A stretch of DNA of 64,000 nt from Hydractinia symbiolongicarpus (lineage: Eukaryota; Cnidaria; Hydrozoa; Anthoathecata; Hydractiniidae): assembly GCF_029227915.1 (NCBI RefSeq), contig NC_079879.1, positions 22,956,501-23,020,500 of the forward strand, read 5' to 3'. This document shows, in pieces, positions 1-64,000 of this stretch. Both the position numbers and the translations under genes were made by a program. Numbering within the stretch: position 1 is the first letter of the stretch; the number at the start of each line of letters is the position of its first letter. Below the pieces are notes generated by a model, which did no database searches, had not been told where the DNA came from, and saw only the letters and a program-made list of their open reading frames with translations.

Positions 1-879
1 GAATGTTGATGTTGAAATGGACAAAAATGATCAGTGACCTAGATCCAAACTAATAGGAATTCATATCTTGATTCTGTTAACATTTTTAAAATTTTTTTAT
101 ATAGATATACAGTTGTATATCTTTCTACGTTGTTGTGACATGCTGTTGTAATTTATACAGCAACGCATGATACTTCATGAGTATATTTTATTGTACTTGT
201 ACCACGCTGTGTCAGATGCTTTGATAGTATCAAGAGTTTTGTTTTTACTGTGTAGTGTTTTGATAATGACTACTTCTTTTGTTCACATTTTTTTCCTAAA
301 CGAAAACGGTGTATCCGTCTTTGCATGACTCGTGTGTTAAACATTCATAGATGTCATAATTTTGTAATAACACCTTTTTATTTGAAATTTGAAGCTGAGA
401 TTTTATATTAGGTTTTTATAGTTACATTTGAAGTGAAACTATTTTCCACGAAAAAAAAAACTGTTACTCACAGTGGTAATATGTGTATTTAAATACTTCA
501 CCTGTCAATTTTTCGTGTTAGTAATTTTTGCCCAAGAAAAGGTTGCGAAGTAAATTATGGTAATTTCGCTATAATTTTACCAAGTTCGACTTTTTTGGCA
601 GCCGCTCGCCGTTGGACCAATCAGATTGCTAGAAAATGTAAATAACGTAATCCCTTTCCCTCAATCACATTCCCACATGATATTTGTTGAATGATTGAAC
701 GCAGCCATATTTGTTTATATTCTACTTTTCTTTTGTGCGCGCCAAAAGACTGGGGTAGAATTGACGATGTACACGCGCGCACGTAAAAAGTTTCTGCGCT
801 TGCGTACGCGCGCGCAAGTGCAGGTCGGCCTTTACTAGCATTTAAAGCGCTATTCCTTTAATATTCTAATATTATCCTT
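1..879. other. Intergenic, no gene seen
   Basis: AT-rich sequence without a credible reading frame. A short CpG-rich patch made of alternating CG/CA runs lies at about 770-825. No promoter or gene can be assigned. Confidence 0.5.
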
Positions 880-1010
880 CCCTTGATAATGCGGATGACT
901 CATTTGAGGGATAATAGCGTTACATCACAAAAATTTCTGGCGCATTTTCGGAAAATGCGTGGTGAGTTCAAGCGCATTTTCGCGTTTTTTGGGTGAAAAT
1001 GCGCTTGAAC
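880..1010 (+). repeat. Dispersed repeat copy A with terminal hairpin
   Basis: The stretch from 880 to about 985 matches 7350-7460 in the same orientation with only scattered differences. It ends in a perfect 15 bp inverted repeat (arms 966-980 and 996-1010, 15 nt loop) built on the motif TTCAAGCGCATTTT. A related motif recurs near 11960-12045. It is probably a short non-autonomous mobile element; its exact ends are not resolved. Confidence 0.6.
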
Positions 1011-1029
1011 GCACCATATATATCTCTCT

Positions 1030-2100
1030 AAAACAAATATAGCAACAACACATATTCAAACCTATTTCCGTGTGGAGGAATATTATCCTTGTTGAATTTA
1101 CGCCCGAGTTCTCTGATGAACAAGTGCGCGTCATATCCAGTTAAATTGTGAAAAGCTATCGGCACAAAACTCGATACCTCAAGTTGCAAAGATCGTGTGC
1201 AGCACCTCGTTGCAACCCCGTATAGTGGCAGTGGTCTCTGACTTTACGGTTTTCGGGATCACCAAATTGTTTCAAGCATATGTGACAGCTTTTTGCCGCT
1301 TCGTGCTCTCTCTTCAACACATCCGTCAACAATGTCACGGGCTGCTGTGGATAAAGCGAGTACAAACTCTTTATCTCAGCCTCCGGCGTGTCCACAAACC
1401 TCTCCACACAGTCCTTCCCGCGGTAAAGCCTCGGTGGATCGGGTACATCCCCATATGCAAACGTACTATATAAGCACCAGCTACATGAAGGCAACTCAAT
1501 GTACGAAGACCCGCGTGTCAGCTGGAGCTTGTGAAGGTCGATGTCCAGGTGCATAATGTGATCGATGGCTAAACCAGACTTTGGTAACGCGGGGGGCTTC
1601 ACTTGTGTCTTGAGGTGTGCGAAAATAGCCTGTAGCAGTTCCTCGATGTCGCTGCCCTGGAACACGTCTACCATCTTGCTATTGAATACCTTTTCAACTT
1701 TCACTTCGTGAGTAGCTCTGGCATCATCCCCACCGTCTAACGCTAGCACCACCTCTTCTTGCTTCTTCCACATTACCCATAGGTGTAGCTGAATTTTAGC
1801 TGCATTTAACGTACTTATCTGCTCTTCAATAAGGTTCTCTACTTGTGCTGTCACAAGCTCGATGTAACTATCAATATCCGTCTTACCACGGCCGTCCAAT
1901 CGAAAGCTCTTGTAAGCACCATTCATCGCCTGTTTGTGTTCAACAGGCTCAGTGCTTTCGGTAGACTCGGTGCTATGCCCTTCTCGTGCCTCCTCCTGAA
2001 TGTCATCATAAAGCGTTCGCGAAATTTGCTCCCTTGCCATGTTGTAATAATATATTTGATTTTCATACTTTCCTCCAAGACTAAAGTTTGTATATATCAA
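1030..2100 (-). pseudogene. Polinton-like B-family DNA polymerase, N-terminal relic with endonuclease VII-like motif
   Basis: The minus-strand frame 2100-1156 encodes 314 residues. The likely true start is the internal Met of MAREQIS. Near its C-terminus is a Cys/His cluster with the signatures CHICLKQF and DHCHYTG followed by a further Cys, the recombination-endonuclease-VII-like module found upstream of the polymerase domain in many cnidarian Polinton/Maverick-type PolB proteins. The frame then breaks. A shifted frame at about 1150-1060 continues with a segment of the type seen before the exonuclease domain (FHNLTGYDAHLFIREL). Exonuclease motifs II/III and the palm are absent, so it is a truncated, frameshifted relic. 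The family call rests on remembered motif patterns and should be checked by profile search. Confidence 0.6.
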
Positions 2101-2333
2101 TTTCTAGATTTAGTATTATTAACTGAAGCATATCTGCATTTAAATATTTACAAGAATTGTACATCGTTTTCATTTTAATTCATCTTGTTGTTGTTTTTTG
2201 GAATGTGCTGTATGTACACTAGCCAGATGGTAGATGCTTACTCAGCTTTTTGGTTTTCGTTTCCCTCGCATCTTCTACCGGGATTAGCAGGCTCTTAAAG
2301 TAATATAAAAGAAATATCACCGACGCGTGCAAG

Positions 2334-3475
2334 ATGGAGGTAACATCGAACGAATCCACAGACAGTATTAACATCGAAAAACTTATAGACAATCTTGAAA
2401 AGAATCCAATGGACTTCACTGAACAAAGTATGTCACCCACTTTAGTTAATACAGCAAATTTCATCAGCTCGACTGACAAAATAATTAACAAAAAGTTGTT
2501 GGAATCAGAAAAACGAGAACTGAAGCTTGAAATTCTAAAAGACGTGTGTGAAATCATTAACGGTAAGAATGAAGTTCTTATTGATCACGTATTGAAGGAA
2601 ATTCAATTTCTGAGGGAGCAGTTGAGTTCTAAGGACGAAATCCTGCGATTGTTCTTAAAAAATACTGATGAAAATTATATCACAAAAAATGCACAGACGC
2701 CTTCACAGAATAATATTACTGTGGCAACGGAGTCGAAAACTTTTAAAAATGTTAAACTCACAACTTATGATAATACAAAAGAAACGATTAACCAACCTTT
2801 AAGTGTCGATATCTCCACACAAAAGAAAGATAATGACCGGCCAACTCTCGTGAATTCAAATGATCAATTAGGTGATGCTAACATCACAACTCGAAAAAAA
2901 AATCAAAAAAATGTTAACGACGTCAAAAAAAGTACACACGACGAACACAGAAACCTTGATTTGAATATAACATCAAACGAAAGAAAACAGATTATTGTGG
3001 TAGGTGATTCAATCGTAAAACATATTCGACCATACGGAATATCAAAGTCAGACTCTGTTAGAATTCGTTGTCAGCTTGGTGCTACAACTGAAGATATTGT
3101 CGATCATGTTAAGCCATACTCACGAAAACTCTTCCGGATGCAATTATTATTCACCCTGGAACCAATGATATTACGAACGGGATTGGCACAGTAAAAAACC
3201 TGAAGAATGTTATCCGCACAATTCGCGAAATTGATAGAGATAAGAAAATAGAAATCCTTATTTCTGGAATCGTAAATAGATATGATGGCAACTATAATAA
3301 ACAAATTAGTGACACAAATCAAAGAATTGAAAGTCTATGTCAATCGAAAAACTTAATATTTATTGATAACAGCAATATGAAACAAGACTGTCTCAACCAA
3401 GGTAAACTTCACTTGAATAGTAGGGGTTTGGCTCGTTTGGCTTTAAACTTGGTTGATGGTCTAAACAGAATCTGA
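2334..3475 (+). pseudogene. LINE ORF1 with SGNH/GDSL esterase-like domain (frameshifted)
   Basis: The frame opens with an acidic, coiled-coil-like N-terminal half, then an esterase-like block starting IIVVGDSIVKHI (GDS nucleophile motif) at about 2990. A frameshift near 3140 moves the rest into another frame, where the GTND block and a final LHLNSRG block with the expected catalytic His are found before a stop at 3473-3475. Such esterase-like ORF1 proteins are typical of CR1 and related non-LTR retrotransposons. It lies directly upstream of the endonuclease/reverse transcriptase ORF on the same strand. The frameshift means this copy is not functional. Confidence 0.75.
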
Positions 3476-3502
3476 TTTTTACCCTCGTGTTAAGCACTTC
3501 AA

Positions 3503-6500
3503 ATGAAATTGAAAAAGAAGTGTTTGAAAACGGGGATGAAAATCAAATTACAAATTTTTTACACAATGATCACACTAACGATAGTTATGTGTCCTCATGG
3601 TGTTCTGAAATTTGCGAACAAAGTCATAACAACTCTGAGCCAGTGTTTTACAAGTTCCAATTCTATTCCCTGCGAGTTAAACGCTCATACGAGATTAAAT
3701 AACTTGTGCATTAAAAACCTTCATAGAGTAGCTATTGGGCATATAAATATCAACTCAATAAGAAACAAATTTGAGATGCTTTCTGCGACTGTAGATGGTA
3801 ATGTTGACATTTTGATGGTCTCAGAGTCTGAAATCGACAACTCTTTTCCCACAGCACAATTTTTTATCAATGGCTATACCAAACCATACAGGCTAGACCG
3901 AGACTGTTTCGGTGGCGGTATTCTGCTGTTTGTACGGCAAGATATTCCATCCCGACCCATTACCTGTAAATTTCAAAACCATGCAGAATACTTATTAGTG
4001 GAAATAAATCTGCGGAAACAAAAGTGGCTCCTCTGTTGCGTTTACAACCCTCATAAACAAAATTTGAAAAAACATTTGCAATATATTGAAGAGGAACTTG
4101 CTAAACATTCTGCTACTTATGACAATCTTCTTGTGATCGGTGATTTCAATGCTTAACCAAGCGAAATTCCACTTTCTGATTTTGCAAAAATGTATGGTTT
4201 GTATAACCTTGTAAAAGAGCCTACTTGTTTTAAAAGCCAATGCAACCCAACTTGCATCGACTTTATCCTTACTAACAAATCATCAACACACTAATGTTGT
4301 GGAAACAGGCTTATCTGACTTCCACAAGATGACTGTGACTTTTATGAAAACTAAATTTAAAAAGGGTAAACCGAACATACAACAATATAGGGACTACAAA
4401 AAATTTGACCATGAAACTTTCCGGGGGGGACCTTTTTAAATCGTTAAATGAAACCGATTTCTTAGGTATTGATCTTGAAGCATCTTTGAACAAAGTCATG
4501 AACACTCTTAATATACATGCTCCAAAGTAAACGAAATATTTGAGAACCAACCAAGCACCTTTTATGAATAAAGAGTTAAATAAGGCAATAATGACTAGAT
4601 CTAGACTAAGAAATAAATACTTAAAAAACAAAGGCGATGAAAATGAAACTGCTTTTAAAAAGCAAAGAAATAAATGTGTCAAACTAGTACAAAAAAGTAA
4701 AGAAACCTACTATAACAATTTAACAATTTAGAGTTTAAAAGTGTTACAGATAATAAAAAATTCTGGAACACAGTTAAACCTTGCTTTACTGAGAAAGTCA
4801 AAAACAAAGAGCTGATAACATTAGTTGAAAATGGAAAAACTATCACTGATGACCTTGAAATAGCATCGATTTTCAATGATTATTTTTGCAACCTTGTTCC
4901 CAATCTTAGAATCAAGCTAAATGAAAATCCACAAAATGATAATATTTTTAATGATAAATCTATTGAGACCTCGTTATCGAAATTTGCTAATCATCCAAGT
5001 GTTGTCAAAATCAAACAGTTTTATGGCGAGTCTGGTAAAAAGCTTTCTTTTAGACGAGTCAGCCTATCTGATGTTACAAAAAAAATTAAAGATTTGGATA
5101 AAAATAAAACTACACAGCAGTCTGACATTCCAACGAAAATAATACAGGAAAATTCTGACATTTTTGGAAATGTTTTGTGCAATAGCATAAATTATAACTA
5201 CCAATCCAATTTTCCAAAAAGCCTTAAGAACGCAGACGTCATTCCAGTTTTCAAAAAGGAGGACCGTACGGACAAGTCAGTATACTGCCTAATATCTCTA
5301 AGATATTCGAAAAATGCTTATACGAACAAATTGAAGCTTTTTTTCAACCTATTTTTAACAGGCAGCAGTGTGGTTTTCGGAGAGGTTTTAGTACGCAGCA
5401 ATGCCTTATAGCAATGATCGAAAAATGTAAAAAAAGCCTAGATAATAAAGGATCTTACGCAGCGTTATTGACAGACTTGTCTAAAGCTTTTGACTGTATA
5501 AATCACGATTTACTTATTGCTAAATTGCACGCTTATGGGTTTGACAAGGATGCCTTGAGATTAATACATAGCTATTTAACTGGCCGGAAATTAAGAGTTA
5601 AAATAAACAACTCATTTAGTACGTTACTGGACATCTTATTTGGTGTGCCACAAGGGTCTATTTTAGGCCCACTACTCTTCAACGTTTTCCTGATAGATTT
5701 ATTTCTGATAACGATTGAAACTGATATAGCTAGCTACGCAGATGACAACACCCCATATACGTATGGGTCTGATAAAAATCAAGTTGTAGAAGACCTTGAA
5801 AAAACAGCAAAAAGAATGTTTATATGGTTTGCTGAAAACGGTATGAAAGCCAATGAAGCAAAGAGCCATCTTCTTTCTAGCTTACCACTTGATACAAAAG
5901 CTGTCGTTGGAGACACGTACATTGAAAACAGTGACCAACAGAAACTGTTAGGGATAAAAATTGATCGGAAATTAAAATTTGATTTGCATGTAACGGACTT
6001 ATGTCAAAAAACCAGTCAAAAACTACATGCGTTAGCGCGTGTTGCACATTACATGGATACTCAAGAAAGAAGAGTTATTATGAAGGCTTTTGTTACCTCT
6101 CAATTCAGTTACTGTCCTTTGATATGGATGTTCCACAATAGAACACTGAATAACAGAATTAATAATCTGCATGTAAGAGCACTTCGAATAATCTATTGTG
6201 ACCATACATCAATATTTAAGGAACTGTTACATAGAGATAAATCAAAAACGATACACGAAAAAAATCTTTAAACACTAGCTATAGAAATATATAAAGCTAA
6301 AAACAAACTCTCACCTGATATAATAAGTGATATTTTTCTGTTCCGTAGTAGCACTTATAATTTGAGAAGTGAAAGAGAACTTTGCTATCGCACAGCAAAA
6401 ACGTCTACTTATGGCACTGAAACTATCTCAAATTTCGCGCCAAAATTGTGGCAGATGATACCATCAAATATAAAAACATCTGAAACGTTACAAGAGTTTA

Positions 6501-6583
6501 AGTCAAAAATTAAGAAATGGAATCCAGAAAGTTGTCCTTGTAGGTTGTGCAAACCGTATATTAATGGATTAGGTTTTATTTGA
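3503..6583 (+). pseudogene. CR1/jockey-type LINE ORF2: endonuclease plus reverse transcriptase, many frame breaks
   Basis: The N-terminal part (3503-4156) is an APE-type endonuclease with the VSESEID block and a GDFNA motif, cut by TAA at 4154. Further frame changes or stops lie near 4290, 4430, 4527, 4731, 5290-5411 and 6269. The reverse transcriptase is best preserved at 5414-6271, with AFDCINHDLL, GVPQGSILGPLLF and the YADD catalytic motif. The C-terminal tail (6362-6583) ends with a Cys-rich stretch (CPCRLCK). Domain order and motifs fit the CR1/jockey superfamily; the clade is uncertain. The number of breaks shows an old, dead insertion. A 5' promoter region and a defined 3' tail could not be delimited. 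Confidence 0.8.
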
Positions 6584-7083
6584 CAGGCAGACTTTTATTT
6601 AGTATTTATAGCATTTTGCGGGGTTTTTTTTTTCCCGAATTTTCTGGCATCCAACTTCCTTGCAATAGGATCTCAAAAATAAAAGCTATAGTCTAACCAT
6701 TCTTTATTTCAGGATGATGGTATGCAAAGCAAAGAAGTCAAATTAACTAAATTAATTGCCTTCTTCATTGACTTTAATTAGCGACTTTTCCCGAGAAGCT
6801 AGAATTTTTTTTTTTTTTTTTTTTTTTACACGTCAATGTAAAAGAAATTGTTAATAATAATAATAATAATAATATACAAAGGTATCCCTAACGCTCTGTA
6901 GTCGATCGGCAAGAATTTCGCGAGTTGCTGATAGTGGAGCTGTTATGGTGTTATAAATTTTACTGATTGCATTTTTGAACCAACTCATCCTGTTTATTAT
7001 ACATTTTTAAGCTCAATCGACGTTCTAGCGCAGTCATAGCTTTGAGTACTTTCCCCTACCCAATTGCGCAATAACTATTTTTT
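6584..7083. other. Gene-free spacer with T-tract and TAA microsatellite
   Basis: Holds a poly-T tract at about 6808-6828 and a short (TAA)n array near 6855-6873. No reading frame or splice pattern worth annotating. Confidence 0.5.
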
Positions 7084-7282
7084 TTGATGTCAGCACTATT
7101 CCCGTTAGCCGCTATTGCGCATGGTCAAGACCTTAAAAGGAAGCAATAAAGGCCTGGTTCCGTCAGTAAAACCGTGTTTGGTTGGTGGACAGATCTGTAC
7201 ACACCTTGGAGATCCGTAATAGCGTCACCAAGCCGTATTTTGTTGATGTCAGCATTATTCCCGCTAGTCGCTATTGCGCATG
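7084..7282 (+). repeat. 40 bp direct repeat pair
   Basis: 7084-7123 and 7243-7282 are near-identical 40 bp copies (motif TTGATGTCAGCA ... CGCTATTGCGCATG) 159 bp apart. A third partial copy (TTGATGTCAGCATA) follows at about 7294. It looks like a local tandem duplication with later divergence. Confidence 0.7.
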
Positions 7283-7349
7283 CGTTGGATTTTGTTGATG
7301 TCAGCATATTTTCGTGTGATGGTTACATGATTTGTGGAACCGGGGAATT

Positions 7350-7460
7350 CCCTTGATAATGCGGATGACTCATTTGAGGGATGATATCGTGACGTCACAA
7401 AAAATTTCCTGCGCATTCTCGGAAAATGCGTGTTGCGTTCAAGCGCATTTTCGCGTTTTT
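7350..7460 (+). repeat. Dispersed repeat copy B
   Basis: Same-orientation copy of 880-985, sharing the opening CCCTTGATAATGCGG and the AAGCGCATTTTCGCG core. The second hairpin arm seen in copy A is missing. Confidence 0.65.
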
Positions 7461-8125
7461 AGCACGGGTGGTTCGAAGCGGAATCTAAGAGTTAGCGCAT
7501 GCGCGGGTTTTTAACGACATCCGTGGAGGAATAATGGCGGCCGGCATCAAACTACGTAGTCAAAACAAACCAAGAGCAAGTTTAAATCTATTGTTATCCT
7601 CCCATCTAATATTCCAATAGATCTAATTTAGCCGTAAACGAACATGTGATAAGTCAACGAAGAGGCTCAGCGAAACATTTTTGTTGTAGTGGAGCTAGGT
7701 ACGAGGAACAAGACTACTCAAGTAGATGAAAGAAAAAATCAAGATTTTTGCTTATTTGCGTTACGTTGCTAACGTCAAGGTAATTAACTTGTTATTCAGA
7801 GTTTTCTAGGGCTGTAGAAAAGTTATTTTACATCAAGGACACATGGCCCTAAGAGAAAAATACAACTTTGAAGTGCTTTCAGTTTTTTTTAATCAGAAAA
7901 TGACTTTTGAAGTAGGCATATTTTTCACAGTTTCACGATAACTATCAAATACGTATGAAAGCTTCAATATCGTTTAACTAAGCCAATGTGGCATTACTGT
8001 GTTATAAATTTGCTAGAAACTGGTTAACACAAGGTTGGTTAACATAAAATATTTATATATATACATGCTAGGTAGGCTACAAAATACAGTCACATCCACT
8101 TAACAGCTAGTAGAAAATTCTGTCA
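7461..8125. other. Gene-free spacer downstream of the RAG1-like gene
   Basis: No coding potential seen. It contains one arm (7874-7889) of an inverted repeat whose partner lies at 11613-11628, on the far side of the RAG1-like gene. Confidence 0.45.
7874..7889 (+). repeat. Candidate left inverted repeat of the RAG1-like unit
   Basis: TGCTTTCAGTTTTTTT is present here and as its exact reverse complement at 11613-11628. The two sites flank the recombinase gene by about 240 bp and 200 bp. The T-tract weakens the statistics and no target-site duplication is evident, so this is only a candidate terminus. Confidence 0.35.
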
Positions 8126-11100
8126 CTACTCTTCCTCGCCTTTTGTAAATTTACGCTTTTTAGCTGCTGGCTTCAAGTCTTGAGCTTCTGGATTTGTTGT
8201 CAAAAGGTGCTGTTTCATAATGTATTTGAGCCTGTCAACTGGGTTTTTGATGTTTGAATAATTTATTCTCATACGATGCAAATCGTGGTGAATAGATTCT
8301 CCACCTTGTTCACCATAAAAACCTAAGCCCGTTCTCCACTTGTTTACAAAATCCAATACATGGTCTTCTAGTATGTGCAGCTTTGGACTGATGTATATTG
8401 AAGGCCAATTAACTCTTAAATAACACATGAACTGATTGATAGATGTCTCTAAAAGTTGGTTAAACAAATTTTATAAATTGACTTTTCTACTTTTAAGCAT
8501 TTCATAAAAATCAAACTTGCATATTTTACCTAAATTTGATAACATTTCTTGGGTCATAATACATGAAGAATTGAATATTGAGTGACACGAACCATACAGC
8601 TTGAACAGTTGTTCAAACTTCTTGCATGTTTCTTGACACTCCAGATATAAAACTTGATCATCACATTGATTCTGTACAATTTCAGGAATACGATCACATA
8701 AATACTTTATGTTGCCATCCTATAATATTGTCTACTGTTTGTTGTAAACCAATTTGTGAAATTATACTTATGCATAATACAATTTCATATTTTTCGTTTA
8801 CTTTATCTTGTTTCAATACAAATTGTATAGCATTGTATTGAAACAAGATAAAGTAAACGAAAATTTTTATAAATTGCAAAAATAAATCTAACCTTGAGCA
8901 TTTTATGACAATGGTTGCCAATAAAGCTTTTTCCGTGGTACGCCTGCCTCTCAACACCAAGCTCCTGCAGTGTATCGTCTAGGGATGATACGCAAGGACC
9001 AGATCCAATTTCCAATTGGTACTTTTCTTTGAATGCTTTTATGCTTCTATGTTTCTCCTTCAGTTCAAATTCTAAGTTATCCAACTCTGGTTTGTAGTTT
9101 TTTTCAAACTCATCCTTGGTAATTTGTTTAGATATAACCATCCAGTTCATATGTTCCTGCTGGTTATCATACTCGTCCTCCAATTCTTTTGACTCATTTT
9201 GTAAATTGCTAAATATATACATATATATATACATATATATATAGATATGTTATAAAGAAATGCAGCCCAAGATATGATTGGAAGTAGTATTAATAATAAT
9301 AAAAATCTAGTAAGGTGTACATACATTAAAATTCTCATATTTGCCATAAACTCTGCAAATTTAATATTAATTTCACCATCAGTAGTTTGAGCATGAATTG
9401 TGGCAATTCTTAAATCAACTTCTTGACAGTAGCTTTCCAAGTTGTTGAACATTTTTAAATATATCCCAAGTGTTAGGTGGAGCCCTGGTATAGCCACCTA
9501 TATAAAAAGTAATAAAAAATAGGTTTGCTGAATTTTCATAACATTGCACGAAGTACATTATACTTACTTGTTCTAGGGGGATGTTAAAGAAGCAATCATG
9601 TATCACATTTTGATAGTGTTTGGCGTTTTTCACTAACGATCCATTGTCACGAAATCGCTGCAGGTTTGTGTTCAAACTGTCCAAGCTACGTTTTGGAAAA
9701 GATCCACGAATAAATTTTGGGATGCAAAGTTGGTCAGTCTTTATGCTGCACCAGAGACAACAGTGACGGCCTGTAAAATTTAAAACACTAAGGTAATTTT
9801 ATAGATAGATTTTATTTTATATAAGACACATTGTATTATTGATATATAATATACACATAATTTTTTTAAGGAATCTGAAGTGATATGTGCCCAAAGAAGG
9901 AACTTTTGAAGCTATTTTTGTTTTTCCTTAATGTGAAATTTGATATTTATTTTAATTTAATAAAACATGTCATTACCATTTGCCCCACTAATTCCATACA
10001 TAGCACATAAATACTCGTAATCTCCATACATAAAGAGACGGATCTTCAAATTATTCCACTTCTGTTTTTGTAGAATCCTAATTTGTGGTTTAAATCTTTC
10101 TAAGCAGATTCTTAAATTTGTCACGGAATCCTTTGCCTCAAATATGCTGAAGATGGTCGTATTTTCTTTGCGATTAGGGTTTCTAATATTTGCCACTTGA
10201 TAGCTCATTTTGAAACTGTTATCACCATGGTCACCACCAATTTTAACATGTATTTCATCATCCGGTATAAATGAGTGATGAACTAATTGATTATTTTTAC
10301 TCAGTTCTGTTAACCGGTTTAATATATGACCTACAACATTGTAAAGGTATACCCAAGGCTTGGGATCTACAACAAGCTGCTTATTACTACTACTAAATTT
10401 TCGAGTTAGAGGAGCTAGCTCAGCAACAAGCCCTTTCCCTATCCACTTGTCTGCAACCTGTCTTGTTGTTTTTTCAGATGCAAGTTTGATGTCAAAAGTG
10501 GCAAGCCATCGGGAAATATTTCGCATAAGGTTCCATGGCAAATTCAAGGTGGCTTTCATGGCGGCAGCAGTCTCAGCTGGAATGGAGACATGATGGATTT
10601 CTGCGATTATTTGTTTTCGCTGCTCCTTGTCACATTTTTTCATGATCGCAGCTGTTTGTTTCACAAATGCATCATTTGAATTTCCTGAAATCATGTTGAT
10701 TATATTTTTAGCTGTTTTGCTCCGATCAGATAAGCTTCTTTTACTACTTTCATTTGATAACTTTCTTGGCATGCTGATCGGTGTAACCGTTATTGGCTAA
10801 AATAAAGAAATGTTTTTTATTTTTAGTCTTTGTTAGATATATAATATATATATATATAGTAGAAATATGAATAATTTTCAGGTAAATGCAGAAAAATATG
10901 TATATTCTAAATGTTTATTTATATACCTGTGGTCCTTTTGTAGCAAATTGAATTGTTTGATTCGGTAGTTTTGACTGTTTAATTTTGATACCAACCAAAT
11001 GTGTCATGCATTTTTCAATAATTGTCGGTACAGGCTTAGACGGACTTAGCTTTAAAATGTCGTTGGGTGTCATCAATTCTGGCTCAATGGTTTTTTTCGG

Positions 11101-11412
11101 CCTTCCACCTTTTTTAGATTTTATAGGCCGTCCCCCTTTAGATTTAATTTTCGAGAAATTTGATGCACTGCCTTCTTTCCATCTTACTGGGCATTTTGAT
11201 GTTTTTGTGCCCCGCAAATTACAATTTTGCATTGTGCAGTAACATTTATTACAAAATTTTGGTGGATGTATTTTGTTTACATCTTGCTCAAAGTCCTCCT
11301 GAAATGCTGACTGAAGGCCAGAAAGGTTTTCCTTTACAAGATAGGAAACTCTTCCATTCAAAATATTTCCACATATGCGACAAAGTTTGGTTAGATCTGT
11401 ATGTTCTGCCAT
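8126..11412 (-). CDS. RAG1/Transib-like recombinase (transposase) with RAG1-type N-terminal zinc region, 7 exons
   Basis: Exons on the minus strand: 10927-11412, 9977-10796, 9568-9770, 9325-9497, 8893-9208, 8530-8719, 8126-8448. All junctions are GT-AG and the sum is 837 codons with no internal stop (836 aa). Residues 11-57 carry CRICG and then IHPPKFCNKC, closely resembling the N-terminal region of vertebrate RAG1. A Lys-rich GGRP motif follows. The core has the RAG1/Transib order: first Asp in GGDHGDNS (351/354), second Asp in YGDYEYLCAMYG (421), zinc pair CLWC (440/443), zinc His pair HILEDH (754/759) and the final Glu in GEQGGES (776 or 780). Known members of the family cut and join DNA as DDE recombinases, in transposition or V(D)J recombination. 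Host gene or live transposon cannot be decided here. A CACTA/Chapaev-type relative is the main alternative. Confidence 0.72.
8791..8863. repeat. Perfect 31 bp hairpin in intron 5 of the RAG1-like gene
   Basis: Arms 8791-8821 and 8833-8863 are exact reverse complements over 31 bases, with an 11 nt loop. Perfect pairing implies a recent origin. It lies in the 173 bp intron between exons 5 and 6. Confidence 0.9.
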
Positions 11413-11612
11413 TCTATAGCTATAATTATTCTAAAAAATAATATTATGTAACCAGTTTAATCGTTGCCTTTCCAATTATATTTTTTAACTTAGTCAAAAG
11501 CTTTTTGCAAACATAAAGTTTCACATTTCATGACCATAAGCTTTTTTTCCTGTCTGTGCCACCATTTTAAAAATTTGAATTTTGTTCAACTTTGATGACA
11601 AATATTTTTCAG

Positions 11613-11628
11613 AAAAAAACTGAAAGCA
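11613..11628 (-). repeat. Candidate right inverted repeat of the RAG1-like unit
   Basis: Exact reverse complement of 7874-7889 (see that entry). It lies 201 bp upstream of the start codon of the recombinase gene. Confidence 0.35.
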
Positions 11629-11659
11629 GTATGGAACTTTAAAAAATAGAAAGTATAAT

Positions 11660-14427
11660 CCTTGGGCTTTCGTAACATATAAGTTTGATTAGGTGAAAAA
11701 CTCTATATAACGTTATAGCCGACCTGTTAGCTAGGTCACTTTTTGACTCGACATTTACCGTCTCGTCTTATTTACGTTTGTTGCGCTTGGAAACGACAAC
11801 AAAATTGTTTTTTGATTTTTTCCACAGCATCTGAAGACCTTAGATGCTAGATAAATAGATTTACATAAGGCCACGCGAGAGTAAAATTTCTGTTATCGAC
11901 ATTAGAAGTTGTGCCTTTATCAGCAACTTTGTTACAAAATTTTGGAAGCTCGCCCCAGACTCCCGGCAAATGCGCTTAAATTCCATTGTACGGCCGTTTG
12001 AATCACCCGTGTTAGGTGAAAATGCGCTTGAATGCATTGTTTGTCTTCTTGATAACAAAATAAGGGAAGTTAATCTATCTACAGGAGCCTAGAATATGAC
12101 ATTCCATACTTCCCACAATCACCGAGTAAAAAAATTCGCCAAATATATATGTGTTGTAGTGCGGTTAGAAAAATGTGAGTTTCTATATCCAAAATAAACA
12201 TTACTAGAGGAAGTTTGAAAACATTATTTCTTCAAAAAAGGATAAAAAAGAATTTAACGAGATTTTTATCAGTGAAAGGATGTTGGAAGAAGAGCTATGG
12301 AGTCTATTAGCAGAAGTCATCCACGGTCGTTCAAAACCGCGATTTTAAGGAAATAAAGTGTGCGCATGCGCCAAAAAATTTTTTTAAAAAAGCGCCTACG
12401 GCATAAGATTATGACGTCATCGATATTGACCTCACTCTCTATTATCTTGTTTTAGTTGCCCAATAAAAGAAAATTTAACATTTTTTTCTTTTAAAACTAA
12501 AGAAGGATGACCATAGACTACTATTTCCCCTTTGGTTGCAACCCGGGGCAGCCTAAACAGACGGCAAGGTCCACAAAAGCCCGGATGGCTAGTTCACAAT
12601 TTACCAGTACAGGAGCACTCTTGTACAACATTCTGACGCAAGGTTTTGCCTAAAAATTACTTTTCCTGTTTGTATGTATCCCTTATCGAGCGTTCTATCG
12701 TATTAGGTAGTAGCTGCCACTTTTTTTACTACTAAAATTTTGAGCTTTTCTACACCATACATTTCACTTTCGTTTTCACAAAAAAATGGTTGACAACTAT
12801 TAGAAATGTAAATTATTATACTTCTAAAATTAAATTTATAAGGAAAAAAAATAATTCATCTGATCTGTAACCTTAGCTAGCTCTAAGGTTGGTCTTGATT
12901 AGTTTTCTAGAAGCCTGCTAAAACTAAACGTAAATGTGAGAAAGCTAGCTTCACTCAGACTCAGTGGACCCCAATGGAAATAATCCACTAACAATAGGTT
13001 TTTGTGATTTTCTGGGTTAGAAACATTTTAAATGTTTATCATTATTGTTGTTGTTGTTAGACTAGCAACTGATTGCAAATGAAAAAAATTGTACAGTTAT
13101 ATATGTGTTAAACGAAAGCACACACATTTTTAGACATTTAAGCCTAGACCATTCCTTAATCGTAAGATTTTTCACGACGAAAGTCAATCTGAATTATATA
13201 AAAATAGTTTACAAATTAGGCTATTACAAGTATTTTTTATTTCAATTCATAATCTGTATTTAACGAATATATTCTTATTTCAAACGCATCCAACAAAAAG
13301 TGGTAATCGAGCAAATCCGCAAGCTCCTCTGTTTCATCATTGTTCCATCTTTTTTTTAACCGCTTCTGTCAACAAATCTTCACATGCAAATCACGTTTGA
13401 ATGACGCTTGAAATTGTGAATTGTTGGGTCAAAATTACTTCAATGAAATCGTGCCAACATGTTTTGTATCATAGAACAATTTGGGACTGGTGCCCTAAAA
13501 TGTGAACAAACAGAAAGTACAATATAAGCTACCAGAATCACGTGTGCAATGTGTGGCAATTGTTTTCAATCTTTTATAATTCAATAATTTAACAGACCAG
13601 CCGTCACATTCAATGGACCCCGAGTACAAACCTCGTACAGCCCACTTCCCGAAAAAAGAAAAGTTTCTTTTTCAAGTCCCCATTATAAAATGTATTTTTT
13701 TGTAAGAAAAAGTTTCATAATTCCCAACTTCTTACTAAATGTCCTCCTTTTCGATTTCTTAATGTTGGCTTGGAAGGTCTTCTACCTAACAGGAGTCTTT
13801 CCCTTTAAAGTCTATGGAATATACGTTCGATACGCAGCCAATTATTAACGCACTATTTACACCAGCGTTTTTTCCTAGTTGTTTATATTTTTTTTAAATG
13901 ACTGATTGGTTCCAGTGTTTACCACAACCGCAGGCTAGGTTATTTTTGGTTTGGAAAACAATGATTAAGCATTATTATCTTTTAAAAAAACCTGAGGCTC
14001 TCATAAAAAAGCATGTAAAATGATAGCAAAGTGTGCATAAAAATGTACAGACATGTGAGTTAATGTTTAACATATTCCTGTGAAATCCCTGACTTTTTTC
14101 TGATGAAACTATTTTTTTTGGCGAGATAAACATAAATTTTTCATGATTTATCAGACACCACAAACTCGGCATAAGCCTCAATTATATAAGTCAAAAACTT
14201 TTTCCAGGGTACGAACAGATATGCTGTCCAAATAAATGCACAGGAGCATCTCTGGTTTAGTGTTACTTGTTGTTTTGTTAATTATATACATATTAGAGAA
14301 AAATATCGATTTCTTTTTGTATGAGGTTTTTCATTAACAAACAAACCTTCACTGCGAAAAATTATTTTTAGCAGAACTATTATTAAACCCCTAACTAACC
14401 CCTAACCCCTTTTGGGGAACTGTGAAA
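11660..14427. other. Gene-free region with NRF1-like palindrome
   Basis: No coding potential found. The palindrome TGCGCATGCGCC at 12361-12372 fits the NRF1-type consensus. It is part of a 19 bp sequence (12355-12373) whose exact reverse complement lies at 15718-15736. Confidence 0.4.
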
Positions 14428-15187
14428 CAGTCAGGGTAAACACCTAATTAGACGCCATGACCTAATTAGGTGAGTCATTTAGTTAGGCGACAAGATGTAG
14501 TTTAATTACACTACCCGTAGTCTAACTAGGCGAACGAAAACTTTCTGTTGTAAATATGTCAAAATCATTGCGTTTCGCACTACAATTTTTATGTGAATGC
14601 AGACAATTTTGACCAATTATCGTCTTATTTGCATCGCACATTGGCAACTTATGGCCCAAACCTTGTGTGGCAATATTTGTTGTTTTAGATAATGGATTTC
14701 AGCCATCGACGCCACAGGAAAAAAAATATGGCGGACGAAAACGTGGTATTGTTTGACTAAGATTTTAACGATGTTAAAACAGGATGTGAATAAAAAAGAA
14801 ACGTTACAAAACAAATTGTTACCACATCCATCTTAAAAAAAATACTTTTTTTTTTGCGTTTTTTGTGAAAGAATATCTTCATTAAATTATTGCGGATTTT
14901 ACTATCGTCACCTAAATAGGCGACATGTAATATTTCATTTTAACATAATTCTTACTTGCGCGAGCATATCGAGGCACGAGTGACAATTTTGGAATCATGG
15001 TTGCGTAGACTATTCATTCTGAACAAAGTGTTTTTGCGATTTTTTTTAGGAATGTGTGAGAAGCCATTAAATATTGTAATGTCTTAACTAGGTTACATAT
15101 GGTCTAACTAGGGTACAATGAGTCGTCTAAATAGGTGGTATGCCCTAATTAGCCTACCGTCGCCTAATTAAGTGTTTACCCTGACTG
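14428..15187. mobile_element. MITE with CAGTCAGGGTAAACAC termini
   Basis: A 760 bp unit starts CAGTCAGGGTAAACACCTAA and ends with the reverse complement, one mismatch in the first 20 bases (partner TIR from about 15160 to 15187). A possible TGAAA target duplication flanks it, but the flanking CCTAACC/GGTTAGG sequences are also inverted, so the true end may lie further out. About ten copies of a near-palindromic motif of the type CTAATTAGGCGA occur inside, mostly near both ends. No transposase is encoded. Confidence 0.75.
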
Positions 15188-17134
15188 TGAAAGGTTAGGG
15201 GGTAGCCACAAGCAACATTTTTCACATCTAACACTGGTTTATTGCTTATATTTATCTTATTGAGTGCACAATTCTCATTTAAAATAATGATATTTACCGA
15301 TTTATGAAGTCTTGTGAAAGGTCATTTCCAAGGACCAATTTCTTTCAGAAAAAAAGTGGCAGCCACAAACCACTGGTTTTATTTGATAAAATAGGCTATC
15401 AGCTTTCAGGAAACACATGTCTTAAAGCATGACTTTGCGTTGGAAGGCTAATTTCTTCATTTTCCAACAACATATAAAATTTTATGATCAAAACATTGCT
15501 ATTCTTTCTGTCTCCTCCCAACAAAAGTGAAAGTGATCGGGTAGTGGAATCCAGAGTTTTTGTATAGTCCAAGGCCTGCTCTACTAAAATAAAATCTTTT
15601 TAAGAGATGATCTCTACCGCAGAGGCTCGAAAAACATTTGTTTTTAAGGGAAATTTAAAGCACGTGCGATGGTGGCCATTATGAATCGCTTGCGGCAGAA
15701 AATTTGATAACAAATAATGGCGCATGCGCACACTTTTTTTCCTGCCGTAAATGACCGTGCATCAAGAATATTAAAATAATCTTCTTTTTGCTCTAATCGA
15801 AATTCTTTTAATAACATATCAACACTCCTAAATTAGGTCTTTTCTACAGCCACATTTTCGTCCAAGGAAAGACAAATCAACACTCCTAAGTTAGGTCTTT
15901 TCTACAGCCACTTTTTCGTCCACGTTTTCTTAACTTCGTAGTTGCTGAAACAATAACTGCAACAGCAGCGAGTTCAACTTCGTCTTCGCTTCCTGGAAGA
16001 CTCTGTTCTCGTGTATCACCTGTCAAGTTTTATTTTATTTAATTCTCAACATAATTTCGACAAATCGAAATCTATTAATTGGATCGTGCATTTCACCTTT
16101 AGTCAATTTGTGTCACGGGGATATGGGGAAGAGGGTGGGGGTGGCCTTCGTATCGTAGGCCGAGGACTGTGCCTACGCAGTTGGGAATTATTATGAGTAA
16201 CTCCATGAAGTTGTAACCACACACCGTAATTAGCAAAACAATAAATGGTGTGTTAAACAAAGGATTACCCATGTTGTTTACATTGAACTCCCTCATTCAC
16301 GTCTTTACATCTGCATCGCTCAGTAACTGTACTGTGATACTGTGGTGGTTAGCTAACTTTTCCCTTCCCTTTTTCTTTTACTGGCGCAGACCCTGGTTTA
16401 ATATATTGACAGGAATACTAAACTTGATTTTCTAGCTCTGTACTAATGATTTATTTTGTAGCTAGCTGTAGCCAGACATGATGGAATATTTACTTTTGTA
16501 TTTATCTGAAAATCATTACTTGCTAAGCTAGCAGTTATTTTTTGTTTAATAGCCTCACTAATCTGAAGGCTTAGCTAGCTATAATGATAAGGAATTGCAG
16601 TAAACCAGTTTAAATATGTCATTACTTGATTTGGTTAGGTTCAGAAGTAAAAACGACACAAAATATGTTTTCTCAGATAGTTTGCAGTTATTATTGGGGT
16701 ATATGGGTGCCAAGGCTTATTTATTAAAATATGTATGCCCCCAGTCTAAATTTTGGGCTTTGGTACTGAATTAAATGACTCACAGTGCTATAAATGAATT
16801 CTGACAAATAGAGCTAAATGAATATTTAGCTTATGTTAAATGTGACTTCAGTAAACCTTCTAGCTGTCCTGTAAATTGATAGGTGCCAATCTGGCTCTGG
16901 CCTAGTAATGTACCTCAATCCAAGTTTTTATGGGACGAAATAATTATTGTATCATCTGCATATAGATGGTGGTAGTTTAAATTGATGACAGATTTTAAGT
17001 CATCAATATACAAAAGAAAGAGCAGGGGTCCCGACACATGGTTTGCTTGTTTGTTCTATATTTTACTGCAAACCACAACAAATAATGTTCTGATGCACCA
17101 CATTTGTGGCACTTCTAATATTTATGCAGACCTA
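15188..17134. other. Gene-free region with a 58 bp tandem duplication
   Basis: Two copies of a 58 bp unit, starting ATCAACACTCCTAA, lie at 15818-15933. An NRF1-like palindrome (GGCGCATGCGCA) is at 15719-15730. No reliable reading frame was found. Confidence 0.5.
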
Positions 17135-18381
17135 CAGTACTGTGAAAAGGTTTGTTAGCATCGTGGTTCTTGTTTATTTCATGTTACGCACGAACCACAA
17201 TGGCCCACGATGCGTATTTTTTTAACAATCATGGACCTCACGATCATGTTTCTTGGACTACACAAACAAAAATTAAATATTACATGGCGTCTACGATAGA
17301 TAACTTCTATTGTAAAACAACAAAGACCGTATTAGTTTATCAATTAAATCAAAAACCGATGGCAAAAGAATAAATTAAAACTTGTTGTTTTAATTCGTTG
17401 TCATAGCTAGCATAGATTTTAATCGTTCGTGAATCAAAATGCGATGTAAAAAACATTTCTATCGCTGCTTTTCGTCTATAAACTTTTAAAATGCGATCTT
17501 AAAAACATTTCTATCGCCACTTTTCGTTTATGAACTTTTTAAAATCCAATCTAAAAAAACATTTCTATCGCCGCTATTTGTTTTTAAACTTTTAAAATGC
17601 GATCTAAGAAAACATTTCTATCGCCGCTTTTCGTTTATAAACTTTAAAATGCGATCTAAAAAGACATTTCTATCGCCGCTTTTCGTTTATAAACTTTAAA
17701 ATGCGATCTCAAAAAACATTTCTATCGCCGCTTTTCGTTTTTAAACTTTTAAAATGCGATCTAAGAAAAATTTCTATTGTCTGTTTTCGCTTGAAAACTT
17801 TTAAAATGCGATCTAAAAGAGCATTTCTATCGCCGCTTTTGGTTTATGAACTTTCAAAATGCGATCTCAAAAAACATTTCTATCGCCGCTTTTCGTTTTT
17901 AAACTTTTAAAATGCGATCTAAGAAAAATTTTTATTGTCTGTTTTCGCATATAAACTTTTAAAATGCGATCTAAAAGAGCATTTCTATCACTGCTATTCG
18001 TCTATAAACTTTTAAAATGTGATCTCAAAAAACATTTAAGTTTAACTTTTCTAGACAAATCACATTTCGTAAAAATACGATCGCGTCCATGACAAAAAAG
18101 TATACACCAAGCAAAAACTACAAATATGCTTTTTTAACTTGATAAAACCTGAAATAAACAAATTAACTTTAATGAAAGACTTTTTTGAAAAGAAAAAATT
18201 ATACTGGCTAATAAAAATTGTGGAGCTACACGATCCTTCGTAGAGATAATAATATTAGCGTGGTGACCACGATAGAATGTTTGAATGTTTGTTGTACATA
18301 AAGACCCCGATTTTATCGTGGTTTGTGTGTACCACGCTCGTTACACGAACATGATGTTAACAAACCTTTTCACACTACTGT
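17135..18381. mobile_element. TA-flanked MITE (Tc1/mariner-type end structure) carrying a minisatellite
   Basis: The left end begins CAGTACTGTGAAAAGG and the right end is the reverse complement of CAGTAGTGTGAAAAGG; about 23 bases match with one mismatch. TA dinucleotides sit directly outside both ends (17133-17134 and 18382-18383). No transposase is present, and much of the interior is the 53 bp minisatellite listed separately. Confidence 0.75.
17441..18045 (+). repeat. 12-copy 52-53 bp minisatellite
   Basis: GCGATCT-type unit starts occur at 17441, 17493, 17546, 17599, 17651, 17703, 17756, 17808, 17861, 17914, 17966 and 18019. The unit core is ACATTTCTATCGCCGC followed by TTTTCG and AAACTTTTAAAAT. 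The three-unit block 17703-17860 is repeated almost exactly as 17861-18018, giving a 158 bp higher-order period. Confidence 0.92.
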
Positions 18382-18399
18382 ACTTTCACGTTTACAGGT

Positions 18400-19400
18400 T
18401 AAAAAAGTTCAAAGACCAGTGCCCATATGCTGAACAGTTTTCTACTCCTATCCCTTTGTCAATCTTTGAATGCTTAGTATGACAATGAATTACTTCTTTG
18501 ACGCTGCGTTGTCACCAAACACTAGACTCGCCTACCGTTCAGGACTTGCCACCACGTTTCCATCCAGATGTTTCCGCTCGTTGAATCTAACCTTTACTTT
18601 TATGTCAACATGGGTCAAATATGCCACTATCAAAGACTACTTGTGCGGAATACAGTACTAAAGTCTAATCTGCAGATTTCCCAAAAAGATATCTGACATG
18701 GGCAAATTGTACTATGTCATGAGGGGTATTCGGCAAACTGAGAATGTCGTAAGCTGCAAGAGACTGCCCATCACGCCCTCCCACCTACAAGAAATGTTAA
18801 GATTTATCAACAATTAATGTTTTTCCCTATGTGACAAAGCTATGTGGCGATGCCTTATTTTGTTTGCCTTCTTCAGTCTTTTAAGAGATTCCGAATATGT
18901 TTGTCCTTCTAAAACTAATTTTGATCACAATATTCACTTTTCTCCTTTGAGTTTAGCTTCTTACCTTGCAACAATACTTTTTACATGACTATCAAAACTT
19001 CTAAAACAGATCCCTTTAGGAAAACAATTCAAATTAGGTTTGGGAGGATTAAGGGTGATTTGTGTCCTGTCAAAGCTTTCTCGCAATTTCTTGCGTACTG
19101 AGGTACTCATCATGGCCCTTGGTTTGTTCTTTCAAACGGAGAATTTGTAACTAGGAAATTAGTTTCTGCCTTTGTAAAAATTAGTTGGGCCTGATCTCAA
19201 TACGCATAACTTTAGGATTGGTGGGGCCTCTGTCGCAGCATTTTGCGGTATTCAAGACTGCCATTAAGATCTTGGCAGGTGGTCAGGCCACTGTTATCAC
19301 AGATATATTCATCTTTCAAATAAAGTGTTGACACAGTGGTGTTCTAAAATGGCCAACCTTTATGACGTGCCTAAGCTATGGGACATTCAGTCCATATAAA
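18400..19400 (+). pseudogene. Tyrosine recombinase (Crypton/DIRS-type) relic
   Basis: Spread over three plus-strand frames are the parts of a tyrosine recombinase: an N-terminal SPNTRLAYRSGL segment (about 18510), a catalytic Arg block (LLRDSEYVCP, about 18880), a Lys block (KTSKTDPFRKTI, about 18985), the H-x-x-R block (THNFRIGGAS, about 19205) and a GRWSGH...YHRYI block with the nucleophilic Tyr (about 19275). Several stops and single-base shifts separate them, so it is dead. Crypton, DIRS and Ngaro elements all use such enzymes, and the fragment cannot tell them apart. It starts just outside the right end of the MITE at 17135-18381. Confidence 0.72.
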
Positions 19401-21636
19401 TTTAAAGAGTGATCTGTGTTATTTACTCTAGTTACAATTGATAGATTAGGTCCTGTGGTTACGTACACAATTTGTGTCGTAATATGGATTTTATATACGT
19501 CAAGTATTATGATCTTGTGTTTATTTTGGCTATAGTCTGTTATTTGCTTTCTATAGCTATTGTAAATTAGTTTGTACGTGTATCTAGGCTTCTTTTTACG
19601 TCATTGATGCATATAAGCCGGTACTCACAATGACTGACTTTTTCCTGCAAAATACCCACACTAATTTGGGGATGTCGGGCTTTCTATGTCTGCCATAAAA
19701 AAATTGGACAGATTTGTGTGTGAGACTTGTTTATCTTATTATTACTTGATATTATTATCACTTATTATCATTACTGTGAGGCACACCCTTTTATAAATCC
19801 TGATATTACTATTATGTGGTAACACACGCCAGGCCAATACTGGACCAGCTTGTGCCTGCTACCTTTAGCTTATAATTATTTGATAGCACATGTTTATTAG
19901 GTACAGAAAGGCACCATGTGTGATTAGATGTTTATAGTGAAGTGAAAGTGTACCTTCATTATTGAAGAGGAAAGAGAAATAAATATCCCTCATGTGTGAG
20001 AATAAATTATTGAATAAGTAAATAATTAATAAATTAAATAATTAATAAATTAAATAATTAGTTATAGATAAATGAATAAATTAGTAGTGAGATGTACCTC
20101 GTCAATAGAGGAAATGGGAATGTAATTCATGCATGAAGAGATTTGGATCATGCCTTGGAAACCATTCACAATATAATGATCTATAAGGATATTGTGAAGG
20201 GCAACTATACTGTGCATACTCTGGGGTAATTATCCTCGTTGCCTTTGTATTTTGGTGTGATTACCTTGTTATGATTATGGGCAGCGTGCATTATCTGTCC
20301 TGCCTACTTCGATTATTTTATCACCTGGCATTCCAATCCATTCCCCAAATTTACAAATTGCGTTCCATGCGAATGATGTATGCAAAAAATTGTGTCATAA
20401 TACAGTATTCTCTATTAATAAGTGTGTTACTGAGTTACCAAGACAGTTATTAACTTAAAAGGACTTCTGACTTGTGAATGACATAGGACTGCCATTCTAA
20501 TCTTGCACTTTTCTACTGAAATAAATGACTCTTATGACATTGTAACAAACTCTAGACTTATTTATGGTAAGTGTAGGGCTTCCTTTTACTGCACTATATA
20601 GCACACTATGCTTCTTTTAAGACAATTTGACAACAGACTCATGACATTTGCCACAATATATATGTCTTATTATGGTGCTATTGCTAATGTTCCCAGGAAA
20701 AACACAGTATTAGAAAGACAAATGTATTTTAATTAACAACGTTATGATGTTAATATAGAGGGATTTTTGGCGAAAAAGGGTAAGGATGCAGGGCAAGCAA
20801 AAATACACAAAACTCTCCTGTGAATATACCCAAATTAATAACACTCTCCTCCAGTCGACACCTATCCTAATCTCACAAAGCGTATTTTGTCTTAAACAAC
20901 TTCTCATTGTTACCTTCTCGCAATTTTTCACAACATCTTGTTGTTTTATTTCTATCTTTTTTACAACTTCTCGTTGTTTCCTTTTTCTCTTTTTTACAAC
21001 TTGTCTTGTTTCTTTTCTCTCTTTTAAAACTACATGTGTAAAATTGCCCTTTTCTCATGAGTACGCACACACAACAAAACAAAAGCTGAAGAAGGCAGCC
21101 CAGCATATTTACTTTTTTTTAACAACTGCCCATTGTATCTTTTTCCTCTCCTTACATCTTCGCATTGTTTATTTTCTCTAATTTTTCACATATATACACC
21201 AGAGCTGTACACACCGTATCCTTGCTGGGGTAGATAGAATGTACCAGCAATGTACAAAAATTGTTACCTAGCCCCACCACTTATCTTAGATTTTTTACTT
21301 GATCCTTTGACCCTTATGCTTAGTTAAAAATACTCTCAAAAAATTGAACATCTTGGTTGAACAACTTTTTTATAATTTATAATAATAACTTTTTATGCGT
21401 TTATTTTTTTTGCGAAATTTCTCTAAAGCTAAACTCTCTATAACTCGAAGTTATACCTTGTATTCATATAGCAGTTTTCAAGTGTTAACCATAAATAAGC
21501 TCTTTCAGCCCAGTAAACACTGTTTTCTTAACCAAGTATAATGCATGGTTTTGGATACATGTGTAACTAAAGATCACATTTAATTAGCAGACATTTAAGA
21601 TTTAGTCGTCATAAAACGTCATAAGTTACGCTGCAC
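19401..21636. other. Gene-free region with short-hairpin satellite
   Basis: Contains an (ATTAATAAATTAAATA)-type simple repeat near 20025-20065. From about 20890 to 21195 there is a degenerate array of roughly 35-45 bp units centred on ACAAC-n5-GTTGT mini-hairpins. No splice-consistent coding sequence was seen. Confidence 0.5.
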
Positions 21637-21696
21637 TTGTACCACACCATACTTTTTCTTTTTAGTATAAGAAGATGGAAAATTGTGTATTTTGAG

Positions 21697-23307
21697 ATGG
21701 CTGACAAAAAAAGATTTGAACCAAATTATTTTTATCAGTTCCGAGTTATTTTAATAGGTGACAGTACTGTGGGAAAGTCATCATTGTTGCGTCAATTTAC
21801 AGAAGGACAGTTTATCCAATCATCAGATCCTACAGTTGGTGTTGACTTTCATGTCAGAATTATCGAGTTAAGTGGTATGTTTATTAAGTTGTTCTTTTGT
21901 CAGTAAAAACAAATATATATACTGTGTATTTTTGCCAATTCTTGCTTGTACTACCTCATTAAGAGAATAAATGAATGCAGAGAAAACGTTTGCAGATGAA
22001 AAGAATGCAGAAGTATTCTTTGCATTTTTGTGCAAACTTCTAAATTTAACATTTTTTAAACAAGGATTTACCTTTACGATCTTTTGTTTTACATTTTACC
22101 TCAGTTTTTGCTAGTTTGCATTTTTTTCTGTATATTCAATATAAAATTCTTTTGACAGCATTAGCTATTTGAAATTACTAATTTGAAAGCTTTAATTCAG
22201 CATTGTAAATAAAAATTATGGACATCCACAATGTTTTATTCTGCATTTTACCCATTTTCCGGAGTTCTTTTTGCAAACCTTAATTCTGCAAATAATTTTC
22301 CTGTATGGAGAATTGTTTTAATTATATGTTAAATTCATCAAAGTAGACTGAAAGAGAAAATTTCATTGACAAAATGAAACACATGCAAAATTTGTAAATT
22401 TACGACCTATGTATATACACGCCATACAGTATTGCTTTCAGTTAGCAACTGATCAATCGTTTTAAAATGTTGTGCATTATGGAAATTTACGAAAATCCAT
22501 GTTTTCACATCCACATAGTTAAACATACTGCACAAGTTTGTATGTACACAATATCAAATGTGTTAAGAACCTATCATTTGTAAAAATGAGTAAATGCAAA
22601 AAATTGATATCTGAATTAAGATATTGAAATGTAGCTACACTAATTTTTTTTAAAAGAAATTCTAGAGGCTAGAAATGCAAAAAAAATAAGAATAACGACA
22701 AGGGTAAACATGTAAAAAAATGAAAATATCCCAGGCTAAACTAATTTTTCTGGTTCTTATAAAATATGAATTTTAATATTTACATATAAATTACACATAA
22801 ATTTTTATTTCAGACAAAGTGCATGTAAAACTTCAATTGTGGGACACAGCAGGTCAAGAAAGATTTCGTTCTATAACTCGTTCATATTATCGGAACTGTG
22901 CAGGCTGTTTCATTGTTTACGACATTACGCATCGCGAGTCATTCGATCATGCAAGAGACTGGTTGCAGGAAGCCAAGTATGCTACAGAAGATCAAAATAT
23001 TGTTTATGTACTTGTAGGTCATAAGGTTGATTTAGATTATCAACGCGAAGTCTCTACGTCAGAGGGTGAGGCCTTTGCACATGCGCACGGAATGGTTTTC
23101 ATTGAAACTTCAGCTAAAGTGACATGTAATGTTGAGGAGGCATTTATATTAGTTGCGCAAGAGATTTATTCAAGGCTAGAACAGGGCCAAATAACGCAGA
23201 AAGATGGATGGGACGGCGTGAAGACAGTTCCATTTAGACCAGGAAATATATATCTATCACAGGAGACGTTAAACGAAAAACAAACTCCTAAGAAGTGCTG
23301 TCGATAA
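21697..23307 (+). CDS. RAB39: Rab39-type small GTPase, 2 exons
   Basis: Exons 21697-21874 and 22814-23307 (donor GTATGT, acceptor TTTCAG) give 223 residues. The start is the Met of MADKKRF, which aligns with the short N-terminus before the G domain. The P-loop GDSTVGKSS is at residues 21-29, the switch I Thr at 46, WDTAGQERF at 69-77 with the catalytic Gln at 74, the base-binding motif in the Rab39-typical form HKVD (129-132), and ETSAK at 157-161. The C-terminus ends KKCCR, a CCX prenylation signal. Rab39 proteins act on Golgi/endosomal and autophagic membranes. The intron holds nothing obvious. All functional residues are present and the gene looks intact. Confidence 0.93.
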
Positions 23308-24224
23308 TTTTTTTAGCAATCTCTGCAGAATTTAAATGAGAAAAAAAACTACTAAATGTTCTTATTTAAAACATTAGGTTTGAAAAACGAATGCACCTTT
23401 TACTTTCAGCTTCAACGGAGATACTTCAAAAAGCTTTGTCAAAAAGTTATACTGTACTCACTTTTTTTATAAACAATACAAAATCTTGGATAAGGCTCGA
23501 TGTTAAGTCTTTCTTTAACAGGTTCAACTGTTGTTTACTTGTTGCTTGTTGAAGACCAAATTCATGTGTTTTCGTGCTATGAGACTACCATTTGAATCAC
23601 CTTTGCCGTACATGAAACTTACATAAAACGTACATGACTTTTACTCCCAAAAACTATTTTTAAATCCCTTTTGTTTGTCTTTTTTAAATTACTCATTTCA
23701 TGCTGGCTGTTGCTTTCAAGTTGTTTCATTTTTAGACGGAGTCTCAAGTTGCTTATATGTTGCTTGTAAAAATACATGTATTGATCAAATAAGCGTTTAA
23801 GCGCTTATACTATAAGCAATACGAAAATTATCTTATAGCTAATTTTGCTGTATCGTAGATTCTGTTGTTTTTCGTAGAGGCCCCTTTGTTTCAGACAGCC
23901 ACTTTCGAGCAGTGGGGCTAGAGCAAATACCGAAAAGTTTTATACGTATGTATACATATTTCATGTTAATTTATGTGAAGTTTTCAGATCAGAGGAGTCC
24001 AAGTCATTTGAAAATAATCTATAGTTTTATTGTGGGAAAATATTTATTCCTTTACACTTTACGTGATAATTTTTTGTTCAAGTTAAAATTATTTTTTTCT
24101 ATTAAAATTGTACTGCATGACGTACGTGTACTATATTATATATACCACCGTAGCTACTATATAGTAATATAATTCAATTTTGATTTTGTTCATTTTATTA
24201 TGTTTCCATTATCTTTTAGAATTA

Positions 24225-24433
24225 AGCTTTATTCGTGCTAATTTTTATTTCACGCGGACTGATTTTCGTGTAATATCACTATGAAATTTTTCGCGCGTAT
24301 TAATTTTCGCGCAAGTTTTAATTTTCGCGCGGGTTTATTTTCCTAAGAAGTAACAAGGAAAAAGTATTGTTTCTGTAGTAAATTTCGCGCGCAAAAAAAT
24401 TAGCGCGTTCAGACTAGTACGAATAAGGTTTAT
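24225..24433. mobile_element. Small CGCG-rich MITE-like repeat
   Basis: The left end TTTATTCGTGCTA pairs with TAGTACGAATAAGG at the right end, with a mismatch. Between them the motif TTTTCGCGC recurs several times. Similar TTTCGC-rich tracts occur near 25290-25335 and 35930-36040. Ends are approximate and no target duplication was resolved. Confidence 0.5.
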
Positions 24434-25454
24434 GCATTTTTATTATACGCTTTTTCTTTTATAAGAATATGCTATATAATATGCTGAATATGCTCCGTGT
24501 ACCACTAATATATGTCTTCACCTATATATAAAATTTCGGGAGGGAAGTCGTTTCGGTGGAATAAATATAAGGCGAGACAAAAATATGTTCTATTTCAAAA
24601 AAAAATTCAGCGTGTTTAAGGATTCAGCAATTTTGTCCGAATTGGTCTCAAAAAGTGCAGACCAAGTGTAAAAAAGAAGAACATTCATAATCAGACCTGT
24701 GATCTCTTAATATATATACTACAATATGGCATAATTACCCAAGCTTATAATTTTTTCTATAATTTTATTCATTTCAGAGGATTTCTTTCACCTGCATCTT
24801 AGGTATATGAAATAAAGCAGTCTGTGAAAAGCATGTAGATCTCAAAAGAAGTTGAAATTTTTTTAAAAAATAAAATTGTTAGCGTTAGCAGAAATGCGTA
24901 ATGCTATTTTTTCTGACGCTGACAATTTTAAGCAAATTTCGACATATTCGCCATCTTTGTTTGCTTCGTTGATAGCAGAAATATTATCTTATTTTTTGTA
25001 AAGTTTATTTTTACGCTGTGTTATTATGTAGGACAACCCTATGTTGCATAAAAAGATATAGAATATAAAATAATTGTTAAATTCAATATACACACTGTCT
25101 TCGTTCAGGAGATATATAAACGAGTAATTTTTAGTTCTTTTAATTTCTTTTGATAACATGCTTCTACAAGAGCAAGTATCACGTTTATCCCTCCTACCCA
25201 TGAGCACCACCGCGCGATAAACTTTTCATGCTAAAAAGCTAGTGCCTAGAAATTTGACTGAAAACTAATTTCACGGTTGACTAGGCACGGTTATTTTTGC
25301 CAGGATTAAATTTCGCAGATTTTTGCATTTCACGGGATAGATGGCTACAACGGTCCCTTTGTTGATCATACCACATAACGCATGGAACTCAAACCGCAGA
25401 TGGAATAATGATCTAAAACTGATAAGTTCTAAGAACGCGCCATCAACCTCGTTT

Positions 25455-25523
25455 CCAGGGCTATTTTTCGCTTTTTTAATATTCCGCCGTTTCGGATATC
25501 AAAAAAGTGAAAAATTGCCCTGG
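25455..25523. repeat. Imperfect long hairpin
   Basis: CCAGGGCTATTTTTCGCTTT pairs with the reverse complement ending TTGCCCTGG; the arms are about 32 bases with a few mismatches and almost no loop. The flanks (GCGCC outside both arms) are also partly inverted, as in fold-back MITEs. Confidence 0.7.
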
Positions 25524-26725
25524 TTGGACGCGCCATATGTCCGAAATAATATTAAATGTGATTCATAACGTCACAACTTTAGTGGCTAGTACAGTAAATT
25601 GATCATCGTTGTTTCTGTTACTAATGCAATCAAATAACGTTTTCCACACAATTTTTTATTTGATCGGCCGCAACATTTCTTTAACTTTTAGTAAAGAAAA
25701 TAGATGTGATATTTAGAATCCTCAATTTAAACCCGATAACTTATTAAATTTTATAAATAAGGCTTATTAATAAAGCTTGTTTACACTGCGTGCATTGCGA
25801 AATAATAAAATGTTTAATTGGCTGTCCGGTAGTAGAAAAAACCTCTACATTGGAGGAAGAAATAGCTTGATGGAGATGAGTATTTATACAGAAAACAAAC
25901 AATATGTCATATGTGTTTTAATTTTGAACTCTGTTCGAAAACGACTCAAAAATTAAGAGTTCCTCGACCATAACAACAATATCAAAAAGCACTTTCTCAT
26001 CTCATGTTGTTAAAAAAAAGTAGAAACTTATTGTGATAATAATAAGATATCTTTCAGGAAATCCAAAAGTTTTAATGATTGAAAAAGATGTAGTGAAGTT
26101 AGACAAAAAAAAACCTGCAACGAGTTAAGAGTGTTAATAAAGGCGGCCATAACAAATACAACAGGGACATTCCTGATACATGAGGAAGGTTATTCCTGTA
26201 GATCCCTGGCGCAAAAAAATTTATGAGTAATTTAAAACAAAATTCGTTCGTTTGTTCTTTCGTTCATTGATTTCGCTGTTGATGGAAGAGTTGATCTTGT
26301 TGTAATTTTAAAACGTTGATACAATGGAAGACATGTTTTGCTCTCTGACTTATTAAGACAGAAGACACTAAACTTTGCTGATGAACTTTATGAGTATTTC
26401 CCAATTTTCTTGTTATACGAATAATTGTCAGCCGGGAAATGCGACGCTAAAATTTTCGCCACTGAAATTCAGAAAAATACGATATTCCCACATTATATGT
26501 ACACTAAATGAAGGGTATCCCTGCGCACTTCGAAGGAGGAGAGCATATCGGGGACGTTCGATCGGGTTTTCCAGGCTTGTTGACGGCTGATAAAAATCTT
26601 GCATGTCACAATAGGAGGAACGAACAAACAAACAGTTGTTTGCTAGCTTACTACTCAGCCACCACACATATAAATAGTCCAACCAGTAGCAAAAGATAGT
26701 ATTGGTACTAGCTACACTTTTTATA

Positions 26726-29700
26726 ATGGCCCTTGCTGTTTCAATGTTTCGCTGGTTAGACTTATTAGAAAAAGAGTTTGATAAAGCGTTTGTTGAACTT
26801 GATATTTTGCTGGGAGAAATTGATATTGACCAGATAGAATTGACTCATGCAGGCCGACAGAAAATAACTGCATTATCCTCTTCCTTTGCTCAGTTAGCTC
26901 ATAAATCTCAGACAATATTTCAAGCAAATGCTAAACTGGAGGTAAAGGTTTTTATTGCACTGTTTTTGTTTATTGTGTAAGCCAGCTAGCTTCCTGGGGC
27001 AAACAATACACTTTATTATATGACTTGCAAAAAATGATTTAGGAACATCTGACCACAGTATTTGTTTGCCCTCAAACATGCAATAATCCCATTGGCAGTT
27101 ATAATGTACAGATAGATATGGAAACAGTTTCCTTGTTGAGAAACAGTTTCCATATTCAGAAACTTTTTTTGTGTGTAAAAGTAACAAATAGTTTCTGAAT
27201 ATGGAAACCAATTTTAGTTTTCCATCTTCTGCAAGCTAATTTGGATTTCTTCATTATAGTACTTACTTTTGAAGCGATGCTTCAAGATTATCATCCAAAA
27301 TGACCGTCTTCATTTGAATTGCATGCCAGATAGATAGATGTGCATATTTTAAATGGCTAGCCTCACAAATATCGAGGGATATACCCTGTCTATTATTCCC
27401 AGGAGGGGCCATGGCTTAGATGGAGAGTCCTGGTCCCAATTATAACCTGCACTCTACTAGACAACTTCTGGCAACATCCAACGGCCCACACAGTGAGCCA
27501 TGTCCTCAATTTCCCTTGCATGGCTTGGGTTAACCCGGGGCTATGGTAACACTCACTCACCCATGTTGAATCGCCGTCAAGAGGAATCGAACCCCGGTCT
27601 CCCGCACAGAGTACGAGAGCTATAACAACTAATCTACAGCGCCACCAAAAAAGGAAAAAAGGCAGCACAAACAGTCTCATCTTTCCACACACCAAACCAT
27701 ATGTAAAAGGGAGTTTGAATTTGCCCTTTTATTCGCTGTTAGCCCTATAATTATGGGTTCATTTGAGATTTTGGACTGAAACCTATCCAGCAACCTTTTA
27801 AATACTGGAACATTGCATTCTGTACAATTTCTCACTTCTTGTGGTAAACAATCAAATAATTTTAATCTTTTGACCAATAGAAAGCCCTACCAATAAACTT
27901 ATTTACCAATAAAAAATATTATATAAAAACTTCTCTTATTAGTGCAGTTCTAATCAAATTTACCCCTGTATTAGTGATATTTTACCACCATCCCCCAACC
28001 AAACAGAAAAACAGTGTGAGAAGTCGGAAACAATTTCTTTTTTTAAAAAAAACACATAACACCTAGGTTCCCAATTCAGAAACTTGTACCTTATCCAAAA
28101 CTGATTAATTAGAAACCAAGCCACATGACTTTTTTGCCAGAAGACACTCCGTTACCATACTTTTTAGTGTATATATTAGTAACGTGTTGTGCTGACTGTG
28201 TAATTCCTTTGACATTTCCAACCCTTTGTGTTTCTTTTCCTTCATTGTTTGTCTTTTTCTCAGCCTTGGGTACTCTCATAAACCTTTTTTAAATGTTTAC
28301 ATTTTCAGCGGCAAGCCCTTCTGGCTCTAAAAACTAATTACCTAATTTACTACTACGAGATGTTACCAATAGTTACCATTTTTAGAACAGGGTGAGGTTT
28401 TACCGTACGCGATATTGATAATTATTTTTAAGCCCTTGTTGCAGTACATGCGAAAGCTATTCTACATTCACAGAGTGTGACCAAACTGGACGTTTTAAGT
28501 CTGCTTGGGTGAATTTTTTTTTACTGGCAGATAATTAGGTGGTTCTGGCATTATCAACACTTGGAAATATAATGTCTAACTTCCTAATCTGGAAACACTG
28601 AAAAGCTTAGAACGTTTTATGGTTTCAATGTATAAGTGGAATAAATGTCCTACAGACCTGGTATCACTATCTCAATTGCATTTGCATTTATTCTCCAAAT
28701 TCCAGTATAATGCTGACATGTCGCCATCAACATTAGCTGCATTGAAGTACAAAATTTTCAGATGTCACTTCATTTCAATGGTTTTACAAAGATCACATAT
28801 CCTCATTCAACAACTTCCAAATGCAGCCAATTATGGTTAGGAAACAAATAAAGTCGGTAACTTATTACTCATCGAGTTAAGTTCTTGTAATTGCAAAACA
28901 AGTTGCATATCCAACTGATGTAAATGCAGCAAAAATTTCGGCGCGTCAAAACAGTGGTGGTGCAAAGGATAAATCCGAGTCAGATGAATATAGTTCTAGT
29001 GATGATGAGTGAATGAAACATTGTACAAGCATTGCTGGAGTTGTTTTTGTCATTATTTTCAGCAATTTTTTTAACTTTCTGAAATAGCCTTAAAGAAAGA
29101 AAGTAAAACAACTAAATAACATGCTTTGATCTGTAAATTACTGGTCTGAAAATTATCCCTCGAAGTGATTTGAACATTAAATTTTGATCAAACTAAAAAA
29201 AGACATTAGGGTGACCCAAAACCATACCAAAATTCAATAAAAAAACTTCGCTATTGAAAAAGTTAGTCATTTTTGTGCTGGGTCAGAAAATTACCGGTCT
29301 GTTAATTGGTCCAAAGTTTGAATAGTAATATCTTTCAAATGTTACCTTTTAAAGACATGGTTCTTACATTTTTTTGATCCACTCGATCTCCTCTTTCTGA
29401 CCATATATAACATGACATATAAATTATTTTTTTGCTGACAGTGAAAGTGATGATGTCATCAAATTTGGTCCCATGGGACCAAAATATTTGCCACCCATTT
29501 TTTTGGTAATTTGCTAAGGAACAACTTTAAATCAAAAATTACTTTTAACACACATGTGCACATGAAAATACCCTCACTAATTTGTTCTCATGATTCTTTG
29601 TGCTCATGGCTAGCGTTTTAAGGGGAAACAATAATAGGGGATGGCTGATAAAATAGGGTATTAGTGTCGCACACACACAAGTCGACACTATTTGTTAGGG

Positions 29701-32700
29701 TTCAAACGGATACGAATTTAATGCTACATACAATAGGTTTTAATCCATAAACACTAAATAAAATACAAAACTTTACTTAAAAAATAATATAAGCAAATAA
29801 TAAAAGAAAGCAAACAAGAATGTACGAACAAAATATAGAAACATAAAAACAAAACAAAATATCTTACTAAACCACTTTCACTAAACCACCACCAAACAAC
29901 ATCACACGCACACATACTAAGTAAAAACGCACACATGAATCCACTACATGCTAAAAATGTAAAACACAACAAACTAATAATACAAAAAACAAAAGAACTT
30001 TACAAGTACCACAATGGGCCGTTAACAGACATAAGAACAGAGGAACAAGACAGCAATAACATACATTAAAATACTAACATGTAACATAAAGTTAATGACG
30101 TGAAACACATAAAACTTAAGGCTACACACAACAGAAATAAAGCTATACACACACTACAATATAAACACGGTCTTAAGGGATGCCTAGACACTGGCATTGC
30201 TGTGCCTCAGCAGCAGCAACATGGCTCCCCTCAAGATGATATCTTACATCTTGACAAAAACTAACTAGAACAATTTAATCAAAATATACAAAACCATGGC
30301 TTCCTGATTGGGAATCGTTTATTTAATTATTTTCGACAAGCAACACCAACTTATGTATTGGACGTACTAGTTCATGCTGATTAGATGTAGTTTTCAGTGA
30401 CACTGATCGAACCAGTCCGTCATTGTCTATAAAACGTGTTTGTTATTCTAGCTTCCAATTTCCAATCAGAACGATGTTCAGATTCGTCTTTCAATATTAC
30501 GATGTCGCCAACTTGGAAGCAACGTCGCTTGTGTTGCCAAACAGTTCGTTTTTGGAGAGTTTGCAGGTATTCTTTCCTCCACCTTGACCAAAATTCATTC
30601 GCAATATGCTGGATATATCTCCATTGTCGCCGACTGTAAAGATTAGGTTTGTCAAAAACACCAGGTGGCAAAACAATTACGTTTGATTTCATAGTAAGCA
30701 GATTCAATGGTGAAAGTGGGCTATCTGCATTGCTTAATGTTTTGCACGTGAGAGGTCTTGAATTCACAATGCCCTCGACTTGAGCTAGCAATGTCCTAAA
30801 GGATTCGTGGTTTAGGATATGACCATGCGTTCTTAACAGTGACGTCAAGATTGAGCGCACAGTTCGAATTTGACGCTCCCAAATTCCACCAAAGTGACTC
30901 GCTGTTGGTGGATTTCTCTTCCAACTGAACCAATCTCCTCCCTGTAACTGAAGGAAGGTAGATATTTTATCGTCATCCATTTCATTCAGGGCTTTTTTCA
31001 ACTCCTTTTTAGCTCCAACAAAGTTACTGATTGTAAAACCTCTACCTCTATGTCAGACATCTTCATGACACTTACGTACAATCATTGTTGTTACATCACC
31101 ATTCCTGGGTAGAATAATGGGGTGAACTGTTCCATATTCTTCCATTTCACTTCTTGATAAACGTCCACCAACTCTCAGTATTCCATTGCAATCGAGAAAA
31201 GAAGACAATTTAAACAGGGAACTTACACGTTTTACCACTGGTATCCAACCATCTTCGGTACTGGTTTTCTTTAGAACAGCTATTTCATCAGCAAAGTTCG
31301 TATGCTGTACCAATTTTAAGATGACCGTTTCAGCTTTTTGCAAGTCTTCTATATCTATGCTGTTTACGATTCACCCATTGTAACATAATAGCAACGAGTC
31401 TCTTCAACTTCATCCATTTCGATATACTTGATGTTAGTCTTAACAACACGTCGTTCTGAATAGAGGTACGGTTTACCTTGACTCTTTTTACTTCAGGATC
31501 ATTATGTGACAGAGTAAATTCCATGTTATCAACACTATTTGAAGGTTGTAACGGTTGATGTAGAAATTCAGGACCAGTAAACCATCTTTGGTTCTTCAAA
31601 TAACTGTTCATCCTCAAACCATCCTTGTAACAGCTTCATGTTTAACGACATTCCTTTTGATGGAGCACTGCAATCGTAAACAACCCTTATTTTGTTTGGT
31701 TTCATTGGATGGTAGACACCAAAATGTGGAATGTACCAACTTTTTCCTTCCAAAGGATACAATTGATCAGTTGTTGGTCAGGCGTAGCCTTTCTCGAAGA
31801 ATGTTTGTAAATCTTTGTAATCATTTTGTAATCATTTAACATCTTGGGGCTTTTCACTAATTTCTTTTTTAACCAAGCAACATAGGGGATGGAAACAATA
31901 ATAGGGGATAATAATGGCTGCGATTGGCATAAGCATATAATATTTTTTGTCATTCTTACTTTTTTGATTTATATCAAATATTTTAATTTAAATACAGAAC
32001 CAGTTGGGTGACTCAATGCCATATATTTTTGTTGCAGTTATCAAAGAAATAACAAATCTGCCGTAACAATGCTTGTTAGAATTAAAAAAGTTAGTAGTAA
32101 ATAAAATTGATAACTTAAATAGATGGCTATTAGTTTAAGCATCTGCACAGCTTGATAAAAAAGAAAAAAATCTTCAAACGCTAAAATTAACTTTGGTTTG
32201 ATGACATTATTATGGCATATAAACTCAAGAAAGTAAAAATGCTGGAACCAAGAGAAGTTTCTGTGTTTTTTATTAAAGTAAATATATGATATAATAGCAT
32301 TGTGGCAATATTTTAACTGTGTTTTGCTTGTAATTTTGCCTTAAACATGCATGTAATATATTATAGTAATATGTAATCATATTTTGTTTTCAGGCAGAAC
32401 TTGTTGCATTACGATCTGGCATGACTGAAGCACAGGCTAAAGTAACCGTGTTGGAGAGTGAATTAAAAAACACTCTCCTTCAACTTCATGCTGTTCAATT
32501 ACAGCTGCATTCATCTGGAGAAAATACCCCTGATTCAAACAGCATAAAGTCAAAGCTGGTAAGAATATTTATGTACTAATGTAATGGACACAGGGTCTGA
32601 GAGTGACTCAAGCTCTTCACTCTGCTACGAAAGTCAGAAATTTACAAATTATTGTCAAAATGTCAGGGGAAAGTCAGGAATGTCAGGAAATTCCTTCATA

Positions 32701-35700
32701 TGTTAAGAATATGTCAGGAATTATAGGTTTAAATTTTTTGATTTAAATCATTTTCATTTTTCTAATAATTAGCAATTAAAGTTCTTAGAATTAGCATTAA
32801 TTTTTTACTGTTTGTATTGTCGTATCAAATTGCCATTCTGGGGGTAATTCAAGGTTTCAATAAATATAGAATTTTTCCTTAAAAAAGCTTGAAAAGTTAG
32901 GGAAAATCGATTATTTAAATATTATACAACGTGTTTGTTATAGCTAAATTGTTATACATGCTATAACTTTGTTAAAAAAATTGATACTAGGGGAAAATAT
33001 GAGGATAATATTTAGTGGACACCCCTGATATCGTACTTTTATTCTGTGCTTGTAAGAGATTGGAGGAGGTTGGAATTTCTGGATATGCTCTAAAAATTTA
33101 ATAAGCACCAAAGAATTAAATATGTACCGATGGAGCAGGAATAATCGTTCTTTCATGCAATTTGTGTTTTGGATGTACAATATTTGTTTGCAGGAAAATG
33201 AACTTACTCAATTCAGGCGGGATGCTATGAAAGAAGCAAGTCTTGAGGCTGAAGCAAAGCAATACCAAAAAGAAAACGAAGAAATGCGAAATTATACAGT
33301 GCAATTATTAGGTGAAGTGCACGGTGCAAGACTTGCAGCTAAATATTTAGACAAAGAGCTTGCTGGCAGGTAGAAAAGTTTTTTTTTAGCTATCAGTGTT
33401 GTGTCCTTTCTTGAATGATGATTATGACATGTATACATTAACAGTGTTGTTGAACCGAACCCAAATATCATTTTCATCTTCCTTTTCCACTTTTTAACAA
33501 TATTTACATTTTTTGTACTTTATGGGGAGACAAAAATTGAGAACATTTTTGTGAACCTTCTTTGGCTTATTCAGCCAAGAATTCTTTCTTCACGATCAAT
33601 AAAGAAGTGCATGTCAAACAAAGTAAGTTTTTGAAACCAGACTAAAAGTAATTTTAATAAAATAAACTTAATAATAATAATAAAATTTACATTAAAATTA
33701 GAAACCCATAAGCGAAGTAGTTTAAAGCTATCCAAATTAGAGATGTCATACTTATTATACACCATACATTACAACTCACCCACCCCCGGAAAACCCCAAG
33801 AATTTCGCCATATTTTAGCAGAAATAACTTTTTGAGAGTGTTGCGAAATTGGGCGAAAATCCGTCGAAACTTTTTTTTCGCTGAATTATAGTTATACTGA
33901 AGTAAATTTCATTCTTATTGAAGGATTCAACAAATACAGTTGTTAGGTCGTGATTTAAAAGGACAAGATCACAACGTTCTGTGGAATCAAATAGAAGCAG
34001 AAATCCACCTACACAGACACAAGACTGTCATCAGAGCATGTCGTGGTCGACAAGATCCTGACAAACCCATACCTGCTCCAGAAAAAGTTCAAATTCACGA
34101 AGACGATGATATGTTAACTGTTGCTCGCAAGAAGAGGGGAATTGGTGAACCGAGGCTCGTGAAGTTACACAGAGACAAAAGCGAAGGTTTGGGGGTGTCG
34201 ATAACGGTATTTTTCCTTGTTATTATTTTTTCATAATGTGAAACTGAGAGTATAGTTCCTGCAAATTGCTTTTAACTAGTGAAGTACCTTACACGGATTG
34301 CATTTCGTTTGAGCAAGTTCTCTTTAATGCTTTGTTTGTAAAGTTTGGCTTAGATTAATTCTCACAACCGCTTAATAGAACTCCATTTCCTGTGGATTTA
34401 TTATGGCTGGTGGTAACATCTCAATTTTTTTGTGTAGGATTATTATTGCAAAAATTCATTTACGCAAAAAATATTCACGTATATTGTACTCTTCATAAGA
34501 AAAAGGGAAACTTCACCACTTGTCTTATTCTATAAATACTTCCCCGCTCATATTGAAAAAAATGGGAAAATTTATCTCACAGCTTTTCTAATAAACCTGG
34601 GAAACCTTTTACGCAACAATATCGGACGAAGAGAAGTCTGTGTGTTCATAATAAAGCTTGTATTCTTTTTTGTATTGCTTTTTTGGCACGAAACTTACGC
34701 TTAAAAAATGCAGATCTTTCAAGTTTGTTGAAATTGTCTGCACAAAGAATTTGTCACTCAAAATATGTCAATAATATTTTTTTTTAATAACAGGGTGGCA
34801 AAGAGCACGGCGTGCCAATCATAATATCAGAAATTCACGATGACATGCCAGCCGCGCGTTGTAAAGAACTCTATGTTGGCGACGCTATCTTGACAGTTAA
34901 TAACACCGACCTTCAGAACGCGTCACATGGAGAGGCTGTACATGTGTTGTCGCGCGTACATGGCGACATTACCATGGAAGTTCTATATGTTGATGTTGAT
35001 GATTCGGGGGAGGAAGACAACTGGGAAGAAGATGATAGTCTAAGGTATGACACGTTATTTTTTTAGTAAGAAACATGACACTATAAAAATAAGAAATATA
35101 AGAAACATGCCAAGCCTCATTTGGAAATTGTAAGGTTTTTTGTACAAACTTATAAGATTGTTTGTAGCATGCAGTAGTGACAGCCATTTTTTCCAAAAAT
35201 ATTCACTGTGCCTTCTGAAAATTATTTTCCCGAAATTAGTGGATTTTCGTCAATTTCTCGAAAAGGAGGTCCTTCCTGAATTAGTTGAAAACTCGGTATT
35301 TCCAAAGTTTGCAAAAACTTATTGTCGTAAAATTTGGATTTTTTTTTTCTTTTTTGTAAAAAACGGTTTACACTTATTTTTCCTTTTGTTACCACTTGGA
35401 TGATAAACAACATAAGTTTTATTTTAGCAGTCTAATCTGTCTCCCACAAAAATGACGCCCCTGAAAGCTGTATAAATTAGAAGAGATGTTCTCTCTTTGC
35501 AAAATTTTCCAAGGTTAAATCCGCAGACCTCGTAAAAGTTAAGTTTTATGTCAAAAAACACCTGAAAATTTTCAGTATAAAAAAACTGAAAAAGCGCTTT
35601 GTTATCGTTAGTTGCGGTGATGCTTTCTCTAAGCACGTCCATACAAGAATTAAATCTTCTCACATTTTCTTTTATCTGAACGGTTTGTTTATCATTTTTT

Positions 35701-36452
35701 TCTTTATCTTTCAGGTATAGCTCTGTTGGCATTGTAGACGATCCTAGCGACTTTCTTACAAATGGCGAGGTGTACACGACCAATTCTCCTGGTGATCCAC
35801 AGAGATTAAAGAACGGGTAAGCTTTTTATTGTCGATGATGCTTTGGAAATTATGTTCCAAAACGTTACTGACATGTTTAATAGTTAACGCTTTACCCAAG
35901 AGGATTAATCAACACTATTTTTTTTTGGATTTATTTTTACGATTCAGTGGTAAAATATTTCGCGTTTTGTGGTATTTTTTTTTTGTGAATACAGTTCGCA
36001 GAAATATATTAGCGGGATTTATTTTTTGCGAACCCGACAAACATCTATGCTTTTGCTAGTAAATGGCTTTCAGGAGAATCTCCCTCGAGGAATAAAGAAA
36101 TTTTATGTTTTATATGGTTTGTTTTTGTGAAGTGTGATTTAAATTATTCCAGATTAAAAGATTCTAGGCTTTATTTATTCCTGTTAAGAGAGGGCCATTC
36201 GCCTTCATCGTGTTGAAGATATAGTGTCAGGTTTTTATTTTTTTTAGCATTTCAAACAGTATCAACTCCAACCTTCCTAATACTTCGGAGACTGACAATA
36301 GCAAAATTACTAATGACTTGAATTCAATGAAAATTTCGTCACCTAAACAACAGACTTATTCAGTACCTAGTACTCCAACCAGTGCGAAGTATCCGGGCAT
36401 GAGTAAACGTGTATTTAGTGCAGAGGATGTAAATGGAAAGCTGGATTCCTGA
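26726..36452 (+). CDS. GOPC: Golgi-associated PDZ and coiled-coil protein (GOPC/PIST), 7 exons
   Basis: Exons 26726-26941, 32394-32558, 33194-33369, 33924-34206, 34794-35044, 35715-35816 and 36248-36452, all GT-AG, give 465 residues, about the length of vertebrate GOPC. The N-terminus has [19 protein letters not shown]; residues about 10-220 form coiled coils and include [15 protein letters not shown] and [23 protein letters not shown] domain at about 262-345 has the carboxylate-binding loop GLGVSI. The Ser/Thr-rich tail is little conserved. GOPC is a trans-Golgi scaffold that binds C-termini of membrane cargo and links them to Golgi golgins and Rab-controlled traffic. Intron 1 (5.4 kb) has absorbed a SINE, a gene fragment and a BEL/Pao relic. 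A possible AATAAA poly(A) signal is near 37112. Confidence 0.95.
27146..27208. repeat. Perfect 18 bp hairpin in GOPC intron 1
   Basis: Arms 27146-27163 (GTTTCCATATTCAGAAAC) and 27191-27208 are exact reverse complements with a 27 nt loop. A further AACAGTTTCC direct repeat lies just before the left arm. Confidence 0.85.
27400..27653 (-). mobile_element. tRNA-derived SINE in GOPC intron 1
   Basis: Read on the minus strand, the head has a box A-like TAGATTAGTTG (27626-27636) and a perfect box B GGTTCGATTCC (27583-27593) at tRNA-like spacing. A body of about 180 bp without coding sense follows. The cloverleaf is degenerate, so this is a SINE head and not a working tRNA gene. The ends are approximate. 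Confidence 0.72.
28619..29011 (+). pseudogene. C-terminal fragment of a repetitive cnidarian protein family
   Basis: A 73-codon frame includes the block [20 protein letters not shown]. Shifted frames then lead to an acidic tail ([12 protein letters not shown]) with a stop at 29009-29011. The block resembles the region just before the Cys-rich tail in the multi-copy family also represented by the PIN-like gene at 57.5-59.9 kb. It lies in GOPC intron 1 on the same strand and is probably a decayed mobile-element fragment. The family link is by eye only. Confidence 0.4.
30420..31850 (-). pseudogene. BEL/Pao LTR-retrotransposon polyprotein remnant in GOPC intron 1
   Basis: In minus-strand order: the opening of the reverse transcriptase region ([20 protein letters not shown], about 31700), then, after an internal deletion, an integrase zinc-binding segment ([16 protein letters not shown], about 31100), an integrase core end ([16 protein letters not shown]) and the BEL-typical C-terminal DUF5641-like domain ([11 protein letters not shown], about 30480). 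Several frameshifts and the missing catalytic RT/RNase H segment make it inactive. No complete LTRs were recognised. The short repeat GGAAACAATAATAGGGGAT occurs on both sides (29624 and 31891). Confidence 0.78.
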
Positions 36453-39400
36453 GTTTTGTTGCGAAAATTATTAAAGATGACCGCAAGATGATCGCATCGA
36501 AGGAATGGTGGCTGCTTTGGGTGCACATTATTGGGTGTTATTTCAATTTTTGCACCACTTAACGTCCATGCTTAGTTCGTTAAATGATTAACGAGTTTAT
36601 CGTGTTGCCTTGGCTGATGTAGTAAACCTAGAATAATTTTCACCACAAACCGAAAGAAAGCTACGAATTAGCAATTTAAAGTTTAATATCAGATTAAAAA
36701 TTTACATCATTGAATGGTACTTCTAAAGCTATTTATTGTCTAATATAAGGTTTTAATTATTTCTCAAGGAACGGGACAGTTGTTTGTTGTGTTTACATAA
36801 GTGAAGTAAAATTTCGGGCCGTTGCTATCTTTTACACCGACCCTATGATAAGTGCACGTGCGCATGAGCACTCATGACGGTGTGTTTGCATCAGTTTTTT
36901 ACATTTGCTGTAATATTTCACTTCTGTCTTAAGGGCGAAAGTGAAATTCTCATTTCGGTGGTTTATGTAAAAAAATCCGACGCTTTTAACGAAGGCCTAC
37001 GTGATTTCTACTTTTCTTCCAGCAGAGTGAAACTCTCATGTAAACGCTACTCTTAAACTGCATGATCTTGCATGAACCACCGAAAAAAAATTGGTGGAAT
37101 CTCGTAAAGAAAATAAATGTCACACGCATGCTTTCTATCGCGATTATAAATTTTTAAGCAACGGAAGAAGCGTAATATAAAAAATCTGTCATCTTGCAAG
37201 ACCATTCAGGGTCCAATTTTTGTTTTAAATTTTTTTCGAGATGTATATTTTTTTAATATTTTTGCCATCCCTGATTAAATTTTCTATATGCTACACTGGC
37301 CCTGATTACACGGGCTGTGAGTCAACACCAGTACATATTGACGTTTAAATTTTGTTTAAATTTTACTTTACTCCGTAAACCTGTGACGTAGAAATCACCG
37401 CCCGTGTAAAGGGGGTCGAACAAGATAAACAAGTTTAATGTTATTGTGATAGAGTAAGTTAATGTATGTAAATTTATGATATTCATATATTTTATGATAT
37501 AGATTTCTTTAATACAATTTTACACTTCTAAATTTGTTTTGTTTTCACGCAAAAATTAACTCTAGGACTGAAGATCAGAGGAGCGGAATTTGTACGAAGG
37601 ATGAAAATGTGAGGAACGGCGGAACTGTGGATTTATTTACGACTAAGGAATGGCTTTATTTATCACATTGCGCTAAAAATCATAGCGATTTTGGAAAAGA
37701 AAAGTCCGTTTGTAAACGTATGATGGAAGTTGACTTGTGTTAGCTTACAAAGCGGCCAAAGTGCTGGTGTTGTGGCCAAAAAAAATCTAATGCTGATGCC
37801 CACCAAACGTTGCAGGCTGCGTCCAGGGAACGCTTCAATAAAAAGCACCGCTGACCGCTTATAACACGAAAATTACCTTTGCTTAATGCTAAGTGTTTTG
37901 TACTGCCCTCTTCAAATTTGACCTGTGAAACCATTCTACTGTTGCAAAAAATAGAAAAATTTTACACGACATCGAAAAGTTCTCGTTAATTGACTCTGTT
38001 CAAAACAGGCGGACTTATTAAAAGAATTGACCAAAGTTATGGGAAAGCATTTAAAAATAAATTACCTTCGATCTAGTCACGAAAAAGGTATAGAATTTTA
38101 CTGTGACCTTGTGTATCAATTTAACCCAACCTCGTTCACAGGGTTCTTCGCGTTTATTGTAAAGCAATTTCGGTAGGTAAGGTTAGTTTGTTACCAAAAC
38201 AGGCGGACTTATTAAAAGAATTGACCAAAGTTCTGGGAAAGCATTTAAAAATAAATTAACTTCGTCTAGTCACGAAAAAGGTATAGAATTTTACTGTGAC
38301 CTTGTGTATCAATTTAACCCAACCTCGTTCACAGGGTTCTTTCGCTTTTTAATATTGAAAAAAACCCCCACTGAGAACAAGGGTGCACTTCCAACTTCGC
38401 GTTTATTGTAAAGCAATTTCGGTAGGTAAGGTTAGTTTGGTACTAGATACGGTTGGAAATTAAAAATAGTTAGAAATCTTTAATCCTCCAGGGACTCCTC
38501 AAACATTTCCTAAAACCGAGAGATCGATATATTGAAGGGTTTTGTAAGGGAGGACAGAATGTTCGTTAAATGGAAATGTTAGTTATATCTCCTCCTAGGT
38601 AGCTAATATTGATATTTCAACACACAAGCTATGTAAACTTACATTACAGGTAGTGAATAAGCAAATCTGATTGGTTTTAGCTGTCATTAATCAGTTTAGT
38701 TTGTTGCCAGTGCGAATCTAACGTTTTCTAAGTTTCACGTGGCTGAAAACATCAAAAAAAAAAGATATTCGAAAGTACGAAAACAGCATCTCAAGAGAAA
38801 GGTGTATCAAATAAGATGAGGAAGGTTCTAGGCATTACGTTTGCCAAAACAAAACAGAGAAAATTCTTCAAGTAAAATTGAGGTCTGGCTCCCTCTACCA
38901 CGAAGGGAAAGAATACGCGAAATTTAGAGCATAAACATTCGAGGGGTTCCTTTTTGGCGAGAAAAACAACCTTCGTGATTTTTTTATTTGGATTAGAAAA
39001 AATTGTGAATAAGGCTTACCAGGAGACCCAGCATAATTTTTCTTACAGCCAGAAATTCGGAATTGTTAAGGTGGGAAAAATTACACTGGGTCTATCTCGG
39101 GTCTATCTCAAGCGATTTTTTCTACAGTTAGAATACTGACCGCGCTTTTCGATTGGTTAATTCTATTGTTCTTTGCTCACGTGGCCAATATCGGAAAATT
39201 CTTTGTTTTGAATGGCCTCACTCACCTCAGAACAAATATATCATTGATTCTTCGATTTTTTAGTTGGGTAAGACGTGACCAGGTCGACTTGGGGCTGATT
39301 GGATGATTGTAATTCGGGGTTTGCTTTGAGGTGGATTTGAATTTTAGGGATTTGCTCTGACATTTGTTTGTGCCTAAGCTTTTCTTTGAGAAAAACTGAA

Positions 39401-40560
39401 TTTGATGTCCTCGAATAAAGCTTAGTTAACTGGGCTAGAATAATCCAATCTTATATGCATGGAGCCACAGTAATTAATAAAATATAAAGACGCCAGTGCT
39501 TAAAGTTAGTTGGGAAAGAAAATGTAAAAATTCTGTCTTCGAATAAACGCCTTATCTAAAACGTGTTTTAAACGTCATGAAGTTAATCCAGATAATGACG
39601 TCACTCTTCGTCCTAGAAACCTTAGGTGTCAACAAAAAAGATTATGAAACTATGATAAAACCTCAGGCTTAAACAATCAAATTTTACACTAGACAAAAAA
39701 AATATTCTGAAATGTTTCTTATTGAGAAATTAATATTATTATCATTCTGAGTCATAAATGTTTTCAGTTTTTGAAAAATCAGGTAGGTGGGGTTTTCATG
39801 CATGGCCTTTAACAATTGCAACACTATAAAGAAATTCATCAAAGCTCTGACTTATGGAATCTTCCTAGAAGCAATAAATCATGTTATACGATACGTTTAT
39901 ATCAACAATTGTACCCGCACGCTGTCGCTTTGCAAACAATTCAAATTTTTTTTATCTATTTTCACGTTGTCAGCATCAGGATGTTTTGATAAAAAGTATT
40001 GTGTTATTTTTTTGACTTTTTATTATTCATACTTTCCGTTTCTTTGAAAATATGTGACAGTAGACAGAGTTGCAAGCAAGAACTGGACGATAACATTTCG
40101 CAGTTGTTTTTGTTAATTTTGCTTTGTTATGTTGTTTTAAAGTTATTGTAATTTTATGGAGATTATGCATTTCTTCAAGTCTTGTACTTTGTTTAATTAC
40201 GCCCTGAGGAGAGATGGTGGCCAGACTGAAGATTCAAAATCATCTTCATTAACTAATTCTTCGAGAAAATCTGATTTTATAATACTTTTTTTATTAAATA
40301 AAAAAAAATATAGATTTTCATTTTTCAGATCTTTTAAATCACTTTTCTTTACGTATTTAGTATTTAAATATTTTTAAATGGGGGGGGGGGGATATAAGTT
40401 TCTTACTTAAGCCTCCCCCTCCTAATTACCCAACTCTTCCCCCCCCCCCTGGAACGACCCTCTGCTCAAAATCATTCCTTACAAATACGTCCCCTGGGCT
40501 TTCAATTGAGCATTTAGAGTATCAGGAAACGTCACTTTTTCTTGTTTATTTTTCAGCAAG
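36453..40560. other. Gene-free region with tandem duplication
   Basis: Contains the presumed GOPC 3' UTR at its start and a 193 bp tandem duplication (listed separately). Short G and C homopolymer runs lie at 40380-40391 and about 40440-40449. No coding region was recognised. Confidence 0.5.
38002..38444 (+). repeat. 193 bp tandem duplication, second copy longer
   Basis: AAAACAGGCGGACTTATTAA begins both copies (38002 and 38195). They are nearly identical except that copy 2 has about 55 extra bases after the CACAGGGTTCTT segment. These are flanked by TTCGC on both sides, which fits deletion of the segment from copy 1 between TTCGC microhomologies. Confidence 0.88.
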
Positions 40561-40848
40561 ATGGCAGTTCGCAAAGAAACGTTTGGTAAGCAGATACTTA
40601 TTTCAGATCGACGACGAACTCGTGTTTCTTATCGTGCAGACGAAAAAGAATTTAGAAACAATGTCGGAAAATTATTGAGCATCAAATCTTATTTAAAGGA
40701 ACTTGACTGCGAGCATTTTTTACCCAGTATAAACACATCTCAAAGTTACTATGGAAATGGACCAAAAAGTTCATTATTTGATCGTCCACAGGTGTCGCCA
40801 AAAACAAGCGATAAATCTGCATTCAAGTTACCTCCTATAAAGCCATAA
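40561..40848 (+). CDS. Small basic protein of unknown function (95 aa)
   Basis: A 95-codon frame from a clear ATG, preceded by a splice acceptor-like TTTTTCAG four bases upstream, so the start codon may open the second exon after a non-coding first exon. The product is rich in Lys/Arg, has no signal peptide or membrane segment, contains RRTRVSYRADEKEFRNNVGK and ends with a Pro-rich LPPIKP. Composition looks like true protein and unlike translated AT-rich spacer. I do not recognise the family. It could also be the last exon of a longer gene whose upstream exons I cannot see. Confidence 0.5.
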   Translation: MAVRKETFGKQILISDRRRTRVSYRADEKEFRNNVGKLLSIKSYLKELDCEHFLPSINTSQSYYGNGPKSSLFDRPQVSPKTSDKSAFKLPPIKP

Positions 40849-41875
40849 ATTGAAAGAACAGTATGCGAGAGTACAGATTGTTGTAATTTATTCAATATAG
40901 TAACATGTCATGACGATGCTTTTTTTAGAAAAGTTAAGAATTTTCTTTGAAAAAAAGGACTTTTCTTATATCCGGATATAAGAATCTTGGACGAGGAAAC
41001 AAGCTGGATCGTATTTACTTGAGGAGTGTGAGAACAGACCTCTCCAAAATCTTCTTACTTTGATGTGCTGCGTTTTAACTAATTTTAACATTTTTATAAT
41101 AATAAGGATAAACTTGAAATCCAAACTTTTAAAACCCTTCAGGACCCCATTTAAATGTATGTATATACATACATACATTTAAGAGAACTATACACGCAAT
41201 GTAAGAAAAAAACAATATTACAAATTAAAAAATGTATAAAAATTTGCCTAGAGCTTAAAAACATCACTTCACTTGCTTCGTCCTTTAAATAATGACAGGA
41301 ATAGTCATAATGTAGAAATTAACCCAAAACTGGAAGAGACATTTTACGTGAAAAATGTATGCAAAAAGTCAAAATTGAAGTTATCTGTTCTATTTTTTTA
41401 TATTAATTATTCTAAACAGGTCTCATTTTTTAAGAGAGCTTAAAATTACATATAAGTCATTTTTGTTTTCACTTGCAATGTTTTTAAATATTTTAAAATG
41501 TGATCTTGAGATGAACTTAAAGTCGCTAAAATTTTAATTGAGGCTCTTAAGGCCGTTTCACATTACAGAAATATATTGAATCCAATATATTGGAAATTAT
41601 TGATAACTATTGAAAAATATTGCCTCAATTAATTGACATAATGTGAAACCAACTTTTGAGACACGTTCGAAAAAACATTACGCAATCGCTTTCAATACTT
41701 GTCAAGACTTTTTAATTCAAACACGGTTTGAATTAAAGAATATTGCAAGGGAAATTCTTTTGTTGTGAGAAGACTCAATTGTTCTCCGAACAATAGAAAA
41801 ATCGAATCAGCAAAGTATTCGAAATTTGTCTGTCTGAAATAAACAGTAAATGAAATATACGATCGAAGATAAAAG

Positions 41876-42833
41876 ATGGAGCAAAATAACATTTATTATT
41901 TTGAAAGTCAGCCACACGATTTTGCTACGAATGATCAAATACTATTTCCTCAAGCTACGACGCAACAGCAACATGCCGCACATGTCTTCACTCAGAGCTC
42001 ACCAAAACCAACCTCGTCAATCTTGAGCCAAGACACACAAATATTCGGTCAGAGCGTGCCACAGCAACTTCAACCTTCACTCAGCCCCGTATTACAAAAT
42101 CCAGAAGATGAAACTTCTGCGAAACCTCAGAAGCGAGGAAGAAAAGGCTTGAAACATGAGAAAGTTTGGAGTAGTGGTGAAACTGAACATTTGATAAATT
42201 TGTGGTCACAACACGAAGTTCTATACAAAGTTAGTTGCCCAGGATATATGGACAAAAACAAAAAACAACTGGCACTTGTAGCGATTGCAGCCGAGCTAAA
42301 TTGTAGCGAGAGTGAAGTACAAAAGAAGATGCACAGCATGAAGACTTATTATGGGACATTACGTCAGAATTATGAGGAATCGAAGAGGAAAAGTGGAAGC
42401 GGGAGAGCTGATTTGAAGAAGCCTAATTGGCCTTGGTATGCACTTATGGAATTTTTGAACGATAACTTGACTTCCAAGCGCACATATTCCAACATGAGAC
42501 AAAACGAGGCTTCATCGGAGATTGACGATTTAGAGTCTCACGAATCTTTTCTATGTGACCCCAAAATCGAAAAACAACCGGAGTAAGGGGCAAAGTTCGT
42601 GTCAACAAGATCTGCTGTACGTCAAACAATCTGCGCTTATGGACAAAGCTTTGAATGTTTTGTCTACTCCTAAGCCGAACGCACAGCCTTCTGAAAAGTC
42701 AGCTGACGATCTGTTTAGAATGATGGTGTCAAAGTCTATGTCTTCCATTCCCGAGAGCGAAGATAAGGAGGAATTGAAGATAGAAATCCAATCACTTATT
42801 TTACAAACAAAACGAAGAATACAGCTTTTCTAG
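41876..42833 (+). pseudogene. Harbinger MADF/BESS-type DNA-binding partner protein (one frame break)
   Basis: The first frame (41876-42586, 236 codons) has a Gln/Ser/Pro-rich N-terminus and then a MADF-like domain beginning VWSSGETEHLINLWSQHEVL and containing WYALMEFLND. A second frame (about 42590-42833) continues with DDLFRMMVSKSMSSIPESED, a BESS-like C-terminal motif. The two overlap out of frame, so there is one shift near 42560-42590, or a short unrecognised intron. In PIF/Harbinger elements this partner is known to bind DNA and help the nuclease reach the nucleus. It is divergent from the transposase gene only in strand; both face inward to the shared 3' region. Confidence 0.75.
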
Positions 42834-44273
42834 AACCCTTAGATTCGTCATTGTTTGTATTTGTTGTTTTGGTGAATAAAGTTCTATTGTCCGTATACTT
42901 GATTCCATTGCCAATGCACCTGACCTATACCTTGAAAATAATCACTGAAAGAATTTCGAATATTTTCTGCGCGTGTGCTAAAGTTTCTTGATTTTGTTCC
43001 TTCCATCGGGGACAGACTTGATAGGTTGTTAAAAATATTATCTTTGATTTCCGGTCCCTCCGCGTTTGTATACGTTTGCATAGACATAGTACACAGCATA
43101 TTATGTAGCGCACAAGTAGCTAACGTTACTTTTACAGCAGATTCGGGCAAAACATTTAATTTTGCAGTGAGGCAGCGAAACCGATTTACAAGTATTCCAA
43201 AAGCGTTTTCACTTGTTCTTCTTGCACGTGATAAACGATAGTTGAATATGCGCTTTGACTCAGTAAGTCCTTTCTGTGCGTAAGGTTTCATGCAATACTC
43301 AGTTAAGGGAAAAGCATCATCAGCAACTAGAACGTATGGCAAGAGTGGCTGGTCACACTCAGGGTTAAGGAAGGAATCATCAATTCCAGATATGTTTGGC
43401 AGTTTTCTCCTTTCTGGTAAATCTATGCTGTTTGTAGATAATCCTCTGAAAAATTCACACCGCCCGAAAACTCCACCATCGCTCAGACGTCCCTGGCAGC
43501 CGATATCGACAAAAATAAATCGACAACGCGCATCAATAATACCTAGTAAAACTAAACTGAAAAAACCTTTGTAGTTGTAGTATGTTGAACCGCTAAGCTT
43601 AGGATGGTACAGAGCAATATGTTTTCCATCCATTGCCCCAATGCAATTTGGAAATTGCCACATCGATTCGAATTCAGATGCAATTTCAAGCCAGTCGTCT
43701 TTGTTTTCGGGGAACTTGAGGAAATCATCTTTTAGTGTATCATATAATGCTTGACAAACCTGAGGAATAAATGTGGCAATGGTTGAAATACCAACAGAAT
43801 AGTGATGATGTAAGCTAGTAAAATTCTCCCCAGTAGCGAGAAAGCGCAAAGTTATTGTCAGCTTCAACTCCGGCTCCAAAGGTTTCCGTAAATGCGTTGT
43901 CTTCTTCGTTAATTTACTTCTGACTTTCTCAAGTAAAAGCTAAACAAAAGGATTGTTTTAGATCAAACTCAGAATTATTTCACATGAATATCAAGTTAAA
44001 AATTATATTCACCTCATTAGCCAAATTCATAAGCCGGAGGAATGGGCGCTAATGTTTTGCTTGTGGGGAAAAAAATCCATAATGGGGGGTTTGTTGGGCT
44101 TTAAAGTGAAGCAAATGGAGTTAAACACAAAACGTCCAGCTTTATATTATGTTATAACGTTATTATAAACATTTAGCTGCATAATCGTATAGTTTAACAC
44201 TTGGTGAAGACCTTTCCGAATATACTGGAAGGTGTCATTACAAACGTTAGCTAGCTAAAAACTACAACAAAGA

Positions 44274-44830
44274 ATGGTTAAGTGGTCTTGTGCATCAGCC
44301 TTGTATTTCAACAACCACACAACTTTGGGTATTGATGGGAAACCTTATTTTATCGTTTACCAAGATTAGAATCTTTAAAATCGCAATATCGGAAGATTTT
44401 AAAAACAGATGGTATTAACTGGAGAAATGGGTATATTTGCTGTGAACACTGGAGCTCCAATGAGATTATCAGTGACAGACTTGCCAGATGTTGTCGTTTC
44501 AGAAAGAAATTTCCAAAAGTTGGAACAGAAATATGAGAATGCTAATAACTTGGTAAAAAAATCAGCTACAGAACTTCACAAAAAAAAGATTAAGAAATGC
44601 TAAACAAAAATTGGAAACTGCTAGAAATATAATGAACCAAAATATAAATACTCCATGCTCATCAAAAGCACGAAGAACCCTAACAAAGTCTAGTACATAT
44701 ATCTCTTCTAAAAAACGTAACCCTTCAAAGTTACAATACAGAAAAAAATTGGAAAAAATGCTGAAATTTTAAGACTAAATAAAGAGCTTACTGAATCCCA
44801 AGAAAAAATCGCCAGGTGTTCTGAGAAATA
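44274..44830 (+). pseudogene. THAP-domain transposase N-terminus (frameshifted, truncated)
   Basis: Starts MVKWSCASALYFNN at 44274. After a one-base shift near 44350 comes a THAP-like block (FYRLPRLESLK, then INWRNGYICCEHW) and a coiled-coil segment in further frames (KLEQKYENANNLVKKSATEL). The first zinc Cys pair seems damaged (Tyr where the second Cys is expected). The catalytic domain that would follow is missing. It is the plus-strand gene of the nested ISL2EU-like element. Confidence 0.55.
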
Positions 44831-44908
44831 TTAAAATAATTTGTACCACATGGCTTTGGAGCTTCTAAAAAACTGATGTCTATTATATTACTTCCTTATT
44901 ACTTGGGT

Positions 44909-45790
44909 TCATTTGTTTATTGATATCAGCATGTAAATTTTTAATTTCATCTGTTTTATGAGTATACACTGTAAACGATTTTTCAATTTGGACAATTTGA
45001 GTTTTTCCTTTAAAGTTTTCATAATTGAAGTGACATCTCTTTTAAAATAAGATTCACTTGGATCTGCAGCATTAAGAACAACTTTTCCATTTTTCTTTTT
45101 TACATTTGCTGACTTAACTTTTATAGCCTTTAATGGAACCATTGGAATAGAGCCTTTTTTTAGACTGCCGATGCCATTTTTGTAACTGTTGTGTCACAGT
45201 CCGTTCCAAAATTTGTTGAAATGTTTTAAAAATAACAAAACTGCAAGAACGTGACAGCATAAGCCACTTGCACCAACTGGACAACTGCAATGAGCTTTTT
45301 GAGGGTACCCATTTTCTAAAACAAGCGCAGTGGCCTTGCTTCAGTACCATATGACTTTTTGACCATTGCTTTTACATATGTACACAAATTATCAACTAAA
45401 GTTTTGACAGTTACTATCTTTCTACTCTGTAACATTCTAATAGCCTTTTCTTGCTGGCCTAAACTACCATATATTTTCATTTTGCAGTAGTTCTTAAATA
45501 TATCTTCATTGATAAGTGGTAGATTCTTATCCTTTTTACACCATTTAGCTGTAGTTGGAGGAATATATGTGGGATCTAAGGTACAACTAAACTTGTAATT
45601 TTTATTTGCTTTGTCTTCTAGACGTTTTACTAAACGAGGATATCGCATAAACTTTCTAATTTTTATCTGCAGTTCTTGAACATTTCCTGGGGCACACTGA
45701 CCTATATTTTTTAGCCATTCTGAACATTTTTCACGGCTATAACTGCTAACATCCTTTGTATTATCTATGTTTAAAAACTTTAATAATCGA
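44909..45790 (-). pseudogene. SWIM zinc-finger accessory protein of the ISL2EU-like element (broken)
   Basis: The minus-strand frame 45648-45316 (110 codons) continues, after a shift near 45330, into a SWIM finger (CSCPVGASGLCCH, C-x-C-x6-C-C-x-H type, about 45300-45255). A third frame (45142-44909) has a Lys-rich tail. In cnidarian and other invertebrate ISL2EU-type proteins a SWIM finger often precedes a YqaJ-like exonuclease domain; that domain is not seen here and was probably lost with the transposase core. Confidence 0.55.
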
Positions 45791-46525
45791 TATCATAAAT
45801 AAACTATATACTATTGCAATATACAACGTTTTTCTTCGATTTATTATTATTTATCTAGCCAAGTACATCAAAACAATCGCCGCCATTATGATTTTTTTCC
45901 CTACAAGTGAATTCAGACGAACTTGACCGCGCCGTATGAATTTGGCTAATATATGTCTGGGCTCATTCGCAGGTATTTGCGGAAACTCTCTTCGTCATAC
46001 AAACGTAGTTCTTGCACTAAGTTATCGTAAACACCGATCGATTTTCGTTTTTTCATCCACTCCTTCACCCAAATTCTACGCGTAACCTTAGGTTTGGAAA
46101 TGTTTGTCGGAAGTAAAGTTGTACCAATAATAATCGCAGCAACCGCTTTTCTCTGTTCCTTAGACATTTTGAATTACAACAAAATTTAAATGGACATTTA
46201 AAGAGACATTTAAAGAGACAATTTGCAATAATTCGAAATATTTTCCAATATAATGAATTCAATAATTTTCAATTGATATCATTATTAAATATATTGCTGT
46301 CAATATTTTTCTATATATTGCTGTAATGTGAAACGGCCTTTAGCAGAATATACCTCGTACCCAGTGCTTTGACTGCACGCTCGTGTTGAAAAATGGCGCA
46401 TTTAAGTGGTTAGTTACTGTTCCATGACTTCTCCAGACCGAATCATAAAAACCCTTTAAAATCACCGGTTGGAAAATAGAGAATTAAAGGAAGAGTAAAA
46501 TCTTGGTGATGATTTCATAAAAATT

Positions 46526-48090
46526 ATGTCAACAACTAATCGCAAGATACCACCATTCATGAAATTTTTTTGGGAACAGCAGCAGAAATATCGAAAACTG
46601 GTGTTCGCTATCATCCTATGATCATTCGTTACTGCTTGGGTTTAGCTGCAAAATCCCCCGCCTTTTATGATGAGATTCGTGTTGACGATAAGAAAGACAG
46701 TGGTTTCTTGGTACTCCCTAGTAGACGTCGTTTAAGGGACTATAAGAACTATATTCGTCCAAAGCAAGGTTTTAACAAAGACGTTGTCCAGGAATTGTGT
46801 AATATGGTCTCCAAATTCCAACCACATGAGAAATATGCAATATTATTAATGGATGAAATGAAAATTCAAGAAAGTCTTGTGTGGGATAAGCATAATGGTG
46901 ATCTTATCGGTTTTGTTGACCTTGGTGATATTGATCTAAATTATGTTGCGTTGAAAAAGGTTGATGAAATTGCATCTCATGTCTTAGTTTTTCTTGTGAG
47001 AAGCATTGTAAATCCTTTAAAATTTTCATTTGCAAATTTTGCTACTACCAATGTCACATCAATTCAATTGTTTCCTCTCTTTTGGAAAGCGGTTGGCATA
47101 CTGGAGGAAAAATGTGGCATAAAAGTTGTTGGTGTCACAAGTGATGGAGCATCTCCAAACCGACGAATGTACCATATGCACCTAAACATGACCCGTGTAG
47201 CTGACATTAATGCAGGAGTGGACGTAACATACCGCACTTTGAATGTTATGGCGGATGAGGAACGGTACATCTACTTCATCTCAGATCCACCACACCTAAT
47301 TAAAACAGCCGGCAATTGCCTGAGTAATTCTCTTGCAGGAAGATGTACCAGAAGTATGTGGAATGATGGAAGTTATATCACCTGGAACCATATTTTAAAG
47401 TTATTCCTTGATGACTTAGACTGTGGATTACATCTTGTTCCTAAAATAACAAATGACCACATCAAGCTCACACCATATTCAGTCATGAATGTACGTCTGG
47501 CAGCACAAGTGTTAAGCGAATCTGTCTTTAACTCTCTTCAATTGTATGGACCACCAGAAGCTAATGCAACTGCCAAATATTGTAATATGTTCGACCAATT
47601 TTTTGACTGTCTTAACGTCAAGAATACCAAAGAAGCAGCAATTAAACATAAACCATTTCTTAAACCCTACACATCTGTTGATGATGAAAGATTCTTATGG
47701 TTGACTGAAACATTTCTAGGATATTTCAAAACATGGAAGGATTCAATTGCTGATAGGCCTGGTAATTTTACGAATAATGCTAGAGCAAATATGTTTATTT
47801 CACGGCAAACCTACCAAGGAATCAAAATCACTGTCCATTCTACTGTTGAATTAATCCAGTATTTAATTAATAATGGAGTTCCATATGTACTGACAGAAAG
47901 ATTTTGTCAAGATCCCCTTGAAAACTACTTTGGTCGTCAACGTGCAATTGGTCATAGGAAAGATAACCCATCAATCCGTGATTTTGGTTATAACGACAAC
48001 ACAATTAGAACACAAAAGATTTTCCGACCCATAGCTGGTAACTGTCATGAAATTGATATTGAAACTGTGCCATGCCGTAAGAGCAATTAA
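46526..48090 (+). pseudogene. P-element/THAP9-type transposase, N-terminus frameshifted
   Basis: From about 46590 to 48090 an open frame of roughly 500 codons reads without interruption: TGVRYHPMIIRYCLGLAAKS, then LVLPSRRRLRDYKNYI, LLMDEMKIQESLVWD, FISDPPHLIKTAGNCL, LTPYSVMNVRLAAQVL and a C-terminal DPLENYFGRQRAIGHRKDNP. This is the order in P-transposase catalytic and GTP-binding-insertion regions. The preceding segment (46526-46588, MSTTNRKIPPFMKFFWEQQQ) is in another frame, offset by one base in an A-run, and an in-frame stop lies further upstream. The THAP domain expected at the N-terminus is absent. It begins 187 bp outside the Harbinger right end. Only the long catalytic region is intact. 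Confidence 0.82.
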
Positions 48091-48360
48091 ACACACTTGG
48101 AAGGAAGAAGAAACTAAAAACGGTTATTTTTATAGCCACACATTTATAAAAAACATTAAATTGGCTTAATAAGCAAGAACAAGCACTGTATTTCTGCTTA
48201 ACACAAACATTAATAAAAAATATTTTGAAATACCTTAAAACCTATATACACTACCTGGACCTTATTTTAGACTTCCATAATTATTTATTATACCATCTGC
48301 CAAAATAATATTGTTTTAAAATTTGTTGCTATAAAAATAGCAGTTGTAACAGGTTTATAG

Positions 48361-48610
48361 TCACTGTTCTGGACTCTTAGTGTCAATGTCCATCTGAAAG
48401 ATTGCTTGAAGATTTCTTGATTTCAGTGCGTAGAGATCGAGCTTTTTTCTGTTTTGATGCAATTTTGTGCATTTATCTTTCACAAATGAAAAAACACGAA
48501 CACGAACATAAAGCATGATGAGATGCTCAAGTAAGTTCGGAATTACCAGACTATCTCTTTTTCTTATGACTATGATATTAACGTCGGTGGTGGGTGTAAT
48601 AAAAGAAAAA
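48361..48610 (-). pseudogene. Short C-terminal transposase fragment (uncertain)
   Basis: The minus-strand frame includes LLEHLIMLYVRVRVFSFVKD and then a Lys-rich tail with ALKSRNLQAIFQ. It resembles the C-terminal tail of THAP-type transposases in cnidarian genomes. Only about 80 residues remain, next to a 39-base T-tract. The identity is tentative. Confidence 0.35.
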
Positions 48611-48617
48611 AAGAACA

Positions 48618-48618
<1 letters not shown>

Positions 48619-48658
<40 letters not shown>

Positions 48659-48970
48659 ACATTTGTTCGGGTTCCATTATACAATGGTTCTTATCCCTAT
48701 AATAACATAATAATAACAACAATAAGAATAAAAAGTTTAGAACAAAAATGATACAAGAAGCATGGAGATCTAGGTTTCAATAAGAGTTGTAGATTTAGGT
48801 TTTGTTAAATGGTTGTTGATAGATTAAATAGAGGAAAGGCATAGGCTATAGTTGTATATCGGCGGAAGGTCTCCTTCGACTCTGAAAGACTTCGTTAGAG
48901 ATAAAACGTTGGCTGTGTTGAAATAAACAGCTCATTGAAACCGTAGCAGCCAGCACTTATTGCATAATAA

Positions 48971-49007
<37 letters not shown>

Positions 49008-49040
49008 TGATAACTATATATATATATATATAAAAAAAAA
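48619..49040. repeat. Two long T-tracts and a TA microsatellite
   Basis: A T-run of about 39 bases at 48619-48657, a second of about 34 at 48973-49006, and (TA)n at about 49016-49031 followed by an A-run. They could be retroposed tails (plus-strand T means minus-strand poly-A) or slippage products. Confidence 0.7.
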
Positions 49041-49893
49041 AAAAATTCTATAATATAAAACCCAAGCATAAGAAGGCTCACTGTGGAGGCTCAGAGATTA
49101 TCGTATGGTTCAATATGTCTAAACGAGATTTGGAAATAGGAAAATCTTGGTAACTTGGTGGAGGTTGAAAAATATGGAAACTCGGACTCGCGCTTGATAG
49201 AGTTGGTTTAGCAGAAATTGATAAGGAAATGCTTATACAATCGGAGAACCTAGCCTTCCCTTGCTAAGGCAATGGCGATTGATTTATCTAATAAATATTT
49301 CTCAGTTTCTATTAAGTTTCTCAGTTATACCAAAATAACCAAAATACCAGAATAACTAAAAAATTAGAAATAGAAAATAGATAAAGAATAAAAAGCAAAA
49401 AAAGTGTGTGCGCTAAATCCAGAAAAAAAGTCACTCATTTCTACTTAACGTTGTAAAGGTTGATTCTGTGACATTTGTCCATCTCTTGACCAATCAAAGT
49501 AGGTAGCTACATCTTAATGTTAATTAATTTTGATGAATTTCTTTGATTACATTTTCAGCGGTAAGCTCTTTCCGCTCTGGTATCTGCGTCGCAATAAAAT
49601 AAAAAAGATGGGGGTGCTAGGTGAAGCAAAGTAATTTTCAGTCTATTTTGTTACATGAAGGTATTGTTACGGCTTTAAATGAATGCAAATAAATCAAAAG
49701 GCATCAATCTAAACTCGACAATAGTTTAAAACCTCAATAGATTTTTCCGTCAGAAGAAATCCAAAGACCTCTCTTCATCAAATCCTACCATCTTTTTTCC
49801 TACCACGCAAATGTCAGAGCTAAAGAGTTTACCGCTGAAATGTAAACATATAACGTCACGCTGGAATTCATCTATTACACGTGCATTATTTAT
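49041..49893. other. Gene-free spacer
   Basis: Nothing recognised; presumably includes the 3' UTR of the minus-strand gene that ends at 49894. Confidence 0.4.
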
Positions 49894-51972
49894 CTATTTG
49901 TCACACATGATTGCGTAAATATCAGCACATGACTCACCACCGTTGTTACTCAAGTTTCCATCGTAAACAACTTCACCATACTGTAATCGAAGCTCTTGTC
50001 CTTTATAAACAGTGTGACTTGCTTCACTGAAAACAAGAAAGGGGGAGTTGGCGTTGTACCCTGGTATGGTAAAGTAACCGTAATTTACATGATGCGCCAT
50101 GGAGGGGTAGAGTGTGTTGTCTTGATCATCTGTAATTACCACGCCTATATTTTCTACGACGTAATGGTTCGTTCCGTCGCATCCCCACTTTGTGGGTATT
50201 GCACCAGTATAACAGGTTACGCCTGGTCCACCAACATGCACTACTTTCATATCGGTGATCACTGCATCATTAGGTACTGTGAATGTCGCAAACATGTTTG
50301 CACGTGCTCCAAAGCAAGCGTTGCGCTTTAACAGAGTCCAACTCCCTATTAATTTGAAACGCATATTTTTAGAACGAGAAAAACATTTATAGTTAGATAT
50401 AAATGTTGTATTCTATCTTGGAGGAATATATTTTAAAACGAACGCGTAACATGTGACGGTGGTCTTTTCCCTTCGCGCAGTACGCATGTACACACGAAAA
50501 ACCAGCCAAAAGGGCAAGGATGCAAACGGAACGAAAATTGGGTAGGTAAATTACGACGCCTGTAAAATGATGCATTTATAATTCTATTTAATTAATTTCC
50601 TTTTTTTTCGCTTCTGTTCATGCGGTTAGTCGTGCAGATATTTCCTCAAAAATACTACTGGTTAATTTTATCGTATTTTTACTCTCATGCCAATCTCATG
50701 TAATCGCTAATAAAACGTTGGTATCGTCGTACGTTTATTTTTATTTTTTAAAAGGGTAAGAGAAAGATAAATCCAAAACGGAAAAGTGCACGCTGTAGTT
50801 TTGAGAAAAACTAGTCGTTAGCCCTTGGAAAAAAACACGGGTTCGCCCGTCCTTTTTATACCTTATTGCGTGCGTCTCGCTACCTGCGCAGCTAAGCTAC
50901 CATTTTGCGGACGGATGGACGGACGGACGGACGGACGGACGGACGGACGGACGGACGGACGGACGGACGGACGGACGGACGGACGGACGGACGGACGGAC
51001 GGATGTATACGGGTATTATACGGGTATTATAATATAGATTACAATCAATACAAAAATCGTTAAATAATCTTTCATAATTAATGAGATAATTCAAAGTTAA
51101 AATTTTAAAAATAAATTTTCGTTAAATTAAAAAGGCCTGGGATCAAGCCGACTTTATTTAGATTTCTTATTCAACTATTTTTTACAAAATAATACTTTAT
51201 TCTGAACTGAAAAAATAATTCACCATAGTGCTAAAAGCAAAATAATTCAATTTCTCGATAAGATCAAAATCTGGCCAAATGAGCGCATCCAGTGGGAAAA
51301 AATTGGGTTTTGCTTATTATTTTGCTGACAATTTGTGTGAAGCGCGTTTACTAAAAAAGGACGAATAAGAAAATGGTAGCAGTGATATTAATTTACCTTT
51401 GCATTCAATACATTTGTAGCCTTTGCTGTCACACGTGTCCACACATCTTCCAAACTGACATGGCTTCTTTTTATAACAGATCGGACCCAACTATGTTAAA
51501 TTAAGAATTAACGTACGAAATATTTTAAACACCTCCAAACCAGCGTTGGTAGTAGCAAAAAAAGAAAGGGAAAATTAAGCCCATTATGTCATTTTTTTTT
51601 CCAAAAAGGGAACCCTTACAAAAAAATACCTACGTTATGGTCAAATTTTGATGTTTCGTAATGCACCCACCCAATCACCTCCTCTAAAGCTGTGCCATTG
51701 TCAACGCTGCTAGAGTGATGCATTCTGCATTGTGAATAATAACTCATGTAGCTGAATGATTTACATTTTGGATATTGTATGCACATTATCAAGGAGCGAT
51801 GAAGACTGATATTTTCAACTAAGGAATAGACTGTGTTCGACAGCAAAGAATTCTCGTATACCACATCGAAAAGAGCATAAAACTTGTTACAAGCTTTCAG
51901 TCGCAGTATATCACCTTTGCTAATGGTTACAATACAGAATAGCAATGCTGAGACATTCCAGAAGGATATCAT
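49894..51972 (-). CDS. Secreted PAN/apple-like plus EGF-like protein with a C-terminal unknown domain, 3 exons
   Basis: Exons 51634-51972, 51397-51490 and 49894-50345 are all GT-AG and in phase, giving 294 residues. Residues 1-20 form a signal peptide (hydrophobic WNVSALLFCIVTIS). Residues about 25-113 contain a PAN/apple-like Cys pattern (CIQYPKCKSFSYMSYYSQC). Exon 2 encodes one EGF-like module with seven Cys (CQFGRCVDTCDSKGYKC). Exon 3 encodes about 150 residues with VVHVGGPGVTCYTGAIP and ESCADIYAIMC, a beta-rich domain I do not recognise. Clean exon-per-domain layout suggests an extracellular matrix or mucosal protein. No transmembrane segment is seen. A GGAC microsatellite and other spacer fill intron 2. 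Confidence 0.82.
50910..51004 (+). repeat. (GGAC)n microsatellite
   Basis: About 22 near-perfect GGAC units interrupted only at the edges by GGAT, within intron 2 of the secreted PAN/EGF gene. The apparent GRTD repeat protein across it is an artefact of the array. Confidence 0.95.
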
Positions 51973-53831
51973 TTTACTGTATACTCTGTAACAACAACGA
52001 ATCTGTTAAAACTGATTTTAACTTCAAAATAATAAGCCGAATTAATGCTGTAGCTTCAACTTCTAGCAAACTCTTTCGGTGGCTAAAGAATTTTCTGCTT
52101 CAATTATTAATGTACACTTAGATAATGTGCTATTGAAGGCAAAGAATCACTTGTCTCAATAAACCAAAATTTTATATATAATCTTAGAGCTAAGCGAGAT
52201 TGGCATTTTACGTCACATATACGTACGGCGAGTTTGTTTACTCTCATACGTAGCATATTGTTCCTGATTGTTGTCCATGTATAAACACACAATCATGTTA
52301 TTTAGTCTATCCTTTACTTGAAATCCAAGCAGTTTAGTTGTGTGTATTTTATTTAATTTTTTGAGGAATTTATTTTGAGGATTTGGGACCAAAATTAAGT
52401 TCAAAATCGCACTTTTTGAAGCTCATCAAAACCTGATGCTGTTTAAAGCACGCATTTTATTTGACACATACTTCTATGTTTGTTGTTATCATTTCGCTTA
52501 GAAAATATTCAAAATGTCGAACCAACCCTGAAGATTAGTTCAGCATTCTCATTAATCACCAAAAATATATAATAACAATCAGTGGTTGTGCTTAATAACT
52601 TATAATGTTTTTTGAGACAGAGTACCTGATACTCAAGACAGAAAAATCTACAAAAATTAATATTATCTAGCTACTTACTTCAAAGCAATAAATTGGTCTT
52701 TTGCGGAGGTTGGAATAAAGGTTTCAGTAACAATCCTCACAGTATCCAAAAAGGCAGCCGAATCCAGAATTTCTTCTTTTAATTTTGCGTACAACTATTC
52801 AATTTATTCAGGCCTTGACTTGAAAGCTTCTTCAACAGTGTACTCCTGATCAAGGGAAAGTTGAAAAAAAGGCACACGCCTTGGCCTCACAGAGAATTAT
52901 TTAAAACTTACCCTGTTGTTTTAGGCGATTTTCTTCCTTGTTTAAGAATCACATTCATTTGAAGTTAAGACCCATGGACGTTTTAGGCGTTTTTTTCTTC
53001 CGATCTAAGAATTCTATTCATTTGTAGTTGAAAACCCACGGACGTTTTAGGTGTTATTTCTTCCACCCCTGATTTTTATTCATTTAAAACTTGGGAACTT
53101 GAATCAGTATCTTACCTAAGATCGCCCATGGTTTACAATTTATTTAAAAAAAAACAAAAACAAAAAAAACAGTTCTCAACAACGTGCATCCAGGCTGGCG
53201 AAACGACAAAAATTAGCACTACAAGATAAGTTTATAAAAATAATTCTTACTTTCACAATTTGTGCTATGGCATATTTTCTTTTTTAACCAAGATTTGGAC
53301 TTAGGCAAAATTCGCTCCTGGCAAAAATATATTTCTCGTGGATATATTTTTTGTTTATTGGCATATAGCATAATTTTTTGTTAAACCTTATCTGACCTAT
53401 TTCTAAGTCAAAACTGATATGCTGTCAAAAACTGCTCATCGGCGTGGCGTCTCTGAAAATGGCTAAATTCTGGAACACAGAAAGTGTGATGATATTGGAA
53501 CTTTTTTTTGGTTACATTTCTTTTAACCAATCCTAAGGCCATATCATATCAAATCTTAAGTCAACATTTTAATCTTTACTGAAGTTAATTGAAAGGGGCA
53601 CTACCCAATTTGGATTTATTCTGTGAATACTTCTTGTTTACTGCCTTGTATCAATACTAAAAAGTCTTTAGATCATATATCACGTTTGGAAACTGTTCAA
53701 TATCTACTGACATTTAATTTTTCCATAGTCGTACGAAAAATAGATAGTCTGGAAAATAGCAATGGCCTATTGCTTTAAACTCATTCATTGCGATTTCGAC
53801 TCGTCCTATACCTCTAACCCTGCATCTTAAA
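51973..53831. other. Gene-free region with a ~63 bp tandem repeat
   Basis: Three diverged copies of a 62-64 bp unit (TTTTAGGCG ... CTTCC ... ATTCATTT) lie at about 52920-53095. The 5' flank of the minus-strand PAN/EGF gene is at the left. No other gene seen. Confidence 0.5.
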
Positions 53832-54480
53832 ATGGCGGCAAGTACTAAATGCTTGCGTCGTTTTTTTACTGATTTTTCTCTTCTATCTTGCGATATGCCC
53901 GGCGAAAATTGTGCTATTTATGGTTTGTTCGACCTCCAGGAGAAACACTGGAGTCACTGTTTTTTAAAAATACTGAAGAAAAGCAACGAGTTTAACAAAA
54001 AGATGAGCTGCAGAACTCATTGTTGTTGACAGCGCGCTACAAGCTAAAATCGACGACAAAGATCATAAAAAGAAAGCTATGGATTTGCGATTAATACTTC
54101 ACCACTAACCAGAAGTGGATTTACTCTGATCGAAAAAAGCTTAAGGAGGGAGAGCTACTGACATTAAGTTTGCCTCTAAAGAACACTTTCACCTCACCTC
54201 CAGCTCTACCTCGTTCATCTATTTCGATACATAAGAGAGAAGAATGCCAAAGTTAGATTCAAGTTTCTACAACTGCAACTTCTAATACGTATAAATATTT
54301 TACTGACTTTAAAAACTGTATTTTAAACCCTTTTCTTGGTGATAATTGGAAGGCAGAAGCAATGGCGTTCAACCATTAAAAATACAGGAACATGTGTTGC
54401 CAAAATTTGAGATCTTTGTTGAAGATTAATTATTTTAAATTACAAAATGCAAAAAATCTTGTGTTTTCGTAATAGGAATA
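53832..54480 (+). pseudogene. THAP-like mobile-element protein relic
   Basis: Begins MAASTKC with a PGENCAIYG segment of the type that opens THAP-like cnidarian transposon proteins. Later fragments in other frames include SLRRESY, LQLYLVHLFRYI and NPFLGDNWKAEAMAF. Multiple stops and shifts are present. The call rests on the order of fragments and is moderate at best. Confidence 0.4.
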
Positions 54481-55061
54481 AAACTTGCCACATTTTCTCG
54501 TAATAGGGAAAAAATAAAACGTCTAACCTATACCTTATCTAGAAGAAAAGTTATTCAAAGTAAACCGATGTTAAAATAGGATTGAAAGAGTGAGTGAATA
54601 AAAAAAAGCAGTCTTCTATTCCGAGTATAAGATGGAATTATATGAAATGGAAGGGCAACGGCATATATGAATGCACCCCACCACTGACATGAGAAAAAGT
54701 ATTGATTTAACGGAAAGCCAAGTGGATGCTGAATTTCTTTAATATTGGGCACGATGAGTAGTGACAATTAAAATAAAATTCAAAACAACGAAGGTCTACT
54801 CATTCTAAAATAAGAGCATTTTCTTTTCAGGTAAATAAAAAAATATGTCAAGATTTAGAATCGGAGGAGATGACACCTTGCAGTAACTAATTTCTCAGTT
54901 GTTAAACATTCTGTGACCATACATTCAACCCACCAGACTCTGCGTTTAAATACTACGTAACACCAAACAAAATATAATGGGAATTAGGCAACCTCGATCC
55001 CAGGCCAAATTTTCTCTTTTTGAATGTTGGACGGCGAGACGAACATGGCCCTGGTGGAGGC

Positions 55062-55180
55062 TGGTCAAAAATCTTTGATTTTGGCAGATTTTTAATTAAT
55101 GCACTCATGTCTCGTTCTGGTTAAAAATCTTTGATTTTCGCAGATTTTTAATTAATGCACTCGTGTCTTGTTTATCTGGA
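55062..55180 (+). repeat. 60 bp tandem duplication
   Basis: AAAAATCTTTGATTTT starts both copies about 60 bp apart; each continues with CAGATTTTTAATTAATGCAC. Two copies only. Confidence 0.85.
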
Positions 55181-55370
55181 ATTTTATACTTCCTAGTTTT
55201 CAATAAGCGAGTTTCAATTTAATTATTAGGGTCTGGATTTTATCGTGATCGATGGAAATAGAACTTTTTAGGGAAGACTGGACCTTGAAGAATTAGGTAG
55301 TGATGGCTCTAAAGTATATTGATATTTTAAAGCGAATATCTTTTGCATTAAATAATTACATTTTTCAGGT

Positions 55371-56150
55371 TCGCCTGAAACCAAAGCAGTCATATGTTTG
55401 GAAGCTTTGTTAAAGAGGAATGATGTGGTGGCAGTTCTGCCCACTGGATTTGGAAAATCAATTATTTTTTATTTACTTGCTGATCTCTTCCCAGTTAAAA
55501 ATGAAAAGATGGATATATATATATATATATTTAAAGAAATTGCCAAGACGCGGAAACAACTTTGGCTTAAGAAGCTATGATGATACTTTAGTTCCCATTG
55601 CTAAAGAACTAATTAATAACCCTAACAATGTTTTAGCTTCATATAAATGATTATCCCATGACAATCATTTATATGAAGCTTTAATATTGTGGCTATGCTT
55701 ATCCGTTATTTCAGCAAACAGTAACTCCAAATAACACAAAACTATTCTGTCAATTTCATGCTCCTCAAACATCTAAAATGAAGAAAGAAATCTTAGATGA
55801 AATTACAAAACAAGATTCGACTATTAGAGTTGTGTTTGCAGCCACAGCACTCGGGATGGGTGTTAATGCACCAAATGTTACCGAAGTTATCCACATAACG
55901 CGTCCAGCCAATGTTGAATCCTACATGCAAGAAATTGGTCGAGCTGGAAGGCGTGGGGAAAACTAAACTGCAACATTGTATTACAATAATGCAGATATTG
56001 CTGTTAATAAAAATAATGTTGACGATAGCATGAAGTGCTTCTGCAAAACAGATCTGTGCTTAAGGGAATTTATTCTAAATTTCTTTGGTTTTAAAAAATA
56101 TGAACAAGATAATTTTTATATTTTAAAAGAACTACTTTGTTCATCATTAA
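55371..56150 (+). pseudogene. RecQ-like helicase relic
   Basis: After an acceptor-like TTTTTCAG at about 55370 the frame encodes the Walker A region (VVAVLPTGFGKSIIFYLLADL). Motif II (DEAH) and the middle of the protein are missing. A second piece at about 55778-55966 has motif V/VI (VFAATALGMGVNAPNVTEVI, then QEIGRAGRRGE) followed by a stop. A third frame continues to a Cys-containing segment (CFCKTDLCLREFI). The break after the first piece coincides with a perfect hairpin at 55635-55680. RecQ-like genes of this sort occur in many copies in cnidarian genomes. This copy is dead. Confidence 0.72.
55635..55680. repeat. Perfect 18 bp hairpin at the helicase break
   Basis: AGCTTCATATAAATGATT (55635-55652) and its exact reverse complement (55663-55680) are separated by 10 nt. 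Weaker pairing extends outward (ACAATGTTTT with TTAATATTGT). Confidence 0.88.
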
Positions 56151-56155
56151 CACAC

Positions 56156-56240
56156 TGCCTGGCAGTAAACGGGATTCGATCCGCGCTCCCCAGAACTGGG
56201 AGTCGCAGACGAACCCACTACACTACGTGCGGCAATATGC
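56156..56240 (-). mobile_element. tRNA-derived SINE head
   Basis: On the minus strand a 5' GCCGCACGTAGTGTAGTGGG region, a possible anticodon arm (CTCCC paired with GGGAG) and box B-like GGATCGAATCC (56172-56182) are present. The anticodon loop lacks U33, so it is a tRNA-derived SINE and not a functional tRNA. Confidence 0.55.
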
Positions 56241-57545
56241 TAGTTTACACGGCTCACAGCCTTGCACATTTTGCTAATGGATTTTATTGTTTTATTTGCT
56301 CCCATTCTTTGCACGATGTGTTTTCCTAAACGATTACTGATTTCTTGTGATAGATCATCTTCAATGTTTTGCCCTGCTCCACCTCTTCAATTTGAAAAGT
56401 ATCCGCATTTGAACTTCTCAAACAATCTAGGTGTCAACAAGCATTCTACTTGTGCAATGCTTACAAACATCTCTATCGCATATTTACTGTATGCACCAAG
56501 TGATCGAAATATTGACAACAAAAGCTTTGATTAATGAGGTTTCTGTCACCATCTCCTTCTTTAGTTAAGAAAATGATACACAGACCATAATTTTTCACTT
56601 GATCACCATCTTCAATTGATTTCTGGAGAACAAATTGATCGACAAAATTATCCAGTAAAGTGTTAAAATCTTCTTTTTTTACCTCTTTGCACCAAATTTT
56701 TAGGAAAGAGATGTTTTTTTTCGGTTTATCTTCCAATGTATCCATCTCCAAAAAAAAACATTGCTGCTACAACAAAATATGCTCTACCAACACTTAAAAA
56801 CTGATCTTCGCTACCTTCGTATGAGTCTAACACTTTACCTGGTGTTGGATTCCTTCTATTCATTTTCAAATACTTCAGCGTTTCTATCTGGTTGACAGAG
56901 TTTGCTGAGTAAGGCAGAGCATATGAATATTGAAGTAAAGATGCAGCTTTGAAAGGGGAACAATGCTCCAACCGGTCTGTTGGTGTGTGATTCCCAGCTA
57001 GTAGGGATTTCGCACCAGCGAAACGGACTCGTGTCAGCTGATCACCACTAATAGACCAGTCGTTAAAGTAAAAAAACACACTGACCTGGAAAAAAATGAT
57101 ATAGAGCTGAAATTTGGCACACTTACTCCTTTTAATATGTAGATTAACAGAAAAAAAAGCCCATCAATAGCATTAAAATGAGATATGCGCCATTTTTAAA
57201 AATGGTGAATTTCCACATTTTTGAGAAAACGAAAGTTGGTCAATTCGAAAACCAGTCAATTTAGAACAAAAAGTAATCAACCTAACTCTCAAAAATCATC
57301 ATTTTTAAAGTCATGGACTTTCTTTAACAGTTTCCATCTTAAAAAGTAAAAATTTGTATACAAATATGTGAAATCAAAATGCATCAAATATATCAAAAAT
57401 GTTTCTATTCCTTTCTTCATCTTCCAAATCATCTACGACGTTACTATCACCATCGAATACCTAAAAAAGAGTGATTAATAAGACAAAGGCTGTTTTTTTT
57501 GCTAAACTATTTCCTTAGAAGAGATTTGCCTTTAAAAATGAAGAA

Positions 57546-59850
57546 TTATAGAGAGCGGACCTCTTTATTTTCACATGTTTCACCGTGACATTCTCCACAA
57601 GACTGCATGCAGCTCAGACCATGTTTTCTGCACGAACACAAATTTGTTGAACAGGGTGACTTCGAAGTAGCCTTGCAGTTGCATTTAATGATTTTTAGGA
57701 GGCTATAAGGGGCGACTTGTTTATCTGTCTTTATTGGCATCATTTGAGAACTTTCAATTTTCCAGCCCCATTTGCTTGCATCAATTTGCTTAAGCTATAA
57801 GACAAAAGATTGTTATAAAAATTGAGAAATTGCTACTTTAACTGACATTGCTTGAACACTTGTGTGGTTAAAAATTTATATATACCTCTTCTTCCTCTAA
57901 CATCTTCCACTTCATTACCTGTAGATGAACTCAAACCCTTTCCAACATATATCGAGATATTTCCGGTATCTGCAAAAATGATAAGGAAGCATTGGTGGCA
58001 ATGTCTGTATCTAAAGTCTTCTCTGATCAACACCCTATTTTCATACACTTTGAGATTAAATGAAGAAAAACCTTTTATATTGTGAAAAATGTTATATTAT
58101 ACTATGTAAGAAACTCACCAAAGTTTGCATAAATCAGTCAAGTCGTTACCATCGTAAATTATTTAAAACGCTTTGATGGCAGCTTCTTTGACATCTCTGT
58201 TGTCTGCCCAAACATCACCCATTGTTGTGTCCCAGCCGGAAAACGAATGCACAAAAAGAATATGCTGTCGGATAGGGTTCTATTTTTGACAGACAACTTT
58301 CATGTTCCAGGCTTTATCCAACCTCTGTTCTTGCCAATGGTATAGAAGCATCATTGCAACATCAGTATCATCGGCAACTGTTACAACGGCTTTTTGGTTG
58401 TTTGTTTCGGCTTCTTCTAGTACTGTTGCGGCGATTGTTGTATCAGCATCACCATCACAAATCTTCACTGTTTTCCCGTCTTGGTAAAGTTTGCTAGGAC
58501 CATCGTATCGATCAAAGACAATGCAAGATTTATAGTGCCGTCGAACGTAACTAACGTAAACTTGCAATAGTTCATCAAAAGTAGAATTTTTGATCTAACG
58601 GACTCTATGCTTTTGCATAGAGTCCGTTGGAGCTTCACCATCGACTACGAAAAAAGGATCAATTTGCATTTGATTTTTTTCCACTGCTTTATCATCGTTC
58701 ATAACAGCTTTACGTAATGAGGACTTGTCAGGTTTTCTCATTAAGCCATGTTTAAAGAGGGACATTGGCTCTTGTGTAAGTTCGAAAGCAAAAAATTCTT
58801 CGATGTCTTCTTTTTTCCTTTGCGCTATGGATACCAATCGTGTGAACAACATCGGTGGATTGACTATGACAGATTCTTTATTCAATTGGACTTTGGATTG
58901 CAAGGAAATGATGGGCTTAACCTGGTCCTTCCGCTTGATTGTGCATTCAACTACTGAAAGGTTGTCAAGCTTTGCTTGTTTCATTTCTCCGATCTTTTCC
59001 GCAATTTCACAGTTGATACAATCATTTTCATCAGACATCAAGCCAAAAGAAAGCGAATGAAGATTTGTGTCTTCATAAACAAACGGATATCTTTGCTGTA
59101 GCCAATCTATGAAGATCTTGCAATATGTATAATCTTCGGAGCATCTTGACGCCCCCATCTCGACTTGTTGCTCGTTTGCTTTGACAGTAAGGCCAGAGAC
59201 GCCAGTCATTGCTTCATAAATAAAGGCGCTGGAATTCAAGCTAAGAACCCAAAGGTTCCGCACATCATCTTTCATCCCTCTCCCTCTGGTAAGTCCTCCT
59301 CTGGTTTTGATTGATCTCATGAGAGCCTGTTCGATCACAAGTTGAAATTTCTGATGGTGCCAAGGATTTTTTTGCTGGAGGGCAACCATTTGTTGAAGGT
59401 TCAGTTGTGCATTCTTGGCATAATTAATATGTCCCATGGCTGCAAACAAGTTTAACATTTCCTTGGTAGCTTCGAGATGGAGTGGCCAGTTAGACGTCCT
59501 TTCTGCAATGATATACTTCTTGATTGTTGCAATGTATTTTAAGTATGATATCCACAATTTTGCGGTTCGAGACTTCGAGGAGAGAGTATTGGTTTTTTTA
59601 TCAAACACTCTACCAAAAGTTGTAAGTTAATCAGAATTCAACTTCTCTTCAATTTCTTTTCTATCTTTGAAGTTCATAGAGAAGTCATCATTGCAACCAA
59701 CAATCTCTTCCGTAAGTATTGTCACCAATGCAGACTCGGCAAGAAAATGTGCACACAATGCTCTTAAAATTGTTTTTCCAGAAATCATGTGGACCTTCTC
59801 TATCATATCTTCCGTTTTCTACATGCACAGTCTTTTAATCACTAAATAAA
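57546..59850 (-). pseudogene. PIN-like nuclease plus Cys-rich protein of a multi-copy invertebrate family
   Basis: Minus-strand order: MISGKTILRALCAHFLAES at about 59790; a 337-codon frame (59608-58595) with GHINYAKNAQLNLQQM and KTRGGLTRGRGMKDDVR; a 95-codon frame (58567-58280) with CDGDADTTIAATVL and VTVADDTDVAMMLLYHW, which looks like the acidic motifs of a PIN/XPG-I-type nuclease; HSFSGWDTT at about 58225; and a Cys-rich tail (CSTNLCSCRKHGLSC, 57743-57546). Frame breaks include TAA at about 59628 and a hairpin at 58597-58628. It is the only gene in the TIR element. I know the family only as uncharacterised repeated proteins in cnidarians and arthropods; the nuclease reading is an inference. 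Confidence 0.62.
58597..58628. repeat. Perfect 14 bp hairpin breaking the PIN-like gene
   Basis: AACGGACTCTATGC and its exact reverse complement are separated by TTTT. The gene's long frame ends within the second arm, and the next frame resumes a few bases later. Confidence 0.9.
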
Positions 59851-60599
59851 CGTAAACATTCGAAACTGGAATTCGATAAATTCTAAATGATTCGAAAAGT
59901 CTGGGATATAAATAAAGCAAACTTATTTTCTGACCTTTTATAAGTAAAATATAACTGAAATGAACTAAAAATAGATCTAAATATCTATATATCTAATTTT
60001 CCCCACTAACCTACCTGGTTAAAAAGAACTTAAAACACTCAAAATAATGATTTTTGTAAGTTGCTGTAATAATTTTTTTTGTTCCAAATCGAAAGTTCTT
60101 TTCAATAGTTTAATTAGTTTTCAATTTACCAACTTTCGTTTTCTGAAAATTTTTTTAAAATGGCGCATATCTCATTTTCTACAAATGCTATCAATGGGGC
60201 TTTCTTTTCTGGTAATCTACATATAAAATGGAGTAAGTGTGCTAAGTTTCAGCTCTATATCATTTTTTCCAGGTCAAAACACCTAACGACTGGGCTATAA
60301 ACATTATTTTCATGTCCTTCATTGGATCTTCGTTGGTAAACACAGTATGAGAATATGATTGACCTGGCTCAGCTGTGTTTTTAGGTAATGGTGTTTTGTC
60401 GATAATTGGCATGTCAGTCAGTTTACCAGCCTTTTGGTATATCTCTGCAATCCATTACTCATATGTTCGCAGGATCACAATCTGCACACCTTGTTTTTGT
60501 TTGGCACATAACCTGCAAAATTTCCATCATTGGAAGTATTACGAAAGTAAATCTTCTTAAGAGTAGCTGGCTTAGCCATTCTTCTATACCTTGAATAAA

Positions 60600-62251
60600 A
60601 AAAGAGAAATTTTATATATATAAATGTATAGATAGCTTTGTGTTTTTATCTTATATATAATCCCTTACCATTTTAAGAGTTAACAGAATTCTTGCAATAT
60701 GTAAAATCTGTGTAATTAGCATGGGAAATACATCCAATCGCGTTGATGTAGCTAACTGCGCTTACTTTGTATTCTGATATTCAGTAGTAATAATAATAAT
60801 AAATAACTAGTAGCTATCTATCTGTAACTATATATAAGTCTACACTTCTTGTTTTATAACTAGCTAGCTAGCTCTAGACAATCTCTTGGTCAGTTGCTAA
60901 TATGAATTTGAGCACAAGTAGCATGTAGTTACATACAAGCACATCTGGACTGAGAGTTAACTAGTTAACACTAATTGAAGCCATAAAAGTTTCTTGCCAA
61001 AATGTATTTTTCAAATATTTTTTTCTGATACAAAACATGTTTGCACAGTGTCGGCCATCTTTATTGTTTACAGTTAGTTTCAACGAGAATATTTCACGGA
61101 CCGAGTGACGCTTTATCTTTCGGATAATTAGGTGAAATTCTCGACCAATCACGGCTCGGAATAAAACCAGCCTCCTTCAGGGCTTTTTTCGTCAGACCTA
61201 TCAGTAAGCGTAGCGCCGATGAGAGACAAAAAGTCCTGGGAACGAAGCTGGAGAATTGGTAGAATTTCGAAAATCATAACCACAAGATATAAAGAACGCT
61301 GTTTTTATGTAAGTAACACGCACGTGAAAATCTATTTGCTAATGTGGATGACATAAAACCTAGGAGTTAGTTGTTTAGATCAAAAATCTTAAACCATACT
61401 AACTCCTGCTGACGTCACTACGTCCGATTCTCTAATTTTTTTTACCTTAAACCGCGTTGCGGATTGCTCTATAATGTGGATATTGTGAAAAAGAAGAACT
61501 TTTGCAGTGTATTTACCAACCCTGAAAACGGCCATTTCCCTAAATAATATGTCAGATTTGTAGTGTATTAGCTGGAATATTTAGTGCTTATTTCGGCGAC
61601 AATTCAAAGCAAGCATAATTTATTACTGCCACTTTGTTTCTTTTATAACGTACTATAAGTGTGCCCAGGTCTGATTCAATTTGGACAAGCTTGTCTAAAT
61701 CATGCGCCCTCCCGCTCATAATATGTTCGAAATACCGCGGACCAAATAAGGGTAAATTAGGACTTCATGTCTTAGATTCAATCCAACATTCTCAAATAGG
61801 AGTTGTTCTTGCTAACTCCGCGTAACCCTTTTTTCTGAACTTTAAGACTACACTAGCTTTAATATAAGTTTTTCGGACAAGTTGGCGTATTAGGTTAACG
61901 ATTTGCCAATTTCCCTGATCTATCGTGTTTTTTCGTATTGAATTTGTTTTTATCTTTTAGTTCTTAACATTCCTACAATCCTGTGTATAATATTTTATCA
62001 CTTATTTCTTCTTATCGAAAAACAGCATGAACTAGCAAATAGTCTGCAACTGAGTGAAAACGACCGTTGTCCTTATTTGGTTCCTAATTCTCAGGCTATT
62101 TTAGTGTTATTATTGTTCTTATGGAATTTTTAGTCTTGTTTTAAGAACACATAAAAAAAATCACAATTTACATTGCTATTCTTTTTATCTTTTTTACATA
62201 AAATACACGATGTTTACATACAGCCATGAAGGACTAAGAATAAAGGTTTCT
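60600..62251. other. Gene-free region
   Basis: Contains a short (TAA)n run near 60788-60802 and CTAGCTAGCTAG near 60861. Short frames here lack domain motifs. The 3' UTR of the astacin gene probably lies at its right end. Confidence 0.45.
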
Positions 62252-63946
62252 TCACGAGCACAAACCGCACGACCTTCTGCAGTTTGCAACCATGTAGGCT
62301 GTGTGTTTGCTATGGTTGCAATACTGAGATCTTGCCCAGCTTCGACAGTATCGGCTCTTGTCTTTGCATGGAGTTTTGTTGCACAACTTGCATTCTTTCT
62401 TGCAGTTTTCCTTTACCCAGTTGTTTGAGCACCATTTTTCTAACACGCCACAAAACGGATACATGTTTTGACAGGCTAAAATCGAAACGAAAGTAAAATA
62501 CGTAAGCTGAAATCTAAGAATTTGCATGCAGAAGTTTTAAATTTTTGAATTAGTCCGGAGTACAGAAGATGTAAAGAAATGAAATAGGTGGTTGATAAGT
62601 ATATTGAAAATTGTAATAACGCAGGTTGGAACAAATTGGAGTGGGTAAAAAAATGGAAAATATGTATACTTTCATGCTTAATTTCATAAACTTCACTTAT
62701 TCAAATGACATATCACTACAGATCAATATCGTTGTTTAGTCGATTTTTCAAGCTTCCCGCAATCGAATGTGTTGCTTGGAATTGATTACGGTCAGGAGTC
62801 TATTTTTCGGTGTTTAAAATGAGTTCACCACTTTTCTCACCCTATTAAATTAATAAATGAGGGATGGGAATTGAAATAAATGTGGGAAGGTTTCCTACTG
62901 ATTGCGACTTTGTGTGCATGTTGTAAATAGATCTCATTTCCTTATAAAGTTATGTGCAGAAATTGTCATCTGATGTTTATTCGAGCATCATGAGGACTGT
63001 ACAGTGGTTTACCTGTTGGTGGCCGTTCCGTTACTTTAGTCACAGTCTTTTTACAGCTGTAGTATTTGTTCAACTGGTTTTTGTCAATCCTGCTCAATCC
63101 CTGTCGTTGTCCCAATCTCTCATTTTGATTGGACTTTGAAACAATGGTTTTTCGATTATTGATACTGAACGCGTAGCTGAAATGGTAAGATTTGAAATAC
63201 ATTTTAATTACATTAAAGAAGTTTTTTATATTCAATTTTTTCTACATCTTTATTAAAGATGTGTCACAAAAGGAACATGTGTCAAAGTAAATAAAATGAG
63301 AACTTACCTCCCATAATGCATGATGGATGACTTATCATACGGTTCTCCTAAAGTACTAGCAGCCCCGCTTCTGTACTTTTCAAAGTTGAACCACATTCCT
63401 AACACAAGAAGAACATGTGTCACCTTACGTTACCTTCGTCATAAAAGCCTGCGATTTTTTCAACAGTTTTTAGCATGGATAAAAACATAATCAAAAACAA
63501 AAATGCAAAACTTTGTTTGACTCTTACTCCTGTTAATGTTATTCCAATGGATTGTGATGAACTTATCTCGATCGAGTCTGGATTGTTCGTGGTAAAATCC
63601 TAAAGCGTGCATCATTTCATGGATGGCCACGCCCTTGGTACCACAGCCATTAGCCAATGAAATTTGTTGTCTTCCTCGTTGTCTTCCAATGTAAGAGGAA
63701 CAACTAAGTAGTACAATATATTACCGTGAATAATATTATCTCTTTGAGCGGACGTGTTAACGCCATTGCACGAATTCTAGCAGATCTTAAAGAACATAAC
63801 AGCGTTTTTTGAACTCACCCTCCTCCCTGCATAAATTCGACATAACCACCAGCTTTTTCAGCAAGTGGCTGCAGTGTATGGTTTAAACCGAATACAGGTT
63901 TCAGCGTTGTATTCTTTGATTGCGTCCCAAACAGCTCTTTTATAAG
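62252..63946 (-). CDS. Astacin-family metalloprotease with two C-terminal ShKT domains (partial, 5' end beyond window)
   Basis: Minus-strand exons 63819-63946, 63528-63703, 63308-63398, 63013-63176 and 62252-62475, all GT-AG; phases agree across the last four. The zinc-binding signature HEMMHALGFYHEQSRLDRD and the Met-turn region SSIMHYG are intact, as is a GLSRIDKNQLNKYYSC end to the catalytic domain. After a short linker, two six-Cys ShKT modules follow, ending CRRSCGLCS. Astacin-ShKT proteases are typical of cnidarians, where they act in development, digestion and venom. Signal peptide and propeptide lie outside the window. The most 5' visible exon (RAVWDAIKEYNAETCIRF) contains a one-base frame break before AEKAGGYVEFMQ, either an error or a sign of decay. 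Confidence 0.85.
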
Positions 63947-64000
63947 CTAGAATTTTAGGAATTGAAATAACCAAAAGATCTGTTAAGACGGATTAACAGA

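Follow-up and report, generated by a model that had tools for sequence, protein, structure and literature searches.

The question raised by this locus is whether an intact RAG1-related gene in Hydractinia symbiolongicarpus is a host gene, an element of the direct precursor type of vertebrate RAG1, or part of a mobile element of another kind. Within the window, meaning the whole stretch of 64,000 nucleotides analysed, the gene lies on the minus strand at 8126-11412, and its six introns each run from GT to AG as read in the window. Exon 1 (11412-10927) encodes residues 1-162, with a RAG1-type or Chapa zinc domain at about residues 7-66, of ZAD-like predicted fold, followed by GGRP motifs. Exon 2 (10796-9977) supplies residues 163-435 and the first base of codon 436, and carries DUF1280 and the aspartates D351 (10230-10232) and D421 (10020-10022). 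The C(2)C zinc ligands C440 and C443 are found in exon 3 (9770-9568), the LH motif (H510) in exon 4 (9497-9325), and a coiled-coil insertion and GNH motif region in exon 5 (9208-8893), judged from helices in the model of a homologue; exon 6 spans 8719-8530, and exon 7 (8448-8126) has the H(4)H ligands H754 and H759, the probable catalytic glutamate E780 (8297-8299) and the stop codon.

Splicing yields 2,511 nt, encoding 836 amino acids and a single terminal stop. Thirty-five proteins match the spliced product at E <= 1e-3, the best with 45% identity over 99% of the query, and chance is thereby excluded as the origin of the seven-exon frame. The protein aligns with the displayed homologues across the six exon junctions, support being weakest after residue 560, within a variable coiled-coil stretch, and the same model gives one terminal stop in all 13 full-length copies of the gene. 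A sequence-only reading of the locus had proposed seven exons with canonical splice sites and 837 codons free of internal stops, and splicing, homologues and copies all bear this out. Intron 5 contains an inverted repeat (8791-8863) with 31-nt arms, 100% complementary, and an 11-nt loop; of 16 other left-end loci inspected, 14 have it and the remaining two are deleted at that stretch.

That reading had described the gene, an observation that stands, having missed the ends of the element around it, the target duplication and the other copies. The gene lies within an element of 4,549 bp at 7463-12011 (minus, by the transposase strand), delimited by 17 near-identical copies elsewhere and by a paralogous empty site. 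The element starts CACGGGTGGTTC and ends GAATCACCCGTG, and has CAC/GTG ends. Its terminal inverted repeat, CACGGGTGGTTCGAA at 7463-7477, is matched at 13 of 15 positions by the opposite end at 11997-12011 (reverse complement CACGGGTGATTCAAA), and the first ten bases of the 5' start are the same in 17/17 near-identical copies. The flanking target site duplication is TTAG, at 7459-7462 on the left and 12012-12015 on the right, as seen from the empty site and the copies. The insertion target was an older host repeat (7348-7462), whose 13 other matches in the genome stop at or before the element boundary; the one that lies within the window, at 957-1016, is the paralogous empty site. An exact 4-bp duplication flanks 17 of the 18 two-ended copies, the window included, the sequences elsewhere being tgaa, cacg, ggat, cttt, ggcc, tcgc, ctta, acct, agta, acga (twice), tccc, tagt, tacc, catt and tgga. 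The exception (L031) has ttaa/taaa, and the independent count is 16/17 because two copies (L041 and L042) share flanks. Two other candidate ends were rejected on the genome copies. The pair at 7434-7452/12018-12036 is a palindrome of the host repeat; an alignment running inward from it was reached by 0/500 shuffles, and one from about 7480 inward alone by 3/500, part of the former score coming from the host palindrome since the element really ends at 7463 and 12011. The same evidence disposed of a left end at 7350.

Copies were searched for in a genome of 480.9 Mb in 76 contigs, and the counts are lower bounds. Searching with the left flank gave 33 matches, which split at 7462/7463 into 13 of the host repeat, the window itself and 19 element ends. 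Of these 19 loci, 17 carry near-identical versions of the window element, among which L035 has a gap of 15 bases within its first 657, and two, on C4, are diverged relatives. The right end gave 25 matches, comprising 19 near-identical ones with the window included, the C4 pair, and four more distant or partial (two rows on C10, one on C8 and one on C2), from which C10 alone was retrieved (L056); the additional right-end copy, L055, starts at element base 2354. A count of genomic copies had been proposed as a check in the sequence-only reading, and it returns no fewer than 19 near-identical copies, spread over many chromosomes, of which 18 are two-ended. Thirteen of the 18 have the full length, each with its reading frame complete, while internal deletions are present in five, two of which are one insertion in duplicate. 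The two parts of the deletion derivatives overlap by 3-5 bases in the copy, which suggests that the deletions arose by short-homology joining. Against the majority sequence each copy has 0-4 substitutions, 21 in total with gaps left out (13 noncoding, six protein-changing and two silent). The amplification of the family is recent, and the family may still be mobile today. A complete frame does not guarantee that the enzyme works, since one full-length copy (L036) is altered at residue 385, an aspartate in 34/34 relatives.

Comparison with the two C4 relatives, which are probably one insertion because they have a flank in common, gave dN/dS values of 0.38 (456 codons) and 0.31 (446 codons), rough ratios because each relative has three stops within the compared codons and the noncoding distance, 0.07-0.08, is only half the synonymous distance. 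The third, decayed relative (L056) is uninformative, at 0.89 with 10 stops. The sequence-only reading had judged an intact gene unlikely to be a decayed transposon; the frame is indeed intact, and the gene nevertheless belongs to a transposon, a young multicopy one.

The motifs on which that reading relied were all found. In the zinc region CRICG supplies C11 and C14, and IHPPKFCNKC supplies H49, C54 and C57; the core residues are D351, D421, C440/C443, H754/H759, E776 and E780. Among 34 aligned relatives, the first aspartate, D351, is conserved in 34/34, and with counts confined to relatives that have a letter at the position, D421 is conserved in 30/32, C440 and C443 in 32/32, H510 in 29/29, H754 in 24/25, H759 in 24/24 and E780 in 23/23. 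The profile of relatives matches the H(4)H pair to H937 and H942 of RAG1, and the second Glu of GEQGGE to E962, in one weak alignment of 1.8 bits, and it is through this placement of E780 on E962 that E780 is taken as the probable catalytic glutamate. DUF1280 (PF06918) is recognised in a Pfam scan of the whole protein at 58 bits (cut-off 25, 1.3e-15).

The core fold was predicted on the 45%-identical homologue P0001, in place of the spliced window protein. All 40 PDB matches of that model at E <= 1e-3 are RAG1, BbRAGL or HzTransib, so that a RAG1 fold for the core of this homologue is well supported by the prediction, as is the link by fold to RAG1; the RAG1-related core claimed in the sequence-only reading survives a structure search with this homologue's model. 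A single-sequence search with the spliced protein reaches RAG1 only at E 0.56, and the relationship rests on the family profiles, exon 1 and the fold of the homologue. Pattern matches in prokaryote genome contigs (36) and viral contigs (86) produced no confirmed relative.

At the N-terminus, the RAG1_imp_bd profile passes its cut-off when exon 1 is scanned alone (25.4 versus 23.3 bits) and falls below it in the whole-protein scan (17.5 bits). The family profile matches mouse RAG1 residues 98-477 at 4.9e-29, and sequence comparison therefore supports a RAG1-related N-terminus. The earlier claim of a RAG1-type N-terminal region holds for this relatedness and fails for its full extent, as a Pfam scan found no RING domain in the window protein and the third zinc motif, the final PHxxxCxxC of the Chapa motif, has been lost.

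These features identify the Hydractinia element as a new, recently amplified family within the known Chapaev transposons. The interval 7463-12011 can be regarded with great confidence as a Chapaev DNA transposon of autonomous type, full length and holding a single gene of seven exons, because of its ends, its 4-bp duplication, the DDE, C(2)C, LH and H(4)H motifs and DUF1280. The hallmarks set out in PMC4079192 are present in the window element. It has a target duplication within the 3- to 4-bp range, namely 4 bp, together with the DDE triad, C(2)C, LH and H(4)H, DUF1280 and the Chapa zinc domain, the last without its final CxxC. PMC3985635 equates DUF1280 with Chapaev and groups it with RAG1. 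PMC4411706 (2015) describes in Chapaev a Chapa domain that is the counterpart of the RAG1 N-terminus, followed by a RING in two subgroups, and unites Transib, TransibSU, Chapaev and Chapaev3 in one superfamily. The closest likeness is to the 4-bp group of Chapaev rather than Chapaev3, with CAC/GTG ends, 4-bp duplication, motifs, DUF1280 and Chapa domain in common; the window family differs in having no RING, which some Chapaevs possess, and in the loss of the last PHxxxCxxC. Chapaev3 shares the DDE triad, C(2)C, LH, H(4)H and CAC/GTG ends, but its duplication is the 3-bp TWA in PMC4079192, whereas that of the window family is 4 bp and varied in sequence. A single gene with both RAG1 halves outside deuterostomes, which the sequence-only reading had taken to bear on the assembly of RAG1, was already in print for Chapaev (PMC4411706), and PMC7204232 records RAG1L genes from protostomes and cnidarians. 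For Hydractinia itself, the literature search found no paper linking its genomic transposable elements with Chapaev, and both Chapaev and RAG1 are absent from the main text of the genome paper PMC11067881.

A competing reading is that the element is a RAGL (RAG1L-RAG2L) or Transib transposon, the direct precursor type of vertebrate RAG1, and this was the sense in which the gene had been called RAG1-like at the outset. The predicted core fold of the homologue is shared with RAG1 and with RAGL proteins (ProtoRAG, BbRAGL), and the N-terminus is of RAG1 type, yet the 4-bp duplication departs from the 5 bp given for Transib and RAGL in PMC8355894 and PMC7204232, and the protein bears the DUF1280 signature of Chapaev. 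It also has neither RING nor the CCGHC tail, and has a coiled-coil insertion. RING occurs in RAG1 and molluscan RAG1L and is missing from some RAG1L, and hence is not strictly defining, according to PMC7204232, where RAGL elements are described as carrying a RAG2L gene (kelch/PHD) convergent with RAG1L. No such partner was seen here: beside the transposase gene only 663 and 599 bp remain inside the element, which leaves no room for a RAG2-size gene, and the plus strand has no open reading frame of at least 100 aa within the 4,549 bp, its frames there being 97 aa or shorter. Canonical Transib transposases such as that of HzTransib consist of the core alone, with no further domain, in the description of PMC4411706. 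A RAGL or Transib identity is accordingly very unlikely, and with it the original sense of the RAG1-like gene lapses. N-RAG-TP of Aplysia is likewise a mobile element with RAG1-N-like sequence, but has the N-terminal-like sequence only, in the account given in PMC8355894. Chapaev elements are listed for ACa in PMC4079192, and ACa denotes Aplysia californica in PMC4411706; N-RAG-TP may for this reason represent exon 1 of a Chapaev from Aplysia.

Domestication, by which the gene would descend from a Chapaev transposase and be kept by the host for a cellular function, would account for a long unbroken frame and for dN/dS below 1 against the two diverged relatives. Such ratios are equally expected of a gene that stays active between transpositions, and the near-identical copies, 18 with both terminal repeats and most with a target duplication of their own, make this explanation extremely improbable. 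There is next to no probability that the protein belongs to another DDE superfamily (hAT, CACTA, P or Mutator) and owes its RAG1-like N-terminus to chance or to fusion: the C(2)C and H(3-4)H motifs are common across the CMCT group, CACTA included, in PMC12730594, but the homologue's model matched RAG1, BbRAGL and HzTransib exclusively at E <= 1e-3, and the 4-bp duplication and DUF1280 fit Chapaev.

The Chapaev element of the window has company in the genome, where DUF1280 has at least 77 matches. These include a sister group of 21 matches at an identical score (47.0 bits) and one of similar kind. The representative L063 (G000:C5:8296900-8303400) begins CACGGCTGTTTC, and two further loci are 99.98% (L064) and 99.8% (L065) identical to it over 5.6 kb, each of the three having a 347-aa exon-1 frame. 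Exon 1 of L063 (L063:4241-5281, minus) contains the full Chapa motif and a RING (zf-C3HC4_2, 5.2e-12; RAG1_imp_bd, 2.5e-8), and by itself matches RAG1 156-357 with a full-sequence E of 2.8e-14. L063 and its copies thus form another young family of Chapaev in this genome, with a complete RAG1-type N-terminus including the RING and the last CxxC that the window protein lacks, which shows that these two parts can differ in presence between recently amplified families of one genome.

Several other sequences were observed in passing. An open frame of 1,030 aa with DUF1280 (L062:3143-6235; G000:C14:18466500-18474500) contains an insert resembling a PHD finger (21.8 bits, cut-off 24) and ends in CPCCGHCK, which recalls the CCGHC tail of invertebrate RAG1L; a Chapa domain and CxxC were not found in it by eye. 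A 708-aa protein, P0118, is a distant relative (profile E 1.5e-15, 21% identity, no Pfam match) in which GGDHGG, CxxC and LH can be made out by eye; it is possibly a further branch. Elsewhere in the window, open frames at 5228-6583 (plus) resemble a LINE-type reverse transcriptase, and those at 42884-43939 (minus) and 41873-42586 (plus) a Harbinger-type transposase and a Myb/SANT-like partner, as judged by reading the sequence; self-comparison reveals a tandem array of imperfect copies, with a period of about 52-53 bp, at 17434-18037.

By analogy, the transposase would work as a DDE enzyme of RAG1/Transib type. The ZAD-like zinc domain and the domains preceding the catalytic core would serve for dimerisation and for attachment to the element ends, the CACGGGTG ends being the presumed substrate for binding and cutting. 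D351, D421 and E780, set in an RNase H fold, would coordinate a pair of metal ions, and C440/C443 with H754/H759 would bind zinc within the inserted region. The enzyme would then excise the element at its CAC/GTG ends, probably with hairpin formation on the flanking DNA, as in RAG1/Transib, and join target phosphates 4 bp apart, leaving the 4-bp duplication.

The predicted fold of the RAG1-type N-terminal domain (within 10927-11412, minus) resembles the arthropod ZAD of zinc-finger proteins. A ZAD is the best Foldseek match of the N-terminal model, at E 0.69; nothing was returned at E <= 1e-3, and the solved RAG1 N-terminus 21wb is absent from its 11 matches. zf-AD is likewise absent from the matches listed for exon 1, from which most weak matches had been filtered, and the sequence comparison set one ZAD sequence against 30 of the family's 32 rows, leaving out two that had under 40 residues in this stretch. 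On the evidence of fold, relatives and profile, the chances are about evenly balanced that Chapaev transposases and RAG1 have in their common N-terminal zinc region a divergent form of ZAD, a treble-clef domain for dimerisation known from arthropod C2H2 zinc-finger proteins, in which case the RAG1 N-terminus would contain a dimerisation module inherited via a Chapaev-like ancestor. No statement likening the RAG1/Chapaev N-terminal domain to a ZAD was found in the literature searched. If the N-terminus is a ZAD, the N-terminal region of RAG1 gains a testable dimerisation role, and the idea could be examined in the Hydractinia family, a young relative that may still be moving. With 13 full-length near-identical copies and a RING-bearing sister family, the biochemistry of a RAG1-related Chapaev would become directly testable, including hairpin chemistry, end recognition and the role of the RAG1-type N-terminus.
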